A stretch of 50,534 nt of DNA from Syntrophobacteraceae bacterium (GTDB lineage Bacteria > Desulfobacterota > Syntrophobacteria > Syntrophobacterales > Syntrophobacteraceae), in assembly GCA_031292215.1 (NCBI GenBank), contig JARLHO010000083.1, forward strand, positions 1 through 50,534, written 5' to 3'. Position 1 is the stretch's first letter. Each line of letters starts with the position of its first letter. Positions 1-50,534 of the stretch are shown one piece after another. A model generated the notes under the pieces. That model was not told the DNA's origin, made no database searches, and worked only from the letters and a program-made list of their open reading frames with translations. The position numbers and the translations under genes were made by a program.

Positions 1-13
1 CCCCCCAACCCCC

Positions 14-124
14 AATACTGTTCACTTAATGTTTAACTTTATTCTCTGTGCGCAGGCATGGTCCCAAAAGACTTCCTCCAATTAAGATATCAGAATGTAT
101 TTTTATTATTAAGTGAACAGTATT
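14..124. mobile_element. MITE-like element with 17-bp terminal inverted repeats
   Basis: Positions 14-30 (aatactgttcacttaat) and 108-124 (attaagtgaacagtatt) are perfect reverse complements enclosing 77 bp with no ORF. The element is flanked by the same 11-mer, ccccaaccccc, at 3-13 and 126-136, as expected of a target-site duplication. The right-hand copy runs into the dispersed C-rich repeat that follows, so the element seems to have inserted into one copy of it. Small size, terminal inverted repeats and no coding capacity fit a non-autonomous transposon; a duplication of this length would suit an IS4-type transposase. The flanks are low complexity, so the duplication could be chance. Confidence 0.5.
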
Positions 125-125
125 G

Positions 126-175
126 CCCCAACCCCCCTTTGCAAAAAAGGGGGGCGATCGAGCCAAGCCCCTCCA
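126..175. repeat. Dispersed C-rich palindromic repeat, copy 1
   Basis: A run of C, then tttgcaaa, then a run of G forms a near-perfect hairpin at 132-154. It is followed by the tail cgatcgagccaagcccctcc. The same core and tail recur at 226-266 and at 9297-9350, always between genes, so this is a REP-like intergenic repeat family. It has no coding potential. Confidence 0.7.
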
Positions 176-225
176 GGCAAATCTCCGCTAAGGGGTGAGT
201 GGGCGCACGTGCGGGTAATTGTAAG

Positions 226-266
226 CTTTGCCAAAATAGGGGGGCGATCGAGCCTAGCCCCCTCTA
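226..266. repeat. Dispersed C-rich palindromic repeat, copy 2 (partial)
   Basis: This copy retains the tail cgatcgagcctagccccct and the G-run, preceded by gctttgccaaaata. The left C-run arm is lost, so the hairpin is broken. It lies about 70 bp after copy 1 in the same orientation, suggesting tandem duplication followed by decay. Confidence 0.6.
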
Positions 267-371
267 AGGTGTGTCGGCCCTGTTTTCAGTTGTAATATTT
301 GGGAAAACCTCTAAAATTGGCCTCCTTCAATAAGCTTGTGCATGAGTCAACCGCCTGACAGTAAGGTCCCT

Positions 372-1142
372 ATGGAAATCAGCATTCTGGGTTCTGCGGG
401 CTCGGAGGCCCCCGGGCAAAATTCTCCCGCATTTCTAATCGATGGCTGTCTACTTCTCGATGGAGGCACCGTCGGGCTTGCCCTGGACAGGATCGCCCGA
501 TGCAGCATAACCCACGTTTTGCTAACTCATGCGCATCTGGACCATTTTAAAGGCATACCATTTCTTCTCGATAACCTCGTCGCCGTTAACCCTGCCTGCA
601 ACCTCCAGCTTATAAGCGGCAAGGAGGTGATCGCAGATATCCGAAAGCACATATTCAACAACAGGATTTGGCCTGATTTCTCCGTGATTCCCGATCCCCG
701 AAATTCGATATTGAGTTACAGGGTAATTTCCACACGCCGCCCCGAGGTGATCGGAGACTATAAAATCCTTGCGACCCGGGTCAACCACACGGTCCCGGCT
801 TACGGATACCTGGTGGAGCACGTTTCGGGGCCGTCTTTGCTCTATACCGGCGATACCGGCCCAACGGAGGCGATCTGGAAAAGGATGCGCGGACACGATG
901 TGAAAGCGCTCATCGTGGAAGTTTCCTTTCCAAACGAGATGATGTCCTTTGCTCTTACTACAGGCCATCTGTGCCCTTCACTTCTGGAGGCTGAACTCCA
1001 AAAGATGGCCGCAATTCCTGACAAGATCTATATTTCGCACCTTAAGGCGCCATTTAGAGCGAAAATCGAGTCCGAACTGGCGCGCATCCCCCATGTTAGC
1101 CTGGAACTGCTCGAAGAGGGGACATCCTTTAGCGTTCCATAA
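372..1142 (+). CDS. Metallo-beta-lactamase-fold hydrolase, class II cyclic nucleotide phosphodiesterase-like
   Basis: The predicted 256-aa cytoplasmic protein has an MBL fold. It begins with a short beta strand (MEISILGSAGSE), has the metal-binding motif THAHLDH, a downstream LLYTGDTGP strand-turn that supplies the bridging Asp, and a late ISHLKAP histidine. The family comprises Zn/Mn hydrolases including class II cAMP phosphodiesterases and RNase Z-like enzymes; the spacing is closest to the phosphodiesterase group, but the substrate cannot be read from sequence. In-frame TTG (336) and ATG (342) starts exist upstream. ATG 372 was chosen because the conserved fold begins there and a taagg ribosome-binding site precedes it. 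The next gene starts 19 bp downstream, so the two may be co-transcribed. Confidence 0.75.
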   Translation: MEISILGSAGSEAPGQNSPAFLIDGCLLLDGGTVGLALDRIARCSITHVLLTHAHLDHFKGIPFLLDNLVAVNPACNLQLISGKEVIADIRKHIFNNRIWPDFSVIPDPRNSILSYRVISTRRPEVIGDYKILATRVNHTVPAYGYLVEHVSGPSLLYTGDTGPTEAIWKRMRGHDVKALIVEVSFPNEMMSFALTTGHLCPSLLEAELQKMAAIPDKIYISHLKAPFRAKIESELARIPHVSLELLEEGTSFSVP

Positions 1143-1160
1143 CGCCGGCCAAGATCTCGT

Positions 1161-4100
1161 ATGTTAAAACGAATCGAACCTTCCATCCTTTTTTTGCTAC
1201 TGGCCGAAGTTTTGCTGCTCGGCCTTTTCCCTGCCCCGCTCATTTTTAAATCAAACCTTACCGCCGGCGGCGACACCCCGGTTCACTACCTGTCCGCGGT
1301 TTTGATGAGCGAGAACCTGCGCCATTTTTTTTCGCCCGTTCTGTGGACAAACGGGGCGTTTGCGGGATTTCCGCTCTTTTTAAACTATTTCCCGCTTCCC
1401 TTTGCGCTGATGGCGCTGGTCTCCAGGGCGATCTCCCTCCAGGTAGCCTTCAAGCTGGTAACGCTACTCGCGATCCTCCCGCTGCCCGCAGCCGTATATT
1501 TTTGTCTCCGCCGTCTTGGCTATGGACAAAATACGCCCGGCATAGGCAGTTTGCTCTCTTTGCTCTTTTTGCTTACGACAAGGAACTCGATGTGGGGGGG
1601 AAACATCTGCTCCACCCTCGCCGGAGAGTTCGCCTACTCCCTGGCCTTCATTTTCTACGTCATCTTCACCGGAAAACTGTATGGGGACGCAGGGGCGGGA
1701 AGGTCTTCGACGGCAGGGTCGATCCTCTTGGCCCTGATGGTCCTGTGCAGCGGATACCCCGTGCTCCAGGCGGCGACGGGGTCGTTTTATTTTCTCGCAA
1801 GGGGCGGGAGATTTAAATATATCCTGAGGCTCCATGCGGCCGCAGCCGGGCTTGCGGCGTTCTGGCTCCTCCCGCTTTTGTGGCGACTACCCTGGAATAC
1901 TTCCTATTCGTTTGCCTGGGATTTTCACAGTTGGCAGGAATTCGCCCCGCCTCTTCTCTGGCCCTCGATCGCCGGAGCTGCGCTACTCGCCTTCTGCCTC
2001 ACACGCGAGGGGTACCGCTCCGGCAGGAAATTTTCGGAGATTTTAAAAGATTCGCTCGACTCCCCGGAGCTCTATCTTCTATGGCAATTCGCAGCGGCGA
2101 TGGTTGGCTTTAGCCTCGCCTCCTCGCTTGGGCTAGTCGATGCGCGCTTTCTCCCCTTTGCCCAGATATCTCTCGTGCTTCTGGGCGCGGTAGGGTGGGG
2201 ACACCTGTTATCGCGTCTGCCAAAGCCCGGTATATGTCTTACCGGTTTTTGCGCGGCAACCGTTATTCTTTCGCTCGCAAGCGCCCCTTTTGTCGACAAA
2301 TGGATTGTCTGGAACTACTCGGGCATGGAATCCAAACCCCTTTGGAATACTTTACGCCAGGTAGACGACACCCTCAAAGGCGATGAAAACAGCCCGAGAG
2401 TCGCCTGGGAACATAATGACATAACCAACGAAGCCGGCACGATCAGGGCCTTCGAACTGCTCCCTTTTTTTTCGGGCCGATCGACTCTTGCGGGCCTCTA
2501 TATGCAATCGGCCCTAAACGCCCCCTTCGTCTACTACCTCGGCTCCGAGCTGGCCGAAACGCCCTCCTGCCCCTTCGAAAAATATTACTACTCACGGCCC
2601 GACCCGCAACGCGCCGCCGCGCGCCTGCGGCTGTTTAACGTCAGCCAGGTCGCTGCGGTTTCCGAAAACATGGCGGATGCTCTAAGCCAATCGCCCGACT
2701 ATGAACCGGGTAAGACTTTCCCCCCCTACGCCATCTTTCGCGTAAGGGGCTGCAGCGACTCCTACGTTGAGCCTCTAAGGTTTAGACCTTTACGGATACC
2801 CCCTAAAAACTGGAAAAAGGTACAGTTTGACTGGTTCCGAAAGTCAACTCTCAAGGTACCGCTCGTTGTGGCGTCCAAAAATTCGCCGGGCGATTACTGG
2901 AAAACTCTTAAACCCTATGACGGGCGCCCGGGAGACATTGCCGCCGTCCCCATTGCGGGAAGCGAAAACGTCCGGGCCACAGCCGTTTTGGACCGGGGGC
3001 ATATTACCATCGACACCTCCAGGCCGGGCTTTGCGCTCTGGATAAAGGTCGCCTATCATCCCGACTGGCATATCGTCTCGGGGGAAGGGGAACTCTATCT
3101 TGTATCTCCGGCCTTCATGCTTCTTTTGCCAAAGACTTCCCGGGTGGTCCTGGAATTCGATACCTCCGGAGGAATCTACCTTCTGGGCAGGATCTTTTTT
3201 TTGCTTACCATCCTGCTCTTGGTGGTCGAAAGGCTTTTTTGCGGCGTTGCGCACTTTCCCCGAGGGATCGCGCCCCGCCCCCTCTTCGGGGCAAACGGCG
3301 GGTTTATCCTCTCATTTGCGCTAATGAGCGCAGTTATCGCCACGGGGGTTGTGACGAGAGATTACCGCGACCCGGTGCTCCTCTATCAATTGGGAGTGGC
3401 CAAATTCGATAGGCTCGAAAGAGAAGCGCCGTTCCTGCCCGATTCGCCCAAAAATTCCACCGGACTTGCGCAATCGCACAAAGCGCGCGGGCTGGGTCTT
3501 TTCGATACATGCATGGCCAAATTCGACCACTGCGCGGTATTCGATAATTGCGAGTCATACAAGGCAAGGATCATGGCGGGGCGTAAAAATTGGAGCGACT
3601 TGGGTCCCATGCTGGAACGCTACCTCGAAGACAACCCCGACAGCCGGATGCATGCGCAGGGGCTTTTTTTGATGGGGGAAGCCTCAATGCATACGGGCAG
3701 GCAAGACGAGGCGCAGAGGTTTTTTCGAGAGGCCCTTTTTACATGGCCCCCAAATGAAGCGGCTAAACTGGCGGGACTATCGCTTGCAAAACTTATCGGC
3801 GCCCGCGCGCTCCAAAAGAGCGCCGAAGAGCTCTTTTCCTCGGGCAAATATCTTAAGGCTTACAACGTCTACGCATCCCTTGCCCTTTCACCCGATGAGG
3901 AAATCAGGGGGCAAAGCACACTTGCGCTTGCCTATTGCGCCCTTCGCCTGAAACGAGACCAGGAAGCCTGCGACCTGTTCGTAAAGTGGCTTTCCGCAAA
4001 TTTCGATGCGCCTCGATCGGCGCAGGTGCAGGCGGACTTAAGACAGTGCCAGGCCGTAATTGCCTATAACCAGGAGCATGTCCAAAGAGAGGCGAGCTCT

Positions 4101-4163
4101 CCCCCCGGCCGTTCCGGGCCGGTAGTGCGAATCCTGCGATGGGCCGAGCGGGCTTTTCGCTAA
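1161..4163 (+). CDS. Large polytopic membrane protein with C-terminal TPR-like region
   Basis: The 1000-aa protein has an N-terminal membrane helix (residues about 8-28) followed by TAGGDTPVHYLSA, reminiscent of the first extracytoplasmic loop of GT-C glycosyltransferases and of bacterial '6-pyruvoyl-tetrahydropterin synthase-related' membrane proteins. Many hydrophobic helices run to about residue 380. A large soluble domain follows (about 390-660), then two more helices (about 675-695 and 710-730). The last 250 residues are helical repeats of TPR type, with phrases such as GEASMHTGRQDEAQRFFREA. A lipid-linked sugar transfer or polysaccharide-assembly role is plausible but not shown. Its stop overlaps by 4 bp the stop of the convergent HDOD gene. 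Confidence 0.65.
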   Translation: MLKRIEPSILFLLLAEVLLLGLFPAPLIFKSNLTAGGDTPVHYLSAVLMSENLRHFFSPVLWTNGAFAGFPLFLNYFPLPFALMALVSRAISLQVAFKLVTLLAILPLPAAVYFCLRRLGYGQNTPGIGSLLSLLFLLTTRNSMWGGNICSTLAGEFAYSLAFIFYVIFTGKLYGDAGAGRSSTAGSILLALMVLCSGYPVLQAATGSFYFLARGGRFKYILRLHAAAAGLAAFWLLPLLWRLPWNTSYSFAWDFHSWQEFAPPLLWPSIAGAALLAFCLTREGYRSGRKFSEILKDSLDSPELYLLWQFAAAMVGFSLASSLGLVDARFLPFAQISLVLLGAVGWGHLLSRLPKPGICLTGFCAATVILSLASAPFVDKWIVWNYSGMESKPLWNTLRQVDDTLKGDENSPRVAWEHNDITNEAGTIRAFELLPFFSGRSTLAGLYMQSALNAPFVYYLGSELAETPSCPFEKYYYSRPDPQRAAARLRLFNVSQVAAVSENMADALSQSPDYEPGKTFPPYAIFRVRGCSDSYVEPLRFRPLRIPPKNWKKVQFDWFRKSTLKVPLVVASKNSPGDYWKTLKPYDGRPGDIAAVPIAGSENVRATAVLDRGHITIDTSRPGFALWIKVAYHPDWHIVSGEGELYLVSPAFMLLLPKTSRVVLEFDTSGGIYLLGRIFFLLTILLLVVERLFCGVAHFPRGIAPRPLFGANGGFILSFALMSAVIATGVVTRDYRDPVLLYQLGVAKFDRLEREAPFLPDSPKNSTGLAQSHKARGLGLFDTCMAKFDHCAVFDNCESYKARIMAGRKNWSDLGPMLERYLEDNPDSRMHAQGLFLMGEASMHTGRQDEAQRFFREALFTWPPNEAAKLAGLSLAKLIGARALQKSAEELFSSGKYLKAYNVYASLALSPDEEIRGQSTLALAYCALRLKRDQEACDLFVKWLSANFDAPRSAQVQADLRQCQAVIAYNQEHVQREASSPPGRSGPVVRILRWAERAFR

Positions 4164-5659
4164 TCGCCGGTCAATATGCTCAGACACATATGGAGCTGCT
4201 GGCCGAAAAAAGTGAAATTCTCGAAGCTTTCCTCATCGAGCTTGCGACCGCTCGATTTTCTGTCCGCGTAGATGACACCTATGGCAACATCCTTTATGGA
4301 CACAGCCATGATAAAATAAGGACCCATTCCGATCACGCCGAGCAACTCCTCTGTCAGAAGCTTTTTTAGCGAGGCCTCCGGTCTTTCACTCACCCACAGG
4401 GGCTTTTTGCTTTTCAGAACGTATCCGAAAACATTTGGAGCATCCGAATTCGCGCTGATTCTAAACATTTCTAAGCAGTTACCTTCTATACACCCCAGCC
4501 CGTATTTGCCCTGCAAATATTTCCGGTCCGGGGTAAGGAGCCCGAAAATCACCCTGTCCATGCCTATCCCGCGATATATTCCCTCCAGTACTATCGAAAG
4601 CATCAGGTTGAGCTCGCCTCCTCCCGAGCTCATGAGTGTCGAAAGGTCCCGGAGGCTGCCCAACTGTATGGAGGGATCGGGCTTGGGATATCTTTCTTGC
4701 CCCGAGGGCTCCAATCCCGCGTCTAAAATTTTCTTTTCGCCGGCTTTTGCATCCTGTGTCGCGATAGCGGCCCGCTCCGTTTTTTCGCAAAATACCTCTC
4801 CCGGTACTGGAACCAGGCGGCTGATATTGGCCGTACCGAAGAATTCAGTTACTTCGGCGGCTTCCCGAGCCGATTGATGCAAAATTTCGGTCGTCTCCAC
4901 AACCGGGAGATGAAAGGTATTGGAAACCTCTTTGATGACTTTTCCGATCCCGGGGGAATCCCACCCTTTCTCGGAGGCTACGGCAACGGCGCAGCCCAGC
5001 TTTATACTCCGGACCCTGGGGTCGGTATCGTTTCTATCTCTTATGACCCGTTCGAGAAGCTCGCTCAACTTCCATTCCTGGCTAAGCCTCTCAGTTAGCC
5101 GTTGGAGCTTGAATCCAAGGACATCGAGCTCCGCCAGCTCGTCACGCTCGGAGGTAAGCATCGCTTGCTCCAACCTCGCCCCCAGGCTACCCGAAAAACA
5201 CCAAAACGCTATATTGCCGATTCGCGCGAGAAGAGCCGCGATGAAAACCTCTTCGGGATCGGGGAGCTTAAACCGCAGGGCCAATTTTCGGGCCTGCACG
5301 GCGGCGTGGAAGGACCTTGCGACTTCGAAGGCCACCTTTTCTTTATGAAGACCCGAGAGAACGCTTTCAATCAGCGAGATCGCAAGGCATATCTCTTTTA
5401 TCGCATTGGTCCCCAGCCTCATCACCGCGCGGCTAACGGTTGTTATCCGCTTCGCATAGGGGTTGTAGTACATGCTGTTGGCTAATTTGAGCACGCGAGA
5501 AGTAAGAGCGGGGTCTTCGAGAATGGACCAGGCAAGTTCGGAAAAAGAGCAGTTTTCCTTGTTCGCCATCCCGGCGACTTGCTGGACGGTGCGGCTAAAG
5601 AGCGGCATATCTTCCAGAACAAGCCGCTTTACCCAATAATCGATACCCCGTTCAGCCAT
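4160..5659 (-). CDS. HDOD domain plus GAF domain signalling protein
   Basis: The 499-aa cytoplasmic protein has an N-terminal HDOD domain (about residues 10-215). The segment WSILEDPALTSRVLKLANS followed by the AVMRLG and IGNIAFWCF helices is typical. The HDOD fold resembles HD phosphohydrolases but usually lacks the catalytic metal residues. The middle (about 215-300) is helical. A GAF-like sensory domain follows at about 335-495, including IGMDRVIFGLLTPDRKYLQGKYG and a closing VAIGVIYADRK strand. Such proteins regulate signalling or motility, and the ligand is unknown. It stands alone, converging on the upstream membrane-protein gene. Confidence 0.8.
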   Translation of the reverse strand: MAERGIDYWVKRLVLEDMPLFSRTVQQVAGMANKENCSFSELAWSILEDPALTSRVLKLANSMYYNPYAKRITTVSRAVMRLGTNAIKEICLAISLIESVLSGLHKEKVAFEVARSFHAAVQARKLALRFKLPDPEEVFIAALLARIGNIAFWCFSGSLGARLEQAMLTSERDELAELDVLGFKLQRLTERLSQEWKLSELLERVIRDRNDTDPRVRSIKLGCAVAVASEKGWDSPGIGKVIKEVSNTFHLPVVETTEILHQSAREAAEVTEFFGTANISRLVPVPGEVFCEKTERAAIATQDAKAGEKKILDAGLEPSGQERYPKPDPSIQLGSLRDLSTLMSSGGGELNLMLSIVLEGIYRGIGMDRVIFGLLTPDRKYLQGKYGLGCIEGNCLEMFRISANSDAPNVFGYVLKSKKPLWVSERPEASLKKLLTEELLGVIGMGPYFIMAVSIKDVAIGVIYADRKSSGRKLDEESFENFTFFGQQLHMCLSILTGD

Positions 5660-5735
5660 TCTGGTTATCCCACCCTATCTAAAAAAGAAATTCAGAATAT
5701 CTATCGGAAAAAAACGAGTGTTTCTAAAGAATAAT

Positions 5736-6629
5736 TTAATACGAGGAGACGATAATCCGGCTGGCCATGCACGCCCGGCACGAACCGGAACGCATTTGGG
5801 CGGCATCCGATAAAGACAGCACCCCGGTTATGTGCGCCGGGTCTTTTGCATAGGCGAAAAGACGTTGCAGGTCCTTTAAAAACATCTGGCGGATCGCCTC
5901 GGTTAGAAGAAAATTCTCATCGCAGGAGGCTACCGGCGAGGTTGCTATCGTCTGCGCCTCGGCTTCGAGGCTCGCTCCATGGTGATAAGCAAGGACTATA
6001 TCCGTTCTTGAAATTACGCCCGAGGGCAACCCGTCGCCATCTACAATAAGGACCGCGCCCGAGTGGTGCGTCGTTAGCTCCTCGATCGCTTCGGCAAGCG
6101 AAGAATTGTTCCCGCGGGAGACCGCGCAGGTTTTCATCGCGTCTCGCACTGTCAAAAACTGCGTGCGATCAAAAGAACCGGTCAGCCCGGCCGCCCCTTG
6201 GGGACATGCCCGGCAATAGCGGTAGAGAAGAGCGACCACATCCCCGTAGGAGAGGGTCCCGACCACAGCGCACGGTTCGGCGCCCTGCACAAAGAGTTGA
6301 TGGACGCCGTTTTTGCGCATGAGGTCCAGAGCCCCGCCCAACTCATCGTCAGGAAAGCAGGTAAGCGCGGGACCGTTCATGATGTCTATCGCCAGGGTTT
6401 GCGCTATCGGAAGCCCGCCGTAGAAGGCCCCGACAATGTCGGTCTTCGATACGACGCCCACCGGGCACCCGGTCTTATCGCCGACCAAAAGCGCGCCGGC
6501 CTTAAACTTTATCAATTGATTGACACACTGGCCCAAGTACATATCTTGTGGGGCGCGTATCACCTGCCGGCGCATGGCGTCTTCGACAAGCAGTCCCTTC
6601 AAGATATCTCGTCTTACTACGACAGGCAT
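5736..6629 (-). CDS. Four-CBS-domain protein with two CRAC cysteine motifs
   Basis: The 297-aa protein consists of two tandem Bateman modules. CBS motifs lie at about 12-70, 80-135, 160-218 and 225-280; each module carries the typical GVVSKTDIV or GVISRTDIV strand-turn. CBS pairs bind adenine nucleotides or S-adenosylmethionine. After each module stands the same short motif, CRAC, at residues 139-142 and 284-287. This repeated CxxC is not part of the CBS fold and could bind metal or be redox active (inference). The start is 4 bp after the upstream CBS gene's stop, so the pair is one operon, probably translationally coupled. No effector domain is fused. Confidence 0.8.
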   Translation of the reverse strand: MPVVVRRDILKGLLVEDAMRRQVIRAPQDMYLGQCVNQLIKFKAGALLVGDKTGCPVGVVSKTDIVGAFYGGLPIAQTLAIDIMNGPALTCFPDDELGGALDLMRKNGVHQLFVQGAEPCAVVGTLSYGDVVALLYRYCRACPQGAAGLTGSFDRTQFLTVRDAMKTCAVSRGNNSSLAEAIEELTTHHSGAVLIVDGDGLPSGVISRTDIVLAYHHGASLEAEAQTIATSPVASCDENFLLTEAIRQMFLKDLQRLFAYAKDPAHITGVLSLSDAAQMRSGSCRACMASRIIVSSY

Positions 6630-6633
6630 AATC

Positions 6634-7095
6634 TCACAAAAATTTCTGGAGCAAATGGTAGAAAAGATCCGAGATGTAGACGATACCCACCAGGGCGTTT
6701 CCTTCGACCACCGGAACGCGGCGGATGTGGCGCTTGATCATCAAATCGGCGATAACCATGACGTGGGTTTGCGGTTTGACGGTCACAACGCTTGTGGTCA
6801 TGATGTCTGAGACCTGAACGGATTTGACGCGATCGAGAAGTTCGCCGAAGAGCACCTGCGCCTCGAGGTCTTCGATTTCGCTCCACACGTGGATGTGTTT
6901 GGGCTGGACAAAAAGCAGGATATCGTAGAGGGAAAGCATCCCGACGAGCCGGTCCGATTCGTCTATGACCATGAGCCCGAAGACCCTCTTGCCTTCCTCC
7001 TTGCTCGCGACATGAAACATTCCAACCGCTTCGGCGATGGTGTTGGTCGGGCTGAGGGTGTGAAAGCGCGGGCTCATGATGTCTCGGGCATACAT
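6634..7095 (-). CDS. CBS-domain pair protein
   Basis: The 153-aa protein is a single Bateman module. The first CBS motif starts at ARDIMSPRFHTLSPTNTIAEA and ends at LVGMLSLYDIL. After a roughly 30-residue helical insert (VQPKHIHVWSEIEDLEAQ) the second runs from VSDIMTTSVVTVKPQ to LVGIVYISDLFYHLL. It is the first gene of a two-gene CBS operon and has an agggag ribosome-binding site about 12 bases upstream. It probably acts as an adenine-nucleotide sensor. The partner is unknown and no transporter or dehydrogenase lies adjacent. Confidence 0.8.
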   Translation of the reverse strand: MYARDIMSPRFHTLSPTNTIAEAVGMFHVASKEEGKRVFGLMVIDESDRLVGMLSLYDILLFVQPKHIHVWSEIEDLEAQVLFGELLDRVKSVQVSDIMTTSVVTVKPQTHVMVIADLMIKRHIRRVPVVEGNALVGIVYISDLFYHLLQKFL

Positions 7096-7397
7096 TTCTT
7101 TTCGGCTCCCTGTGTTGCACGATGGCGAAAAGGATATTCAATTTGAGCTCTACAGTCAATAGGCCCCTTTCCCGGCCGCTACAGTGGGTCTGTTCTTAGA
7201 TAAAATATCTATCAAATCCATAGGGTATCCAAATTATCCGCTCAAACGTTTCCCTCCCGTATATATAAGCTCATCCAAGGATAGAGAATAAAGGTCAGGA
7301 TGGCCCCGATTTCCTCCTTTTCCAGATGAAGTGAATTGGAAAGACAACCTCTACCGTCGGCGCCGGCGGTCTTTAGCAGCCCCGCCCGGAATGAAGC
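7096..7397. other. Intergenic region, upstream of CBS operon
   Basis: About 300 bp between the CBS operon start and the end of the HxlR gene. The A+T-rich stretch at 7190-7270 would hold the CBS operon promoter, but no convincing -35/-10 pair or operator was found. No coding signal was seen. Confidence 0.4.
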
Positions 7398-7781
7398 TCA
7401 ATTTTTCGTTGGCTCGTGCTTAGCCAGCCTTTCGCCCATTCCCGGACGTTCATACCCATACACTTCCTTTGACCAGTCGACCGACCATTTAGCAACGGGC
7501 ACAATCAATAGACGCAACTCTTTTCCTCTTTCGGTCAAAATGTAGCCATCGACAGTCCGCGCAACTATATCTGCCTCGCGTAGCTCCTTTAGCCGCCTAT
7601 TTAGAATTGATGGGGAAACCCCTCCACAACGATCCTGAAGTTCGCGGAATTTGAGGGGGCCATCCCCGAGATACCATAAGATTCCCAACGCCCAACGCCG
7701 CCCCATCAGGTCAAAGATGGCGTTGATTGGAGAACCGGACTCCGAGCCTCTGATTTTTGTTCCAGGCTTTAGAACAGACAT
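7398..7781 (-). CDS. HxlR-family winged-helix transcriptional regulator
   Basis: The predicted 127-aa DNA-binding protein has the HxlR signature. It shows DLMGRRWALGILWYLGDGPL, then FRELQDRCGGVSPSILNRRL as the recognition-helix region, then the wing YILTERGKEL. HxlR proteins usually repress neighbouring redox or detoxification genes in response to aldehydes, quinones or thiol stress. The annotated start is the ATG at 7781, which lies one base after the upstream tautomerase stop (TGA-A-ATG), so translation is probably coupled; an upstream in-frame start (7829) would overlap the tautomerase. It probably regulates this operon through the palindrome at 8033-8044. Confidence 0.85.
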   Translation of the reverse strand: MSVLKPGTKIRGSESGSPINAIFDLMGRRWALGILWYLGDGPLKFRELQDRCGGVSPSILNRRLKELREADIVARTVDGYILTERGKELRLLIVPVAKWSVDWSKEVYGYERPGMGERLAKHEPTKN

Positions 7782-7782
7782 T

Positions 7783-7983
7783 TCAGACCGGCGCCCCGGC
7801 AACAATCTCGGCGCGGGTTTTGCCTGCAAGCCCGATTGAGCCGTTGTCGAATTCCTCTATGAAAACAACGAACTTATCCGCTGGAACTTTCGTGATATCA
7901 ACTGCGGTATCGGTCAGTTCCTTGATAAGACGAGTCTTGACGTCCTGGCTGAGTGGGTGGGTAGCGATTCTAATGACCGGCAT
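7783..7983 (-). CDS. 4-oxalocrotonate tautomerase family protein
   Basis: The 66-aa protein starts MPVIRIATHPLS, so Pro is N-terminal after Met removal; this is the catalytic base of the tautomerase superfamily. Length and the beta-alpha-beta pattern (strand, helix with KTRLIKELTDTAV, strand FVVFIEEFD) match the short 4-OT/DmpI-type subunits that assemble as hexamers. The natural substrate is unknown. A strong aaggag ribosome-binding site sits about 7 bases upstream. It is co-transcribed with the HxlR regulator. Confidence 0.85.
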   Translation of the reverse strand: MPVIRIATHPLSQDVKTRLIKELTDTAVDITKVPADKFVVFIEEFDNGSIGLAGKTRAEIVAGAPV

Positions 7984-8032
7984 GATCTTCTCCTTTGCCC
8001 AGATTAAATTAGTTCCAAGTGATACTGAAACT

Positions 8033-8053
8033 GTAGCATGCTACTAAAACAAT
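8033..8053 (-). promoter_or_regulatory. Promoter with embedded palindrome for tautomerase-HxlR operon
   Basis: gtagcatgctac at 8033-8044 is a perfect 12-bp palindrome about 50 bp upstream of the tautomerase start. On the minus strand ttgcta (8053-8048), a 17-base spacer and tacagt make a plausible -35/-10 pair, with the palindrome in the spacer and touching the -10. This is the expected position for a repressor site of the HxlR protein encoded in the operon. The assignment is inference. Confidence 0.45.
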
Positions 8054-8269
8054 AGCAAGGGCCTTTACGCTCCGAATTTTTGTGCAGGCACCGCGGCGCT
8101 ACCCCGCACAGATGCAAATGAGCCGGAACGGCTTTTACTCTGCGGTCTCTGCGGTGGATTTTCTTGCTTTTGGCAAGTAGAACAAATTTACCCGGCTCCC
8201 ACCGCCATAAAAGCGGACAATTCATTCACAATAAAAAAGTTGGGTATTCCGGCGATTCCGACCACCCAT

Positions 8270-8563
8270 TTAGACGTCGTCATCCTCGACAAGGATTTCA
8301 CAGAGGGCGCGAAAGACTTCCATAAGATATGCGATATCATTTCGGCCAAAGGCGAGCAAGTCCATGTCTCTAGTCGGGCGGTACGGGGCGCGATGCCAGA
8401 GAGCGTATAGCATGGCGCCCTTTAGCAGGGATTTCGTCCTCCATTCGGATCGGCCTATCCTGTACAATAGTCTTTCCAGCACGTAGCGGGTCAACACCAG
8501 ATCGAAGGCCTCGGATTTCTCCCTGGCAAGGTTTAAGAGGCGCTGCCGCACAGATTTCCCCAA
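8270..8563 (-). pseudogene. Truncated AbiEii-type nucleotidyltransferase toxin
   Basis: The N-terminal third of an AbiEii/AbiGii toxin is present. RQRLLNLAREKSEAFDLVLT and ERLLYRIG are followed by the nucleotidyltransferase core LLKGAML with TRDMDLL, giving the paired acidic residues. The family is usually about 280-300 aa, but this frame stops after about 100 residues (EDDDV-stop), and no continuing toxin sequence was found downstream in other frames. It probably starts at the TTG at 8563, just after the antitoxin stop and in the same frame. Without the C-terminal part it should be inactive. Confidence 0.7.
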
Positions 8564-8584
8564 CTTTGCGAGATCGGCTCTGCA

Positions 8585-9187
8585 TCAAGCAAGCGACTCC
8601 ATGTAGGGTCTCATCACATTGGCGATGCGACAAATCTTCGCATAATGCCAAAGATCGTCCATGGTGCAGCCCCGCTCCCGCAGGCATTCCCTCAGAGCTT
8701 CAAGCGCCACATCGAGGCCGATCTTGTTACGATACTTGAAGCAGTCGGCTACGGTTTTGGCAGGCCCATAGACTCTCACCGTGACCCCCTGTATGAGATG
8801 CTCATCGATTCCGAATCGAAGGGATTGTCCCGAAAAACGCACAATATGAAGCGGTAGACCCTCCACCTTGGGCTTCCTCGCCTTGACATCGATGGCCATC
8901 CAGACTTCGAACGGAGGCTGAGTGGTCAGGTTGTGGAAACGCAGGGCCGAGAGAAGACAGATCACTCCATGAGGGACCCTCTTGCACATCTGCGCAAGGC
9001 TGTAGTGTTCGCTGACTTCAGCGTTCGGAAGAGTGTAGAGACCTCGCCCCACCCGCTGCACCACGCCTGCGCGGTAGAGTCTGGACAGATATTCGCGGGG
9101 GATGCCGTAGGGCTCCAGCTCTTTTGGGCGAAAGATCCCTGCCCCTTTTACGATTTCTATGATCCGCTCTGTTCCACACTGGACCAT
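8585..9187 (-). CDS. AbiEi-type antitoxin / transcriptional repressor
   Basis: The 200-aa protein has an N-terminal winged-helix domain (about 1-80: GIFRPKELEPYGIPREYLSR, then VQRVGRGLYTLP) and the AbiEi C-terminal domain (about 90-195: HGVICLLSALRFHNLT, then VYGPAKTVADCFKYRNKIG). AbiEi proteins neutralise the AbiEii nucleotidyltransferase and repress their own promoter. Here the gene is intact, but the downstream toxin is truncated. An inverted repeat at 9213-9242 lies just upstream of the start and fits the autoregulatory operator of such systems. Confidence 0.88.
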   Translation of the reverse strand: MVQCGTERIIEIVKGAGIFRPKELEPYGIPREYLSRLYRAGVVQRVGRGLYTLPNAEVSEHYSLAQMCKRVPHGVICLLSALRFHNLTTQPPFEVWMAIDVKARKPKVEGLPLHIVRFSGQSLRFGIDEHLIQGVTVRVYGPAKTVADCFKYRNKIGLDVALEALRECLRERGCTMDDLWHYAKICRIANVMRPYMESLA

Positions 9188-9212
9188 TTTAGTTCCTGGT
9201 TACTTTTACTAT

Positions 9213-9242
9213 ATGTCGGTAGTTATAAGCTATTACCGACAT
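9213..9242 (-). promoter_or_regulatory. Inverted repeat, probable AbiEi operator
   Basis: atgtcggta (9213-9221) and taccgacat (9234-9242) are perfect 9-bp inverted arms with a 12-bp spacer. The left edge is 26 bp upstream of the antitoxin start codon at 9187. Known AbiEi antitoxins bind inverted repeats at this location, so this is probably the autoregulatory operator. A degenerate related sequence (tatgtaactac, 9244-9254) follows and may be a second half-site. Confidence 0.6.
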
Positions 9243-9665
9243 TATGTAACTACGTCCGGCCTCAAAAGTCAACTCACAAGCGGCGGGAGAGTAAATCCCC
9301 CCGACCCCCCTTTGCAAAAAAAGGGGGGCGATTGAGCCTAGCCCCTCCCTGCGCGTCACTACAAGCGGGAGTGGAGGGCTTCGCGGTGGGACTTAAAACC
9401 ACGGTTGCAATAGCGAACATGATGATTAATCTGGCGCTACGAGGGCAAATGCGTGTATTATAGACTTGCCATGAATGGACGACAGAAGCCGGTTGCCTTA
9501 GCGCCTGTCCTCGCGGTCCCGCCGTTTGCGGGCTTGGGCGGGGGACCGAAAAAAGGCCCTCAGCGGCGAGGAAGGCGCTCAACTCTCTTCTGGCGGTTTC
9601 AGTAGTCGCGCGCGGCCGCGCTGTCAAGCCACTCTAGTGATCCACAACAAATAAGGAGGATTGCC
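9243..9665. other. Intergenic region between abiE locus and dodecin
   Basis: Apart from the third C-rich repeat (9297-9350), this 420-bp stretch holds a GC-rich stem-loop near 9513-9548 (cggtcccgcc pairing with ggcgggggaccg). A good dodecin ribosome-binding site lies at 9655-9660. No convincing coding region or RNA gene was seen. Confidence 0.4.
9297..9350. repeat. Dispersed C-rich palindromic repeat, copy 3
   Basis: This is the same unit as at 126-175: a C-run, tttgcaaa, an A/G run and the tail cgattgagcctagcccctcc. The hairpin arms are intact. It lies beyond the AbiE operator, about 110 bp upstream of the antitoxin start. It is about 9 kb from the other copies, showing the family is dispersed rather than local. 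Confidence 0.7.
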
Positions 9666-9875
9666 ATGTCCGTTTACAAGATCGTCGAACTTGTCGGAAC
9701 CAGTCCGAATTCGTGGGAAGAAGCCGCCAAGGATGCCGTGGAGACAGCGACCAAGAGTCTCAGGGATCTAAGAATTGCAGAAGTGGACAAGCTGGACATG
9801 CGGATCGAAAACGGTAAAGTCATCGAATACCGTACGCGCGTAAAGCTGTCCTTTAAATACGAGGGCACCGATTGA
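9666..9875 (+). CDS. Dodecin family flavin-binding protein
   Basis: The 69-aa protein matches dodecin in length and pattern: VYKIVELVGTSPNSWEEAAK, then helix AVETATKSLRDL, then two strands ending VIEYRTRVKLSFKYEG. Dodecins form hollow dodecamers that bind flavin or CoA pairs and buffer free flavin. The Trp in SPNSWEEA is the residue that stacks on the flavin. Aggagg stands 6 bases upstream of the ATG, and an intrinsic terminator follows directly, so it is a single-gene unit. Confidence 0.93.
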   Translation: MSVYKIVELVGTSPNSWEEAAKDAVETATKSLRDLRIAEVDKLDMRIENGKVIEYRTRVKLSFKYEGTD

Positions 9876-9882
9876 TAAGATA

Positions 9883-9915
9883 GCGAAAAGCCCCGCCAAA
9901 GGCGGGGCTTTTCGC
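9883..9915 (+). terminator. Rho-independent terminator after dodecin
   Basis: A perfect 15-bp stem, gcgaaaagccccgcc and ggcggggcttttcgc, with an aaa loop. The A/T block inside the stem gives a U-tract on either strand, so it probably also ends transcripts of the convergent acyl-CoA dehydrogenase operon. Confidence 0.9.
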
Positions 9916-9996
9916 CTTCCATACATTTGCGTCCCGCTGTCTACGCCCCCCGGGACGAGAAATCCCGCAGTGATTCTAAATTGTCCGGCCGCCTGT

Positions 9997-11148
9997 TTAC
10001 TTCTCCAACAGTCCCCTCGCAATGATTAGCCGCTGGATCTCGCTTGTGCCCTCGTAGATGGTGGTTATACGAACATCCCGGTAGAAGCGTTCGACGGGGA
10101 AATCATTGGTGTAGCCGTAGCCGCCAAGCATCTGAATCGCATCGTAGCAGGCCCGGTTTGCGGATTCGCTCGCATACAGCTTGCCCATCGAAGCCTCCCT
10201 CGAATAAGCTCTCCCCTGGTCCTTGAGGCAGGCCGCGCGAAGCAAAAGAAGGCGCGCCGCCTCAAGCCTTGTGTAGTTGTCTGCGATCATCCACTGGATG
10301 GCCTGCTGCGAGGCGATGGGCTTATCGAACTGAATTCTATCCTGCGCGTATCTGGTCGCAAAATCCATGGCGGCAAGCCCGATGCCAAGGGCCATGGACC
10401 CGATTCCGATCCTTCCTCCGGCAAGCTCGGCAACGGCGATGCGAAACCCATCGTTTACCCCGCCAAGCATGTTTTCCCGCGGCGCCTTGCAGTTTTCAAA
10501 AATCAGCTCATTGGTCGATGATCCGTTTTGCCCCAACTTGTGCTCATCTCTTCCGACCGTAAAACCCGGGAAATCGGGCTCAACGATAAACGCACTGATC
10601 CCCCTGCCCTTCCTGGCCTCTTTGTCGGTAACCGCCCAAACCACGAAACAGCCCGCATACTCGGCGCTGGAAATAAAAATCTTGTTGCCATTGAGCACCC
10701 AGTAGTCGCCCTCAAGAACCGCGGTCGTACGCATTGCCGCCGGGTCCGACCCCGCGCAGGTCTCGGTAAGGCCAAAACTGCCCGCGCAGTATCGGCCGTC
10801 GCAAAGGGGAGGAATATATTTTTCTTTTTGCTCCTCTGTCCCGACGACCTGGATCACCTCGGCCACCATGTTGGTTACCGAGGCCGTAACGGCGGTGGAC
10901 GCGCATGCGCGCCCGAGTTCGGTCATGACGAGCGAAAAGGCGACGCTGCCGGCCCCCGATCCCCCATACTCGGGGTCAACGTTTAACCCCATAAACCCAA
11001 GCTCTGCGAGTTTTTTGAGATTGGCCTTAAGGATGTCGCGATCCTTGGTCCTGTCGATTTGCGCCGCAACGGGTTCGAGTTCCCGCCGGGCAAACTTTGC
11101 GGCGGTCTCCCGGATGATTCTTTGCTCTTCGTTTAGTTCGAAATCCAT
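9997..11148 (-). CDS. Acyl-CoA dehydrogenase (short-chain type)
   Basis: This 383-aa FAD enzyme performs the first oxidation of beta-oxidation, acyl-CoA to trans-2-enoyl-CoA. It has full family length. Recognisable parts are the N-terminal helical domain (MDFELNEEQRIIRETAAKFA), the FAD-binding FGLTETCAGSDPAAM, the QFDKPIASQQAIQW segment and the catalytic-base region ITTIYEGTSEIQRL near residue 366. It is the last gene of the DUF167-thiolase-HAD-ACAD operon, 12 bp after the dehydrogenase. The set suits butyryl-CoA or other short-chain oxidation or, in reverse, butyrate formation. Neither an enoyl-CoA hydratase nor etfAB is nearby, so partners must lie elsewhere. Confidence 0.93.
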   Translation of the reverse strand: MDFELNEEQRIIRETAAKFARRELEPVAAQIDRTKDRDILKANLKKLAELGFMGLNVDPEYGGSGAGSVAFSLVMTELGRACASTAVTASVTNMVAEVIQVVGTEEQKEKYIPPLCDGRYCAGSFGLTETCAGSDPAAMRTTAVLEGDYWVLNGNKIFISSAEYAGCFVVWAVTDKEARKGRGISAFIVEPDFPGFTVGRDEHKLGQNGSSTNELIFENCKAPRENMLGGVNDGFRIAVAELAGGRIGIGSMALGIGLAAMDFATRYAQDRIQFDKPIASQQAIQWMIADNYTRLEAARLLLLRAACLKDQGRAYSREASMGKLYASESANRACYDAIQMLGGYGYTNDFPVERFYRDVRITTIYEGTSEIQRLIIARGLLEK

Positions 11149-11160
11149 GCCACCGGTCCC

Positions 11161-12012
11161 TTATAGATATTCGTAGAATCCACGACCGCTCTTTTTGCCG
11201 AGCCACCCCGCCTCCACGTATTTACGCAGAAGAGGACAGGGCCTGTACTTGGAGTCGCAGAAACCGTCGTAGAGGGTCTCCATTATCGCCAGGCAGGTGT
11301 CAAGACCTATCAGGTCGGCAAGGGCGAGCGGCCCCATCGGGTGATTCATCCCAAGCCGCATGACCGTGTCTATGTCCTCTCGGGTCCCGACACCGTGATA
11401 GAGGCAAAAAACGGCTTCATTTATCATGGGCATGAGGATCCGATTGGCGATAAAGCCCGGGAAGTCGTTTGAAAGGGCCGGCGTCTTTCCGAATTTAACC
11501 GAAAGCTCCCACGTTGTCTTAAAGGTTTCCTCGGAAGTCGGCAGTCCCCGAATCACTTCGACAAGCTTCATAACCGGCACGGGATTCATGAAGTGCATGC
11601 CGATCACCTTACCTGGCCTTTTGGTCTGTGCGGCTATGCGCCCGATGGGAATCGAGGAGGTGTTGCTCGCAAGTATTGCCCCCGGCCCGCAGATCGAGTC
11701 GAGGTCTTTAAACAACTGAAATTTTATCGGTTCCTTCTCGGTGGCGGCTTCTACGACAAAATCGGCGGCCGAAAGATCTTTTAGGCTCGTGCTGGTCTTG
11801 ATGCGTCCCAGCACGGCGTCTCGATCCTGCGCGCTCATTTTCCCTTTTTCCACATTTTTTGCCAATATGGAGGCGATGTTTTTTAGACCGCGATCGACAA
11901 ATTCATCCTTTATGTCGTTCATAATCACCTGCAGACCGCTCGTCGCTGCGACCTGAGCGATCCCGTTTCCCATCTGCCCGGCCCCTATAACTCCAAAAAC
12001 CTTTACTTCCAT
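11161..12012 (-). CDS. hbd: 3-hydroxybutyryl-CoA / 3-hydroxyacyl-CoA dehydrogenase
   Basis: The 283-aa NAD(P)-dependent enzyme interconverts 3-hydroxyacyl-CoA and acetoacetyl-CoA. It has an N-terminal Rossmann fold (FGVIGAGQMGNGIAQ) and the catalytic His context VIGMHFMNPVPVMKLVEVI. The C-terminal helical domain starts at PGFIANRILMPMINEAV and ends KKSGRGFYEY. Its length is that of stand-alone Hbd rather than a FadB-type fusion. It lies 22 bp downstream of thiolase and 12 bp upstream of acyl-CoA dehydrogenase, clearly one operon. Confidence 0.94.
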   Translation of the reverse strand: MEVKVFGVIGAGQMGNGIAQVAATSGLQVIMNDIKDEFVDRGLKNIASILAKNVEKGKMSAQDRDAVLGRIKTSTSLKDLSAADFVVEAATEKEPIKFQLFKDLDSICGPGAILASNTSSIPIGRIAAQTKRPGKVIGMHFMNPVPVMKLVEVIRGLPTSEETFKTTWELSVKFGKTPALSNDFPGFIANRILMPMINEAVFCLYHGVGTREDIDTVMRLGMNHPMGPLALADLIGLDTCLAIMETLYDGFCDSKYRPCPLLRKYVEAGWLGKKSGRGFYEYL

Positions 12013-12034
12013 AGGATTTTTCCTTTCCAGTCCT

Positions 12035-13210
12035 CTATCTTCTTACCACCATGGCAACGGCTTCACCGCCTCCAAGGCACAGGGAAACAAGGCCCGTCTT
12101 CTTACCGGAGCGACTCATCTCATAGAGCATCGTCACCAGCAGGCGGCAGCCGCTGGCCCCTATGGGATGTCCCAAAGAGACGCTGCCCCCAGCAGCGTTC
12201 ACCTTCGAAGGGTCGAGTTGTAGTTCCTTTAGCACGCAGACCGTCGAGCCGCTAAAAGCTTCGTTTATCTCGAAAAGATCAACGTCTTCGATGCGCAGCC
12301 CCTCTTTTCCCAGGCATTTGGGAACCGCAAGGATCGGCGCCACCAGAACGTATTTCATATCGATGCCGCTCGAAGCCTGCGCGCCGATCGTTGCCATCAC
12401 CGTACATCCCAGTTCCGTAGCCTTTTCCCTGGACATGACAACGACCGCTGCGGCCCCGTCGCTTATAACCGATGAATTCCCCGCGGTGGTAACGCCCCCC
12501 GCTTTAAACGCGGGCTTCATTTTCGCCAACTGCTCATAGGTAGTCTCTCTCGGGCATTCATCCTTTGAAAAAACCACTTTCTCACCCTTTCGGGGCGGCA
12601 ACTCCACCGGGACGATTTCCTCGATGAAGCGGCCCGCTGCAATCGAGGCCAGCGACTTTTCGTAAGACCGGGCGGCGTAGCGGTCCTGGTCTTCCCTTGA
12701 AACCGAGTATCTTTCGCAGCAAAGCTCGTTTGAAATGCCCATGTGAAAATCGTTTACTATGTCCCACAAACCGTCGTGAATCATGTGGTCGAGCAGGACT
12801 CCATTGCCCATCCGATAGCCGCTGCGCGCCTTTTCCAGGTAATAGGGGGCCATGCTCATGTTTTCCATCCCCCCGGCCACAACGACTTCGGCATCCCCTG
12901 TCTGAACGGCCTGGGCGGCCAGCATCACCGCCTTCAGTCCAGAACCGCAGACCTTGTTGATTGTGAGGGCCTCGATTTCCCATGGCATACCTGCTGCGAC
13001 CGCAGCCTGCTTGGCCGGATTCTGACCGTAGCCACACGGCAGCACCAACCCCATAATGACCTCGTTTACCGCTTCCTTAGCTATTCCCGCTCGCCTGATC
13101 GCCTCTTCGATCACGATGCCGCCCAGCCTGGTTGCCCCGACAGCGCTTAGCGATCCATTAAAGCTCCCAAGCGGGGTCCTTACCGCGCTAACAATTACGG
13201 CTTCGCGCAT
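12035..13210 (-). CDS. Acetyl-CoA C-acetyltransferase (thiolase)
   Basis: This 391-aa thiolase cleaves or forms acetoacetyl-CoA. The acylated cysteine is in NKVCGSGLKAVMLA (near residue 88). Further family motifs are NEAFSGSTV, GHPIGASGCRLL with the catalytic His, and the C-terminal CLGGGEAVAM with the second active-site Cys. It is preceded by the DUF167 gene (11-bp gap) and followed by hbd. Together with the acyl-CoA dehydrogenase this gives three of the four beta-oxidation steps. Confidence 0.94.
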   Translation of the reverse strand: MREAVIVSAVRTPLGSFNGSLSAVGATRLGGIVIEEAIRRAGIAKEAVNEVIMGLVLPCGYGQNPAKQAAVAAGMPWEIEALTINKVCGSGLKAVMLAAQAVQTGDAEVVVAGGMENMSMAPYYLEKARSGYRMGNGVLLDHMIHDGLWDIVNDFHMGISNELCCERYSVSREDQDRYAARSYEKSLASIAAGRFIEEIVPVELPPRKGEKVVFSKDECPRETTYEQLAKMKPAFKAGGVTTAGNSSVISDGAAAVVVMSREKATELGCTVMATIGAQASSGIDMKYVLVAPILAVPKCLGKEGLRIEDVDLFEINEAFSGSTVCVLKELQLDPSKVNAAGGSVSLGHPIGASGCRLLVTMLYEMSRSGKKTGLVSLCLGGGEAVAMVVRR

Positions 13211-13221
13211 TCTCTATCTCC

Positions 13222-13530
13222 TTATATTGTCACTATTTTTAACTTCTCCCGTACAAACTCTATGGGCCGCGAAATGACAAAGGTCTTGTCACGCGACTGC
13301 CCCCCCCTTAGCAGCCTGATTTCAGACTTGGAAACACCCAGAAACCCGGCAAGAAACGCGATGCATTCCCGGTTCGCCTCCCCCTCGACGGGTGGCGAAC
13401 TGATGCGGATTTTTAGCCTTTGGCCGAAAAGGCCCGAAAAGCCGCTCCTTGCCGCCCGGGGCTGAACGTGGACCAACAAGAGGGTTTCTGCGCCCCTTTC
13501 GGACAAATAGGTCGAATCATCGTGGGCCAT
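13222..13530 (-). CDS. DUF167 (YggU-type) family protein
   Basis: The 102-aa protein carries the YggU/DUF167 core: LLLVHVQPRAARSGFSG, then LKIRISSPPVEGEANRECIAFLA, then EIRLLRGGQSRDKTFVI. Its function is unknown, though the fold is conserved in bacteria, archaea and eukaryotes. It is the first gene of the beta-oxidation operon, with a ggag site before its ATG. Its presence as lead gene of this operon is unusual and probably incidental. Confidence 0.85.
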   Translation of the reverse strand: MAHDDSTYLSERGAETLLLVHVQPRAARSGFSGLFGQRLKIRISSPPVEGEANRECIAFLAGFLGVSKSEIRLLRGGQSRDKTFVISRPIEFVREKLKIVTI

Positions 13531-13687
13531 GGAGGCTCCCGCACGTTAAATTTTTCACAGGCCCTCGCTCATTGACACGCCGCGCCATGCTGGAATATAT
13601 ATCTCAATTGCCGGTAACCGAAGCAAAAAGACACGGCGCGGAGCAATTTGATGCCGGCCAACCGCTCACCCCCCGTTGAGGATTTCC

Positions 13688-14245
13688 ATGGTGAAGGTTT
13701 TTGGAACTCTCATCATTTTCTTCGCACTATCGGCGTCTGCGCTGGCCGCCGCCCCTGCGGCGGAAGAGTTTTCGGCCCGCCTGTTTATGTTGCCTAAAGG
13801 CGCCTCCCCCGTTCGCGGCAGGATTTTTGTAAAAGGGGACAAAGTGCGCCAGGAAACCTCCGGCCCGGACGGCGCGCAAATCATGGTTTTCCGCCCGGAC
13901 AGGAAAGTTACCTGGATGATAACCGGCGGGGGGCAGGTGTGCCTGCAGATGCCTTATCGGGCCTCCGACAATGATTTTGAGGAGTGGAAGTCGATAAAGG
14001 CGACAAACCCCCGATTTCTCGGAAAAGAAACCGTTTGCGGCCTGCCATGCAGTAAATACCAGGGGGCGGAAAACGGCAATGAGACCCTCTTTTGGATTTT
14101 TGAACGATTATCTTTTCCCGTAAAGGTCGATAACCAGGATAAAACTATCGAGTACACCGACGTCAAGCAATGCAGGCTCGACGATTCCCTTTTTAAAATT
14201 CCGCCATCGTGCAAAAAGGCGACTATCAGGATAGAGCCGCCGTAG
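13688..14245 (+). CDS. Secreted DUF4412-like protein
   Basis: The 185-aa protein has a clear signal peptide (MVKVFGTLIIFFALSASALAAAPA, cleaved after about residue 20). The mature part is beta-rich with a run such as FVKGDKVRQETSGPDGAQIM. It ends in a two-cysteine segment (VKQCRLDDSLFKIPPSCKK) and also has VCGLPCSKYQ. The pattern resembles DUF4412 or LolA-like outer-membrane-lipoprotein carriers of unknown role. ATG 13688 was chosen over the in-frame TTG at 13676 because tgagg stands 6 bases before it. It is followed 11 bp later by the FAH-family gene. Confidence 0.6.
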   Translation: MVKVFGTLIIFFALSASALAAAPAAEEFSARLFMLPKGASPVRGRIFVKGDKVRQETSGPDGAQIMVFRPDRKVTWMITGGGQVCLQMPYRASDNDFEEWKSIKATNPRFLGKETVCGLPCSKYQGAENGNETLFWIFERLSFPVKVDNQDKTIEYTDVKQCRLDDSLFKIPPSCKKATIRIEPP

Positions 14246-14256
14246 GAGCCGAAGAG

Positions 14257-14970
14257 ATGGTCCAATTACCGGTTTCGGACAATTCGCATTTCAGGGTTGA
14301 GCCGTCCAAAATAATCGCCCTTGGCCTAAACTACCGCAGCCACATCGCCGAGAGCCATTCGGTCAAAGTGAGCGGCTTTACGGACGAAGTCCCTGCGGAA
14401 CCCATACTTTTCCCGAAAACCCCGAACGTTTTGATCGGGCCGGGCGAACCCATAGTGATTCCCGCGTTTCTGCTCGACTACGGCTTCGAAGATCTTAGGA
14501 CCGACTACGAAGCGGAACTGGCGGTAATAATCGGGAAAAGATGCAAAAACATAATGGCCCGGGAAGCCTTTGACCATGTTTTGGGCTACACGTGCATAAA
14601 CGATGTCAGTCAGCGAAACATCCAGTCGGGCGACCGTTCGGGATGGTTCAGGGGCAAATCCCTGGACACCTTCGGCCCCGTTGGGCCCCGGGTAGTCCTG
14701 CGGGAAGAAATCGGCGATCCCCAGGCGCTTCGCATCCAGTGCCGGTTAAACGGCGCAACCGTCCAGGACTCCAACACCTCGCAGATGATTTTCCCCATCG
14801 ATCGGATGATAGAATTCCTATCCAAAAACTTCACGCTCATGCCAGGAGACATAATTGCCACGGGAACTCCCGCAGGCGTTGGACGAATCCGCCATGGAGA
14901 CGTAGTGGAGGTGGAGATAGAAAAAATCGGCGTCCTGACCAATCCCGTGGTTGAAGAGTGGAAGCTGTGA
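14257..14970 (+). CDS. Fumarylacetoacetate hydrolase family protein
   Basis: The 237-aa protein is a single FAH catalytic domain. It shows IIALGLNYRSHIAES, the metal-binding DYEAELAVIIGKRCKN and GYTCINDVSQRNIQ. GKSLDTFGPVGP and the C-terminal ATGTPAGVG and HGDVVEVEIEKIG complete it. Relatives are acylpyruvate hydrolases, oxaloacetate tautomerases or decarboxylases, or homoprotocatechuate-pathway enzymes; the substrate is undetermined. The ATG at 14257 was taken because taggag lies upstream; a longer in-frame start (14209) would overlap the preceding gene. Confidence 0.88.
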   Translation: MVQLPVSDNSHFRVEPSKIIALGLNYRSHIAESHSVKVSGFTDEVPAEPILFPKTPNVLIGPGEPIVIPAFLLDYGFEDLRTDYEAELAVIIGKRCKNIMAREAFDHVLGYTCINDVSQRNIQSGDRSGWFRGKSLDTFGPVGPRVVLREEIGDPQALRIQCRLNGATVQDSNTSQMIFPIDRMIEFLSKNFTLMPGDIIATGTPAGVGRIRHGDVVEVEIEKIGVLTNPVVEEWKL

Positions 14971-15191
14971 TCGATTCCATTGGGTCACACCGGGGCTCCC
15001 CTGGAAGTCGCCCCCGGGCCGGCGGTTTGTGTTTCCTACCTGTAACGGCTTGTGCTACAAGATATATTACTGTTTAAGAATGATTATTTCCTACGATTTC
15101 TCTCATCGTTTGAGGTGAGAGTGACGATCCTTGGGAGGAGGAGCAGGCAAGGCCTGCCTTCTTAAGCCACAGTCACACCCCGAGGTCATTT

Positions 15192-17792
15192 ATGGGCTTG
15201 CCACAGCCTTACCCAATACGCATTCTTCTCGTCGAATACAGCGAGGACGTCTACTCGTTTGTCCGCGACCTGCTTTCGTCCCGCAGCCCTTCAGGAAGCA
15301 CGCTGCGACGGGTTCCCGATTACGGCGAGGCCCTTGACGCCATGCTGAGCGCAGAATTTGACATCTGCCTTCTTGGCCGCCCGACAGGAACTCGGAGTGC
15401 AATGGAGTTTCTGGGCGAAGTCATTTTTTTAGATCCTCCAACCCCTGTGATTTTTCTTACCGGTTCGCTAGATCGGGAGAGCGGCCCTTTGGCCATGAAA
15501 AGAGGCGCGGTCGACTACCTTGCCAAGGACCAGCTCTTTGCTGCGCCCCTGGAAAGGTCGATTCGCCACGCGATGGAAATCCGGGGCAAAAATGAAGCCC
15601 AACGGGCCCTGCGTGAAAGCGAGGAGCGCTACAGGCTGGCAATGGAGGCTGTCGATGAAGGGATTTGGGACTGGTGCATAAAGACCGGCAAGGTATGGCG
15701 CAATAAGGCGCTTTCCTTGATGCTCGGCTATCCGGACGAAGAAGACAAGGGCCACCTGGAAGAATGGCGAAGTCTTGTCCATCCCGACGATATCGCTAAG
15801 GCATGCGGCGCCTTGCGCGCCTACCTCGAGGGCAGGATAAAAAAATATGACATCGAGTACCGCATGGTCCATAAGTCGGGAAAAATCGTCTGGATTCATT
15901 CGCGGGGCAAAGTCGTTTCCTTCGATGAAGACGGCCATCCATCGAGAATGATCGGCACTCATTTAAATATAACCCAGCGCAAACGGGCAGAGGGAATGCT
16001 GCACCTGTCCGAGGAAAAGTTCGCGGCGGCTTTTGCCAACAATCCGGCAGCCATTGTGATGACTCGCCTTGAAGACGGGCTTTTCTTCGATGTAAACGAT
16101 ACGTGGCTGGCCCTTACCGGCTACGGGCGCCACGAGGTAATCGGAAATAAGGCCAGGAAGATGAGCATCTGGCCAACGGCTGCAGATTTTTCCCGCTTCG
16201 CCGGGGAGTTGCGCGAAAAGGGCTTCGTGAGGGGATGGGAGCAGGAGTTTCTAAAAAAATCCGGTGAGCGGTTTGTGGCGCAAATATCGGCGCAGATCCT
16301 GACCGTTTTGGGCGAGAAAATGGTTCTCGCAACGCTTGTGGATATCACCGCGCGAAGGTGTGCGGAGGAGGAGCTCCAGTTTCACAAGACGATCCTCGAA
16401 GAGACCGGAAGGATCGCCAAAGTCGGAGGGTGGCGCTTCGATGCGCTCACCGGGCAAGGGGTTTGGACAGAGGAAGTGGCTCGTATCCATGATCTGGACC
16501 CGGCTGTTCCGACGAGCAGGGACATCGGCATGCAATATTACGTCGGAGAGTCTAAAGAAAAGATCGAGATCGCAGTCAAAGAGGCGATCGATCGCGGGCT
16601 CCCCTATGACCTCGAACTCGAAATCGTTAGCGCCACGGGCGCCCGCAAATGGGTTCGAACCATCGGCCACCCGGTGATAAGAGAGGGCCGGGTAGTGGAA
16701 GTGAAAGGTTCCTTTCAGGACATAAGCGATCGTATTCAGATAGAAACCGCTCTTCGCGAATCCGAAAAACGGTTCCGGTCCCTTGTGAAAATGGCGCCGG
16801 TCCCCATGGGCCTGGTCGAACGCGACGGAACGATCGGTTTCCTAAACGATCGCTTTACCCAGCTCCTGGGCTACACTACCCGGGATATCCCGACCATCGA
16901 CGCATGGTGGGACCTGGCCTATCCCGATATAGGCTACCGGAATCGAGTTGCCCGGGCGTGGAAAGAGGCCCTGGCCGGGGCGGTGCGACAAGGTGGTTTG
17001 ATAAAGCCCGCCGAATTCGAAGTGGTCTGCGGGGATGGAACCACGAGGGTGATCGAGAGCTCGGCGATCGTTATCGGAGATTCGGCTCTGGCTTCCTTTT
17101 TCGACCTCACGGAGCACAAACGGGCCGAAGTCGCCCTGCGCGAGTCGGTAGAAGAGAAAACCGCCCTGCTAAATGAAGTCCATCACCGGGTTAAAAACAA
17201 CCTCCAGGTTGTTTCGAGCCTTTTGGGCCTTCAAGCCGGCCGCACCGACAACCCCGTAGCGCTCGATATCCTCAAAGACACGCGCAACCGGGTGAAAGCC
17301 ATGGCCCTTTTGCATGAAACACTCTACCGTTCCGGAAACCTCGCGCGCATAAATTTTGCCGCTTATGTCAAAGACTTGTGCGGGCAACTGCTGATCTCGT
17401 TTGGTCCGGTGGCCAAGCGGGTCGAACTGGAATATGAAATGACGCGGATCGATCTTTCGCTAAAACATGCCATACCTTGCGGCCTGATCGTTGCCGAGTT
17501 GGTTTCAAACGCTTTAAAGCACGGATTTACCGGCGATCGTTCGGGCAGGATTTGCCTGGGGCTCGCTATAAGCGGGCGGCAAACGCTTGCGCTGAGTGTG
17601 CGTGACGAAGGCGTGGGACTGTCGAAAAGCTTTGATCCCACAGGGGCGTCCACGCTGGGGATACAGCTTGTTTCAAGACTCTCCGCTCAGTTGGGGGGGC
17701 AATTGGAAGTAAAGCAGCCCCGGGACGGGGGCGCTTATTTTCGGGTGGTTTTTCCGATGCCCCAAGACAGTATCTTGCAGGATGGATCATGA
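15192..17792 (+). CDS. PAS-rich HisKA_2-type sensor kinase with degenerate receiver
   Basis: The 866-aa cytoplasmic kinase has an N-terminal receiver-like domain (about 5-130) and several PAS domains (about 140-265, 275-395, 400-520, 530-650; two PAS/PAC signatures are clear: ERYRLAMEAVDEGIWDW and LVKMAPVPMGLVER). A HisKA_2 phospho-acceptor region at about 655-680 (LLNEVHHRVKNNLQVVSSLL) and an HATPase_c domain (ELVSNALKHGF, then SVRDEGVGL) close it. In the receiver the phospho-acceptor Asp position reads CLLGRPTG, so it is probably not phosphorylated; the Lys is kept. It overlaps the next kinase by ATGA, so the two are co-translated. Confidence 0.9.
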   Translation: MGLPQPYPIRILLVEYSEDVYSFVRDLLSSRSPSGSTLRRVPDYGEALDAMLSAEFDICLLGRPTGTRSAMEFLGEVIFLDPPTPVIFLTGSLDRESGPLAMKRGAVDYLAKDQLFAAPLERSIRHAMEIRGKNEAQRALRESEERYRLAMEAVDEGIWDWCIKTGKVWRNKALSLMLGYPDEEDKGHLEEWRSLVHPDDIAKACGALRAYLEGRIKKYDIEYRMVHKSGKIVWIHSRGKVVSFDEDGHPSRMIGTHLNITQRKRAEGMLHLSEEKFAAAFANNPAAIVMTRLEDGLFFDVNDTWLALTGYGRHEVIGNKARKMSIWPTAADFSRFAGELREKGFVRGWEQEFLKKSGERFVAQISAQILTVLGEKMVLATLVDITARRCAEEELQFHKTILEETGRIAKVGGWRFDALTGQGVWTEEVARIHDLDPAVPTSRDIGMQYYVGESKEKIEIAVKEAIDRGLPYDLELEIVSATGARKWVRTIGHPVIREGRVVEVKGSFQDISDRIQIETALRESEKRFRSLVKMAPVPMGLVERDGTIGFLNDRFTQLLGYTTRDIPTIDAWWDLAYPDIGYRNRVARAWKEALAGAVRQGGLIKPAEFEVVCGDGTTRVIESSAIVIGDSALASFFDLTEHKRAEVALRESVEEKTALLNEVHHRVKNNLQVVSSLLGLQAGRTDNPVALDILKDTRNRVKAMALLHETLYRSGNLARINFAAYVKDLCGQLLISFGPVAKRVELEYEMTRIDLSLKHAIPCGLIVAELVSNALKHGFTGDRSGRICLGLAISGRQTLALSVRDEGVGLSKSFDPTGASTLGIQLVSRLSAQLGGQLEVKQPRDGGAYFRVVFPMPQDSILQDGS

Positions 17793-20700
17793 AGCAGTCA
17801 CGTATTCTTGTTGTCGAGGATGAAGCCATCGTCACCATGGAAATCGAGCAAAGGCTCACCGCCATGGGATACCTTGTGGCCGCAGTCGCCTCAAGCGGCG
17901 AGCAGGCGCTGCGTTTGGCGGGTGAGAAGCGCCCTGACCTCGTTCTCATGGATATCGGCCTCGATGGGGATATGGATGGAATAAGCGCCGCCGAAAAAAT
18001 TCGCAGCCGGTTCCACGTGCCAACGATCTTTCTTACGGCCTACTCGGAGGATTCCACCCTTGAGCGGGCCAAACGGGCGGAACCCTGCGGCTTTTTGCTA
18101 AAGCCCTTTGACGATCGTGAGCTAAAGGCCGCCATAGAGATAGCGCTGCACAAACATCGCACCGAAGAAGAGCTCCGGCGCATGAACAGGCTCTACAACG
18201 TCCTTAGCCAGGTGAACCAGACCATCGTGCGCGCGGAGTCCAGAGAGCAATTGCTAGACATCGTCTGCCGCCTCCTCGTCGAGCGGGGGGACATGGATCT
18301 GGCATGGGTCGGATGTCTGGAACCCGGCTCGTCGCACATCCACCCGGTGGCAAGTCATGGGGACTGTGAAATAATTGGCGAGCCGAATTTTTTCTCCACC
18401 AGCCCCATCGAGGCGCAGTCCAATCCCGGCATGGCCATCCTTAAAGGCGAGCCATATATCTGCAACGAGTGCGGGAAAAGTCCTTGCCCCTACCCGAGCG
18501 AAAAAGCCCCGCAACGTTTTGGTTTTAAGTCCTGCGCGTCTTTCCCCCTGTGGTTTCAGGAAGAGGTCTTCGGCGCTCTTACCATCTGCGTTCAGGAACG
18601 GGGGTTTTTTCGCGCAAAGGAAATCGATCTTCTAAAAGAGGTGGCTGCAGACATCTCCTTTGCGCTCGATAAAATCGAGGGAGACGCCCGGCGAAGCCTT
18701 GCCGAAAAATCCCTGGCCGCCGGCGAGGAGCGACTGCGCCTCTTCATAGAGCATGCGCCGGCCGCCCTTGCGATGTTCGACCGGCAAATGCGCTACCTGA
18801 GTGTGAGTCGCAGGTGGCTTAGCCTCTATAATCTCGGCGAGCGCGATGTGGTCGGCCTCTCGCACTACGAAGTCTTTCCCGAGATCACCGAGACCTGGAA
18901 GAGAGTTCACCGCCGGGGACTTTCGGGCGAGGTCGTGCGGGCTGCGGACGACCGCTTCGTAAGAGCCGACGGCTCCGCTCACTGGCTCCGGTGGGAGGTA
19001 AGACCATGGCTCGATGCAAACGGCGATATCGGCGGCATCGTGATCTTTACCGAGGACATTTCCGAGCGAAAGCGCGCCGAGGAGTCACTCCGTGAGAGCG
19101 AGGAGCGCTACAGACTGGCGATGGAGGCAACCAGTGACGGCCTGTGGGACTGGGATCTCGTTACCGGCGATATCTATTACAGCCCGGGATATTTTCGCAT
19201 GCTGGGGTATGAACCCGGAGAATTTCCGGGCATATCCGGCGCCTGGGTGGATCTCATTCATCCCGAGGACCGGCGCGACGTCCTGGCTGCCAACGAGGCT
19301 TGCATCAGAAACGACTCGCCCTCTTTTAGCGTCGAGTTCCGGATGCGCTCCCGCGACGGCGCCTGGCGCTGGATCCTCGGACGCGGCAAAGCGGTTAGAC
19401 GAGATACCGAAGGGCTTGCATTGCAGGTGATTGGAACGTACGTAGACATTACCGAGCGAAAACTCAGGGAAAAGGAGCTCGAAAAACTCCATCGGCACAA
19501 TGAAAGCATCCTCAACGCGGCAGGAGAAGGCATTGTAGGTTTGGACGACAAAGGAAAAATTACTTTTGTAAACCCTGCGGCGCTGAAGATACTCGGGTAT
19601 GAGGCTATTGAGTTGACGGGTTTTTCTTTGCATGCTCTTGCCCATCATCACAAAGCCGACGGGAGTCTTTACCCGGAAAAAGAATGCCCGACGCATGCAA
19701 CACTCAAAGAAGGCGTTCCCGTTCGTATCCAGGACGAAGTCCTTTGGAAAAAAGACAGCACCCCGTTTCCGGCCGCCTACTCGGCGACCCCGATCGTTTA
19801 TGACGGCAAGATTTCGGGTGCTGTGATCACTTTCCGAGATATTACCGTACGCAAGGAAGCTCTGGACGCATTGCGGGAAAGCGAGGTGAAATACCGAAAT
19901 ATCTTTGAAAACGCCGTGGAGGGAATTTTCCAGACAACCCCCGGGGGAAGGTACCTTAGCGTGAATCCGGCCCTTGCCAACATGTGCGGCTTTCAAAGCC
20001 CGGGCGATATGGTGTCGTCTATCGAAGATATAGCCAGTCAGCTCTATATAGACCCTGAAGAGCGCTCCGCGCTTAAGGCATTGCTCGATACCGAAGGGAT
20101 TGCCAAAAAATTTGAGACCCGTTTCCGACGGACCGACAGTCGAGTGTTGTGGGTTTCCATTAACGCCAGGGCGATCCGGGATGAACAGGGGAATTTGCGC
20201 TGCTACGAGGGAACTGTCGAAGACATCTCGGAGCGCAGGCAGCATGAACGGGAACTGGAAATGGCCGTTGATTTCCTGCGCCTTATGCAGGAGGCTGGCG
20301 ACAGGCAGGACATGGTCCAAACCTCGATAGCGTTTTTTAAAGAGCGGTTGGACTGCGAAGCGGTCGGCATCCGGCTGCGGGAGGGAGAGGATTACCCCTA
20401 TTTCGAGTCCACCGGATTTGCGCCCGGGTTTATCCTGGCCGAGAATTCTCTTTGCACCCGTGGAGAAATGGGTGAGGTCGCCCGTGACGGCGACGGCTAC
20501 CCCGCCCACGCCTGTATGTGCGGAAATGTCATCCGCGGCCGATTCGATCCCTCCAAACCTTTTTTTACCGAAAACGGAAGTTTCTGGACAAACAACACGA
20601 CGCAACTGCTTGCGACAACCTCGGAAGCCGACCGAAAGGCCCGAACGCGCAACCGGTGTAACGGTGAAGGATATGAGTCGGTGGCCCTGATCGCGCTTCG

Positions 20701-22387
20701 CGCCGGCGCGGAACCAATTGGGCTGCTCCAGATAAACGACCGGCGAAAAGAGCGCTTTTCATGCGAGGACATTGCCCTCTGTGAGCGGCTGGCGGGTTTT
20801 TTGGCCGTGGCCCTGGCCAAATTCGATTACCAGGATAAGCTGCGCGAGAGCGAGGAACAGTTTAAGACCATGTTTGAAATGGCCTCCATCGGCATAACGC
20901 AAACTGATCCCAAGACTCGACGATGGGTTCGTGTAAATCAGAAGATGTGCGAGATTACGGGATATTCCTCCGACGAACTGTTGGGGATGCACGTTGAGGA
21001 ACTCACCTACCCTGAAGACCGCGAGATGGACAAGGTGGAATTTGAGAACCTCATAAGCGGGAAATCCCCGATTTTCCATGTCGAGAAACGCTATGTGCGA
21101 AAAGATGGCGAGCCAATATGGGTTAACGTAAACGGCGCGCTCATCCGGGATTCCGCCGGTCAGCCGGTTAAAACGGTTACCACAATCGAAGACATAACGG
21201 AGCGCAAGCGCCTTGCGGAGGAACAGGCGCTGGCGGAAGCCCAGCTCAGACAGGCCCAGAAGCTCGAAGCGCTGGGAACGCTTGCCGGCGGGGTAGCCCA
21301 CGATTTCAATAACATCTTGAGCATAATCATGGGATATGCCGAACTTTCCAAAATGGAGACCGAACCCGGGAGCGCAATGGGAGAAAACCTGCAGGAAATA
21401 CTCACCGCAAGCACCAGGGCCAAGGAATTGGTGCAGCAAATCCTCGCCTTCAGCCGCAGGTCCGAGTACCAAAAGTTGTCCTTGCGACTCGATACAATCG
21501 TAAAAGACGCCATGAAAATACTCAGGCCGTCTTTACCCTCGACTATCGAGATAAAAACCGAAGGGTTCTCCAATTCGGAGGTCTTCGCCGACCCGACGCA
21601 AATGCATCAGGTCCTGATGAACCTGTGCACCAACGCCTCCCATGCAATGCGGGAAAAGGGCGGAGTTCTCCGGGTCGGCCTGCGCGATATCGCGCTCGAA
21701 GCCGAAGACACTCGATCTTTTACTGTAAAACCCGGCCGCTATGTGGAGCTGAGAGTAAAAGATACGGGCCACGGCATCGACCCGAGAATAATCGATTCGA
21801 TCTTCGATCCCTTTTTCACCACCAAAAAATTGGGTGAAGGAACGGGGCTCGGACTGTCGGTGGTGCATGGAATCGTAAAGGGTCATGGGGGCGCCATAAC
21901 GGTCGAGAGCATGGTTGACGGGGGAACCGCGTTTACCGTGCTTATCCCGGCGCTTGAAGCCGCCAATGAACTTAAAAAGGAAGAAACCGCCCCCCCGTTT
22001 TCCAGGGGCAAGGAGAGGATCCTCGTAGTCGATGACGAGCCCTCCCTGGCCGAGATGGTGCGCACGATGCTTTCACGATTCGGATATGACGCGGTTTCCT
22101 GCACGAGCGCAACGGAAGCGCTCAACATCTTCAGAGATCGGCTCGAAGATAAACCTTTCGACCTTGTCGTAACCGACATGACCATGCCCCGGCTTACGGG
22201 CGAAGACCTTGCCCGCGAGATTTCAAGACTTCGCCCCGAGGTCCCGGTAATACTCATGACCGGCTTTAGCGAAAAGATAGATGCCGAAAAAGCAAAATGG
22301 TTGGGAATAAGGGGGTTTTTGATGAAACCGGTCGTGCTAAATAGTTTGGCCGCTCTTATTCGAAAGCTTCTCGAAGGGGCGAATTGA
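17789..22387 (+). CDS. Giant hybrid sensor histidine kinase (REC-GAF-PAS-GAF-PAS-HisKA-HATPase-REC)
   Basis: The 1532-aa cytoplasmic hybrid kinase begins with a canonical receiver (about 3-120; acceptor Asp55 in LVLMDIGLDG). A GAF domain lies at about 140-290. PAS domains follow at about 310-430, 435-565, 570-690 and 700-830, then a second GAF at about 840-1010 and a PAS at about 1015-1140. The HisKA box is GVAHDFNNILSIIMGYAEL, with HATPase_c including TGLGLSVVHGIVKG, and a C-terminal receiver (ILVVDDEPSLAEM, with TDMTMPRLTG). No transmembrane segments were seen. It starts with ATGA overlap on the upstream kinase, suggesting a stoichiometric signalling complex. No DNA-binding response regulator is adjacent, so the output is unknown. 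Confidence 0.92.
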   Translation: MKQSRILVVEDEAIVTMEIEQRLTAMGYLVAAVASSGEQALRLAGEKRPDLVLMDIGLDGDMDGISAAEKIRSRFHVPTIFLTAYSEDSTLERAKRAEPCGFLLKPFDDRELKAAIEIALHKHRTEEELRRMNRLYNVLSQVNQTIVRAESREQLLDIVCRLLVERGDMDLAWVGCLEPGSSHIHPVASHGDCEIIGEPNFFSTSPIEAQSNPGMAILKGEPYICNECGKSPCPYPSEKAPQRFGFKSCASFPLWFQEEVFGALTICVQERGFFRAKEIDLLKEVAADISFALDKIEGDARRSLAEKSLAAGEERLRLFIEHAPAALAMFDRQMRYLSVSRRWLSLYNLGERDVVGLSHYEVFPEITETWKRVHRRGLSGEVVRAADDRFVRADGSAHWLRWEVRPWLDANGDIGGIVIFTEDISERKRAEESLRESEERYRLAMEATSDGLWDWDLVTGDIYYSPGYFRMLGYEPGEFPGISGAWVDLIHPEDRRDVLAANEACIRNDSPSFSVEFRMRSRDGAWRWILGRGKAVRRDTEGLALQVIGTYVDITERKLREKELEKLHRHNESILNAAGEGIVGLDDKGKITFVNPAALKILGYEAIELTGFSLHALAHHHKADGSLYPEKECPTHATLKEGVPVRIQDEVLWKKDSTPFPAAYSATPIVYDGKISGAVITFRDITVRKEALDALRESEVKYRNIFENAVEGIFQTTPGGRYLSVNPALANMCGFQSPGDMVSSIEDIASQLYIDPEERSALKALLDTEGIAKKFETRFRRTDSRVLWVSINARAIRDEQGNLRCYEGTVEDISERRQHERELEMAVDFLRLMQEAGDRQDMVQTSIAFFKERLDCEAVGIRLREGEDYPYFESTGFAPGFILAENSLCTRGEMGEVARDGDGYPAHACMCGNVIRGRFDPSKPFFTENGSFWTNNTTQLLATTSEADRKARTRNRCNGEGYESVALIALRAGAEPIGLLQINDRRKERFSCEDIALCERLAGFLAVALAKFDYQDKLRESEEQFKTMFEMASIGITQTDPKTRRWVRVNQKMCEITGYSSDELLGMHVEELTYPEDREMDKVEFENLISGKSPIFHVEKRYVRKDGEPIWVNVNGALIRDSAGQPVKTVTTIEDITERKRLAEEQALAEAQLRQAQKLEALGTLAGGVAHDFNNILSIIMGYAELSKMETEPGSAMGENLQEILTASTRAKELVQQILAFSRRSEYQKLSLRLDTIVKDAMKILRPSLPSTIEIKTEGFSNSEVFADPTQMHQVLMNLCTNASHAMREKGGVLRVGLRDIALEAEDTRSFTVKPGRYVELRVKDTGHGIDPRIIDSIFDPFFTTKKLGEGTGLGLSVVHGIVKGHGGAITVESMVDGGTAFTVLIPALEAANELKKEETAPPFSRGKERILVVDDEPSLAEMVRTMLSRFGYDAVSCTSATEALNIFRDRLEDKPFDLVVTDMTMPRLTGEDLAREISRLRPEVPVILMTGFSEKIDAEKAKWLGIRGFLMKPVVLNSLAALIRKLLEGAN

Positions 22388-22971
22388 GGTTTTCATCAGA
22401 AACCGTATTCTATAGCCTAACTCCATACTTCAGATCGAGCAAGCGCCCACGGGGCCGCCCAGTGTCTGTGTCTGTGCATGACGGCGGCTTATGCCCTCCA
22501 TAAATGATTGCCGGCTAATTCCATCTGTTTATTCGAGAGCCCCAAAAGTCACACGATCGTTTCCCGGGTCATGCAAAGTCTCGCTCACGACCAAGGCGTC
22601 GATCGACTTGGAGCGGCGTACCCGATCTCCTCGACTTCAGCCTCGCTCAGTTCGCCGATCACAATAGTTGAGCCTGCCCCAAACGGGCGAGTGCGTCCAA
22701 CGGAAGCCGGCTCGGCGCTTCATTACCGATCCCCGCTAGTGTCGCTATTGGGGTCGCCACAATGTAGCAAGCGCTACAGATTCCCTTTTTTCGATAGGTT
22801 ATGCTGCGTGACAGGATCACAAGCGATAGGAGAAGAGAAAAGATACCGAGGCGCCAAAACGGCCTTGCAACACGGAAGAGGGCAAATTCCATCTTTGCGG
22901 AAAAAGGATGGATTTTGGCACGCAAGGATGAACCTTCACAGTCAGCGTCTATTTTGACGAAAGGATGACTT
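22388..22971. other. Intergenic region with possible decayed coding remnants
   Basis: About 580 bp without an intact gene. On the minus strand two adjacent frames read like protein: one around 22612-22722 (FGAGSTIVIGELSEAEVEEI) and one at 22529-22612 (KSIDALVVSETLHDPGNDR, then a stop). They would join if one base were restored near 22611. A gtagc/gctac inverted repeat lies at 22764-22777. No promoter for the following gene could be assigned with confidence. Confidence 0.35.
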
Positions 22972-23376
22972 ATGGCAAAGATACCCGATGAAGTGCAGGA
23001 TTTTGTAAAGAACAAAATGGCATGGGTAGCGACGGCCTCACCCGACGGCATGCCGAATACCACACCCAAGGGAACCGTCCAGGTTATTGACGAGGAGCGC
23101 ATCGTTTTCGCCGATCTGTTTTCCTTCAAGACTCGTGATAATCTGCAGAAAAATCCCAAGGTCGCCGTAACTGTAGTTGACCTGGAGAAGTACAAAGGCT
23201 ACCAGTTCAAAGGATCCGCTGAGTTGGTTGATTCCGGCCCGATATTCGATCGGGTGGTGGAGCAATTGAAGAAGGCGCCGATGCAATTGCCCGATCCAAA
23301 ATATGTGGTGATAATCACCGTGGATTCGATTTTCGATCAATCCGTGGGTCCCAAAGCGGGTCAACAGATCGTATAG
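22972..23376 (+). CDS. Pyridoxamine 5'-phosphate oxidase-fold protein
   Basis: The 134-aa protein has the split-barrel FMN-binding fold: MAWVATASPDGMPNTTPKGTV at the N-terminus, IVFADLFSFKTRDNLQKNPKVAVTVVD in the middle, and GYQFKGSAELVD. It is a short PPOX-class protein of the kind that binds FMN or F420, rather than true PdxH. A ttgacgaaagga leader places an aagga ribosome-binding site before the ATG. It is followed 121 bp later by the DUF1638 gene. The substrate is unknown. Confidence 0.85.
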   Translation: MAKIPDEVQDFVKNKMAWVATASPDGMPNTTPKGTVQVIDEERIVFADLFSFKTRDNLQKNPKVAVTVVDLEKYKGYQFKGSAELVDSGPIFDRVVEQLKKAPMQLPDPKYVVIITVDSIFDQSVGPKAGQQIV

Positions 23377-23497
23377 CCTGACTGGAGCGGGGGGCCATAT
23401 AGGTCGAGCCCTTCGGCCGGCTTATACGGCGAACCCCGCCCGGAGGCGATGGAAGGAGGGCGCCGACCATGTACCCGCAAATTCCAAGGAGGTGGAG

Positions 23498-24085
23498 TTG
23501 AATACTACAGCCAAATCCGGACGGACTTTGATCGCATGCAGGATTTTTGAGGAGGAACTCCATGCGGTCCTTGATACCGAATTGGGATGCGAGGATATCC
23601 AGATCGTGTGGGTGGATTCCGGGCTGCATTGTGACCTCAACCTCCTTGAGGAAGAGCTTGCAAAGGCTTTTGCCACTGCGAGGATAGCCGGCCGCGATGT
23701 TCGCATGCTCTTCGGACGGGGTTGCCATCCCGAAATCGATTCTCTCGCTGGAAAGTGCGCCATTCGAACAACTCCTGTAAAGAACTGCATCGAAGCCTTT
23801 CTCGGTGAGAAAGCAAAAAAACCGGCAGAGGATCGCACGGTTGTAATGACTCCCACCTGGATCAGAACATGGCCGCATTCCGTAAGGACCTTTTTGGGGT
23901 GGAACGAAGTGGACATTCGAATGAATATGGGAAGGTATGACAGAATCCTTGTGGCCGATCCAGGTCTGAATCCGCTAACGGATGAGGAGATCCTCGATTT
24001 CTTTGACCTCGTCCAGGTCCCTGTCGAAGTTATGTCTTTGGATTTGGGTCTTTTCAGGGAGACTGTCGCAAGGCTCCTTGAATGA
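23498..24085 (+). CDS. DUF1638 family protein
   Basis: The 195-aa protein matches DUF1638: an N-terminal TLIACRIFEEEL, then DIQIVWVDSGLHCDLNLLEEEL, then MLFGRGCHPEID, and a C-terminal DRILVADPGLNPLTDEEILDFF. Conserved Cys/His clusters suggest metal or corrinoid handling. DUF1638 members often accompany methyltransferase and corrinoid-protein genes, but none is seen here. The start is TTG 23498: aaggagg at 23486-23492 would overlap the alternative GTG at 23492. The next gene (FNR-type) begins 3 bp after the stop, so they form one operon. Confidence 0.75.
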   Translation: MNTTAKSGRTLIACRIFEEELHAVLDTELGCEDIQIVWVDSGLHCDLNLLEEELAKAFATARIAGRDVRMLFGRGCHPEIDSLAGKCAIRTTPVKNCIEAFLGEKAKKPAEDRTVVMTPTWIRTWPHSVRTFLGWNEVDIRMNMGRYDRILVADPGLNPLTDEEILDFFDLVQVPVEVMSLDLGLFRETVARLLE

Positions 24086-24088
24086 GGG

Positions 24089-24853
24089 ATGTCGATTCAT
24101 GCCCGGGACATTCCTATTCAGAGCGGGCGCAGGGAAAGTGACGCCATGGGATGCTTGTGCGAAGAACTGATTGGAAAAGGTATCGAGATATCTCCCACAT
24201 GCATTGGCCAGATGTGGGTGTTTGCAAATCTAGCCCCCCCGGAGTTGTCGGCGGTCGTCAAATCCGCTTTGCGCAAGAAATTGGACCGAGGACAATACGT
24301 ATTTATGCAGGGAGACCCCGGCACGGAAATATCGCTTATCAAAGTTGGCCGGGTAAAGCTGAGCAAGCTCATGGAAGACGGGTCCGAGATAACTCTAGAT
24401 ATTCGCAAGGCGGGCGATTTCCTGGGTGAGAACCTGCTCAGCGAAGAAATCGACTATCCGGTGTCCGCTTCGTGCATGGAGGAGGTGCTCATCTGCAGCT
24501 TTACGAAGGAAAACTTCGAAAGACTCGTCCTGGAACATCCCAACATAGGACTGCAGGTCATAAAAAATCTTAGTACTCGCATCAACTGGCTTACACATCG
24601 GATAGGCAGCATGTCCCTCACAAACCTGGAGGATCGACTCTACCGTGTGCTTATAAACGTTGCTCGTGAACATGGGCTAAAAGGTAAGGAGGGATTTGCC
24701 ATTGGCTTCCCGCTCACCCACGAAGATTTGAGCTTTCTCACAGGAGCCCATCGCGTAAGTATCACCCGAGCAATGAAAAGTCTCAAGGAAGCCGGGAAAA
24801 TCATCCAGCACGGCAGAACACTCATCCTTCCCTTTGAGGCGGAATGGATTTAA
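24089..24853 (+). CDS. Crp/Fnr-family regulator with FNR-like cysteines
   Basis: The 254-aa protein has a cyclic-nucleotide-binding-fold sensor domain (about 45-155: FMQGDPGTEISLIKVGRVKL) and a C-terminal HTH (about 205-240: TGAHRVSITRAMKSLKEAGK). It carries Cys22, Cys24 and Cys38 before the sensor domain, and Cys129 and Cys136. In E. coli FNR three N-terminal cysteines plus Cys122 hold an oxygen-labile [4Fe-4S] cluster; Cys136 here lies in the equivalent VLICSF segment. An Fe-S redox sensor is therefore possible, with atypical N-terminal spacing. An internal ATG at 24146 would remove 19 residues and keep all cysteines. It is coupled to the DUF1638 gene. Confidence 0.82.
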   Translation: MSIHARDIPIQSGRRESDAMGCLCEELIGKGIEISPTCIGQMWVFANLAPPELSAVVKSALRKKLDRGQYVFMQGDPGTEISLIKVGRVKLSKLMEDGSEITLDIRKAGDFLGENLLSEEIDYPVSASCMEEVLICSFTKENFERLVLEHPNIGLQVIKNLSTRINWLTHRIGSMSLTNLEDRLYRVLINVAREHGLKGKEGFAIGFPLTHEDLSFLTGAHRVSITRAMKSLKEAGKIIQHGRTLILPFEAEWI

Positions 24854-25167
24854 CGAACTTGCCGCCCCCCCTATCCGGTTTGATACCAAGCCGCGTGCAG
24901 GCTCGGGACCGCTGGAGTCGGAGTGTCCAAGACCCTATTCTCACCATGGCAGAACTCGTGCCCCTCGGAGTGGCTTTCGTCTTGCCGGGACACATTGATC
25001 CGGACTGTGGCCAAAACCGGCAATTCCCTTTCATCGCTTTTTGGGCCTGAAGTGCAAGATAGCGTATATACCAATAATGAAGATGGTTACTGCTATAGGC
25101 TGTTGTAGGCAAAAATCTTGTATCATATCACTGCTGTCCGGTTAATTTCAAAAGCGGCGGCGAATGT

Positions 25168-25225
25168 GTGGGCACAGTTTCACCGTGCCCACCGAAAAGG
25201 TGGGCAAGATAAGGCCTTGCCCACC
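25168..25225. repeat. Double-hairpin BIME-like element
   Basis: Two hairpins stand in tandem. The first pairs gtgggcac (25168-25175) with gtgcccac (25185-25192). The second pairs ggtgggcaag (25199-25208) with cttgcccacc (25216-25225). Both stems share the gtgggca core. Such paired short palindromes between genes are typical of REP/BIME elements. It is non-coding, and no second copy is seen in this window. Confidence 0.65.
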
Positions 25226-25389
25226 CTACAAAAACCGGCACAACATTTTGGCCCGAGTATCAAATCTAATCCATGAATGCCGTGCGGACAGCACTACCCA
25301 AATTCAAATCGAAAACGGGAAACTATGCCAAAGAGCATTAGAAATCAAACGTTTATAGCTGCCGATTCAAAATTTACCGGACAATAGTG

Positions 25390-25500
25390 ATGTCGAATGT
25401 ATGTCAAATCATCCTTTGGCAAAACGGCGAGAAGGTGAAAAAAATCCGCCCGGGCGTCAATATGGTCAAGAAAAGGCTTTCTTATGCCGATAACCCCTGA
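25390..25500 (+). CDS. Possible 36-aa small ORF
   Basis: ATG at 25390, stop TGA at 25498-25500. The peptide starts MSNVCQIILWQNGEKVKK and ends KKRLSYADNP. It is basic with one Cys. There is no obvious Shine-Dalgarno sequence, and the identity is unknown. A short cytoplasmic protein of CooT-like N-terminal appearance was considered, but the match is too weak to name. Confidence 0.2.
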   Translation: MSNVCQIILWQNGEKVKKIRPGVNMVKKRLSYADNP

Positions 25501-25708
25501 TGATTAAAGGCAGCGCCAACCTCGCCCTTACATTTTCGTCCGGATCGAAAGAAAAATGGTTATGGCGCCCCCTGTACCGGTGAAAACTATTCACCAGGAA
25601 AGTCTTTTCGGGAGAAATTGATGATCACAGGTCGAACCGCAAATCGAATATCCCCGCTTACCTTGACAAAGCGAATTCCGTTACCGCCAGTAACTCAGGG
25701 TGAGCGCG

Positions 25709-27223
25709 ATGCGGAATAAAAGTCATTTTTGGGGAGAGATTACGGCCTTTCTGGCCCTTTTTCTGGATAACGTCGGCGTTCTCGTTTTCCTTAGCACCAT
25801 TTTGATTTTCACCTTCCACTATCCGGCCGACATCATTTTTAAACGGATGATTCCCGGGACAGCCCTGGGGGTTTTTTTCGGCGACCTTATATATACCTGG
25901 ATGGCTCTGCGGCTCCGGAAGGCGACGGGGCGAAGGGATGTTACCGCCATGCCGCTGGGGTTGGATACGCCCTCGACTATCGGCCTTGCCTATGCGGTGC
26001 TGGGACCTGCCTATGTGGCGACTCGCGATGCGCAACTGACATGGCAAATCGGAATGATGACCCTTTTTATGATCGGTCTTGTCAAGCTGGCAACCTCCTT
26101 TTGCGGGGCATGGGTGCAACGGGTGGTCCCAACCGCCGGCCTCCTGGGCTCGATTGGCGGGGTAGGTCTTCTGCTACTGGGTTTTTTGCCCCTTCTGGAA
26201 TCTTTTAACGAGATCATTGTGGGGCTGGTGGCCATGGGGCTTATCTTTTCGGCCCTGCTGGGCGGCATGGAACTTCCCGGGCGCCTTCCCGCCGTTTTGA
26301 TCGCCGTAGTGGGAGGTACGGCCATCCATTTCGGGCTGGGTTTTGCCGGTCTTTTGCCCCAATTCCACAAACCCTGCCTGCACATGGCCCTGTGCCTGCC
26401 GGTTTTTTCCGTCGGTTTTCTAAAGACTTTGCCTCAGAGCATCCAGTACCTGCCCCTTGTCATTCCCTTCGGCATCATCACCATCATCGGCGGCATAAAC
26501 AATACCGAATCGGCCCGCCTGGCCGGAGACGACTACAGGACTCGGGATATCCTGCTGACCGAGGCCCTCACCTCCATTGCCTCCGCATTTTTTGGCGGCG
26601 TCGCGCAGACGACCCCCTATATCGGTCACCCGGCTTATAAAAAAATGGGCGCCACCTGCTGGTACACTCTTTTTACCGGCGTGTTTATAGGCCTTGGCTG
26701 CGCGGTCGGCCTGCTGACCGTAATCGTTGGAATTCTTCCCCGGGCTGTCCTTGCGCCTATCTTTATCTATATCGGCTTCGAGATCGTAAGTCAGGCGTAC
26801 AGGGAAACCCCGGCGCGCCATTGCCCGGCCGTCAGTTTTTGTTTCATGCCCGCTGTCGCCAACTTGGTCATGATTATTTTGGCAGAGTTCACGACCACAC
26901 TACATATCTCTACCGATCTGCTACCCGCAAGGCTTAAGACCATACTGCAGTCGCTAACGATCCTTAGTAACGGGTTCGTTCTAACAGCCCTTCTGTGGGG
27001 ATCCATGCTTGCCTGCCTGATTGATGGAAAGAAAAGGCATGCCGCGGCATTCTCTTTTACTTGCGGCGTGCTGGCCCTGTTTGGGATCATCCATTCGATT
27101 GAGCCCTCCGGAGCAATATATCTGCCGTGGAGGACGTCCTCTTCCTTGCCGTTTATGACCGCCCTTGCCTACCTGCTGATGGCCGCCATCTTTTTGGTGG
27201 TAAAACCAAAAAAGCAGGAATAA
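25709..27223 (+). CDS. NCS2-like xanthine/uracil permease family transporter
   Basis: The 504-aa polytopic membrane protein has about 12 hydrophobic segments starting at AFLALFLDNVGVLVFLSTIL. TGRRDVTAMPLGLDTPSTIG resembles the conserved half-helix substrate region of NCS2 nucleobase permeases, and IIGGINNTESARLAGDDY is a second typical signature. The substrate (xanthine, uracil or another small anion) is not deducible. ATG 25709 was preferred over the in-frame GTG 25700 because aggg stands about 8 bases before it. It is a single gene; the following 450 bp hold a transposase remnant. Confidence 0.8.
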   Translation: MRNKSHFWGEITAFLALFLDNVGVLVFLSTILIFTFHYPADIIFKRMIPGTALGVFFGDLIYTWMALRLRKATGRRDVTAMPLGLDTPSTIGLAYAVLGPAYVATRDAQLTWQIGMMTLFMIGLVKLATSFCGAWVQRVVPTAGLLGSIGGVGLLLLGFLPLLESFNEIIVGLVAMGLIFSALLGGMELPGRLPAVLIAVVGGTAIHFGLGFAGLLPQFHKPCLHMALCLPVFSVGFLKTLPQSIQYLPLVIPFGIITIIGGINNTESARLAGDDYRTRDILLTEALTSIASAFFGGVAQTTPYIGHPAYKKMGATCWYTLFTGVFIGLGCAVGLLTVIVGILPRAVLAPIFIYIGFEIVSQAYRETPARHCPAVSFCFMPAVANLVMIILAEFTTTLHISTDLLPARLKTILQSLTILSNGFVLTALLWGSMLACLIDGKKRHAAAFSFTCGVLALFGIIHSIEPSGAIYLPWRTSSSLPFMTALAYLLMAAIFLVVKPKKQE

Positions 27224-27346
27224 TACCTCAGCGGATGAGCATAAACTTTGGCGCCGAGGCTGCGTCCCGGTCGAGGGGGGTGGCACAGCTCCCCCCGCGC
27301 TTCTGTCCTTTGCCTCTACCCGGGCGGCAAAGATACAGCGCCGGAT

Positions 27347-27472
27347 AAAGGAGCGTCCCTTTTCGATTCCAGTTTCGGCCGAGTGGGCTATTATCGCCCG
27401 GTTAACTGCTTCCCAAGTCCTTTCGCCCAAAGATTTGATGTTTTCCTGCAAAGTCGAAATAGAAAGATATAT
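27347..27472 (-). pseudogene. Transposase remnant (ISNCY-type)
   Basis: A minus-strand fragment, LQENIKSLGERTWEAVNRAI followed by IAHSAETGIEKGRSF, resembles the segment of ISNCY-family transposases just before their catalytic RVDCTVVESNIH motif. The catalytic part and the rest of the protein are missing and no inverted repeats were found. The flanking sequence does not continue in any frame. Its position just upstream of the DUF262 cassette suggests past transposition into this island. Confidence 0.5.
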
Positions 27473-27672
27473 TTGTTGCGTACTCTATTGGAAAACCGTA
27501 TCTATTTTTTGTTGCCCAACGATCGCGACCGTAGCTTTTAAGGCAATGAGCGATAGCAGTAGGCGGTTCCGAGCATTGGCTCGGCATTCCATGAAATCAT
27601 TCGGTTCTGAAAGTTTTTTTGCAATAGTCTTAAATTAAAATCGGGAAAAAGATCTAACACGGAGGGCAATTT

Positions 27673-28833
27673 GTGAACGCCGAGGAAAACCCGCGACAGG
27701 AGCTTCCAACCGAGCGTCCACTCCAGGTCTGCCTGGATCGGTCCGAAGTTGAACCGGAGGACAAAAAAAGTGATGCGGTCATTACAAGACCTTTCGATCC
27801 TGCTCTCATTAGGGTCGAACCAAAATTGATGACCATGGACCTTCTCATCACGCGCATGAGACAAGATGAAATTGATCTGATGCCTGATTTCCAGCGCCGC
27901 GATGATATATGGGGAGAGGCTGCTCAGAGCCGATTGATCGAATCATTACTAATCCGTATTCCATTACCCGCCTTCTATATGGACGCGACGAACGAAGACT
28001 GCTGGCTTGTTGTCGACGGACTGCAGCGGCTTTCGACATTGAAGCGTTTCGTCATTGAAAAAAACCTGAAGCTAACTGGACTGGAATTCCTTACCCAACT
28101 CGAAGCGAAAGGGTATGACGATCTACCTAGGACTTTTCGAAGAAGAATCGACGAAACCCAAGTCACCATCTACCTGATTGAAAAGGGCACGCCCCCTGGC
28201 GTAAAATTCAACATATTTAAGAGAATTAATACCGGCGGCGCCCCGCTGACGGCCCAGGAGATTCGCCACGCATTGAACCAGGGCGCGGCGACAAGGCTTT
28301 TGGCCCGCCTGGCCGACTCAGATGCCTTCAAAAGTGCAACAGACAGGGGGGTCAACCCGAAGCGAATGGACGATCGAGAGTGTGTCCTGCGCTTTCTTGC
28401 CTTTGTAATCACCCCGTACACTGAATATCCTGTAAAAAAGGACTTTGATAGTTTTCTCAGTGATAAAATGGCGGAGATAAACGCCATGAACGATGTTGAG
28501 CAGCAGAGACTTGAACAAAGATTCAAAAGAGCAATGATCGCTGCAAATGTGATCTTTGGAGACGAGGCGTTCCGAAAAAAGTACAGCCCTGACGCCCCGA
28601 GATTCCCCATTAATAAGGCCATTTTTGAGTCATGGTCGGTCAACCTGGATAGCCTTGCCGAGGAAGACCTTGTCAGAATCGTCTCTAGAAAGTCGCAAGT
28701 GGTGGAAGGCTTCATGAAACTCATGCACAACAGGGATTTTGAGGCAGCAGTTTCCTCGGGCACAGGAGACGTGAAGAAAGTGCAGAAAAGATTCGAGTCA
28801 ATCGGAAATTTGCTTGCCGAGGTCATGAGATGA
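27673..28833 (+). CDS. DUF262 (GmrS/ParB-like) domain protein
   Basis: The 386-aa protein carries the DUF262 nuclease-like motif set: LMPDFQRRDDIWGEAAQSRLIESLL, LVVDGLQRLSTLKRF (the conserved DGQQR-type motif) and FNIFKRINTGGAPLTAQEIR. DUF262 is the N-terminal half of GmrSD type IV restriction enzymes and also occurs alone in phage-defence gene clusters. The GmrD HNH half (DUF1524) is absent; the C-terminal 150 residues are helical and unrecognised. GTG start with ggaggg about 8 bases before it. Its TGA overlaps the ATPase start by ATGA, so the first two cassette genes are coupled. Confidence 0.85.
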   Translation: MNAEENPRQELPTERPLQVCLDRSEVEPEDKKSDAVITRPFDPALIRVEPKLMTMDLLITRMRQDEIDLMPDFQRRDDIWGEAAQSRLIESLLIRIPLPAFYMDATNEDCWLVVDGLQRLSTLKRFVIEKNLKLTGLEFLTQLEAKGYDDLPRTFRRRIDETQVTIYLIEKGTPPGVKFNIFKRINTGGAPLTAQEIRHALNQGAATRLLARLADSDAFKSATDRGVNPKRMDDRECVLRFLAFVITPYTEYPVKKDFDSFLSDKMAEINAMNDVEQQRLEQRFKRAMIAANVIFGDEAFRKKYSPDAPRFPINKAIFESWSVNLDSLAEEDLVRIVSRKSQVVEGFMKLMHNRDFEAAVSSGTGDVKKVQKRFESIGNLLAEVMR

Positions 28834-29930
28834 TCCACCATCTTCGACTCCGTAACTTCAAGTGCTTTCGAGAGGTTGATCTGCCCTTCGGCGCCATCAC
28901 CGTATTATCGGGATCAAACGGCACGGGAAAAAGCAGCGTGCTGCAAGCCATGCTATTGCTCAGGCAATCTTATCAATTGGGTCTGCTGAACACGAGAGGG
29001 CTCGCCCTGAATGGCGATCTCGTCCGGCTTGGATCTGGTAAAGACGCATGGTTTGAGGGCGCAGAAGAAGATGTCATATCATTTGAGATGTCCATCGAGG
29101 GGGGCCTGGCCACTAAATGGAGTTTTCGCATCGAGGGACAATCTGATGTGCTGCCGCTGAACCAACCCCCGGAGGATCGAATTTTGGAAGGGGGGTTGTT
29201 TGGCAAGTCATTTCATTATCTCCAGGCAGAGCGAACTGGTCCTCGAACTTCCTTCGCTATGTCTGATTCCGAGGTCCTGAGAAACAGGCGACTTGGGACA
29301 CGAGGTGAGTACTGTGCCCATTTCCTGGCCGCGTTCGAAAGAGAAGACATTCAGGTCCAGCGGCTGGCCCACCCGGACGCCGTGTCTTTCGGGCTTCGCG
29401 ATCAGGCGGAGGCGTGGATTTCCTGTGTCAGCCCGGGCACGCGAATCCACGTAAGTCCACAGCCTCGCATGGACCTTGTGAACCTTGAATTTTCGAAGGT
29501 GACCGGAAGCTACGTCAGCGACCCTTACAGAGCGACCAACGTCGGTTTTGGCTTGAGCTACACCCTGCCCATCTTTGTAGCGGCTCTTTCTTCCCAGCCA
29601 GGCGGTCTGCTGATGATTGAAAACCCCGAGGCACACCTACACCCGGCAGCCCAGGTAAAAATGGCCGAGTTCCTCGCGCTGGCAGCGGCTGGAGGAATCC
29701 AGGTCATAATTGAAACACATAGCGATCACGTGCTGAATGGAGTTAGACTTGCAGTCCATTACAATGTCCTGGCCCCTCACGACGTGCAACTCCATTTTTT
29801 CAGAGCGTCTCGGGAAGAGGTTGGTACTGAGGTCGTTTCACCAAAGCTAAACAGCAGAGGGCGTATCGATCATTGGCCTGAAGGTTTCTTCGATGAGTTT
29901 GAGAAGAGCCTTGACGAGCTCCTGGATTGA
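28830..29930 (+). CDS. AAA ATPase, DUF3696 / OLD-like
   Basis: The 366-aa SMC/OLD-type ATPase has Walker A at about 27-36 (SGSNGTGKSSV), a Walker B with the conserved ENPEAHLHPAAQ near residue 265, and IIETHSDHVLNGVRLAV as H-switch. It ends in the DUF3696 signature RIDHWPEGFFDEFEKSLDEL. No TOPRIM domain is fused. Such ATPases are usually sensors or motors that license a partner effector in anti-phage systems. The DUF262 gene (ATGA overlap) and the third gene (13-bp gap) sit on either side, so the three act as one operon. Confidence 0.88.
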   Translation: MIHHLRLRNFKCFREVDLPFGAITVLSGSNGTGKSSVLQAMLLLRQSYQLGLLNTRGLALNGDLVRLGSGKDAWFEGAEEDVISFEMSIEGGLATKWSFRIEGQSDVLPLNQPPEDRILEGGLFGKSFHYLQAERTGPRTSFAMSDSEVLRNRRLGTRGEYCAHFLAAFEREDIQVQRLAHPDAVSFGLRDQAEAWISCVSPGTRIHVSPQPRMDLVNLEFSKVTGSYVSDPYRATNVGFGLSYTLPIFVAALSSQPGGLLMIENPEAHLHPAAQVKMAEFLALAAAGGIQVIIETHSDHVLNGVRLAVHYNVLAPHDVQLHFFRASREEVGTEVVSPKLNSRGRIDHWPEGFFDEFEKSLDELLD

Positions 29931-29943
29931 TCGGCGGGAGAAT

Positions 29944-30471
29944 ATGGAAATCATTTTCAATGAGCTATCCGCGTGTGGAGATCACAAAAGCACTAATGAT
30001 GCCAGGGAAGGCATGCACCGGTTGGTCGAGGTTGCCAGATCCATTATCCACCAAGGCGGAGACCGAATCATTCGCACCACCGCCGATTTTACGGCCAGAC
30101 AACTCGCTCGCAATTATGGAATTGCCAATTGGTTAAATGACAACACGGTAGATCTCGAAGAACGTATATACATAAAACGGCTCGCTGGAAAGGCCCCATG
30201 GATAGAGGAGTACTTCACGGCTGAAGAAGACAGCCGTGAAAAAATGGTCGAGTTTCTTTTTAAAGGAGATCGAGCCCTTGGACTGGGAGTAGCCTTTTTA
30301 TGGGATGCGCCCGCCGTGACCCTGGACGGCAATGGCAAGTTTAGCTCCGACCCGGCTCAAGTTTCATTGCGGACCCTGGATGAAGACGGCGAGTTTAGCG
30401 ATGAAAATGTCGCGGCGTGTTGCCTATCTACCCTCGCCCAAATCGGCTTACGGGAGCAGTGGCTCCGATGA
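29944..30471 (+). CDS. Third cassette protein, N-terminal part (in-frame stop)
   Basis: This 175-codon frame starts at ATG 29944 (cgggag ribosome-binding site) and ends at a TGA at 30469-30471 after REQWLR. The peptide begins MEIIFNELSACGD, continues with a helical stretch and has no recognised domain. Coding sequence continues in the same frame immediately after the TGA (30472-30897) with no start codon before GTG 30610. That second part belongs to a C-terminal module seen in other defence-associated proteins. The most likely reading is one roughly 318-aa gene broken by a nonsense mutation, or TGA readthrough or a sequencing error. Confidence 0.6.
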   Translation: MEIIFNELSACGDHKSTNDAREGMHRLVEVARSIIHQGGDRIIRTTADFTARQLARNYGIANWLNDNTVDLEERIYIKRLAGKAPWIEEYFTAEEDSREKMVEFLFKGDRALGLGVAFLWDAPAVTLDGNGKFSSDPAQVSLRTLDEDGEFSDENVAACCLSTLAQIGLREQWLR

Positions 30472-30897
30472 CGCGTCCAAACTGAGGTTCGGTCCGGCAA
30501 TGCGCTCTGGAGACGAAAAGATTCGCTTCTCGCCAATCTTATTTTCTGCGGTCCTTCGATCAAACAGTTCCAGGATCTGAATGGACATGAACCCTACTTC
30601 AGGCAGATCGTGAGGCACTTATTTGCAATCGACCGCGCCGTGGCGACTTGGGTTGTCGGAGATTTCTCACTTGGTGGCCTTTCCTGGTCGAAAGAATCCA
30701 CTGAGACGCTCAAACATCCAGAGTATGGCCCAATGAGGAAATTCATTTGCCCCGATGGCCAAGAGCGGACCTTCAGCTATCATACGAAACCGACCGGTGA
30801 CAAGGTGCGGGTACACTTCTTCCCGGTCCCTGAGAAGCGTGTGGCATATATCGCCTATATTGGTCCTCATTTGCCAACGCTCGGATATGGTACTTAG
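30472..30897 (+). pseudogene. Third cassette protein, C-terminal part after in-frame TGA
   Basis: The frame reads on from the TGA without interruption: NALWRRKDSLLANLIFCGPS, FRQIVRHLFAIDRAVATWV, FICPDGQERTFSYHTKP and a terminal YIGPHLPTLG. This WRRKD..L..NLIFC plus CPDGQER..S.H plus YIGPHLP pattern is one I recognise from the C-termini of uncharacterised defence-island proteins; the recognition is from memory. The only in-frame starts are late (GTG 30610) and would drop the WRRKD segment, so it is unlikely to be a separate gene. Confidence 0.6.
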
Positions 30898-30910
30898 TAC
30901 GCACAAGCCG

Positions 30911-30946
30911 CGCCGGGGCGGCGCCAAAAACCAGGCCGCCCCGGCG
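30911..30946. terminator. Strong bidirectional hairpin after the cassette
   Basis: cgccggggcggc (30911-30922) pairs perfectly over 12 bp with gccgccccggcg (30935-30946). It lies between the convergent defence-like cassette and the fumarase gene and would stop transcripts from both sides. There is no T-run on either side, so the calling is by position and stem stability only. Confidence 0.6.
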
Positions 30947-31000
30947 AAACTATTCATCTTGCAAGGGCCTCTTTTTCACCGGCCAAATACCCCGGCGCCA

Positions 31001-32617
31001 TCACCCCAATAACTGGGTGAAAAAATCGTTTCCCTTGTCGTCTACGAGGATAAAGGCCGGGAAGTCCACGACCTCGATCCTCCAGATCGCTTCCATGCCC
31101 AGCTCGGGGTATTCGAGCGATTCCACCTTCGTGATGTTTTCCCTGGCAAGGATCGCCGCGGCCCCCCCGATCGAGCCAAGGTAGAAACCGCCGTGTTTTT
31201 TGCACGCATCGGTTACCTGCTTGGACCGGTTGCCCTTGGCTATCATGATAAGCGAGCCGCCCTGAGACTGGAATAGATCCACGTAGGAATCCATGCGGCC
31301 GGCCGTGGTCGGCCCGAAAGAGCCCGAAGGCGCGCCCGAGGGGGTCTTTGCCGGGCCGGCGTAGTAGACCGGGTGATCCATTATGTACTGCGGCAACCCC
31401 TCGCCCCTGTCGATCCTTTCCTTTAGTTTGGCGTGCGCGATATCTCTGGCGACCACTATGGTGCCGCTCAAAGACAATTGAGTCTTTATCGGATGTTTGG
31501 ACAGCTCGGCCAGGATGTCTTTCATCGGCCGGTTGAGATCGATTTTAACCACCCCGTGATCGTGTCTGCCGCGATATTTTGCGGGGATGTATTTCCCGGG
31601 GTTGGCTTCCAACGCCTCCAGCCAGATGCCGTCCCGGTTGATTTTTGCCAGGATGTTTCTGTCCGCCGAACACGATACCCCCATCCCCACAGGGCACGAC
31701 GCCCCGTGGCGCGGAAGCCGGATAATCCTTACGTCGAGTGCGAAATGCTTTCCCCCGAACTGGGCGCCGTACCCGGATTTGCGGGCGGCGGCCAAGACCT
31801 TTTCCTCCATCTCGAGATCCCGAAACGCCCTCCCCCCTTCATTTCCACTCGTTGGGAGCTTGTCCAGGTAACCGGTTGTGGCAAGCTTTACGGTCTTTAG
31901 GCACGATTCGGCCGAGGTGCCCCCCACAACGAAGCCCACATGGTATGGCGGACAGGCCGCCGTTCCCAGGGTCTTCATCTTCTCCACGAGAAACTTTTCA
32001 AGGCTTGCCGGGTTTAAAAGCGCCTTGGTTTCCTGAAAGAGCATGTTCTTGTTGGCCGACCCCCCACCTTTAGCGATGAACAAAAATTTGTATTCCGCGC
32101 CCCGGGTGGCGTAGATGTCTATCTGGGCTGGAAGGTTGCAACCCGAATTTTTCTCCTCATACATTGTCAGCGGAACTGTCTGAGAGTAGCGAAGGTTCTC
32201 TTCGGTGTAGGTCGTAAAGACGCCCGAAGAGAGATGCTCTTCATCATTTGCCCCCGTCCACACCTGCTGGCCCTTTTTTGCCACAATCGTAGCGGTCCCC
32301 GTGTCCTGGCAAAGCGGCAGGACGAACTCGGCGGCTATTTCGGCATTGCGAAGCAGTGCCGCGGCCACCCCCCGGTCATTGGGAGAAGACTGCGGGTCAT
32401 CTAGAATTTCCGCCCACGCTTCGATCTGTTTGGGGCGCAAGAGAAAAGACACCTCGCGCATTGCCCGGTTCGCAAGGTATGCAAGCCCCGCCGGATCGAC
32501 CTTAAGGATTTCTTTTCCCTCAAAGCTTGCGACCGACACATAATCTTTGGTCAAAAGTCTATATTCCGCATCGTCTTCCCCGACCGGAAAGGGGTTTTGG
32601 TAACTGAATTCGGCCAT
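31001..32617 (-). CDS. fumA: Fumarate hydratase class I (Fe-S dependent)
   Basis: The 538-aa single-chain class I fumarase interconverts fumarate and malate. The three [4Fe-4S] ligand regions are [23 protein letters not shown] and [16 protein letters not shown]. The C-terminal beta domain includes [25 protein letters not shown] 32617 was chosen (aggag 5-10 bases upstream); an upstream in-frame ATG would intrude on the preceding gene. Class I fumarases are oxygen sensitive and common in anaerobes. It lies 34 bp after the RelA/SpoT-like gene. Confidence 0.95.
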
Positions 32618-32651
32618 TTTCAACTCCTTTCTCCATCGCTTCTTTGTAAAA

Positions 32652-33839
32652 TCAGTAAAAAAGGTCATACTCGGGGAGCTCGAAGAGTTCCCGCACAAAC
32701 ATTCCTAGCGTATCGGGCAGATACCTTCCCCACAGCTTTATCGGGATCGCACCGATCTTGGCCGCGGGGCTAAACCCCACGGCAAAAATATATTCGAGCA
32801 AAAATTCCACGTTGGTGGGAATATATCCCCGGTAGGGTTTAAAGTCCCTTTGCGCAATAATTCTTTCTTCATGCATGCTGCTTCCCAGTTCCGATTCGAC
32901 CATGCTCTCCGGGGTGCACAGCATCAACTCGACTCTGATTCGCTCCTCACTGTTTTCGAGGAAAGGCTCGAGCCCCTTTTTGAGCTCGGAGGCCGCAATG
33001 CCCCGGTTGACGAACTTTTCCCAAATCCGCAGATCCCGGTATTTTCTGCAGACCGCTTCCGGGTCCCAAGCGATGTCCAGGGTGAGGCTTAAGGCTTCGT
33101 AGTTTCCATGAAAGCTTTGCCTCTCGCTTACAATGATCCGCGGATCGCAATTTAGCGCGGCTTCGATCGCTTGGAGCTTTTCCTTTGAGCCGATGACCTT
33201 CATTCCCCCCACGTCGTTTATGGTGATAGAAGAGCGCTCGAACCGAATCTGCCCCTTTTGGAAACTGGCCGCAAGGCTTTCCTCGGCCTCGATAAATTCG
33301 CGCTCCATCTCCTCGGGGGATGTAATGAGACGGTCAAGAGGCACGCCCCACCTTTGGGCGCGCCCGCGCGCCAGGCTTTGCGCCCGGTCTCGAACGGTTT
33401 CAAAAATCCAGGAGGCGATCCGCCGGTTGGCCTTTTCCGCAATCCTTTTGGGCCTTTTGATCCTGTAGGAGCCTATAAACCGGTCGCTTTCGTCCAGGCA
33501 AAGGACCCCGCTATACGGAGTCTGGTAGAAGAAATATTCCGGATTTTCCCGATAGCGGCCGAGAAGATAGTCAATCCGCCGGCTTCGGTCTCCGGCCATC
33601 GAAAAGAGGGCGTCGCGTAATTCACCCTTGGACCTGATTGGGACCCTTCGAAAATTCGGGTCGTGGAAATTTCGAAGGATTTCACCGATCGCCGCCTCCA
33701 GAGTCTGCCCCAAAACGTAGCCGTCGCAGATAAATATCCGGGTAAGCAACGCGGCGTCCAAGACTTCCGGATTTGCGCAAAGCCATCGCTCAACGATCCG
33801 GAGTAACTCTTCCCGATGAATAAAAGATGTCAGATACAA
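32652..33839 (-). CDS. Uncharacterised protein with distant RelA/SpoT-like motifs
   Basis: The 395-aa cytoplasmic protein does not match a family I know. Its middle, residues about 205-330, has the order of motifs seen in RelA/SpoT-type nucleotidyltransferases: [10 protein letters not shown] (D-x-x-G-x-[KR]), then [12 protein letters not shown], then [18 protein letters not shown] (compare the EIQIRT...AE.G segment). The N-terminal part (about 1-200) is helical with a [14 protein letters not shown] segment, and the C-terminal is helical. A (p)ppGpp-synthase activity is only a hypothesis. It starts a two-gene operon with fumarase and is divergent from the ASKHA gene. Confidence 0.5.
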
Positions 33840-34091
33840 CTGCCCTCACTTCTTTTCCGCGGTTAATTGTGAAGATTTTCTTCATACCACGTTTCCCGAC
33901 AAAGATTAAATGCTGTGGTGGAGTTTTTCGGTGTGAATGACCCTTTTACGAGCCGGTGGGGCTGGAAGCCTTGTAGATTTAACCGAAAACAGCTATATTT
34001 TGAGCCTCGCGCAAGCAGCCGGAGCTGCACTCCGCAGTGGCTGGAGCAATGCGTTCGCGAAACAGCACTAATTATTCCATGCGAGGACCTG

Positions 34092-36041
34092 ATGGGCAGA
34101 GTAAAGGTAACTTTCCAGCCGGACTCTATCGAGGCCGAAGCGCAATCGGGCGAGAAGCTGATAGATGTGGCGGCACGGGCGGCAATAAACATCAACAATC
34201 TTTGCGGAGGCCAGGGCGTTTGCGGCAAATGCCGCGTCATGGTCAAAAAAGGCAAACTGGACCTCACCGGCAAAGTCATCGGCAAACTTAGCCGCAAAGA
34301 AATCGAACAGGGCTATACGCTTGCCTGTCAGGCCGAGGTGCTGGGAGATGACTTAGAGATCTGGATTCCACCCGAATCGAGAACCGACGTCCAGATTCAA
34401 ATCTCCGACTATGTTGTCTCAGCCGGCGAACCGGCGCCCGCAGCGGGCCACGACTACGAACCGGCCCCCATTAAAAGGCCTCTTAGCGTGAAATATTACC
34501 TGGAGTTGCCTACTCCGTCGATAGAAGACTCTCTGTCGGATTTGGACCGTGTCTATCGGGCGCTAAGGAAGAAAATCCCGGAATTTCCTTATATTCACGC
34601 ACATTTTTCCTGCCTGTGGGGTCTTTCGGGCCTACTTCGGGCCAATGACTGGAAAATAACCGCAACGGTTCATCTTGGCGACGCCGACTGTCCCATGATT
34701 CGCGAAATAGAAGGGGGCGATACCACCTCGGCCAATATGGGGGTTGCAATAGATATAGGAACCACCACCATCGCCGCCCAACTGATCGATCTGCACACCG
34801 GGTCGGTCCTCGGGGCGCAGGCCAGCCACAATTCCCAGGCGCGCTACGGTCAAGACGTCGTTTCCCGTATGATCATCGCCTGCGGCCAGACCGGAATGGC
34901 GCCCTTAACCGATGCCGTCCTATTTACGATCAACTCGCTAATCGACTCGCTTGTCAAAAAACATAAGATCAAACACCGCGATATCACCTCCCTGGTGGCC
35001 GCGGGCAATACGGTGATGACCCATTTGCTCCTGGGCATCGAGCCGTGCAATATCCGGCTTGCCCCGTATATCCCGGCCGCGGCCCGGTTTCCCCATTTCC
35101 AAACCGATGAAGTCGGCTTAAAGGCCAACCCCAAGGCCTTTTTGCATTGTGTGCCCTGCGTTAGCAGCTATGTGGGCGGCGATATCACGGCCGGAGTCTA
35201 CGCCTGCGGGATGCACGACCACGAGGAAATAAGCGCCCTTATAGACGTTGGGACCAACGGAGAGATAGTTATCGGCAACAACGAATGGCTCGTGTGCTGT
35301 TCGGCCTCCGCGGGGCCGGCCTTCGAGGGGGCGGGGATAAAATGCGGAACCAAGGCTATCCTCGGGGCCATTGAAAAAATCGCCATAGACGGCGATCATG
35401 TGCACTACGAAACCATAGGAGCCGGGAAACCTGTCGGGGTTTGCGGCTCGGCGATAATTGACGGGATCGCCGAGCTTCTTGCCTCCGGCATCATAGACCA
35501 GAGTGGAAAGTTCATCCTTTTAGACCATCCAAGGGTGCAAGTGGTCGACGACGTCCCCGAACTGATCGTTGCGCCCTGCGATCAAACCGCCACGGGGGAG
35601 CCGATCGTAATCACAGAAGACGACATCAGCAATCTCATAAAGACCAAAGGCGCCATACTGGCTGCTGTGCGGGTCCTTTTAAAGACCCTGGGCATGGATT
35701 TTTTGGATCTCGAAAAGCTTTACGTGGCGGGCGGGTTCGGCGCCCATCTCGATATTGAAAAGGCTATCTTTATCGGACTTTTGCCCGATATCCCCAAGGA
35801 GCGGATAAGCTTTATCGGAAACAGCTCTCTTGCCGGCGCCCGGCTCGGCCTATTGTCGGCTCGCGCCTTTCACCGGATGGAAGAAATCGCCAATCGGATG
35901 ACCTATTTGGAGTTAAGCGTTCATCCCGATTTCATGAACGAGTTCATCGCAGCCCTGTTTCTCCCCCACACCGACGTTGAGCTCTTTCCCACGGTGACCG
36001 GGAAATTGAAGCGAAGACAAAATGGCTTCCCTGTCCCGTAA
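34092..36041 (+). CDS. ASKHA-domain 2Fe-2S protein, corrinoid-activator (RACo) like
   Basis: The 649-aa protein has an N-terminal ferredoxin-like 2Fe-2S domain (about 1-95) with Cys ligands in NNLCGGQGVCGKCRVMV and the late TLACQAEV Cys. A linker follows, then an ASKHA ATPase domain (about 215-640) starting at GVAIDIGTTTIAAQLIDL with DVGTNGEIVIGN and YVAGGFGAHLDIEKAI. RACo-type proteins use ATP to re-reduce inactive Co(II) corrinoid in methyltransferases. No methyltransferase or corrinoid-binding gene is adjacent. ATG 34092 was selected because the domain starts there and cgagga stands 5 bases before; the upstream extension of the frame is non-homologous. Confidence 0.87.
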   Translation: MGRVKVTFQPDSIEAEAQSGEKLIDVAARAAININNLCGGQGVCGKCRVMVKKGKLDLTGKVIGKLSRKEIEQGYTLACQAEVLGDDLEIWIPPESRTDVQIQISDYVVSAGEPAPAAGHDYEPAPIKRPLSVKYYLELPTPSIEDSLSDLDRVYRALRKKIPEFPYIHAHFSCLWGLSGLLRANDWKITATVHLGDADCPMIREIEGGDTTSANMGVAIDIGTTTIAAQLIDLHTGSVLGAQASHNSQARYGQDVVSRMIIACGQTGMAPLTDAVLFTINSLIDSLVKKHKIKHRDITSLVAAGNTVMTHLLLGIEPCNIRLAPYIPAAARFPHFQTDEVGLKANPKAFLHCVPCVSSYVGGDITAGVYACGMHDHEEISALIDVGTNGEIVIGNNEWLVCCSASAGPAFEGAGIKCGTKAILGAIEKIAIDGDHVHYETIGAGKPVGVCGSAIIDGIAELLASGIIDQSGKFILLDHPRVQVVDDVPELIVAPCDQTATGEPIVITEDDISNLIKTKGAILAAVRVLLKTLGMDFLDLEKLYVAGGFGAHLDIEKAIFIGLLPDIPKERISFIGNSSLAGARLGLLSARAFHRMEEIANRMTYLELSVHPDFMNEFIAALFLPHTDVELFPTVTGKLKRRQNGFPVP

Positions 36042-36242
36042 GTCCCTGTTCGAGGCGTTTTACAGCCATGGCCGGCTTTTTTTTTGGCAACCGTTCACCT
36101 TATGTTCCCGCAGATTTCGAAAAAATTGCCGGCCGGCCGTTTCTTTTCAAGGTTTCTTTGTTAAATTGCATTAATGTGTTTTTTCTTCCGGCCGATGTTA
36201 ATTATCAGGGACACCGTTGAGGTTGACTTGTCTGGAGCTTGT

Positions 36243-36581
36243 ATGCTAATAGACCCGCGAACTTTCGCTAACAGAAGGGAAACCGCTTTGATACAGAGTG
36301 ACGAAGAGTCTCCTGCTATTGCTCAGGAGTTCATAGTCGCCAACAGGCTGGGGATCCACGCTAGAGTCGCGGCTCAAATTGTAAAAGTCGCCTGCCGGTT
36401 TGATTCGGAAATATCTATCGCAAAGTCCGAGGTCGCGGCGAACGCAAAAAGCATCCTGGACGTGTTGTCACTTTTATGCCCCTACGGAACCAAAGTCTTT
36501 GTAACCGCAAGAGGCCCGGATGCCGCGCAGGCGCTCCATGCCCTCGCAGCTCTTTTTCAAACCAAGTTCGGCGAACCGTAA
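36243..36581 (+). CDS. ptsH: HPr-like phosphocarrier protein
   Basis: The 112-aa protein has the HPr fold: EFIVANRLGIHARVAAQIVKVA carries the active-site His (GIHAR) and VAANAKSILDVLSLLCPYGT carries the conserved Ser. It has an unusual 35-40-residue N-terminal extension; HPr is normally about 88 aa, and a TTG at 36288 would give a shorter form. It precedes EI by 69 bp. No EII genes are near, so the pair may serve a regulatory PTS or EII proteins encoded elsewhere. Confidence 0.88.
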   Translation: MLIDPRTFANRRETALIQSDEESPAIAQEFIVANRLGIHARVAAQIVKVACRFDSEISIAKSEVAANAKSILDVLSLLCPYGTKVFVTARGPDAAQALHALAALFQTKFGEP

Positions 36582-36650
36582 AGACTCCGCGCGCCGGGAG
36601 ATAGACCGCTAAAAGAGCCTTCAGACTTATTAGGAAGAGCCGGCTAACTG

Positions 36651-38474
36651 ATGAACGACCACTCCTCACTTACTGTCAAAGGGATAGGGGCCGCGCCGGG
36701 AATCGCCATTGGCAAGGCGTTCCTGCTGGAGCACGGACGCATCCCGGTGCCGCGCTACCGACTTTTCGGGGAGCAGGCCGTAGCCGATGAATGCAAAAGG
36801 TTCGAACAGGCGATCGCCGAGGCCGAAGCCGACCTTGAGACCATCAAAAAGAGTATCCGCTCTGAATTTAAGGAACACGCCAAGCTTCTCGAAGTCCAGC
36901 AGATGATCCTAAGAGACCCCTCCATCTATGGGGAATCCTTGCGTTGCATAAAAGAAGAGCGCGCCAACGCTCAGCTTGCCGTCACAAAATCGCTGAGGAA
37001 GGCCAAAGAGCTCTTCAGCAGCCTCAGCAATGACGAATATGCCCAAAGCAGGATCGCCGATGTAAACGCCGCAGGAGAGCGGGTGGTCCGCATCCTGGCC
37101 GGCCATAACCACACAAACCTCGAAAACATCCATGAACGCTCCGTGATAGTCGCCCACGATCTGTCGCCGGGAGACGCCATCCAGTTGCAGGCGGGGCGAA
37201 CGCTCGGCATAGTGACCGAAATCGGGGGCATCTTCTCCCACACCTCCATTGTCGCCCGTTCGCTGGGAATTCCCGCCGTTACGGGCGCCGAAAATGCGGT
37301 TCGGCTCATCTCGCAAAATGACATCGTCATCGTCGACGGCAGAACCGGGGTGATTATTATCGACCCCAGCGAATCGGAACTGCAATTTTATGCCAATCGC
37401 CAGTATGAAATGGAGGCGTACCTCAAACTGATCAGCCGCCATGCGCATCTGCCCGCCCAGACATCCGACAACCACAGGGTGAGCGCCGAGGCAAACATCG
37501 AGGTTCTAGAGGAGATCGTGGCAGCCAAGGACAACGGGGCGGAGGGCATCGGCCTCTACAGGACGGAATTTTTTTTCATGAACCGGGCGGAACTCCCCGA
37601 TGAAGAATCTCTTTATAGGGATTACCACGACCTGGCCGAGCTCATGGCGCCTTCGCAGGTAACGATTAGAACGCTCGACCTGGGGGCCGATAAGCTCACC
37701 TCCTGGTGCCCCACCCTGGAGGAAGCCAATCCGGCCCTGGGGCTTCGCTCCATCCGGCTGTGCCTCCATTACCAGGAAATATTCAAGACCCAACTTAGGG
37801 CAATTCTTCGGGCGAGCGCAACAGCCCGCAATATCCGGCTCATGTTGCCTCTTATTTCGGGCATGGCGGAAATTTATCAGGCCAAACACATCTTGAGAGA
37901 AGTCCAGGCCGAGCTTTCCAGAAAACGAATCCCCTTTGACAAGGATATGCCCTTCGGAGCGATGATAGAGCTTCCATCGGCTGTTGCGATGGCCGATCTT
38001 TTGGCCCAGGAGGTCGATTTTTTCAGCATCGGCACAAATGACCTCATTCAGTACTCCATTGGAATAGACCGATCGAACGAGCATGTCGCCTATCTCTACG
38101 AACCCCTTCATCCGGGAGTCCTCCGGTTGATCAAACAGGCAGTCGATGCCGGCCATGATGCGGGAATCCCGGTGGCGGTGTGCGGGGAGATGGCGGGTGA
38201 GCCCCTGTATGTGCCGATTCTTTTGGGCCTGAAGATCGATTCCTTCAGCATGAACCCGGTAGCGCTTCCTCGCGTTAAAAACCTTATCCGGCGCTCTTCC
38301 ATGAAGGAATGCTGCCGGTTTGTAAACAAGGTGCTCCGCATGAGGACCGCGACGGAAATACAGCAGGCGGTGAGTAAAATGGTGATGAGAAATTTTCCGG
38401 AAGAATTTCGAGTATTCGATCAGAACTGGGCTGAAAATGCAACGCTTCCGGTCCTTAAAAAATCGAGTTGCTAA
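36651..38474 (+). CDS. ptsI: PTS enzyme I (phosphoenolpyruvate-protein phosphotransferase)
   Basis: The 607-aa enzyme transfers phosphate from PEP to HPr. The N-terminal HPr-binding domain is followed by the phospho-His motif GGIFSHTSIVARSLGIPAV. The PEP-binding TIM barrel contains GIGLYRTEFFFMNR, LDLGADKL and GTNDLIQYSIGIDRSNEHVA. The length is that of a stand-alone EI rather than the nitrogen-type PtsP with GAF domain. It follows HPr and precedes smpB. Confidence 0.96.
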   Translation: MNDHSSLTVKGIGAAPGIAIGKAFLLEHGRIPVPRYRLFGEQAVADECKRFEQAIAEAEADLETIKKSIRSEFKEHAKLLEVQQMILRDPSIYGESLRCIKEERANAQLAVTKSLRKAKELFSSLSNDEYAQSRIADVNAAGERVVRILAGHNHTNLENIHERSVIVAHDLSPGDAIQLQAGRTLGIVTEIGGIFSHTSIVARSLGIPAVTGAENAVRLISQNDIVIVDGRTGVIIIDPSESELQFYANRQYEMEAYLKLISRHAHLPAQTSDNHRVSAEANIEVLEEIVAAKDNGAEGIGLYRTEFFFMNRAELPDEESLYRDYHDLAELMAPSQVTIRTLDLGADKLTSWCPTLEEANPALGLRSIRLCLHYQEIFKTQLRAILRASATARNIRLMLPLISGMAEIYQAKHILREVQAELSRKRIPFDKDMPFGAMIELPSAVAMADLLAQEVDFFSIGTNDLIQYSIGIDRSNEHVAYLYEPLHPGVLRLIKQAVDAGHDAGIPVAVCGEMAGEPLYVPILLGLKIDSFSMNPVALPRVKNLIRRSSMKECCRFVNKVLRMRTATEIQQAVSKMVMRNFPEEFRVFDQNWAENATLPVLKKSSC

Positions 38475-38495
38475 ACCGGGGCCGCCGGCCCGAAA

Positions 38496-38515
38496 CATCG
38501 GCCAAACGGCCGATG
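38496..38515. other. Stem-loop between ptsI and smpB
   Basis: catcggcc (38496-38503) pairs with ggccgatg (38508-38515) around an aaac loop. It is in the 74-bp gap between ptsI and smpB. No T-run follows, so it is more likely an mRNA-processing or attenuation hairpin than a terminator. Function unproven. Confidence 0.35.
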
Positions 38516-38548
38516 ATACAATAGAATTGCGGGGAAGTTCTCCAGTAT

Positions 38549-39031
38549 ATGCCAAAAGCAGATAGTCAGACCGAAAGAATTAAATTGATCGCGCAAAACA
38601 AGAAGGCTTATCACGATTTTGAAATCGGTGACAAGTTCGAAGCCGGTATCGTTTTGCTCGGGACAGAAGTCAAATCGCTGCGCGAAGGGCGAGCCAACTT
38701 AAAGGACTCCTACGCCAGGGTCAAGCGAAACGAGGTGTTTCTCTTCGGCCTCCATATCAGTCCCTACTCTCACGCTTCCTACGAAAATCACGAACCTGAG
38801 CGGGTAAGAAAGCTTCTTCTCCACCGAGCGGAAATCAAAAAACTGGTGGGTAAAACTCAGGAACGCGGCTATTCGCTGGTTCCCCTGAAGGTCTATTTCA
38901 AGGAGGGGAAAGCGAAAGTGGAAATCGCTCTGGCCAGGGGTAAAAAGGAATACGACAAGAGGGAATCGCTCAAGAGAAAAGAAGGGGTCCGTGAAATGGA
39001 CCGGCTGAAAAAAAGCCGTAACTATTCCTGA
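38549..39031 (+). CDS. smpB: SsrA-binding protein SmpB
   Basis: The 160-aa protein is required for tmRNA-mediated ribosome rescue. Family motifs include IAQNKKAYHDFEIGDKFEAG, the LLGTEVKSLREGRANLKDSYA segment, and the basic C-terminal tail GKKEYDKRESLKRKEG that binds tmRNA. Full length. No ssrA (tmRNA) gene was found close by. Confidence 0.97.
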   Translation: MPKADSQTERIKLIAQNKKAYHDFEIGDKFEAGIVLLGTEVKSLREGRANLKDSYARVKRNEVFLFGLHISPYSHASYENHEPERVRKLLLHRAEIKKLVGKTQERGYSLVPLKVYFKEGKAKVEIALARGKKEYDKRESLKRKEGVREMDRLKKSRNYS

Positions 39032-39134
39032 GAAAACTGGCCCGCTCCAGCGGCTTCTTTGCCCGAAACAATACCCCTGCGGTTACCGGCGAACTATTGA
39101 ATCCGGTTTCGGAGACCGGTTGTGCGTCATGTTT

Positions 39135-40517
39135 TTACCCCTTATGATAAGCAGGACCGGTCTCCAAATATTCCTTCAGACCATAATCGTTTATCTTCTT
39201 GCGCAAAGTGGGCCTGGTTATGCCCAAAATCTTGCAGGTTTCGCCGTAATTGCCGCCAGTGTGCCTGAGGATTTTCAATATGTGCTCCTTTTCTACGTCA
39301 TTCAGGCTTTTGAGTTCGCCGTCTCCAGGATCGGAAGCCATCGTAAACGCGGTCCGCCTCGGTTCAAGCCGGCATTGGTCGATTTCGAGTACTTCGCTTT
39401 TGGAGAGGATCATAGCCCTTCGGAGCATATTTTCCAGTTCCCGCACATTGCCGGGCCAGTCGTAAGCTTCCAGGGCATTGATGTATTCCATCGGAATCCG
39501 GGTAACATTTCTGTCAAGCTCCCGGTTCATTCGGGACACGAAATTTTCAGCAAGCGGTATGATATCCTCAACGCGCTCTCTCAACGGACGGATGTGGATC
39601 TCGAATACTTTGATTCTGAAATAGAGGTCTTCTCGAAAGCCACCGGCCTGGCACATACTTTCGAGATCCCGATTCGTAGCGACAAGGAGGCGGGCATTGA
39701 AGGCAATGTCTTTTAGGCCTCCAACGCGCTGGAACTGTTTCTCCTGGAGCACGCGGAGGAATTTCGCCTGAATTTCCAGTGGGAGTTCTCCCACCTCGTC
39801 CAGGAAAACCGTACCGTTGCCGGCGATTTCCAACTTCCCGGGCTTTCGTTGGACGGCGCCGGTAAAAGCCCCGCGCTCGTGCCCGAACAACTCGCTTTCC
39901 AGCAGATTGCTTACTATTGCCGCGCAGTTGATAGCCACAAACGGTTCGTTCGGGGCCCACCGCTGGTGAATGGTCCTGGCGACCAGCTCCTTTCCTGTTC
40001 CTGTTTCGCCATCTATTAGCACCGTTACCGGTGAAGCCGAGACTCTCGCTATGTCTTTTAGGACTTCGAGTGTGGCTTGGCTTTTCCCGATTATCTGATT
40101 TGGTTTGAAACTGTCCGAAATAACATGACTGAGGCGTTCGATTTTTTCACGCTCCTTGCGCCTCATGAGGATTTTTTCGAGCAAAACGTCCAGGCTATCG
40201 AGATCGAGCGGCTTGTAGAGATAATCGACAGCTCCACGCTGAATGGCGGAAAGTGTCGCTTCCATGTCCTGAAACGCGGTTATCATTACGACATCGCCGG
40301 AAAGCTCTTCATCCTTTGCCGTTGAAAGGGCTTGTGTTCCGTCCATTCCCGGCAACTGGACATCGAGCAGCACGATGTCGGGATCGTGTTTTCGCCAAAG
40401 TTGCAAGCCCTCGCGTGCGTCAAAGGCGGCAAAGACCTTGTAGCCCTTGCCACGAAAATAAAGTTCAAGGGTGCGGACAAGAGAAGTTTCATCGTCTATC
40501 AACAGTATTTTTTTCAT
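39135..40517 (-). CDS. Sigma-54-dependent NtrC-type response regulator
   Basis: The 460-aa protein has an N-terminal receiver (phospho-acceptor Asp52 in IVLLDVQLPGMDG) and a central AAA+ domain with Walker A GETGTGKELVARTIH and the sigma-54-contact GAFTGAV loop. A Fis-type HTH follows at the C-terminus (GGNYGETCKILGITRPTLRK). It activates transcription from -24/-12 promoters. ATG 40517 was preferred to the in-frame TTG 40547. It is transcribed from the kinase gene upstream (85-bp gap) and is therefore probably its cognate regulator. The target genes are unknown. Confidence 0.95.
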   Translation of the reverse strand: MKKILLIDDETSLVRTLELYFRGKGYKVFAAFDAREGLQLWRKHDPDIVLLDVQLPGMDGTQALSTAKDEELSGDVVMITAFQDMEATLSAIQRGAVDYLYKPLDLDSLDVLLEKILMRRKEREKIERLSHVISDSFKPNQIIGKSQATLEVLKDIARVSASPVTVLIDGETGTGKELVARTIHQRWAPNEPFVAINCAAIVSNLLESELFGHERGAFTGAVQRKPGKLEIAGNGTVFLDEVGELPLEIQAKFLRVLQEKQFQRVGGLKDIAFNARLLVATNRDLESMCQAGGFREDLYFRIKVFEIHIRPLRERVEDIIPLAENFVSRMNRELDRNVTRIPMEYINALEAYDWPGNVRELENMLRRAMILSKSEVLEIDQCRLEPRRTAFTMASDPGDGELKSLNDVEKEHILKILRHTGGNYGETCKILGITRPTLRKKINDYGLKEYLETGPAYHKG

Positions 40518-40602
40518 TTGAGGATTTTGCCCCACGGTTAATGGCAAATCAATGTCGAGCTCCGAGGGTCTTAAAGCCGCGTTCTTGGCGCCATGAAACC
40601 CT

Positions 40603-42459
40603 TCATTTGGCCTGAAAGTACAAGCTCACCACGGCGCCGACCCCTTCCTCACTGGAAATTGAAACTCGAAACCCGTGAGCCTCCATTATTTTTTTCACGA
40701 TGGAAAGCCCCAAACCCGTTCCATCTCTTTTGGTAGTGAAAAAAGGCTGGAAAATTCGTTTGATATCCTGCTGAGAAATTCCAGGACCGTTGTCGCGGAC
40801 TTCAACAAGGGGACCGTTATCGCTGTTTTCCCCTGCCGCCTTTATCGTTACTTCTACCTTGCCTGAGGGCCCGGCCGACTCAATCGCGTTTTTGACTACG
40901 TTTGTGAGCACCTGCCGGATCTGCTCCGGGTCTCCTATCACATCCGCAGTGGGTCCCTCATTCTTCACTTCGATTGCACGCTCTCTTGTCAAGGGCTGCA
41001 ATTGCAGCATGCTCTCGGCGAGGACCGTTTCGAGTTGAAACGGGACTTTTTCAAACGAGATCGGCTTGCTGTAATCGAGTAGACTGGAAAGCATCTTTTC
41101 GAGTTGCGTTATCTGGTTAAGGCCAATGGAATAATGCTCGCGCAAAGGGGTATCGCGCCCCAGAGACCGCCCGATTATCTGAAAATTGAGCTTGACCGAG
41201 GAGAGAGGGTTTCGCATTTCATGGACAACCCCGGCGACGAGTTCTCCGATTGCCGCCATTTTCTCGGATTGAACGAGTTGCTGCTGAGCCTGCATCAACT
41301 CATCGTAGGCTTTCTGGATAGAGATTTCCCTTTGCTTTAATGAATCTATCAATGAAGCAAGGTCCTCGGCCATCGAATTGAAACTCTGTGAAAGCGTTCC
41401 TATCTCATCACGGCGGGAATAGGAAATCCTCTGGTCGAGGGAACCGCCGGCCATCTCGCGTGAGGCCTTGGCCATCTCGCTTATCGGTCTCGAGATTTGC
41501 CTGCTTAACAAGAAGGACGCCATAAAACATATCAAGATAACGAGGGCGGCCGTCGTCAGAACGGCAGTCCTGATAGCCTTTACCGGAGCCAGGATTTCAT
41601 TTTTCTGAATTTCAACAAGCAGGCCCGAGTGAAAGCGTGGAAGCCACCTGTAACAGCCCACTACTTCGCGTCCCATGTAATTGCGGAATATGGAGATACC
41701 ATCTTTTCGAGCGATGGCCGATGCTATGCCAAACGTCTTGAACCTGCGTTTTGCGGTCTCCTTTAGGCTTAGAAATCTCGATTTTGTAACTATTTCTCCG
41801 TCCTTATCGACCAGATACGCCTCACCGGTCTTCCCCAGCCCGGTTCTGTCCGAAAGAATCGGGTCAAGCGTTCCCAATGCATCCAGGACCGAAAAAACAG
41901 CGGCCTTCATCTTGCCGTCTTTGCTGTAGACCGGCACAGTGAGATGTATGTACCATTCGCGGTTGGTATGCTGCATCAAATGGCTCAGGACCGGGCCGTT
42001 AGCGGCCTCCATGTTTTTAAGGTCTTCGAGATACATTTTCGTTACGATCATTTCGCTGTTCGGCTCGGTGGAAGCTATGACTTTGCCGGAGAGACTTATT
42101 AGGTGAATGCTCTCGTAAGCCAGGGACTTTCCGCGGGTGAGCGCAAGTAAGTCGTTGGCAACCGCGGCTCTTGAAGTGCACTCCTTTTCTGAACTCGGTG
42201 GGCCTCCAGTTAAGCAAAGATCCCTGATCGCGGACAGTCTGGAAAGGACTCTTATGTCACCCAGTCTTTCTTCATACCATGAATGAAGCTTGTTCGTACG
42301 ATCTTGGGCAATTGTCTGAATGTGCATGTAGGCGGAGTCGATGAGCGTTCGTTCAGCGGCGCGATATAGGCCTATTCCCATTAAGACAATCGGGATGACC
42401 GCGACGATGAAAAAAGCGGCAAAAAACCTGTGTGAAATTTTCTCTTTGAGTTGGAACAT
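40603..42459 (-). CDS. Membrane sensor histidine kinase with dCache-type sensor and HAMP
   Basis: The 618-aa kinase has TM1 at about 10-32 (FFAAFFIVAVIPIVLMGIGL) and a periplasmic sensor of about 260 residues that looks like a double-Cache domain. TM2 is at about 298-322, then HAMP (SRQISRPISEMAKAS), coiled coil, and HisKA with GELVAGVVHEMRNPLSSVKL. HATPase_c has NVVKNAIESAGP and GTGLGLSIVKKIMEAHGF. The H-box type HEMRNPL is shared with NtrB-like kinases that pair with sigma-54 regulators. It is the first gene of a two-gene operon with the NtrC-type regulator. Confidence 0.94.
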   Translation of the reverse strand: MFQLKEKISHRFFAAFFIVAVIPIVLMGIGLYRAAERTLIDSAYMHIQTIAQDRTNKLHSWYEERLGDIRVLSRLSAIRDLCLTGGPPSSEKECTSRAAVANDLLALTRGKSLAYESIHLISLSGKVIASTEPNSEMIVTKMYLEDLKNMEAANGPVLSHLMQHTNREWYIHLTVPVYSKDGKMKAAVFSVLDALGTLDPILSDRTGLGKTGEAYLVDKDGEIVTKSRFLSLKETAKRRFKTFGIASAIARKDGISIFRNYMGREVVGCYRWLPRFHSGLLVEIQKNEILAPVKAIRTAVLTTAALVILICFMASFLLSRQISRPISEMAKASREMAGGSLDQRISYSRRDEIGTLSQSFNSMAEDLASLIDSLKQREISIQKAYDELMQAQQQLVQSEKMAAIGELVAGVVHEMRNPLSSVKLNFQIIGRSLGRDTPLREHYSIGLNQITQLEKMLSSLLDYSKPISFEKVPFQLETVLAESMLQLQPLTRERAIEVKNEGPTADVIGDPEQIRQVLTNVVKNAIESAGPSGKVEVTIKAAGENSDNGPLVEVRDNGPGISQQDIKRIFQPFFTTKRDGTGLGLSIVKKIMEAHGFRVSISSEEGVGAVVSLYFQAK

Positions 42460-42719
42460 ATCTTGCCCGTCCCGGTTCGATTCTTTTCGGAATTATAAGT
42501 CCAGTCCGCAGACAGGCACACCTGTTTTTTCCCGCCGGTTCATGCGGGGGCAGGCTGTCATTTTGGGGGCATCAGGCCAAGAGTGCAGGCACGCCTTAAC
42601 CGTACTTACCGATTATATTCACAAAAAGGCGGAGAGTGCTCATACCTGCTCCGCCTTTAGAATTCAAAAAATACGCATCTATTTGATTCTCAAGGGTGTG
42701 CGATGCGAAATGGACATGC

Positions 42720-42986
42720 TCATCGCGTCTTCGCCGGCGTCACCCCTTCGGCCTCCATTTTTTTCAAGTACTTTGCCGGGTTTTTCTTAAATTCGTTTAT
42801 GCATCCCGAACAACAAAAATAAATGCGCTCGCCGTGATAATCCACAAAGACATTCTTGTCTATTTTGTTGCCCAGGACCGGACACAGGGTTTGAGGCGCG
42901 GCTTGTGCAATTTCGGGCAGGCCCCAGCCTAAGGTGAGCATCCCGAATGTAGCCCCCAAAAGTAGAATCAGTCTAATTTTCCTCAT
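42720..42986 (-). CDS. Secreted YHS-domain (metal-binding) protein
   Basis: The 88-aa protein has a signal peptide (MRKIRLILLLGATFGMLTLG, followed by LPEIAQA cleavage) and a YHS domain: LCPVLGNKIDKNVFVDYHGERIYFCCSGC, then EFKKNPAKYLKKME. It thus sits in the periplasm and may bind Cu or another heavy metal. The start at 42986 has ggag before it; an ORF extending upstream to 43163 has no signal. Its gene is divergent from the CusC-type gene, and both share a roughly 340-bp promoter region. Confidence 0.85.
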   Translation of the reverse strand: MRKIRLILLLGATFGMLTLGWGLPEIAQAAPQTLCPVLGNKIDKNVFVDYHGERIYFCCSGCINEFKKNPAKYLKKMEAEGVTPAKTR

Positions 42987-43175
42987 TTTTTTCTCCTCAA
43001 GATTTGATTCATAGAAGAAACATACGCAGGATATGCGCAAGCCAACATTTTTCAAAGAAAGCAATATGCGCGCCAAGGAGGGAATATTCTCGTCTATCCT
43101 GCAGGTAGCGATAATTATGGGTAATCGCGGCTGAGGACGCAAATAAGACTCGGATAAAAACAAAATTGCAAGAGA

Positions 43176-43195
43176 CTTTCAATAGGTATTGAAAG
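43176..43195. promoter_or_regulatory. Perfect palindrome in divergent YHS/CusC promoter region
   Basis: ctttcaata (43176-43184) and tattgaaag (43187-43195) are perfect 9-bp inverted arms with a 2-bp centre, in the middle of the 340-bp gap between the divergent YHS and outer-membrane-channel genes. This is a typical dimeric-repressor operator and could couple both genes to metal. The binding protein is unknown. Confidence 0.5.
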
Positions 43196-43325
43196 AATAT
43201 TTCAACACACAGAGTCTGTGGACTTTATTTTCAAGGGTGCTTTTGCCTTTACAAAGCAAGATCGAGCAGGTAGGAAGTGACAGAGGACGGAGCCTATAGA
43301 GTTACGATTGAATAAAGGAGAATCC

Positions 43326-44648
43326 GTGAAAGGGTTTTGCACAAGTCTTGTCCTCGCCGTCTTAATTATTGCCATCGCCGGCTGCGTGTCCATCCCACCG
43401 GAGGAAGCCGGGATCATGAACAACGAATCCCTGCTGCAAAAGGAGGCGGTGCCTTCGAATGGCCAGCCGGAAGAGTTGCGCGCATTGACTTCGAAGTCAA
43501 CCCTTAATGACTACCTGGTTTATGCGGCGCTACACAATCCCGGCCTGAAGGCCGCGTTTCTAAAGTGGGCAGCCGCGCTGGAAAAAATCCCCCAGGTTAC
43601 GGCCCTGCCCGATCCGCAATTTACTTACGGATACTTTATCCAAGAAATGATGAATCAACGTCAGATGTTCACTCTGGAGCAGACTTTCCCGTGGTTCGGA
43701 AAGCTCCAACTTCAGGGAAATGCCGCGGCAGAAGCCGCGCGCGCGCAAAAGGCGAATTACGACGCGGCAAGGCTCAAGCTTTTTTACCAGGTACAGGATG
43801 CATATTACGAGTACTATTACCTGGCCAAAGCCATTGCCGTGACAAAGGAAAACCTTGGTTATGCGAAGTATCTGGAAAGCGTGGCGCGGGCGGGCTATGC
43901 GTCGGGAATAATTCCGGATGCGGACGTTATTCGCGCACAGGTGGAGCTGGGAAAACTGGAGGACCGTCTAAAGACTCTGGACGACCAGGCCGAGCCGGTG
44001 GCTGCCAAGCTCAACGCCGCGCTCAACAGGCCCCCTGACACTCCGCTCTTCTGGCCGGAGGAGATAAAGGCGCAAAAAGCATCGTTTACATCCGGGCAGC
44101 TTCTTGGGTGGCTCAAGCAATACAATCCCGAACTCAAGGCCGTAGCCTTTCAGGCGGCCCGGGAGAAATGGAAGATCGCCCGCGCGAAGAAAGACTACTA
44201 TCCGGATGTGATGCTGGGGATGCAAGGAGTGGATATTTCCCAGGGAAAAGACGCCGTACTGGCGACAGCCTCGGTCAATCTTCCCATCCACTGGAAAAAG
44301 TACCGGGCCGAGGTATGCGAAGCGAGCGATAACTACAAATCGCTTCTGAGGGAGCGGGAAAACCTTGAAAATACCCTCGCTGCAAGTGTGAAATTTGCCG
44401 AATACAAATTTCGCGACGCGAACCGGAAAATCGCCCTTTACAAGGGATCGCTTATCCCGGAAGCCAAGCAGGCATTCGCTGTGTCTCTGCAGGCCTACCA
44501 AACCGGCAAGGAAACCTACACCAGTGTGGTGGATTCCATCCGGACTCTGCTCGAATTCGAGTTGTCTTACGAGCGCGCTTTCGCAGATCGGGAGCAGAGC
44601 CTGGCCAAGCTTGAAATGCTGGTGGGCAGAGCAATTCCCGGGAGTTGA
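43326..44648 (+). CDS. Outer-membrane efflux lipoprotein, TolC/CusC type
   Basis: The 440-aa protein begins with a lipoprotein signal (VKGFCTSLVLAVLIIAIAGC, lipobox IAGC). It then has the duplicated coiled-coil/beta-barrel pattern of TolC, with conserved EQTFPWFGKLQLQGNAAAEA and a long helical repeat. GTG 43326 was taken because aaggag stands 5 bases before; a TTG at 43308 is possible. It forms the outer channel for the CusBA pump encoded convergently downstream. Confidence 0.87.
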   Translation: MKGFCTSLVLAVLIIAIAGCVSIPPEEAGIMNNESLLQKEAVPSNGQPEELRALTSKSTLNDYLVYAALHNPGLKAAFLKWAAALEKIPQVTALPDPQFTYGYFIQEMMNQRQMFTLEQTFPWFGKLQLQGNAAAEAARAQKANYDAARLKLFYQVQDAYYEYYYLAKAIAVTKENLGYAKYLESVARAGYASGIIPDADVIRAQVELGKLEDRLKTLDDQAEPVAAKLNAALNRPPDTPLFWPEEIKAQKASFTSGQLLGWLKQYNPELKAVAFQAAREKWKIARAKKDYYPDVMLGMQGVDISQGKDAVLATASVNLPIHWKKYRAEVCEASDNYKSLLRERENLENTLAASVKFAEYKFRDANRKIALYKGSLIPEAKQAFAVSLQAYQTGKETYTSVVDSIRTLLEFELSYERAFADREQSLAKLEMLVGRAIPGS

Positions 44649-44657
44649 AAAATTTGA

Positions 44658-44702
44658 GGGATTGAGGAAACCAGGCTTAATCGCCCGCGTTCCTCAAATC
44701 CC
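44658..44702. terminator. Hairpin between convergent CusC and CusA genes
   Basis: gggattgaggaa (44658-44669) pairs with ttcctcaaatccc (44690-44702) with a one-base bulge and a 20-base loop. It lies in the 80-bp gap between the two convergent genes, with a short A/T flank. Probably a bidirectional transcription stop; the stem is imperfect. Confidence 0.4.
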
Positions 44703-44728
44703 ATCATTGCGCTTCCAGCCATCGGTAT

Positions 44729-47700
44729 CTAACCGATTTCGAGCACTTCCTCATTAGAGGTCGGTTCCAAAGTGGAATCAAGGCCACCCCTTTTGAGGTA
44801 AAAGTAGAGAACGGGGTATATGGTGAGTTCCAGAAGAAGCGAGGTCGCTACGCCTCCAACCATTGGCGCAGCGATTCGTTTCATCACTTCGGAGCCTGTG
44901 CCTGTGCCGTGCATAATGGGAAGTAAGCCGGCAAGGATGGCTGCAACAGTCATGATCTTTGGGCGGATACGCTTGACGGCCCCATGATAGATGGCCTGCA
45001 TAAGATCTCCCCTGGTTTTCATACGGCCCACTCGTTCCCAGAGTTGATGGGCAAGATCGAGGTAGAGGAGCATCACCACGCCCGTCTCGGCATCGAGCCC
45101 GGCCAGGGCGATAAGGCCCACGGCGACCGCCACCGAGAGGTTATAGTGAAGCAGGTAAAGAAGCCAAAAAGAGCCAACCAGTGAAAACGGAACCGCGAGC
45201 ATGACGAGCGCGGCCTTGGCAAACGATTTGGTGTTAAAGTAGAGCAGCAGGACAATGATCGCAAGAGTCACCGGAATGACGATCATTAGCCTTGCGCGCG
45301 CCTCCATCATGTATTGATATTGTCCGCTCCACTGGAGGTTGTACTTTGGGGGCAGATGGACTTTCTCGCTCACGATTTTTTGGGCTCTGGCCACATAGTC
45401 GCCGATATCGGATGTATCGAGATCTACGTATACCCATGCCGACTTTCGCGAACCTTCCGTCAGAACGGTCATGGGCCCCTTTGTTATGCTGAAGTGAGCC
45501 AGATAGGAAATCGGCACCTGCGTACCTGTCGGGGTCGGGACCAGCACGTTTTCCAGGGCCGGGAGATTATCCCGGTAGCTGCGCATGTAGCGCAGATTGA
45601 CCGGAAAACGCTCAAGCCCTTCAACTGTCCTGGTGATATTCATGCCGCCGAGGGCCGATTCGATCACATCCTGAACATTTTGAATGGTTAGCCCATACCG
45701 CGCCGCAGCGTCCCGGTCTATCGTATAATCCATGTAGTATGCGCCCATGACTCGTTCGGCATAGACCGAGCGGGTGCCGGGGATCTTGTGGACTACGGAT
45801 TCGACTTGCTTGGCGAGCCTGGCGAGAGTGGGGAGGTCCGGTCCCATCACCTTGATTCCCACCGGGGTTTTGATCCCCGTGCTAAGCATGTCGATGCGGG
45901 TCCTGATAGGCAAGGTCCAGGCATTGACCAGTCCGGGGAAATGGACGGCGTCATTGAGCTGGTCTATCAGTTCTTTCTGGGTTAGATGGCGTTCTTCGGG
46001 CCAAACGTGGCGAAGAAGGTCCGTCATCCAGCCAGGGGCCCATGACGAGTACCAGCGGTGCTCTTTGACTTCCGGCCATTTGCTCCGGTCCTGGTGGAGC
46101 TGGATGACCGTTTCGAGCATGTCGAGGGGGGCCGGATCAGTAGCTGTATCCGCCCGCCCGGCTTTGCCAAAAACGGATTTCACTTCGGGGAACGTTTTGA
46201 TGATCCGGTCAGTTTGCTCGAGGAGTCGCTTGTCCTCGGCGATAGAAATTCCGGGAAGGGTTGTCGGCATATAAAGAAGGTCCCCTTCGTTCAAAGGGGG
46301 CATGAACTCCGAGCCCAGTTGCATCAATGGATAGACCGCGCTGACGAGGATGGCGAGCGCGGCGACCAGAACCGTTTTTCGGTGGTGCAGCACCCATTCG
46401 CCCACCGGGTGATAAATGCGAATGAGCGAACGGTTGACCGGGTTTTCGCTGTCCGGTCGAATGCGGCCCCGGATGAAAAATCCCATGAGCACGGGCGCGA
46501 GCAGTACGGCCAGGAATGCCGCGGCCCCCATTGTGTAGGTCTTGGTGAAAGCAAGGGGTTTGAACAGCCGCCCCGACTGGCCGGTCAAGGAAAAGATGGG
46601 CAAAAATGAAACTGTAATTACCAGAAGCGAGAAGAAAAGCGACGGTCCAACCTCCTTGGACGCCGAGGCGATAATTTCCCAGTGTCGCGCCTTGTCATAG
46701 CCGTGCTCCATTTTCTTATGGGCGTTTTCGACCATGATGATGGCCGAATCGACCATGGCTCCCATGGCGATGGCGATGCCCCCAAGGCTCATGATATTGC
46801 TGTTTAGGCCCTGGAAATACATGATCATAAATGCCGAAATCACTCCCAGCGGCAGCATGAAAATGGCCACCAGGGCGCTCCTGAAATGGAACAGAAACAG
46901 GATGCACACGAGCGATACGGTGATAAGTTCTTCGATGAGCTTGCCCCTTAGAAAATCTATGCTACGGTTGATCAGCGCCGAACGGTCATAGACCGGGACA
47001 ATTTCGACGCCCTTCGGGAGCCCGCTTTTCAGTTCGTTGAGCTTTTTTTTGAACGCCTCGATGACCTTGAGGGCATTTGCCCCGGAGCGCATCACGGCAA
47101 TCCCGCCAACGACGTCTCCCCGGCCGTTCAGGTCCGCTAGACCGCGCCGGGGTTCCGGCCCAAGATGGACATCGGCCACCTGGCCGAGAAGCACGGGTAT
47201 TCCGCCGGGACCCACCCCTATGCACACCTTGCGCAGGTCGCTTACTTTCTTGATGTATCCCAGACCCCGGACCATGTATTCGGTTTCGGCCCTGTCGACC
47301 AACCCACCGCCCACATCGGTGTTGGATTCCTTGATGGAGCGGCTGAGTTGGGAGAGACTGATTCCGTAGTCGGCGAGCTTGTTGGGATCGACTTCGACCT
47401 GGTACTGCTTGACGTATCCGCCGATGGGGGCGACCTCCGCAATACCGGAAACCGTCTGGAGCTGGTAGCGCAGGTACCAGTCCTGGAGGGAACGCAATTG
47501 CTGCAAGTTGAGCTTGCCCGACTTATCGACGAGGGCGTATTCGTAGACCCACCCCACCCCGGTGGCGTCGGGTCCGAGCTGGGGTGAGACCCCCTGAGGG
47601 AGCTGTGCGCTGACGTAATTAAGATATTCAAGCACGCGGCTACGCGCCCAGTAGAGGTCGGTTCCGTCCTTAAAGATCACGTAGACCAGAGAAAAGTCAA

Positions 47701-47962
47701 AATTGGAATAGCCCCGCACCACCTTGACGTTGGGAACCGCGAGCATGGCCGTGGTAAGAGGATAAGTGACCTGGTCTTCCACCACCCCGGGGCTTTGTCC
47801 CGGGTACTTGGTATAGATGATAACCTGCGTGTCGGATAGATCCGGAATGGCGTCCATCGGGGTATGATAGATGACCCAAATACCGGAGAGCACCAGGAAC
47901 CCGGTCAATATCAGGACAAGGAACCGATTCCGGATGGACCAGTCGATGGCTGAAGAGATCAT
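44729..47962 (-). CDS. cusA: Heavy-metal RND efflux pump inner-membrane subunit, CusA type
   Basis: The 1077-aa RND transporter belongs to the heavy-metal (HME) group. Characteristic segments are the first TM with FLVLSGIWVIYHTPMDAIPD, then DLSDTQVIIYTKYPGQSP, and TM4 with GIAIAMGAMVDSAIIMVENA. The periplasmic loops include MPPLNEGDLLYMPTTLPG. It uses the proton gradient to expel metal, probably Cu(I)/Ag(I) or Zn/Co. Its start overlaps the cusB stop by ATGA, so they are co-translated. Substrate specificity is inferred from the group; Met-rich metal sites were not verified. Confidence 0.93.
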   Translation of the reverse strand: MISSAIDWSIRNRFLVLILTGFLVLSGIWVIYHTPMDAIPDLSDTQVIIYTKYPGQSPGVVEDQVTYPLTTAMLAVPNVKVVRGYSNFDFSLVYVIFKDGTDLYWARSRVLEYLNYVSAQLPQGVSPQLGPDATGVGWVYEYALVDKSGKLNLQQLRSLQDWYLRYQLQTVSGIAEVAPIGGYVKQYQVEVDPNKLADYGISLSQLSRSIKESNTDVGGGLVDRAETEYMVRGLGYIKKVSDLRKVCIGVGPGGIPVLLGQVADVHLGPEPRRGLADLNGRGDVVGGIAVMRSGANALKVIEAFKKKLNELKSGLPKGVEIVPVYDRSALINRSIDFLRGKLIEELITVSLVCILFLFHFRSALVAIFMLPLGVISAFMIMYFQGLNSNIMSLGGIAIAMGAMVDSAIIMVENAHKKMEHGYDKARHWEIIASASKEVGPSLFFSLLVITVSFLPIFSLTGQSGRLFKPLAFTKTYTMGAAAFLAVLLAPVLMGFFIRGRIRPDSENPVNRSLIRIYHPVGEWVLHHRKTVLVAALAILVSAVYPLMQLGSEFMPPLNEGDLLYMPTTLPGISIAEDKRLLEQTDRIIKTFPEVKSVFGKAGRADTATDPAPLDMLETVIQLHQDRSKWPEVKEHRWYSSWAPGWMTDLLRHVWPEERHLTQKELIDQLNDAVHFPGLVNAWTLPIRTRIDMLSTGIKTPVGIKVMGPDLPTLARLAKQVESVVHKIPGTRSVYAERVMGAYYMDYTIDRDAAARYGLTIQNVQDVIESALGGMNITRTVEGLERFPVNLRYMRSYRDNLPALENVLVPTPTGTQVPISYLAHFSITKGPMTVLTEGSRKSAWVYVDLDTSDIGDYVARAQKIVSEKVHLPPKYNLQWSGQYQYMMEARARLMIVIPVTLAIIVLLLYFNTKSFAKAALVMLAVPFSLVGSFWLLYLLHYNLSVAVAVGLIALAGLDAETGVVMLLYLDLAHQLWERVGRMKTRGDLMQAIYHGAVKRIRPKIMTVAAILAGLLPIMHGTGTGSEVMKRIAAPMVGGVATSLLLELTIYPVLYFYLKRGGLDSTLEPTSNEEVLEIG

Positions 47963-49425
47963 TTCGACGAACCTCCGTTGGACAGCATCGATTGAGCGGC
48001 CGAATTCAGGCGGCTTTCGGCATCCAGAAGAAACTGGGCTGAAGTCACTATCCGCTCTCCCGCTTTTAAGCCCGCTCTTACCATTACCATGCCGTCGTCG
48101 CCTTCGGGTCCCAAAATCACTTTCCGGCCGGCAAACTCTCCGTTGCCAAGGGCCATGAAAACCTCGCTATCGGTCGAGGAGGCGCGAATTACGGCATCCG
48201 AAGGAATCTGAACCGCATCATTGTTAATGGGCGAGATCAGTTTAACGGTTCCATACATCTGAGGAAGAATATGGCCCTTGGGGTTGGGAAGCACTATTCG
48301 AACCTGGGCCGTACGGGACTTTCCCTCAACGAAAGGATAGACGTAATCGACCATACCCTGGAAAGACTCGCCGGGCAGCGAGTCGAAAGCCACCGTGGCC
48401 ATCATGCCTTTTTTCACCATGGGGATCTGGTCTTCGTACAACGAAGCCATTACCCAGATCGGATTGAGACCGGCGATTTTCATCAGATTCCGGCCCGCCT
48501 GGACGTAGTCGCCCTGCATCACATCCAGTTTGGTGACGATGCCGCTAATGGGCGCATAGAGGGTGAGGTTCTTGCGGACCCTGCGCGTAGCCCGCAGCTC
48601 GGCTATCTGCTGGTCGCTTATGTCCCACAGCTTCAAACGCATGCGCGCGGCTTCCGGCAGCTTGGCCGCGGCCCCGGCCATGACGCTCAATGGGCTGCCC
48701 TCAAGCGCTTTGGCGTTGTCGAGGGCTGCAAGATACTCCTGTTGAGCACTCAGCAGTTCCGGGGAATAAATCCGGATAAGCGGCTGCCCCTTGCGCACCA
48801 CTTGACCCATCACGTTGACATCGAGTTTTTCGATCCAACCGTTGATCTTGGTGTTGAGGGCGACAAGGGTCGTTTCATTCCATGTGCTCGTTCCATAGGT
48901 TTGAATGGTTTTCGTAAAAGGGCCGCTCGTCGCTTTGGTCGTGGTCACCCCGATTTGCTGGACTACTGCGGAGCTGATGTGAATCTTACCCGAGGTGGCC
49001 TCGTCTGCATAAACCGGCACCAAATCCATCCCGCAAGGGGCTTTCCCGGGTTTTTTCGAGACATAGTTAGGGTCCATCGGGTCCCGGTAGTAAAGGATTT
49101 TGCGCTTGCCTTCGGGGCTTTTGGCAGGCGCGGGCGCCTTCTTGCCAGGGGCCTCATTCTCGTAGACCGGAACCAGGTCCATCCCCATGGCGTCCTTACC
49201 CGGCTTCTTGGAAACAAAGTTGGGGTCCATCGACGAACGCCAGTAAAGGATTTTAGGTTTATCCGCAGGTTTTTGAGAAGACGGTCGGGTTTTGGCGACG
49301 GTTGCGCCCTGCTGAGTCTGGCGCCGGGGCCGGCCATTTTTCTCACTTATTTGGCCCGCCACGAAGGCGACCACCGCAATGATGGCGCATAGGGCCAATA
49401 GCGGGATAAATCGGGTTATTTTCAT
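47959..49425 (-). CDS. cusB: Membrane-fusion protein, CusB type, with duplicated heavy-metal-binding motif
   Basis: The 488-aa periplasmic adaptor has an N-terminal membrane anchor (FIPLLALCAIIAVVAFVAG). Two copies of the heavy-metal-binding motif follow: ILYWRSSMDPNFVSKKPGKD and ILYYRDPMDPNYVSKKPGKA, each with GMDLVPVY. The barrel-sandwich/hairpin region (GWIEKLDVNVMGQVVRKGQP) and beta-barrel (DYVQAGRNLMKIAGLNPIWV) follow. One copy is the usual arrangement. It probably hands metal to CusA. Its stop overlaps the CusA start by 4 bp. Confidence 0.9.
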   Translation of the reverse strand: MKITRFIPLLALCAIIAVVAFVAGQISEKNGRPRRQTQQGATVAKTRPSSQKPADKPKILYWRSSMDPNFVSKKPGKDAMGMDLVPVYENEAPGKKAPAPAKSPEGKRKILYYRDPMDPNYVSKKPGKAPCGMDLVPVYADEATSGKIHISSAVVQQIGVTTTKATSGPFTKTIQTYGTSTWNETTLVALNTKINGWIEKLDVNVMGQVVRKGQPLIRIYSPELLSAQQEYLAALDNAKALEGSPLSVMAGAAAKLPEAARMRLKLWDISDQQIAELRATRRVRKNLTLYAPISGIVTKLDVMQGDYVQAGRNLMKIAGLNPIWVMASLYEDQIPMVKKGMMATVAFDSLPGESFQGMVDYVYPFVEGKSRTAQVRIVLPNPKGHILPQMYGTVKLISPINNDAVQIPSDAVIRASSTDSEVFMALGNGEFAGRKVILGPEGDDGMVMVRAGLKAGERIVTSAQFLLDAESRLNSAAQSMLSNGGSSK

Positions 49426-49621
49426 GGTGCTGTCCTTTTTAGCCGGTTTTAATCACGGACAGAAACGAAAAGCAAATAGGATGCCAATCAAAACAGAATC
49501 CAGGAGTTTTTTCAATAAGCCTCTCACACGAAAGAGATTCGCGCCATGGGGCGAATTCAAAAAGCATGGGCGCAATTGCGCCTATGCAGCAGTGATTATT
49601 CAATAGAAAGTTAAGGGCAAT

Positions 49622-50323
49622 ATGATCGGCGCACATCATCATCTTCGGGCTTCCTATGTCCTGGCGGGCCTCGTTGTGGGCTTTCTGGTTCTTCATCCCT
49701 ATGTGATGTTTGTCCAGTGGATCATCTCACCTCATCCTCGGGATTTGTGGGATTATCATCTGTTTGGTCCGTTGATGCTTTCCATGGGGATAGCCTTCGC
49801 TCTGTTTGGCGCGATGATCGGTTTGCTGATAGGATCTGCCGTGCAAAGGGGAAAAAGTCTAGTCTTTTCGATAAACGAGCAAGAAAAAAAGGAAATTGCT
49901 CTCAAAGCCGTTTACGATCCTATGGTGACCCTTTCTCATTACCTGCTTAACGCTAACATGATCATTGGCGGCAAAGTGCGCCGTTGCCAAAAAAAAGCAG
50001 GTGAACAGGAAGTTTTCGAATGCCTTGAAGTGATCGAAAAACAGGGGAGAACGATCGATGCAGCGTTGAAGTCCCTGCGCAGCTTGGTTGATGTGAATAC
50101 CGCCGGGCATACATCCGATGGCACGCTTTGGGCCTATGGAGACAATATGTACGGGCAGTCGGAAGACGGCACAACGACCGACCGCTCCAGCCCCGAGCAG
50201 ATAGGCACGGGCAACGGCTGGATGTCCGTATCGGTTGCGGTAGGGATACCGGTTACCCGGCCCCCCCCGCGCAGATCCGTACGTGCGGAATTGCCGCATA
50301 CGGCTCCTACTTCGAGTGACTAG
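49622..50323 (+). CDS. Chimeric two-TM protein with RCC1-fragment tail
   Basis: The frame encodes 233 residues. The first about 160 form a small membrane protein (TM near 10-30 and near 48-72) followed by a coiled-coil/helical stretch, EQEKKEIALKAVYDPM and SHYLLNANMIIGG, that looks like a receptor-like or kinase-DHp-like dimerisation helix. From about residue 162 the sequence switches to RCC1 repeat (DGTLWAYGDN, DGTTTDRSSPEQIG) and finally into antisense group II intron sequence. The native 3' end is missing; the tail is a mosaic. The N-terminal half may still be translated. Confidence 0.55.
   Translation: MIGAHHHLRASYVLAGLVVGFLVLHPYVMFVQWIISPHPRDLWDYHLFGPLMLSMGIAFALFGAMIGLLIGSAVQRGKSLVFSINEQEKKEIALKAVYDPMVTLSHYLLNANMIIGGKVRRCQKKAGEQEVFECLEVIEKQGRTIDAALKSLRSLVDVNTAGHTSDGTLWAYGDNMYGQSEDGTTTDRSSPEQIGTGNGWMSVSVAVGIPVTRPPPRRSVRAELPHTAPTSSD
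50104..50232 (+). other. RCC1-repeat coding fragment
   Basis: This 130-bp stretch encodes one RCC1 (regulator of chromosome condensation) blade: GHTSDGTLWAYGDNMYGQ, then EDGTTTDRSSPEQIGTGNGW, MSVS. In the usual repeat the next residues would be an AG-type start of the following blade; here sequence is interrupted by the intron 3' end. No second blade precedes it, so it is a stray fragment fused to the membrane-protein gene, and probably exon sequence that came with the intron or with a recombination event. Confidence 0.65.
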
Positions 50324-50534
50324 CGTGAAAGCGAGCGTCTTGCCCGCAGCTTCACGCACACCTTGCAGTCCGATCGACACACCGGTCCGGCCCTGTGTCC
50401 GGGGCGTGGCCATGCGCAAGGTGTTCCTCTCAGTCGGTTGCCTTTCCTCCACCATCTCCGCGGCCAATGCGGCCTTGTTCGACGGCTTCTCGGGTACTAT
50501 GCAACCGTCCGACTTCCCGGAGGCGTCCATGCCG
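50233..50534 (-). mobile_element. Group II intron 3' end with internally deleted reverse transcriptase (runs off window)
   Basis: Read on the minus strand, the element contains a translated N-terminus of intron-encoded reverse transcriptase (SDGCIVPEKPSNKAALAAEM and TGVSIGLQGVREAA, which normally continues into the finger domain). This runs directly into about 30 codons and then domain V. The catalytic RT core and maturase domains are missing, so the ORF is internally deleted. A domain VI-like hairpin (ccgg/ccgg) follows and the element ends near 50233-50240. The 5' end lies beyond the window. The intron is antisense to the RCC1 fragment. Confidence 0.75.
50274..50306 (-). ncRNA. Group II intron domain V
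   Basis: On the minus strand the 33-nt sequence is gagccgtatgcgg, aattcc, and gcacgtacggatc: a two-stem hairpin with the conserved GAGCCGTAT at its 5' side and ACGTACGG at its 3' side, typical of bacterial group II intron D5. It is adjacent to domain VI. This is the catalytic core element and is kept although the RT is lost. Confidence 0.8.

What the first reader, a model, noticed from the sequence alone, without database searches (positions are those of the whole stretch)
30460..30480. In-frame TGA splits the third cassette gene
Coding signal continues in exactly the same frame beyond TGA 30469-30471, with no alternative start before the conserved WRRKD segment. This could be a nonsense mutation that disarms the system, programmed readthrough, recoding, or an assembly error. 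A selenocysteine explanation is unlikely because no Sec-like context was seen.
Basis: seen in the sequence. Interest (0 to 1): 0.6.

Follow-up and report, generated by a model that had tools for sequence, protein, structure and literature searches.

The report
Menshen defence effector cut by stop
A three-gene anti-phage defence cassette of a known type (Menshen) carries a stop codon in the middle of its third gene, exactly between the part that plugs into the system and the RelE-like RNA-cutting toxin part, so the bacterium most likely has a disarmed copy; this is probably an ordinary loss-of-function mutation rather than a recoding event.

Summary
Confirmed: TGA 30469-30471 interrupts one continuous frame, 29944-30897. 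The cassette is a Menshen (NsnABC) anti-phage system: NsnA 27673-28833, NsnB 28830-29930, NsnC read through the stop; one NsnC profile covers both halves, and each half matches it alone. The read-through model (pLDDT 91) puts the TGA at residue 176, in the linker helix between an N-terminal domain (1-169) and a C-terminal RelE/YoeB/HigB-fold toxin domain (195-312). In 61 aligned homologues the TGA column is variable and polar, never Cys. The genome has selenocysteine machinery and two formate dehydrogenase genes with in-frame TGA, but NsnC lacks the Cys column, redox motif and strong hairpin seen there. The next in-frame start lies inside the toxin domain, so no separate toxin is expected. Best reading: a nonsense mutation that removes the effector; a consensus error cannot be excluded without reads. 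Breaks recur near the same linker in other lineages (another TGA, three frameshifts): weak, post hoc evidence (scan p 0.002-0.03) that truncations keeping the N-terminal domain are tolerated. The system itself is already described.

The parts
27673..28833 (+). NsnA: DUF262 / GmrSD N-terminal (ParB/Srx-like) protein, intact; ends in TGA overlapping the nsnB start
   Evidence: Pfam PF03235 7e-22; PADLOC NsnA 6.5e-142
28830..29930 (+). NsnB: AAA_15/AAA_21 + DUF3696 ATPase, intact (Walker A GSNGTGKS, IENPEAHLHP, ETHSDH); ends in TGA
   Evidence: Pfam PF13175 1e-24, PF12476 8e-15; PADLOC NsnB 1e-116; alignment A1
29944..30897 (+). NsnC, whole frame read through one in-frame TGA (317 aa)
   Evidence: model pLDDT 91.3, pTM 0.83
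29944..30450 (+). NsnC N-terminal domain (residues 1-169), predicted adaptor; intact, kept in the truncated product
   Evidence: model of residues 1-175 alone pLDDT 91.5, pTM 0.87; fold comparison weak: best Z 3.4, a PIN domain (ZC3H12C) at Z 3.0
30451..30525 (+). interdomain linker helices (residues 170-194)
   Evidence: secondary structure of the model: helices 164-169, 171-179, 185-190
30469..30471 (+). in-frame TGA at residue 176, in the linker helix
   Evidence: homologue column N16 K11 Q10 E9 S4 R3 D2 A L Y P, no Cys
30526..30879 (+). RelE/YoeB/HigB-fold (BECR) toxin domain (residues 195-312), cut off by the TGA; conserved H280 and R289 are present
   Evidence: VIA-align: 6n90 YoeB/ParE Z 8.4, 4fxe RelE Z 6.9, 6kml HigB Z 6.0; invariant columns H280, R289
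30610..30612 (+). first possible in-frame restart (GTG) after the TGA; residue 223, already inside the toxin domain

Best explanation
The cassette is a Menshen anti-phage system. In an intact system NsnA (DUF262) and NsnB (ATPase) would sense infection and release or activate NsnC, which carries an N-terminal domain joined by a helical linker to a RelE-like ribonuclease toxin domain. In this genome a single nonsense change to TGA in the linker codons makes NsnC end after residue 175: the N-terminal domain is still made, the toxin domain is not, and no start codon can make the whole toxin domain separately. The system is therefore disarmed at its effector while NsnA, NsnB and the N-terminal domain stay intact. 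The lesion looks recent, because no second stop or frameshift has accumulated in the 141 codons downstream. Shown: identity of the cassette, the stop, the domain boundary, the homologue column, the absence of a suitable restart. Inferred: loss of defence, effector role and chemistry, recency.
For: PADLOC NsnA/NsnB/NsnC hits in order. NsnC profile continuous across the stop, each half matching separately. 61 aligned homologues, variable polar residue there, none Cys. Model with pLDDT 91 puts residue 176 in the linker helix; the 12 best structural matches of 195-312 are RelE/ParE-superfamily toxins, apart from one (7xbj, rank 10) that aligns over the same stretch but is a longer toxin (Z 8.4-5.2, next row 3.4); two NsnC relatives (L037, L039) carry a Pfam Gp49/HigB domain in that slot (2e-7, 3e-5). 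Restart only at GTG 30610, inside the toxin domain. NsnA and NsnB of the same operon end in TGA, so TGA is a stop here. A second NsnC (L038, Microcoleus) has its own TGA at about residue 195 while sister genes at about 90% DNA identity are open, so such lesions do occur by loss. Published description of the same architecture: PtuZ, PIN-like N domain, helical linker, BECR/YoeB-like RNase (PMC11980606).
Against: No reads or second strain to confirm the base: the window is one contig of a 177-contig assembly and one genome per species gives no strain comparison. The frame beyond the stop is otherwise clean, which also fits an error or a leaky stop. RelE-type activity of the domain is inferred from fold (best Z 8.4; Foldseek alone is not significant), not from an assay.
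Confidence: 0.76

Rival explanations
1. Consensus or assembly error: the organism has a sense codon at this site and NsnC is intact.
For: One substitution, no other lesion in the gene; fragmented assembly (177 contigs); only one copy of the gene and no strain to compare.
Against: NsnA and NsnB in the same contig are intact; other NsnC genes are also broken near this point, including two in isolate genomes (L069, L029). From general knowledge, a lone substitution is not the typical error of a well-covered short-read assembly.
Confidence: 0.13
2. Leaky or programmed UGA readthrough makes a small amount of full-length NsnC, throttling a toxic effector.
For: The downstream frame is kept clean; the downstream product has a toxin fold, for which a low dose could be useful; a second in-frame TGA lies in the same linker region in L038.
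Against: Not conserved: the aligned intact homologues have sense codons, and the L038 stop is at another position with open sister genes. No unusual structure after the stop (z -0.1 to 0.7).
Confidence: 0.07
3. Selenocysteine is inserted at the TGA.
For: The genome has tRNA-Sec (74 bits), SelB (362 bits) and two formate dehydrogenase genes with in-frame TGA.
Against: No homologue has Cys at the column; no redox motif; the hairpin after the TGA is no better than shuffles (-10.9 kcal/mol), whereas the two formate dehydrogenase genes have ART-U-H / ARV-U-H contexts and hairpins of -20.0 and -20.4 kcal/mol.
Confidence: 0.01
4. The gene is naturally split: the N-terminal and toxin domains work as two proteins.
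For: The domains are separable: N-terminal domains with other C-termini (L037, L039, L040, L058, L096) and C-terminal modules on other proteins (G287, G381) exist.
Against: Intact homologues are single proteins; after the TGA the first start (GTG 30610) is residue 223, inside the toxin domain.
Confidence: 0.03

Closest known systems
Menshen anti-phage system (NsnABC; Millman et al. 2022, as cited in PMC10952713)
   Same: All three genes in the same order, each with its best match to the PADLOC NsnA/B/C profile; NsnC full length when read through.
   Different: NsnC carries an in-frame TGA between its two domains.
ptuXYZ operon (Gerdes 2025, PMC11980606)
   Same: DUF262 protein + PtuA-like ATPase + two-domain protein with a helical linker and a C-terminal YoeB-like BECR domain; the architecture matches that of NsnABC, though that paper does not name Menshen.
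   Different: PtuZ is intact there; the PIN-like character of the N-terminal domain is only weakly visible in our search (Z 3.0).
RelE/YoeB/HigB toxins of type II toxin-antitoxin modules
   Same: Fold of residues 195-312 (Z 8.4-5.2).
   Different: Here it is a domain of a larger effector with no antitoxin gene recognised beside it; sequence identity is only 9-17%.

Membership tests
Menshen (NsnABC) | nsnA encoding a DUF262 protein | tested here: met
   PDLC03877 6.5e-142, PF03235 7e-22
Menshen (NsnABC) | nsnB encoding an AAA/DUF3696 ATPase directly downstream | tested here: met
   PDLC03878 1e-116, PF12476 8e-15
Menshen (NsnABC) | nsnC directly downstream, with an open full-length reading frame | tested here: not met
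   Profile matches 3-304/305 but the frame is interrupted by TGA 30469: a disrupted member by descent, not an intact system
Menshen (NsnABC) | protects against phages | not testable with these tools
   needs a plaque assay
RelE/ParE (BECR) toxin superfamily, NsnC C-terminal domain | BECR/RelE fold | tested here: met
   first 12 VIA rows align over residues 194-317, nearly all RelE-superfamily toxins, Z 8.4-5.2, next 3.4; Foldseek alone not significant
RelE/ParE (BECR) toxin superfamily, NsnC C-terminal domain | sequence match to a RelE/HigB family profile | tested here: inconclusive
   none for this protein in Pfam; relatives L037 and L039 match PF05973 in the same slot
RelE/ParE (BECR) toxin superfamily, NsnC C-terminal domain | ribonuclease activity | not testable with these tools
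   H280 and R289 invariant in 45 sequences; catalytic role inferred only
Selenoprotein | host has tRNA-Sec and SelB | tested here: met
Selenoprotein | Cys or Sec at the TGA column in homologues | tested here: not met
   none among about 60 aligned homologues
Selenoprotein | SECIS hairpin just after the TGA | tested here: not met
   -10.9 kcal/mol, z -0.1 to 0.7 against -20 in two formate dehydrogenase genes of the genome

The most novel reading that the evidence does not exclude
Breaks between the N-terminal and toxin domains of NsnC are favoured rather than random: cells under phage-free or autoimmune pressure repeatedly cut off only the toxin domain, keeping an N-terminal fragment that still binds NsnA/NsnB, as an off state (or, with a leaky UGA, as a throttled effector).
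Probability: 0.1. Interest if true: 0.6.

Novelty: new member of a known kind. Interest (0 to 1): 0.27.

Why it matters
It shows how a defence system can be switched off at its toxic effector while its sensor parts stay intact, and that annotation by profile alone would call this Menshen locus present although its effector is cut. If breaks at the linker are truly over-represented, NsnC would be a natural record of the cost of carrying a RelE-type effector, testable in E. coli W, which has an intact Menshen.

Tried and rejected
Close relatives by degenerate-pattern scan with NsnC as query: none confirmed; scanning with an NsnB alignment worked (80 loci). DNA and protein searches of plasmids with the window gene gave nothing or one distant hit. 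The 'TAA inside' reported for L004 (G415) is only the nsnB stop before an intact nsnC. Selenocysteine: rejected on the column and the hairpin, not on absence of machinery. Rfam near the stop: nothing. Exact DNA around the TGA in viral contigs: none. N-terminal domain fold: no clear match (Foldseek E above 0.5, best VIA Z 3.4). A weak PDB sequence match to ARIH1 (E 0.008) was set aside as chance. Strain polymorphism: a related Menshen is in 17 E. coli genomes, in each aligned over the full query in one piece, so no broken copy to compare. The key paper on Menshen domain polymorphism (Li et al. 2025, NAR gkaf357) is not held and is known to me only by its title in reference lists.

Full report
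What is there. The frame 29944-30897 is continuous except for TGA 30469-30471 at residue 176 of 317. It starts with an ATG behind a GGGAG ribosome site, 13 bases after the nsnB stop. Codon-position GC is alike on both sides of the stop (0.59/0.42/0.54 and 0.56/0.44/0.56), and downstream of it the frame has no further stop while the other five frames have 2 to 6.

Identity. The cassette is Menshen: NsnA (DUF262/GmrSD_N; PADLOC 6.5e-142), NsnB (AAA_15/AAA_21 + DUF3696; 1e-116) and NsnC (5e-67, profile positions 3-304 of 305 across the stop). Each half of NsnC matches alone, ending and resuming at profile positions 172 and 176. Both upstream genes end in TGA, so TGA is a stop codon in this operon. 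The genome has one copy, and in the 10 other genomes of the genus no full NsnC was found, only one distant partial match in one of them. The neighbouring fumarase gene is conserved in nine of them at 82-90% protein identity, and the DNA alignments end at window 30999-31013, at the fumarase 3' end, so the cassette lies in a variable stretch.

Homologues. Scanning with an NsnB alignment gave 80 cellular loci and 32 viral-contig loci. Intact NsnC genes are single proteins of about 300-325 aa. In the alignment the residue at the TGA column is N 16, K 11, Q 10, E 9, S 4, R 3, D 2, and A, L, Y, P once each: a variable polar site, never Cys.

Structure. AlphaFold2 with 45 sequences gave pLDDT 91.3, pTM 0.83. 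Residue 176 is in a helix (171-179) between the N-terminal domain and the C-terminal domain. The C-terminal domain (195-312) aligns to YoeB/ParE (6n90, Z 8.4, 85 residues, 2.6 A), YoeB (7.7), RelE (6.9), HigB (6.0) and similar toxins in the first 12 rows (one, 7xbj, is a longer insecticidal toxin aligned over the same stretch); the next row is Z 3.4. Foldseek alone did not reach significance, so the assignment rests on the VIA comparison, on the conserved H280 and R289, on two relatives whose C-terminal slot is a Pfam Gp49/HigB domain, and on the published model of the same architecture, PtuZ (PMC11980606). The N-terminal domain alone is predicted with equal confidence (pLDDT 91.5) but has no clear match (best Z 3.4; a PIN domain at Z 3.0); Gerdes calls it PIN-like without essential catalytic residues.

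What the stop does. It leaves residues 1-175, the complete N-terminal domain, and removes the whole toxin domain. The first in-frame start afterwards is GTG 30610, residue 223, within the toxin domain, so restart cannot supply the whole toxin domain.

Selenocysteine. The genome is able to make selenoproteins: tRNA-Sec 74 bits, SelB 362 bits, and two formate dehydrogenase genes with in-frame TGA in HCART-U-HAP and HQARV-U-HSA contexts, followed by hairpins of -20.0 and -20.4 kcal/mol. NsnC lacks all of that: no Cys column, no redox motif, and a hairpin of -10.9 kcal/mol that shuffled sequences equal (z -0.1 to 0.7).

Other broken NsnC genes. Of 112 loci scanned, 69 hold an intact two-domain gene (60 without any stop in the match plus 9 whose only stop is the terminal one); six besides the window are broken: L038 (Microcoleus, TGA at about residue 195, sister genes L036 and L055 open), L069 (Paenibacillus isolate, frame change at about 191), L097 (Aminicenantes, frame change at about 166), L093 (Marithrix, stop and frame change at about 168; its C-terminal part is of another type), L057 (about 262, near a contig end) and L029 (Spirulina, N-terminal part deleted up to about 190). 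Five of six point breaks (window included, L029 left out) lie within 30 residues; a scan test gives p = 0.0018 (0.027 with a 25-residue window, 0.015 without L093). NsnA is broken less often (about 2 of 84 against 7 of 76, Fisher p = 0.09). These tests were devised after seeing the data, with small numbers and mixed assembly quality, so I treat them as a lead.

Mechanism, with steps marked. Shown: cassette identity, domain layout, position of the stop, homologue column, no suitable restart. Inferred: NsnA/NsnB sense infection and control NsnC; the C-terminal domain cleaves RNA; the truncated allele gives no defence. The most likely event is one nonsense substitution in the linker, recent because nothing else in the gene has decayed. 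A consensus error remains the main rival, at 0.13.

Known or new. The system, its three-gene architecture and the toxin domain of its third gene are described (PMC10952713; PMC11980606), and a paper on Menshen domain polymorphism exists (title only). New here are a locus with the effector cut at the domain boundary and the hint that such breaks cluster there.

Noticed in passing
L035:5596-6517 (Okeania sp. SIO2F4): Downstream of an intact nsnC lie two to three near-identical tandem copies of the toxin-domain module without the N-terminal domain, across an assembly gap; they resemble orphan toxin modules or a recent tandem duplication.
   Followed up: partly
L037, L039, L040, L085, L096, L058, L107, L083: NsnC relatives keep the N-terminal domain but carry other C-terminal parts (Gp49/HigB in L037 and L039, unidentified in the others): swappable effector modules.
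   Followed up: partly
G287:C98 and G381:C41 (L009, L011): The NsnC C-terminal toxin module also ends longer, otherwise different proteins (frames of 528 and 822 aa) in other members of the phylum.
   Followed up: no
window 50234-50308, - strand: Group II intron match at the contig end (Rfam RF00029, 41.2 bits).
   Followed up: no
G000:C173 and G000:C86 (L116, L120): Two formate dehydrogenase-like genes with in-frame TGA in Sec contexts and strong downstream hairpins; the genome is a selenoprotein user.
   Followed up: yes
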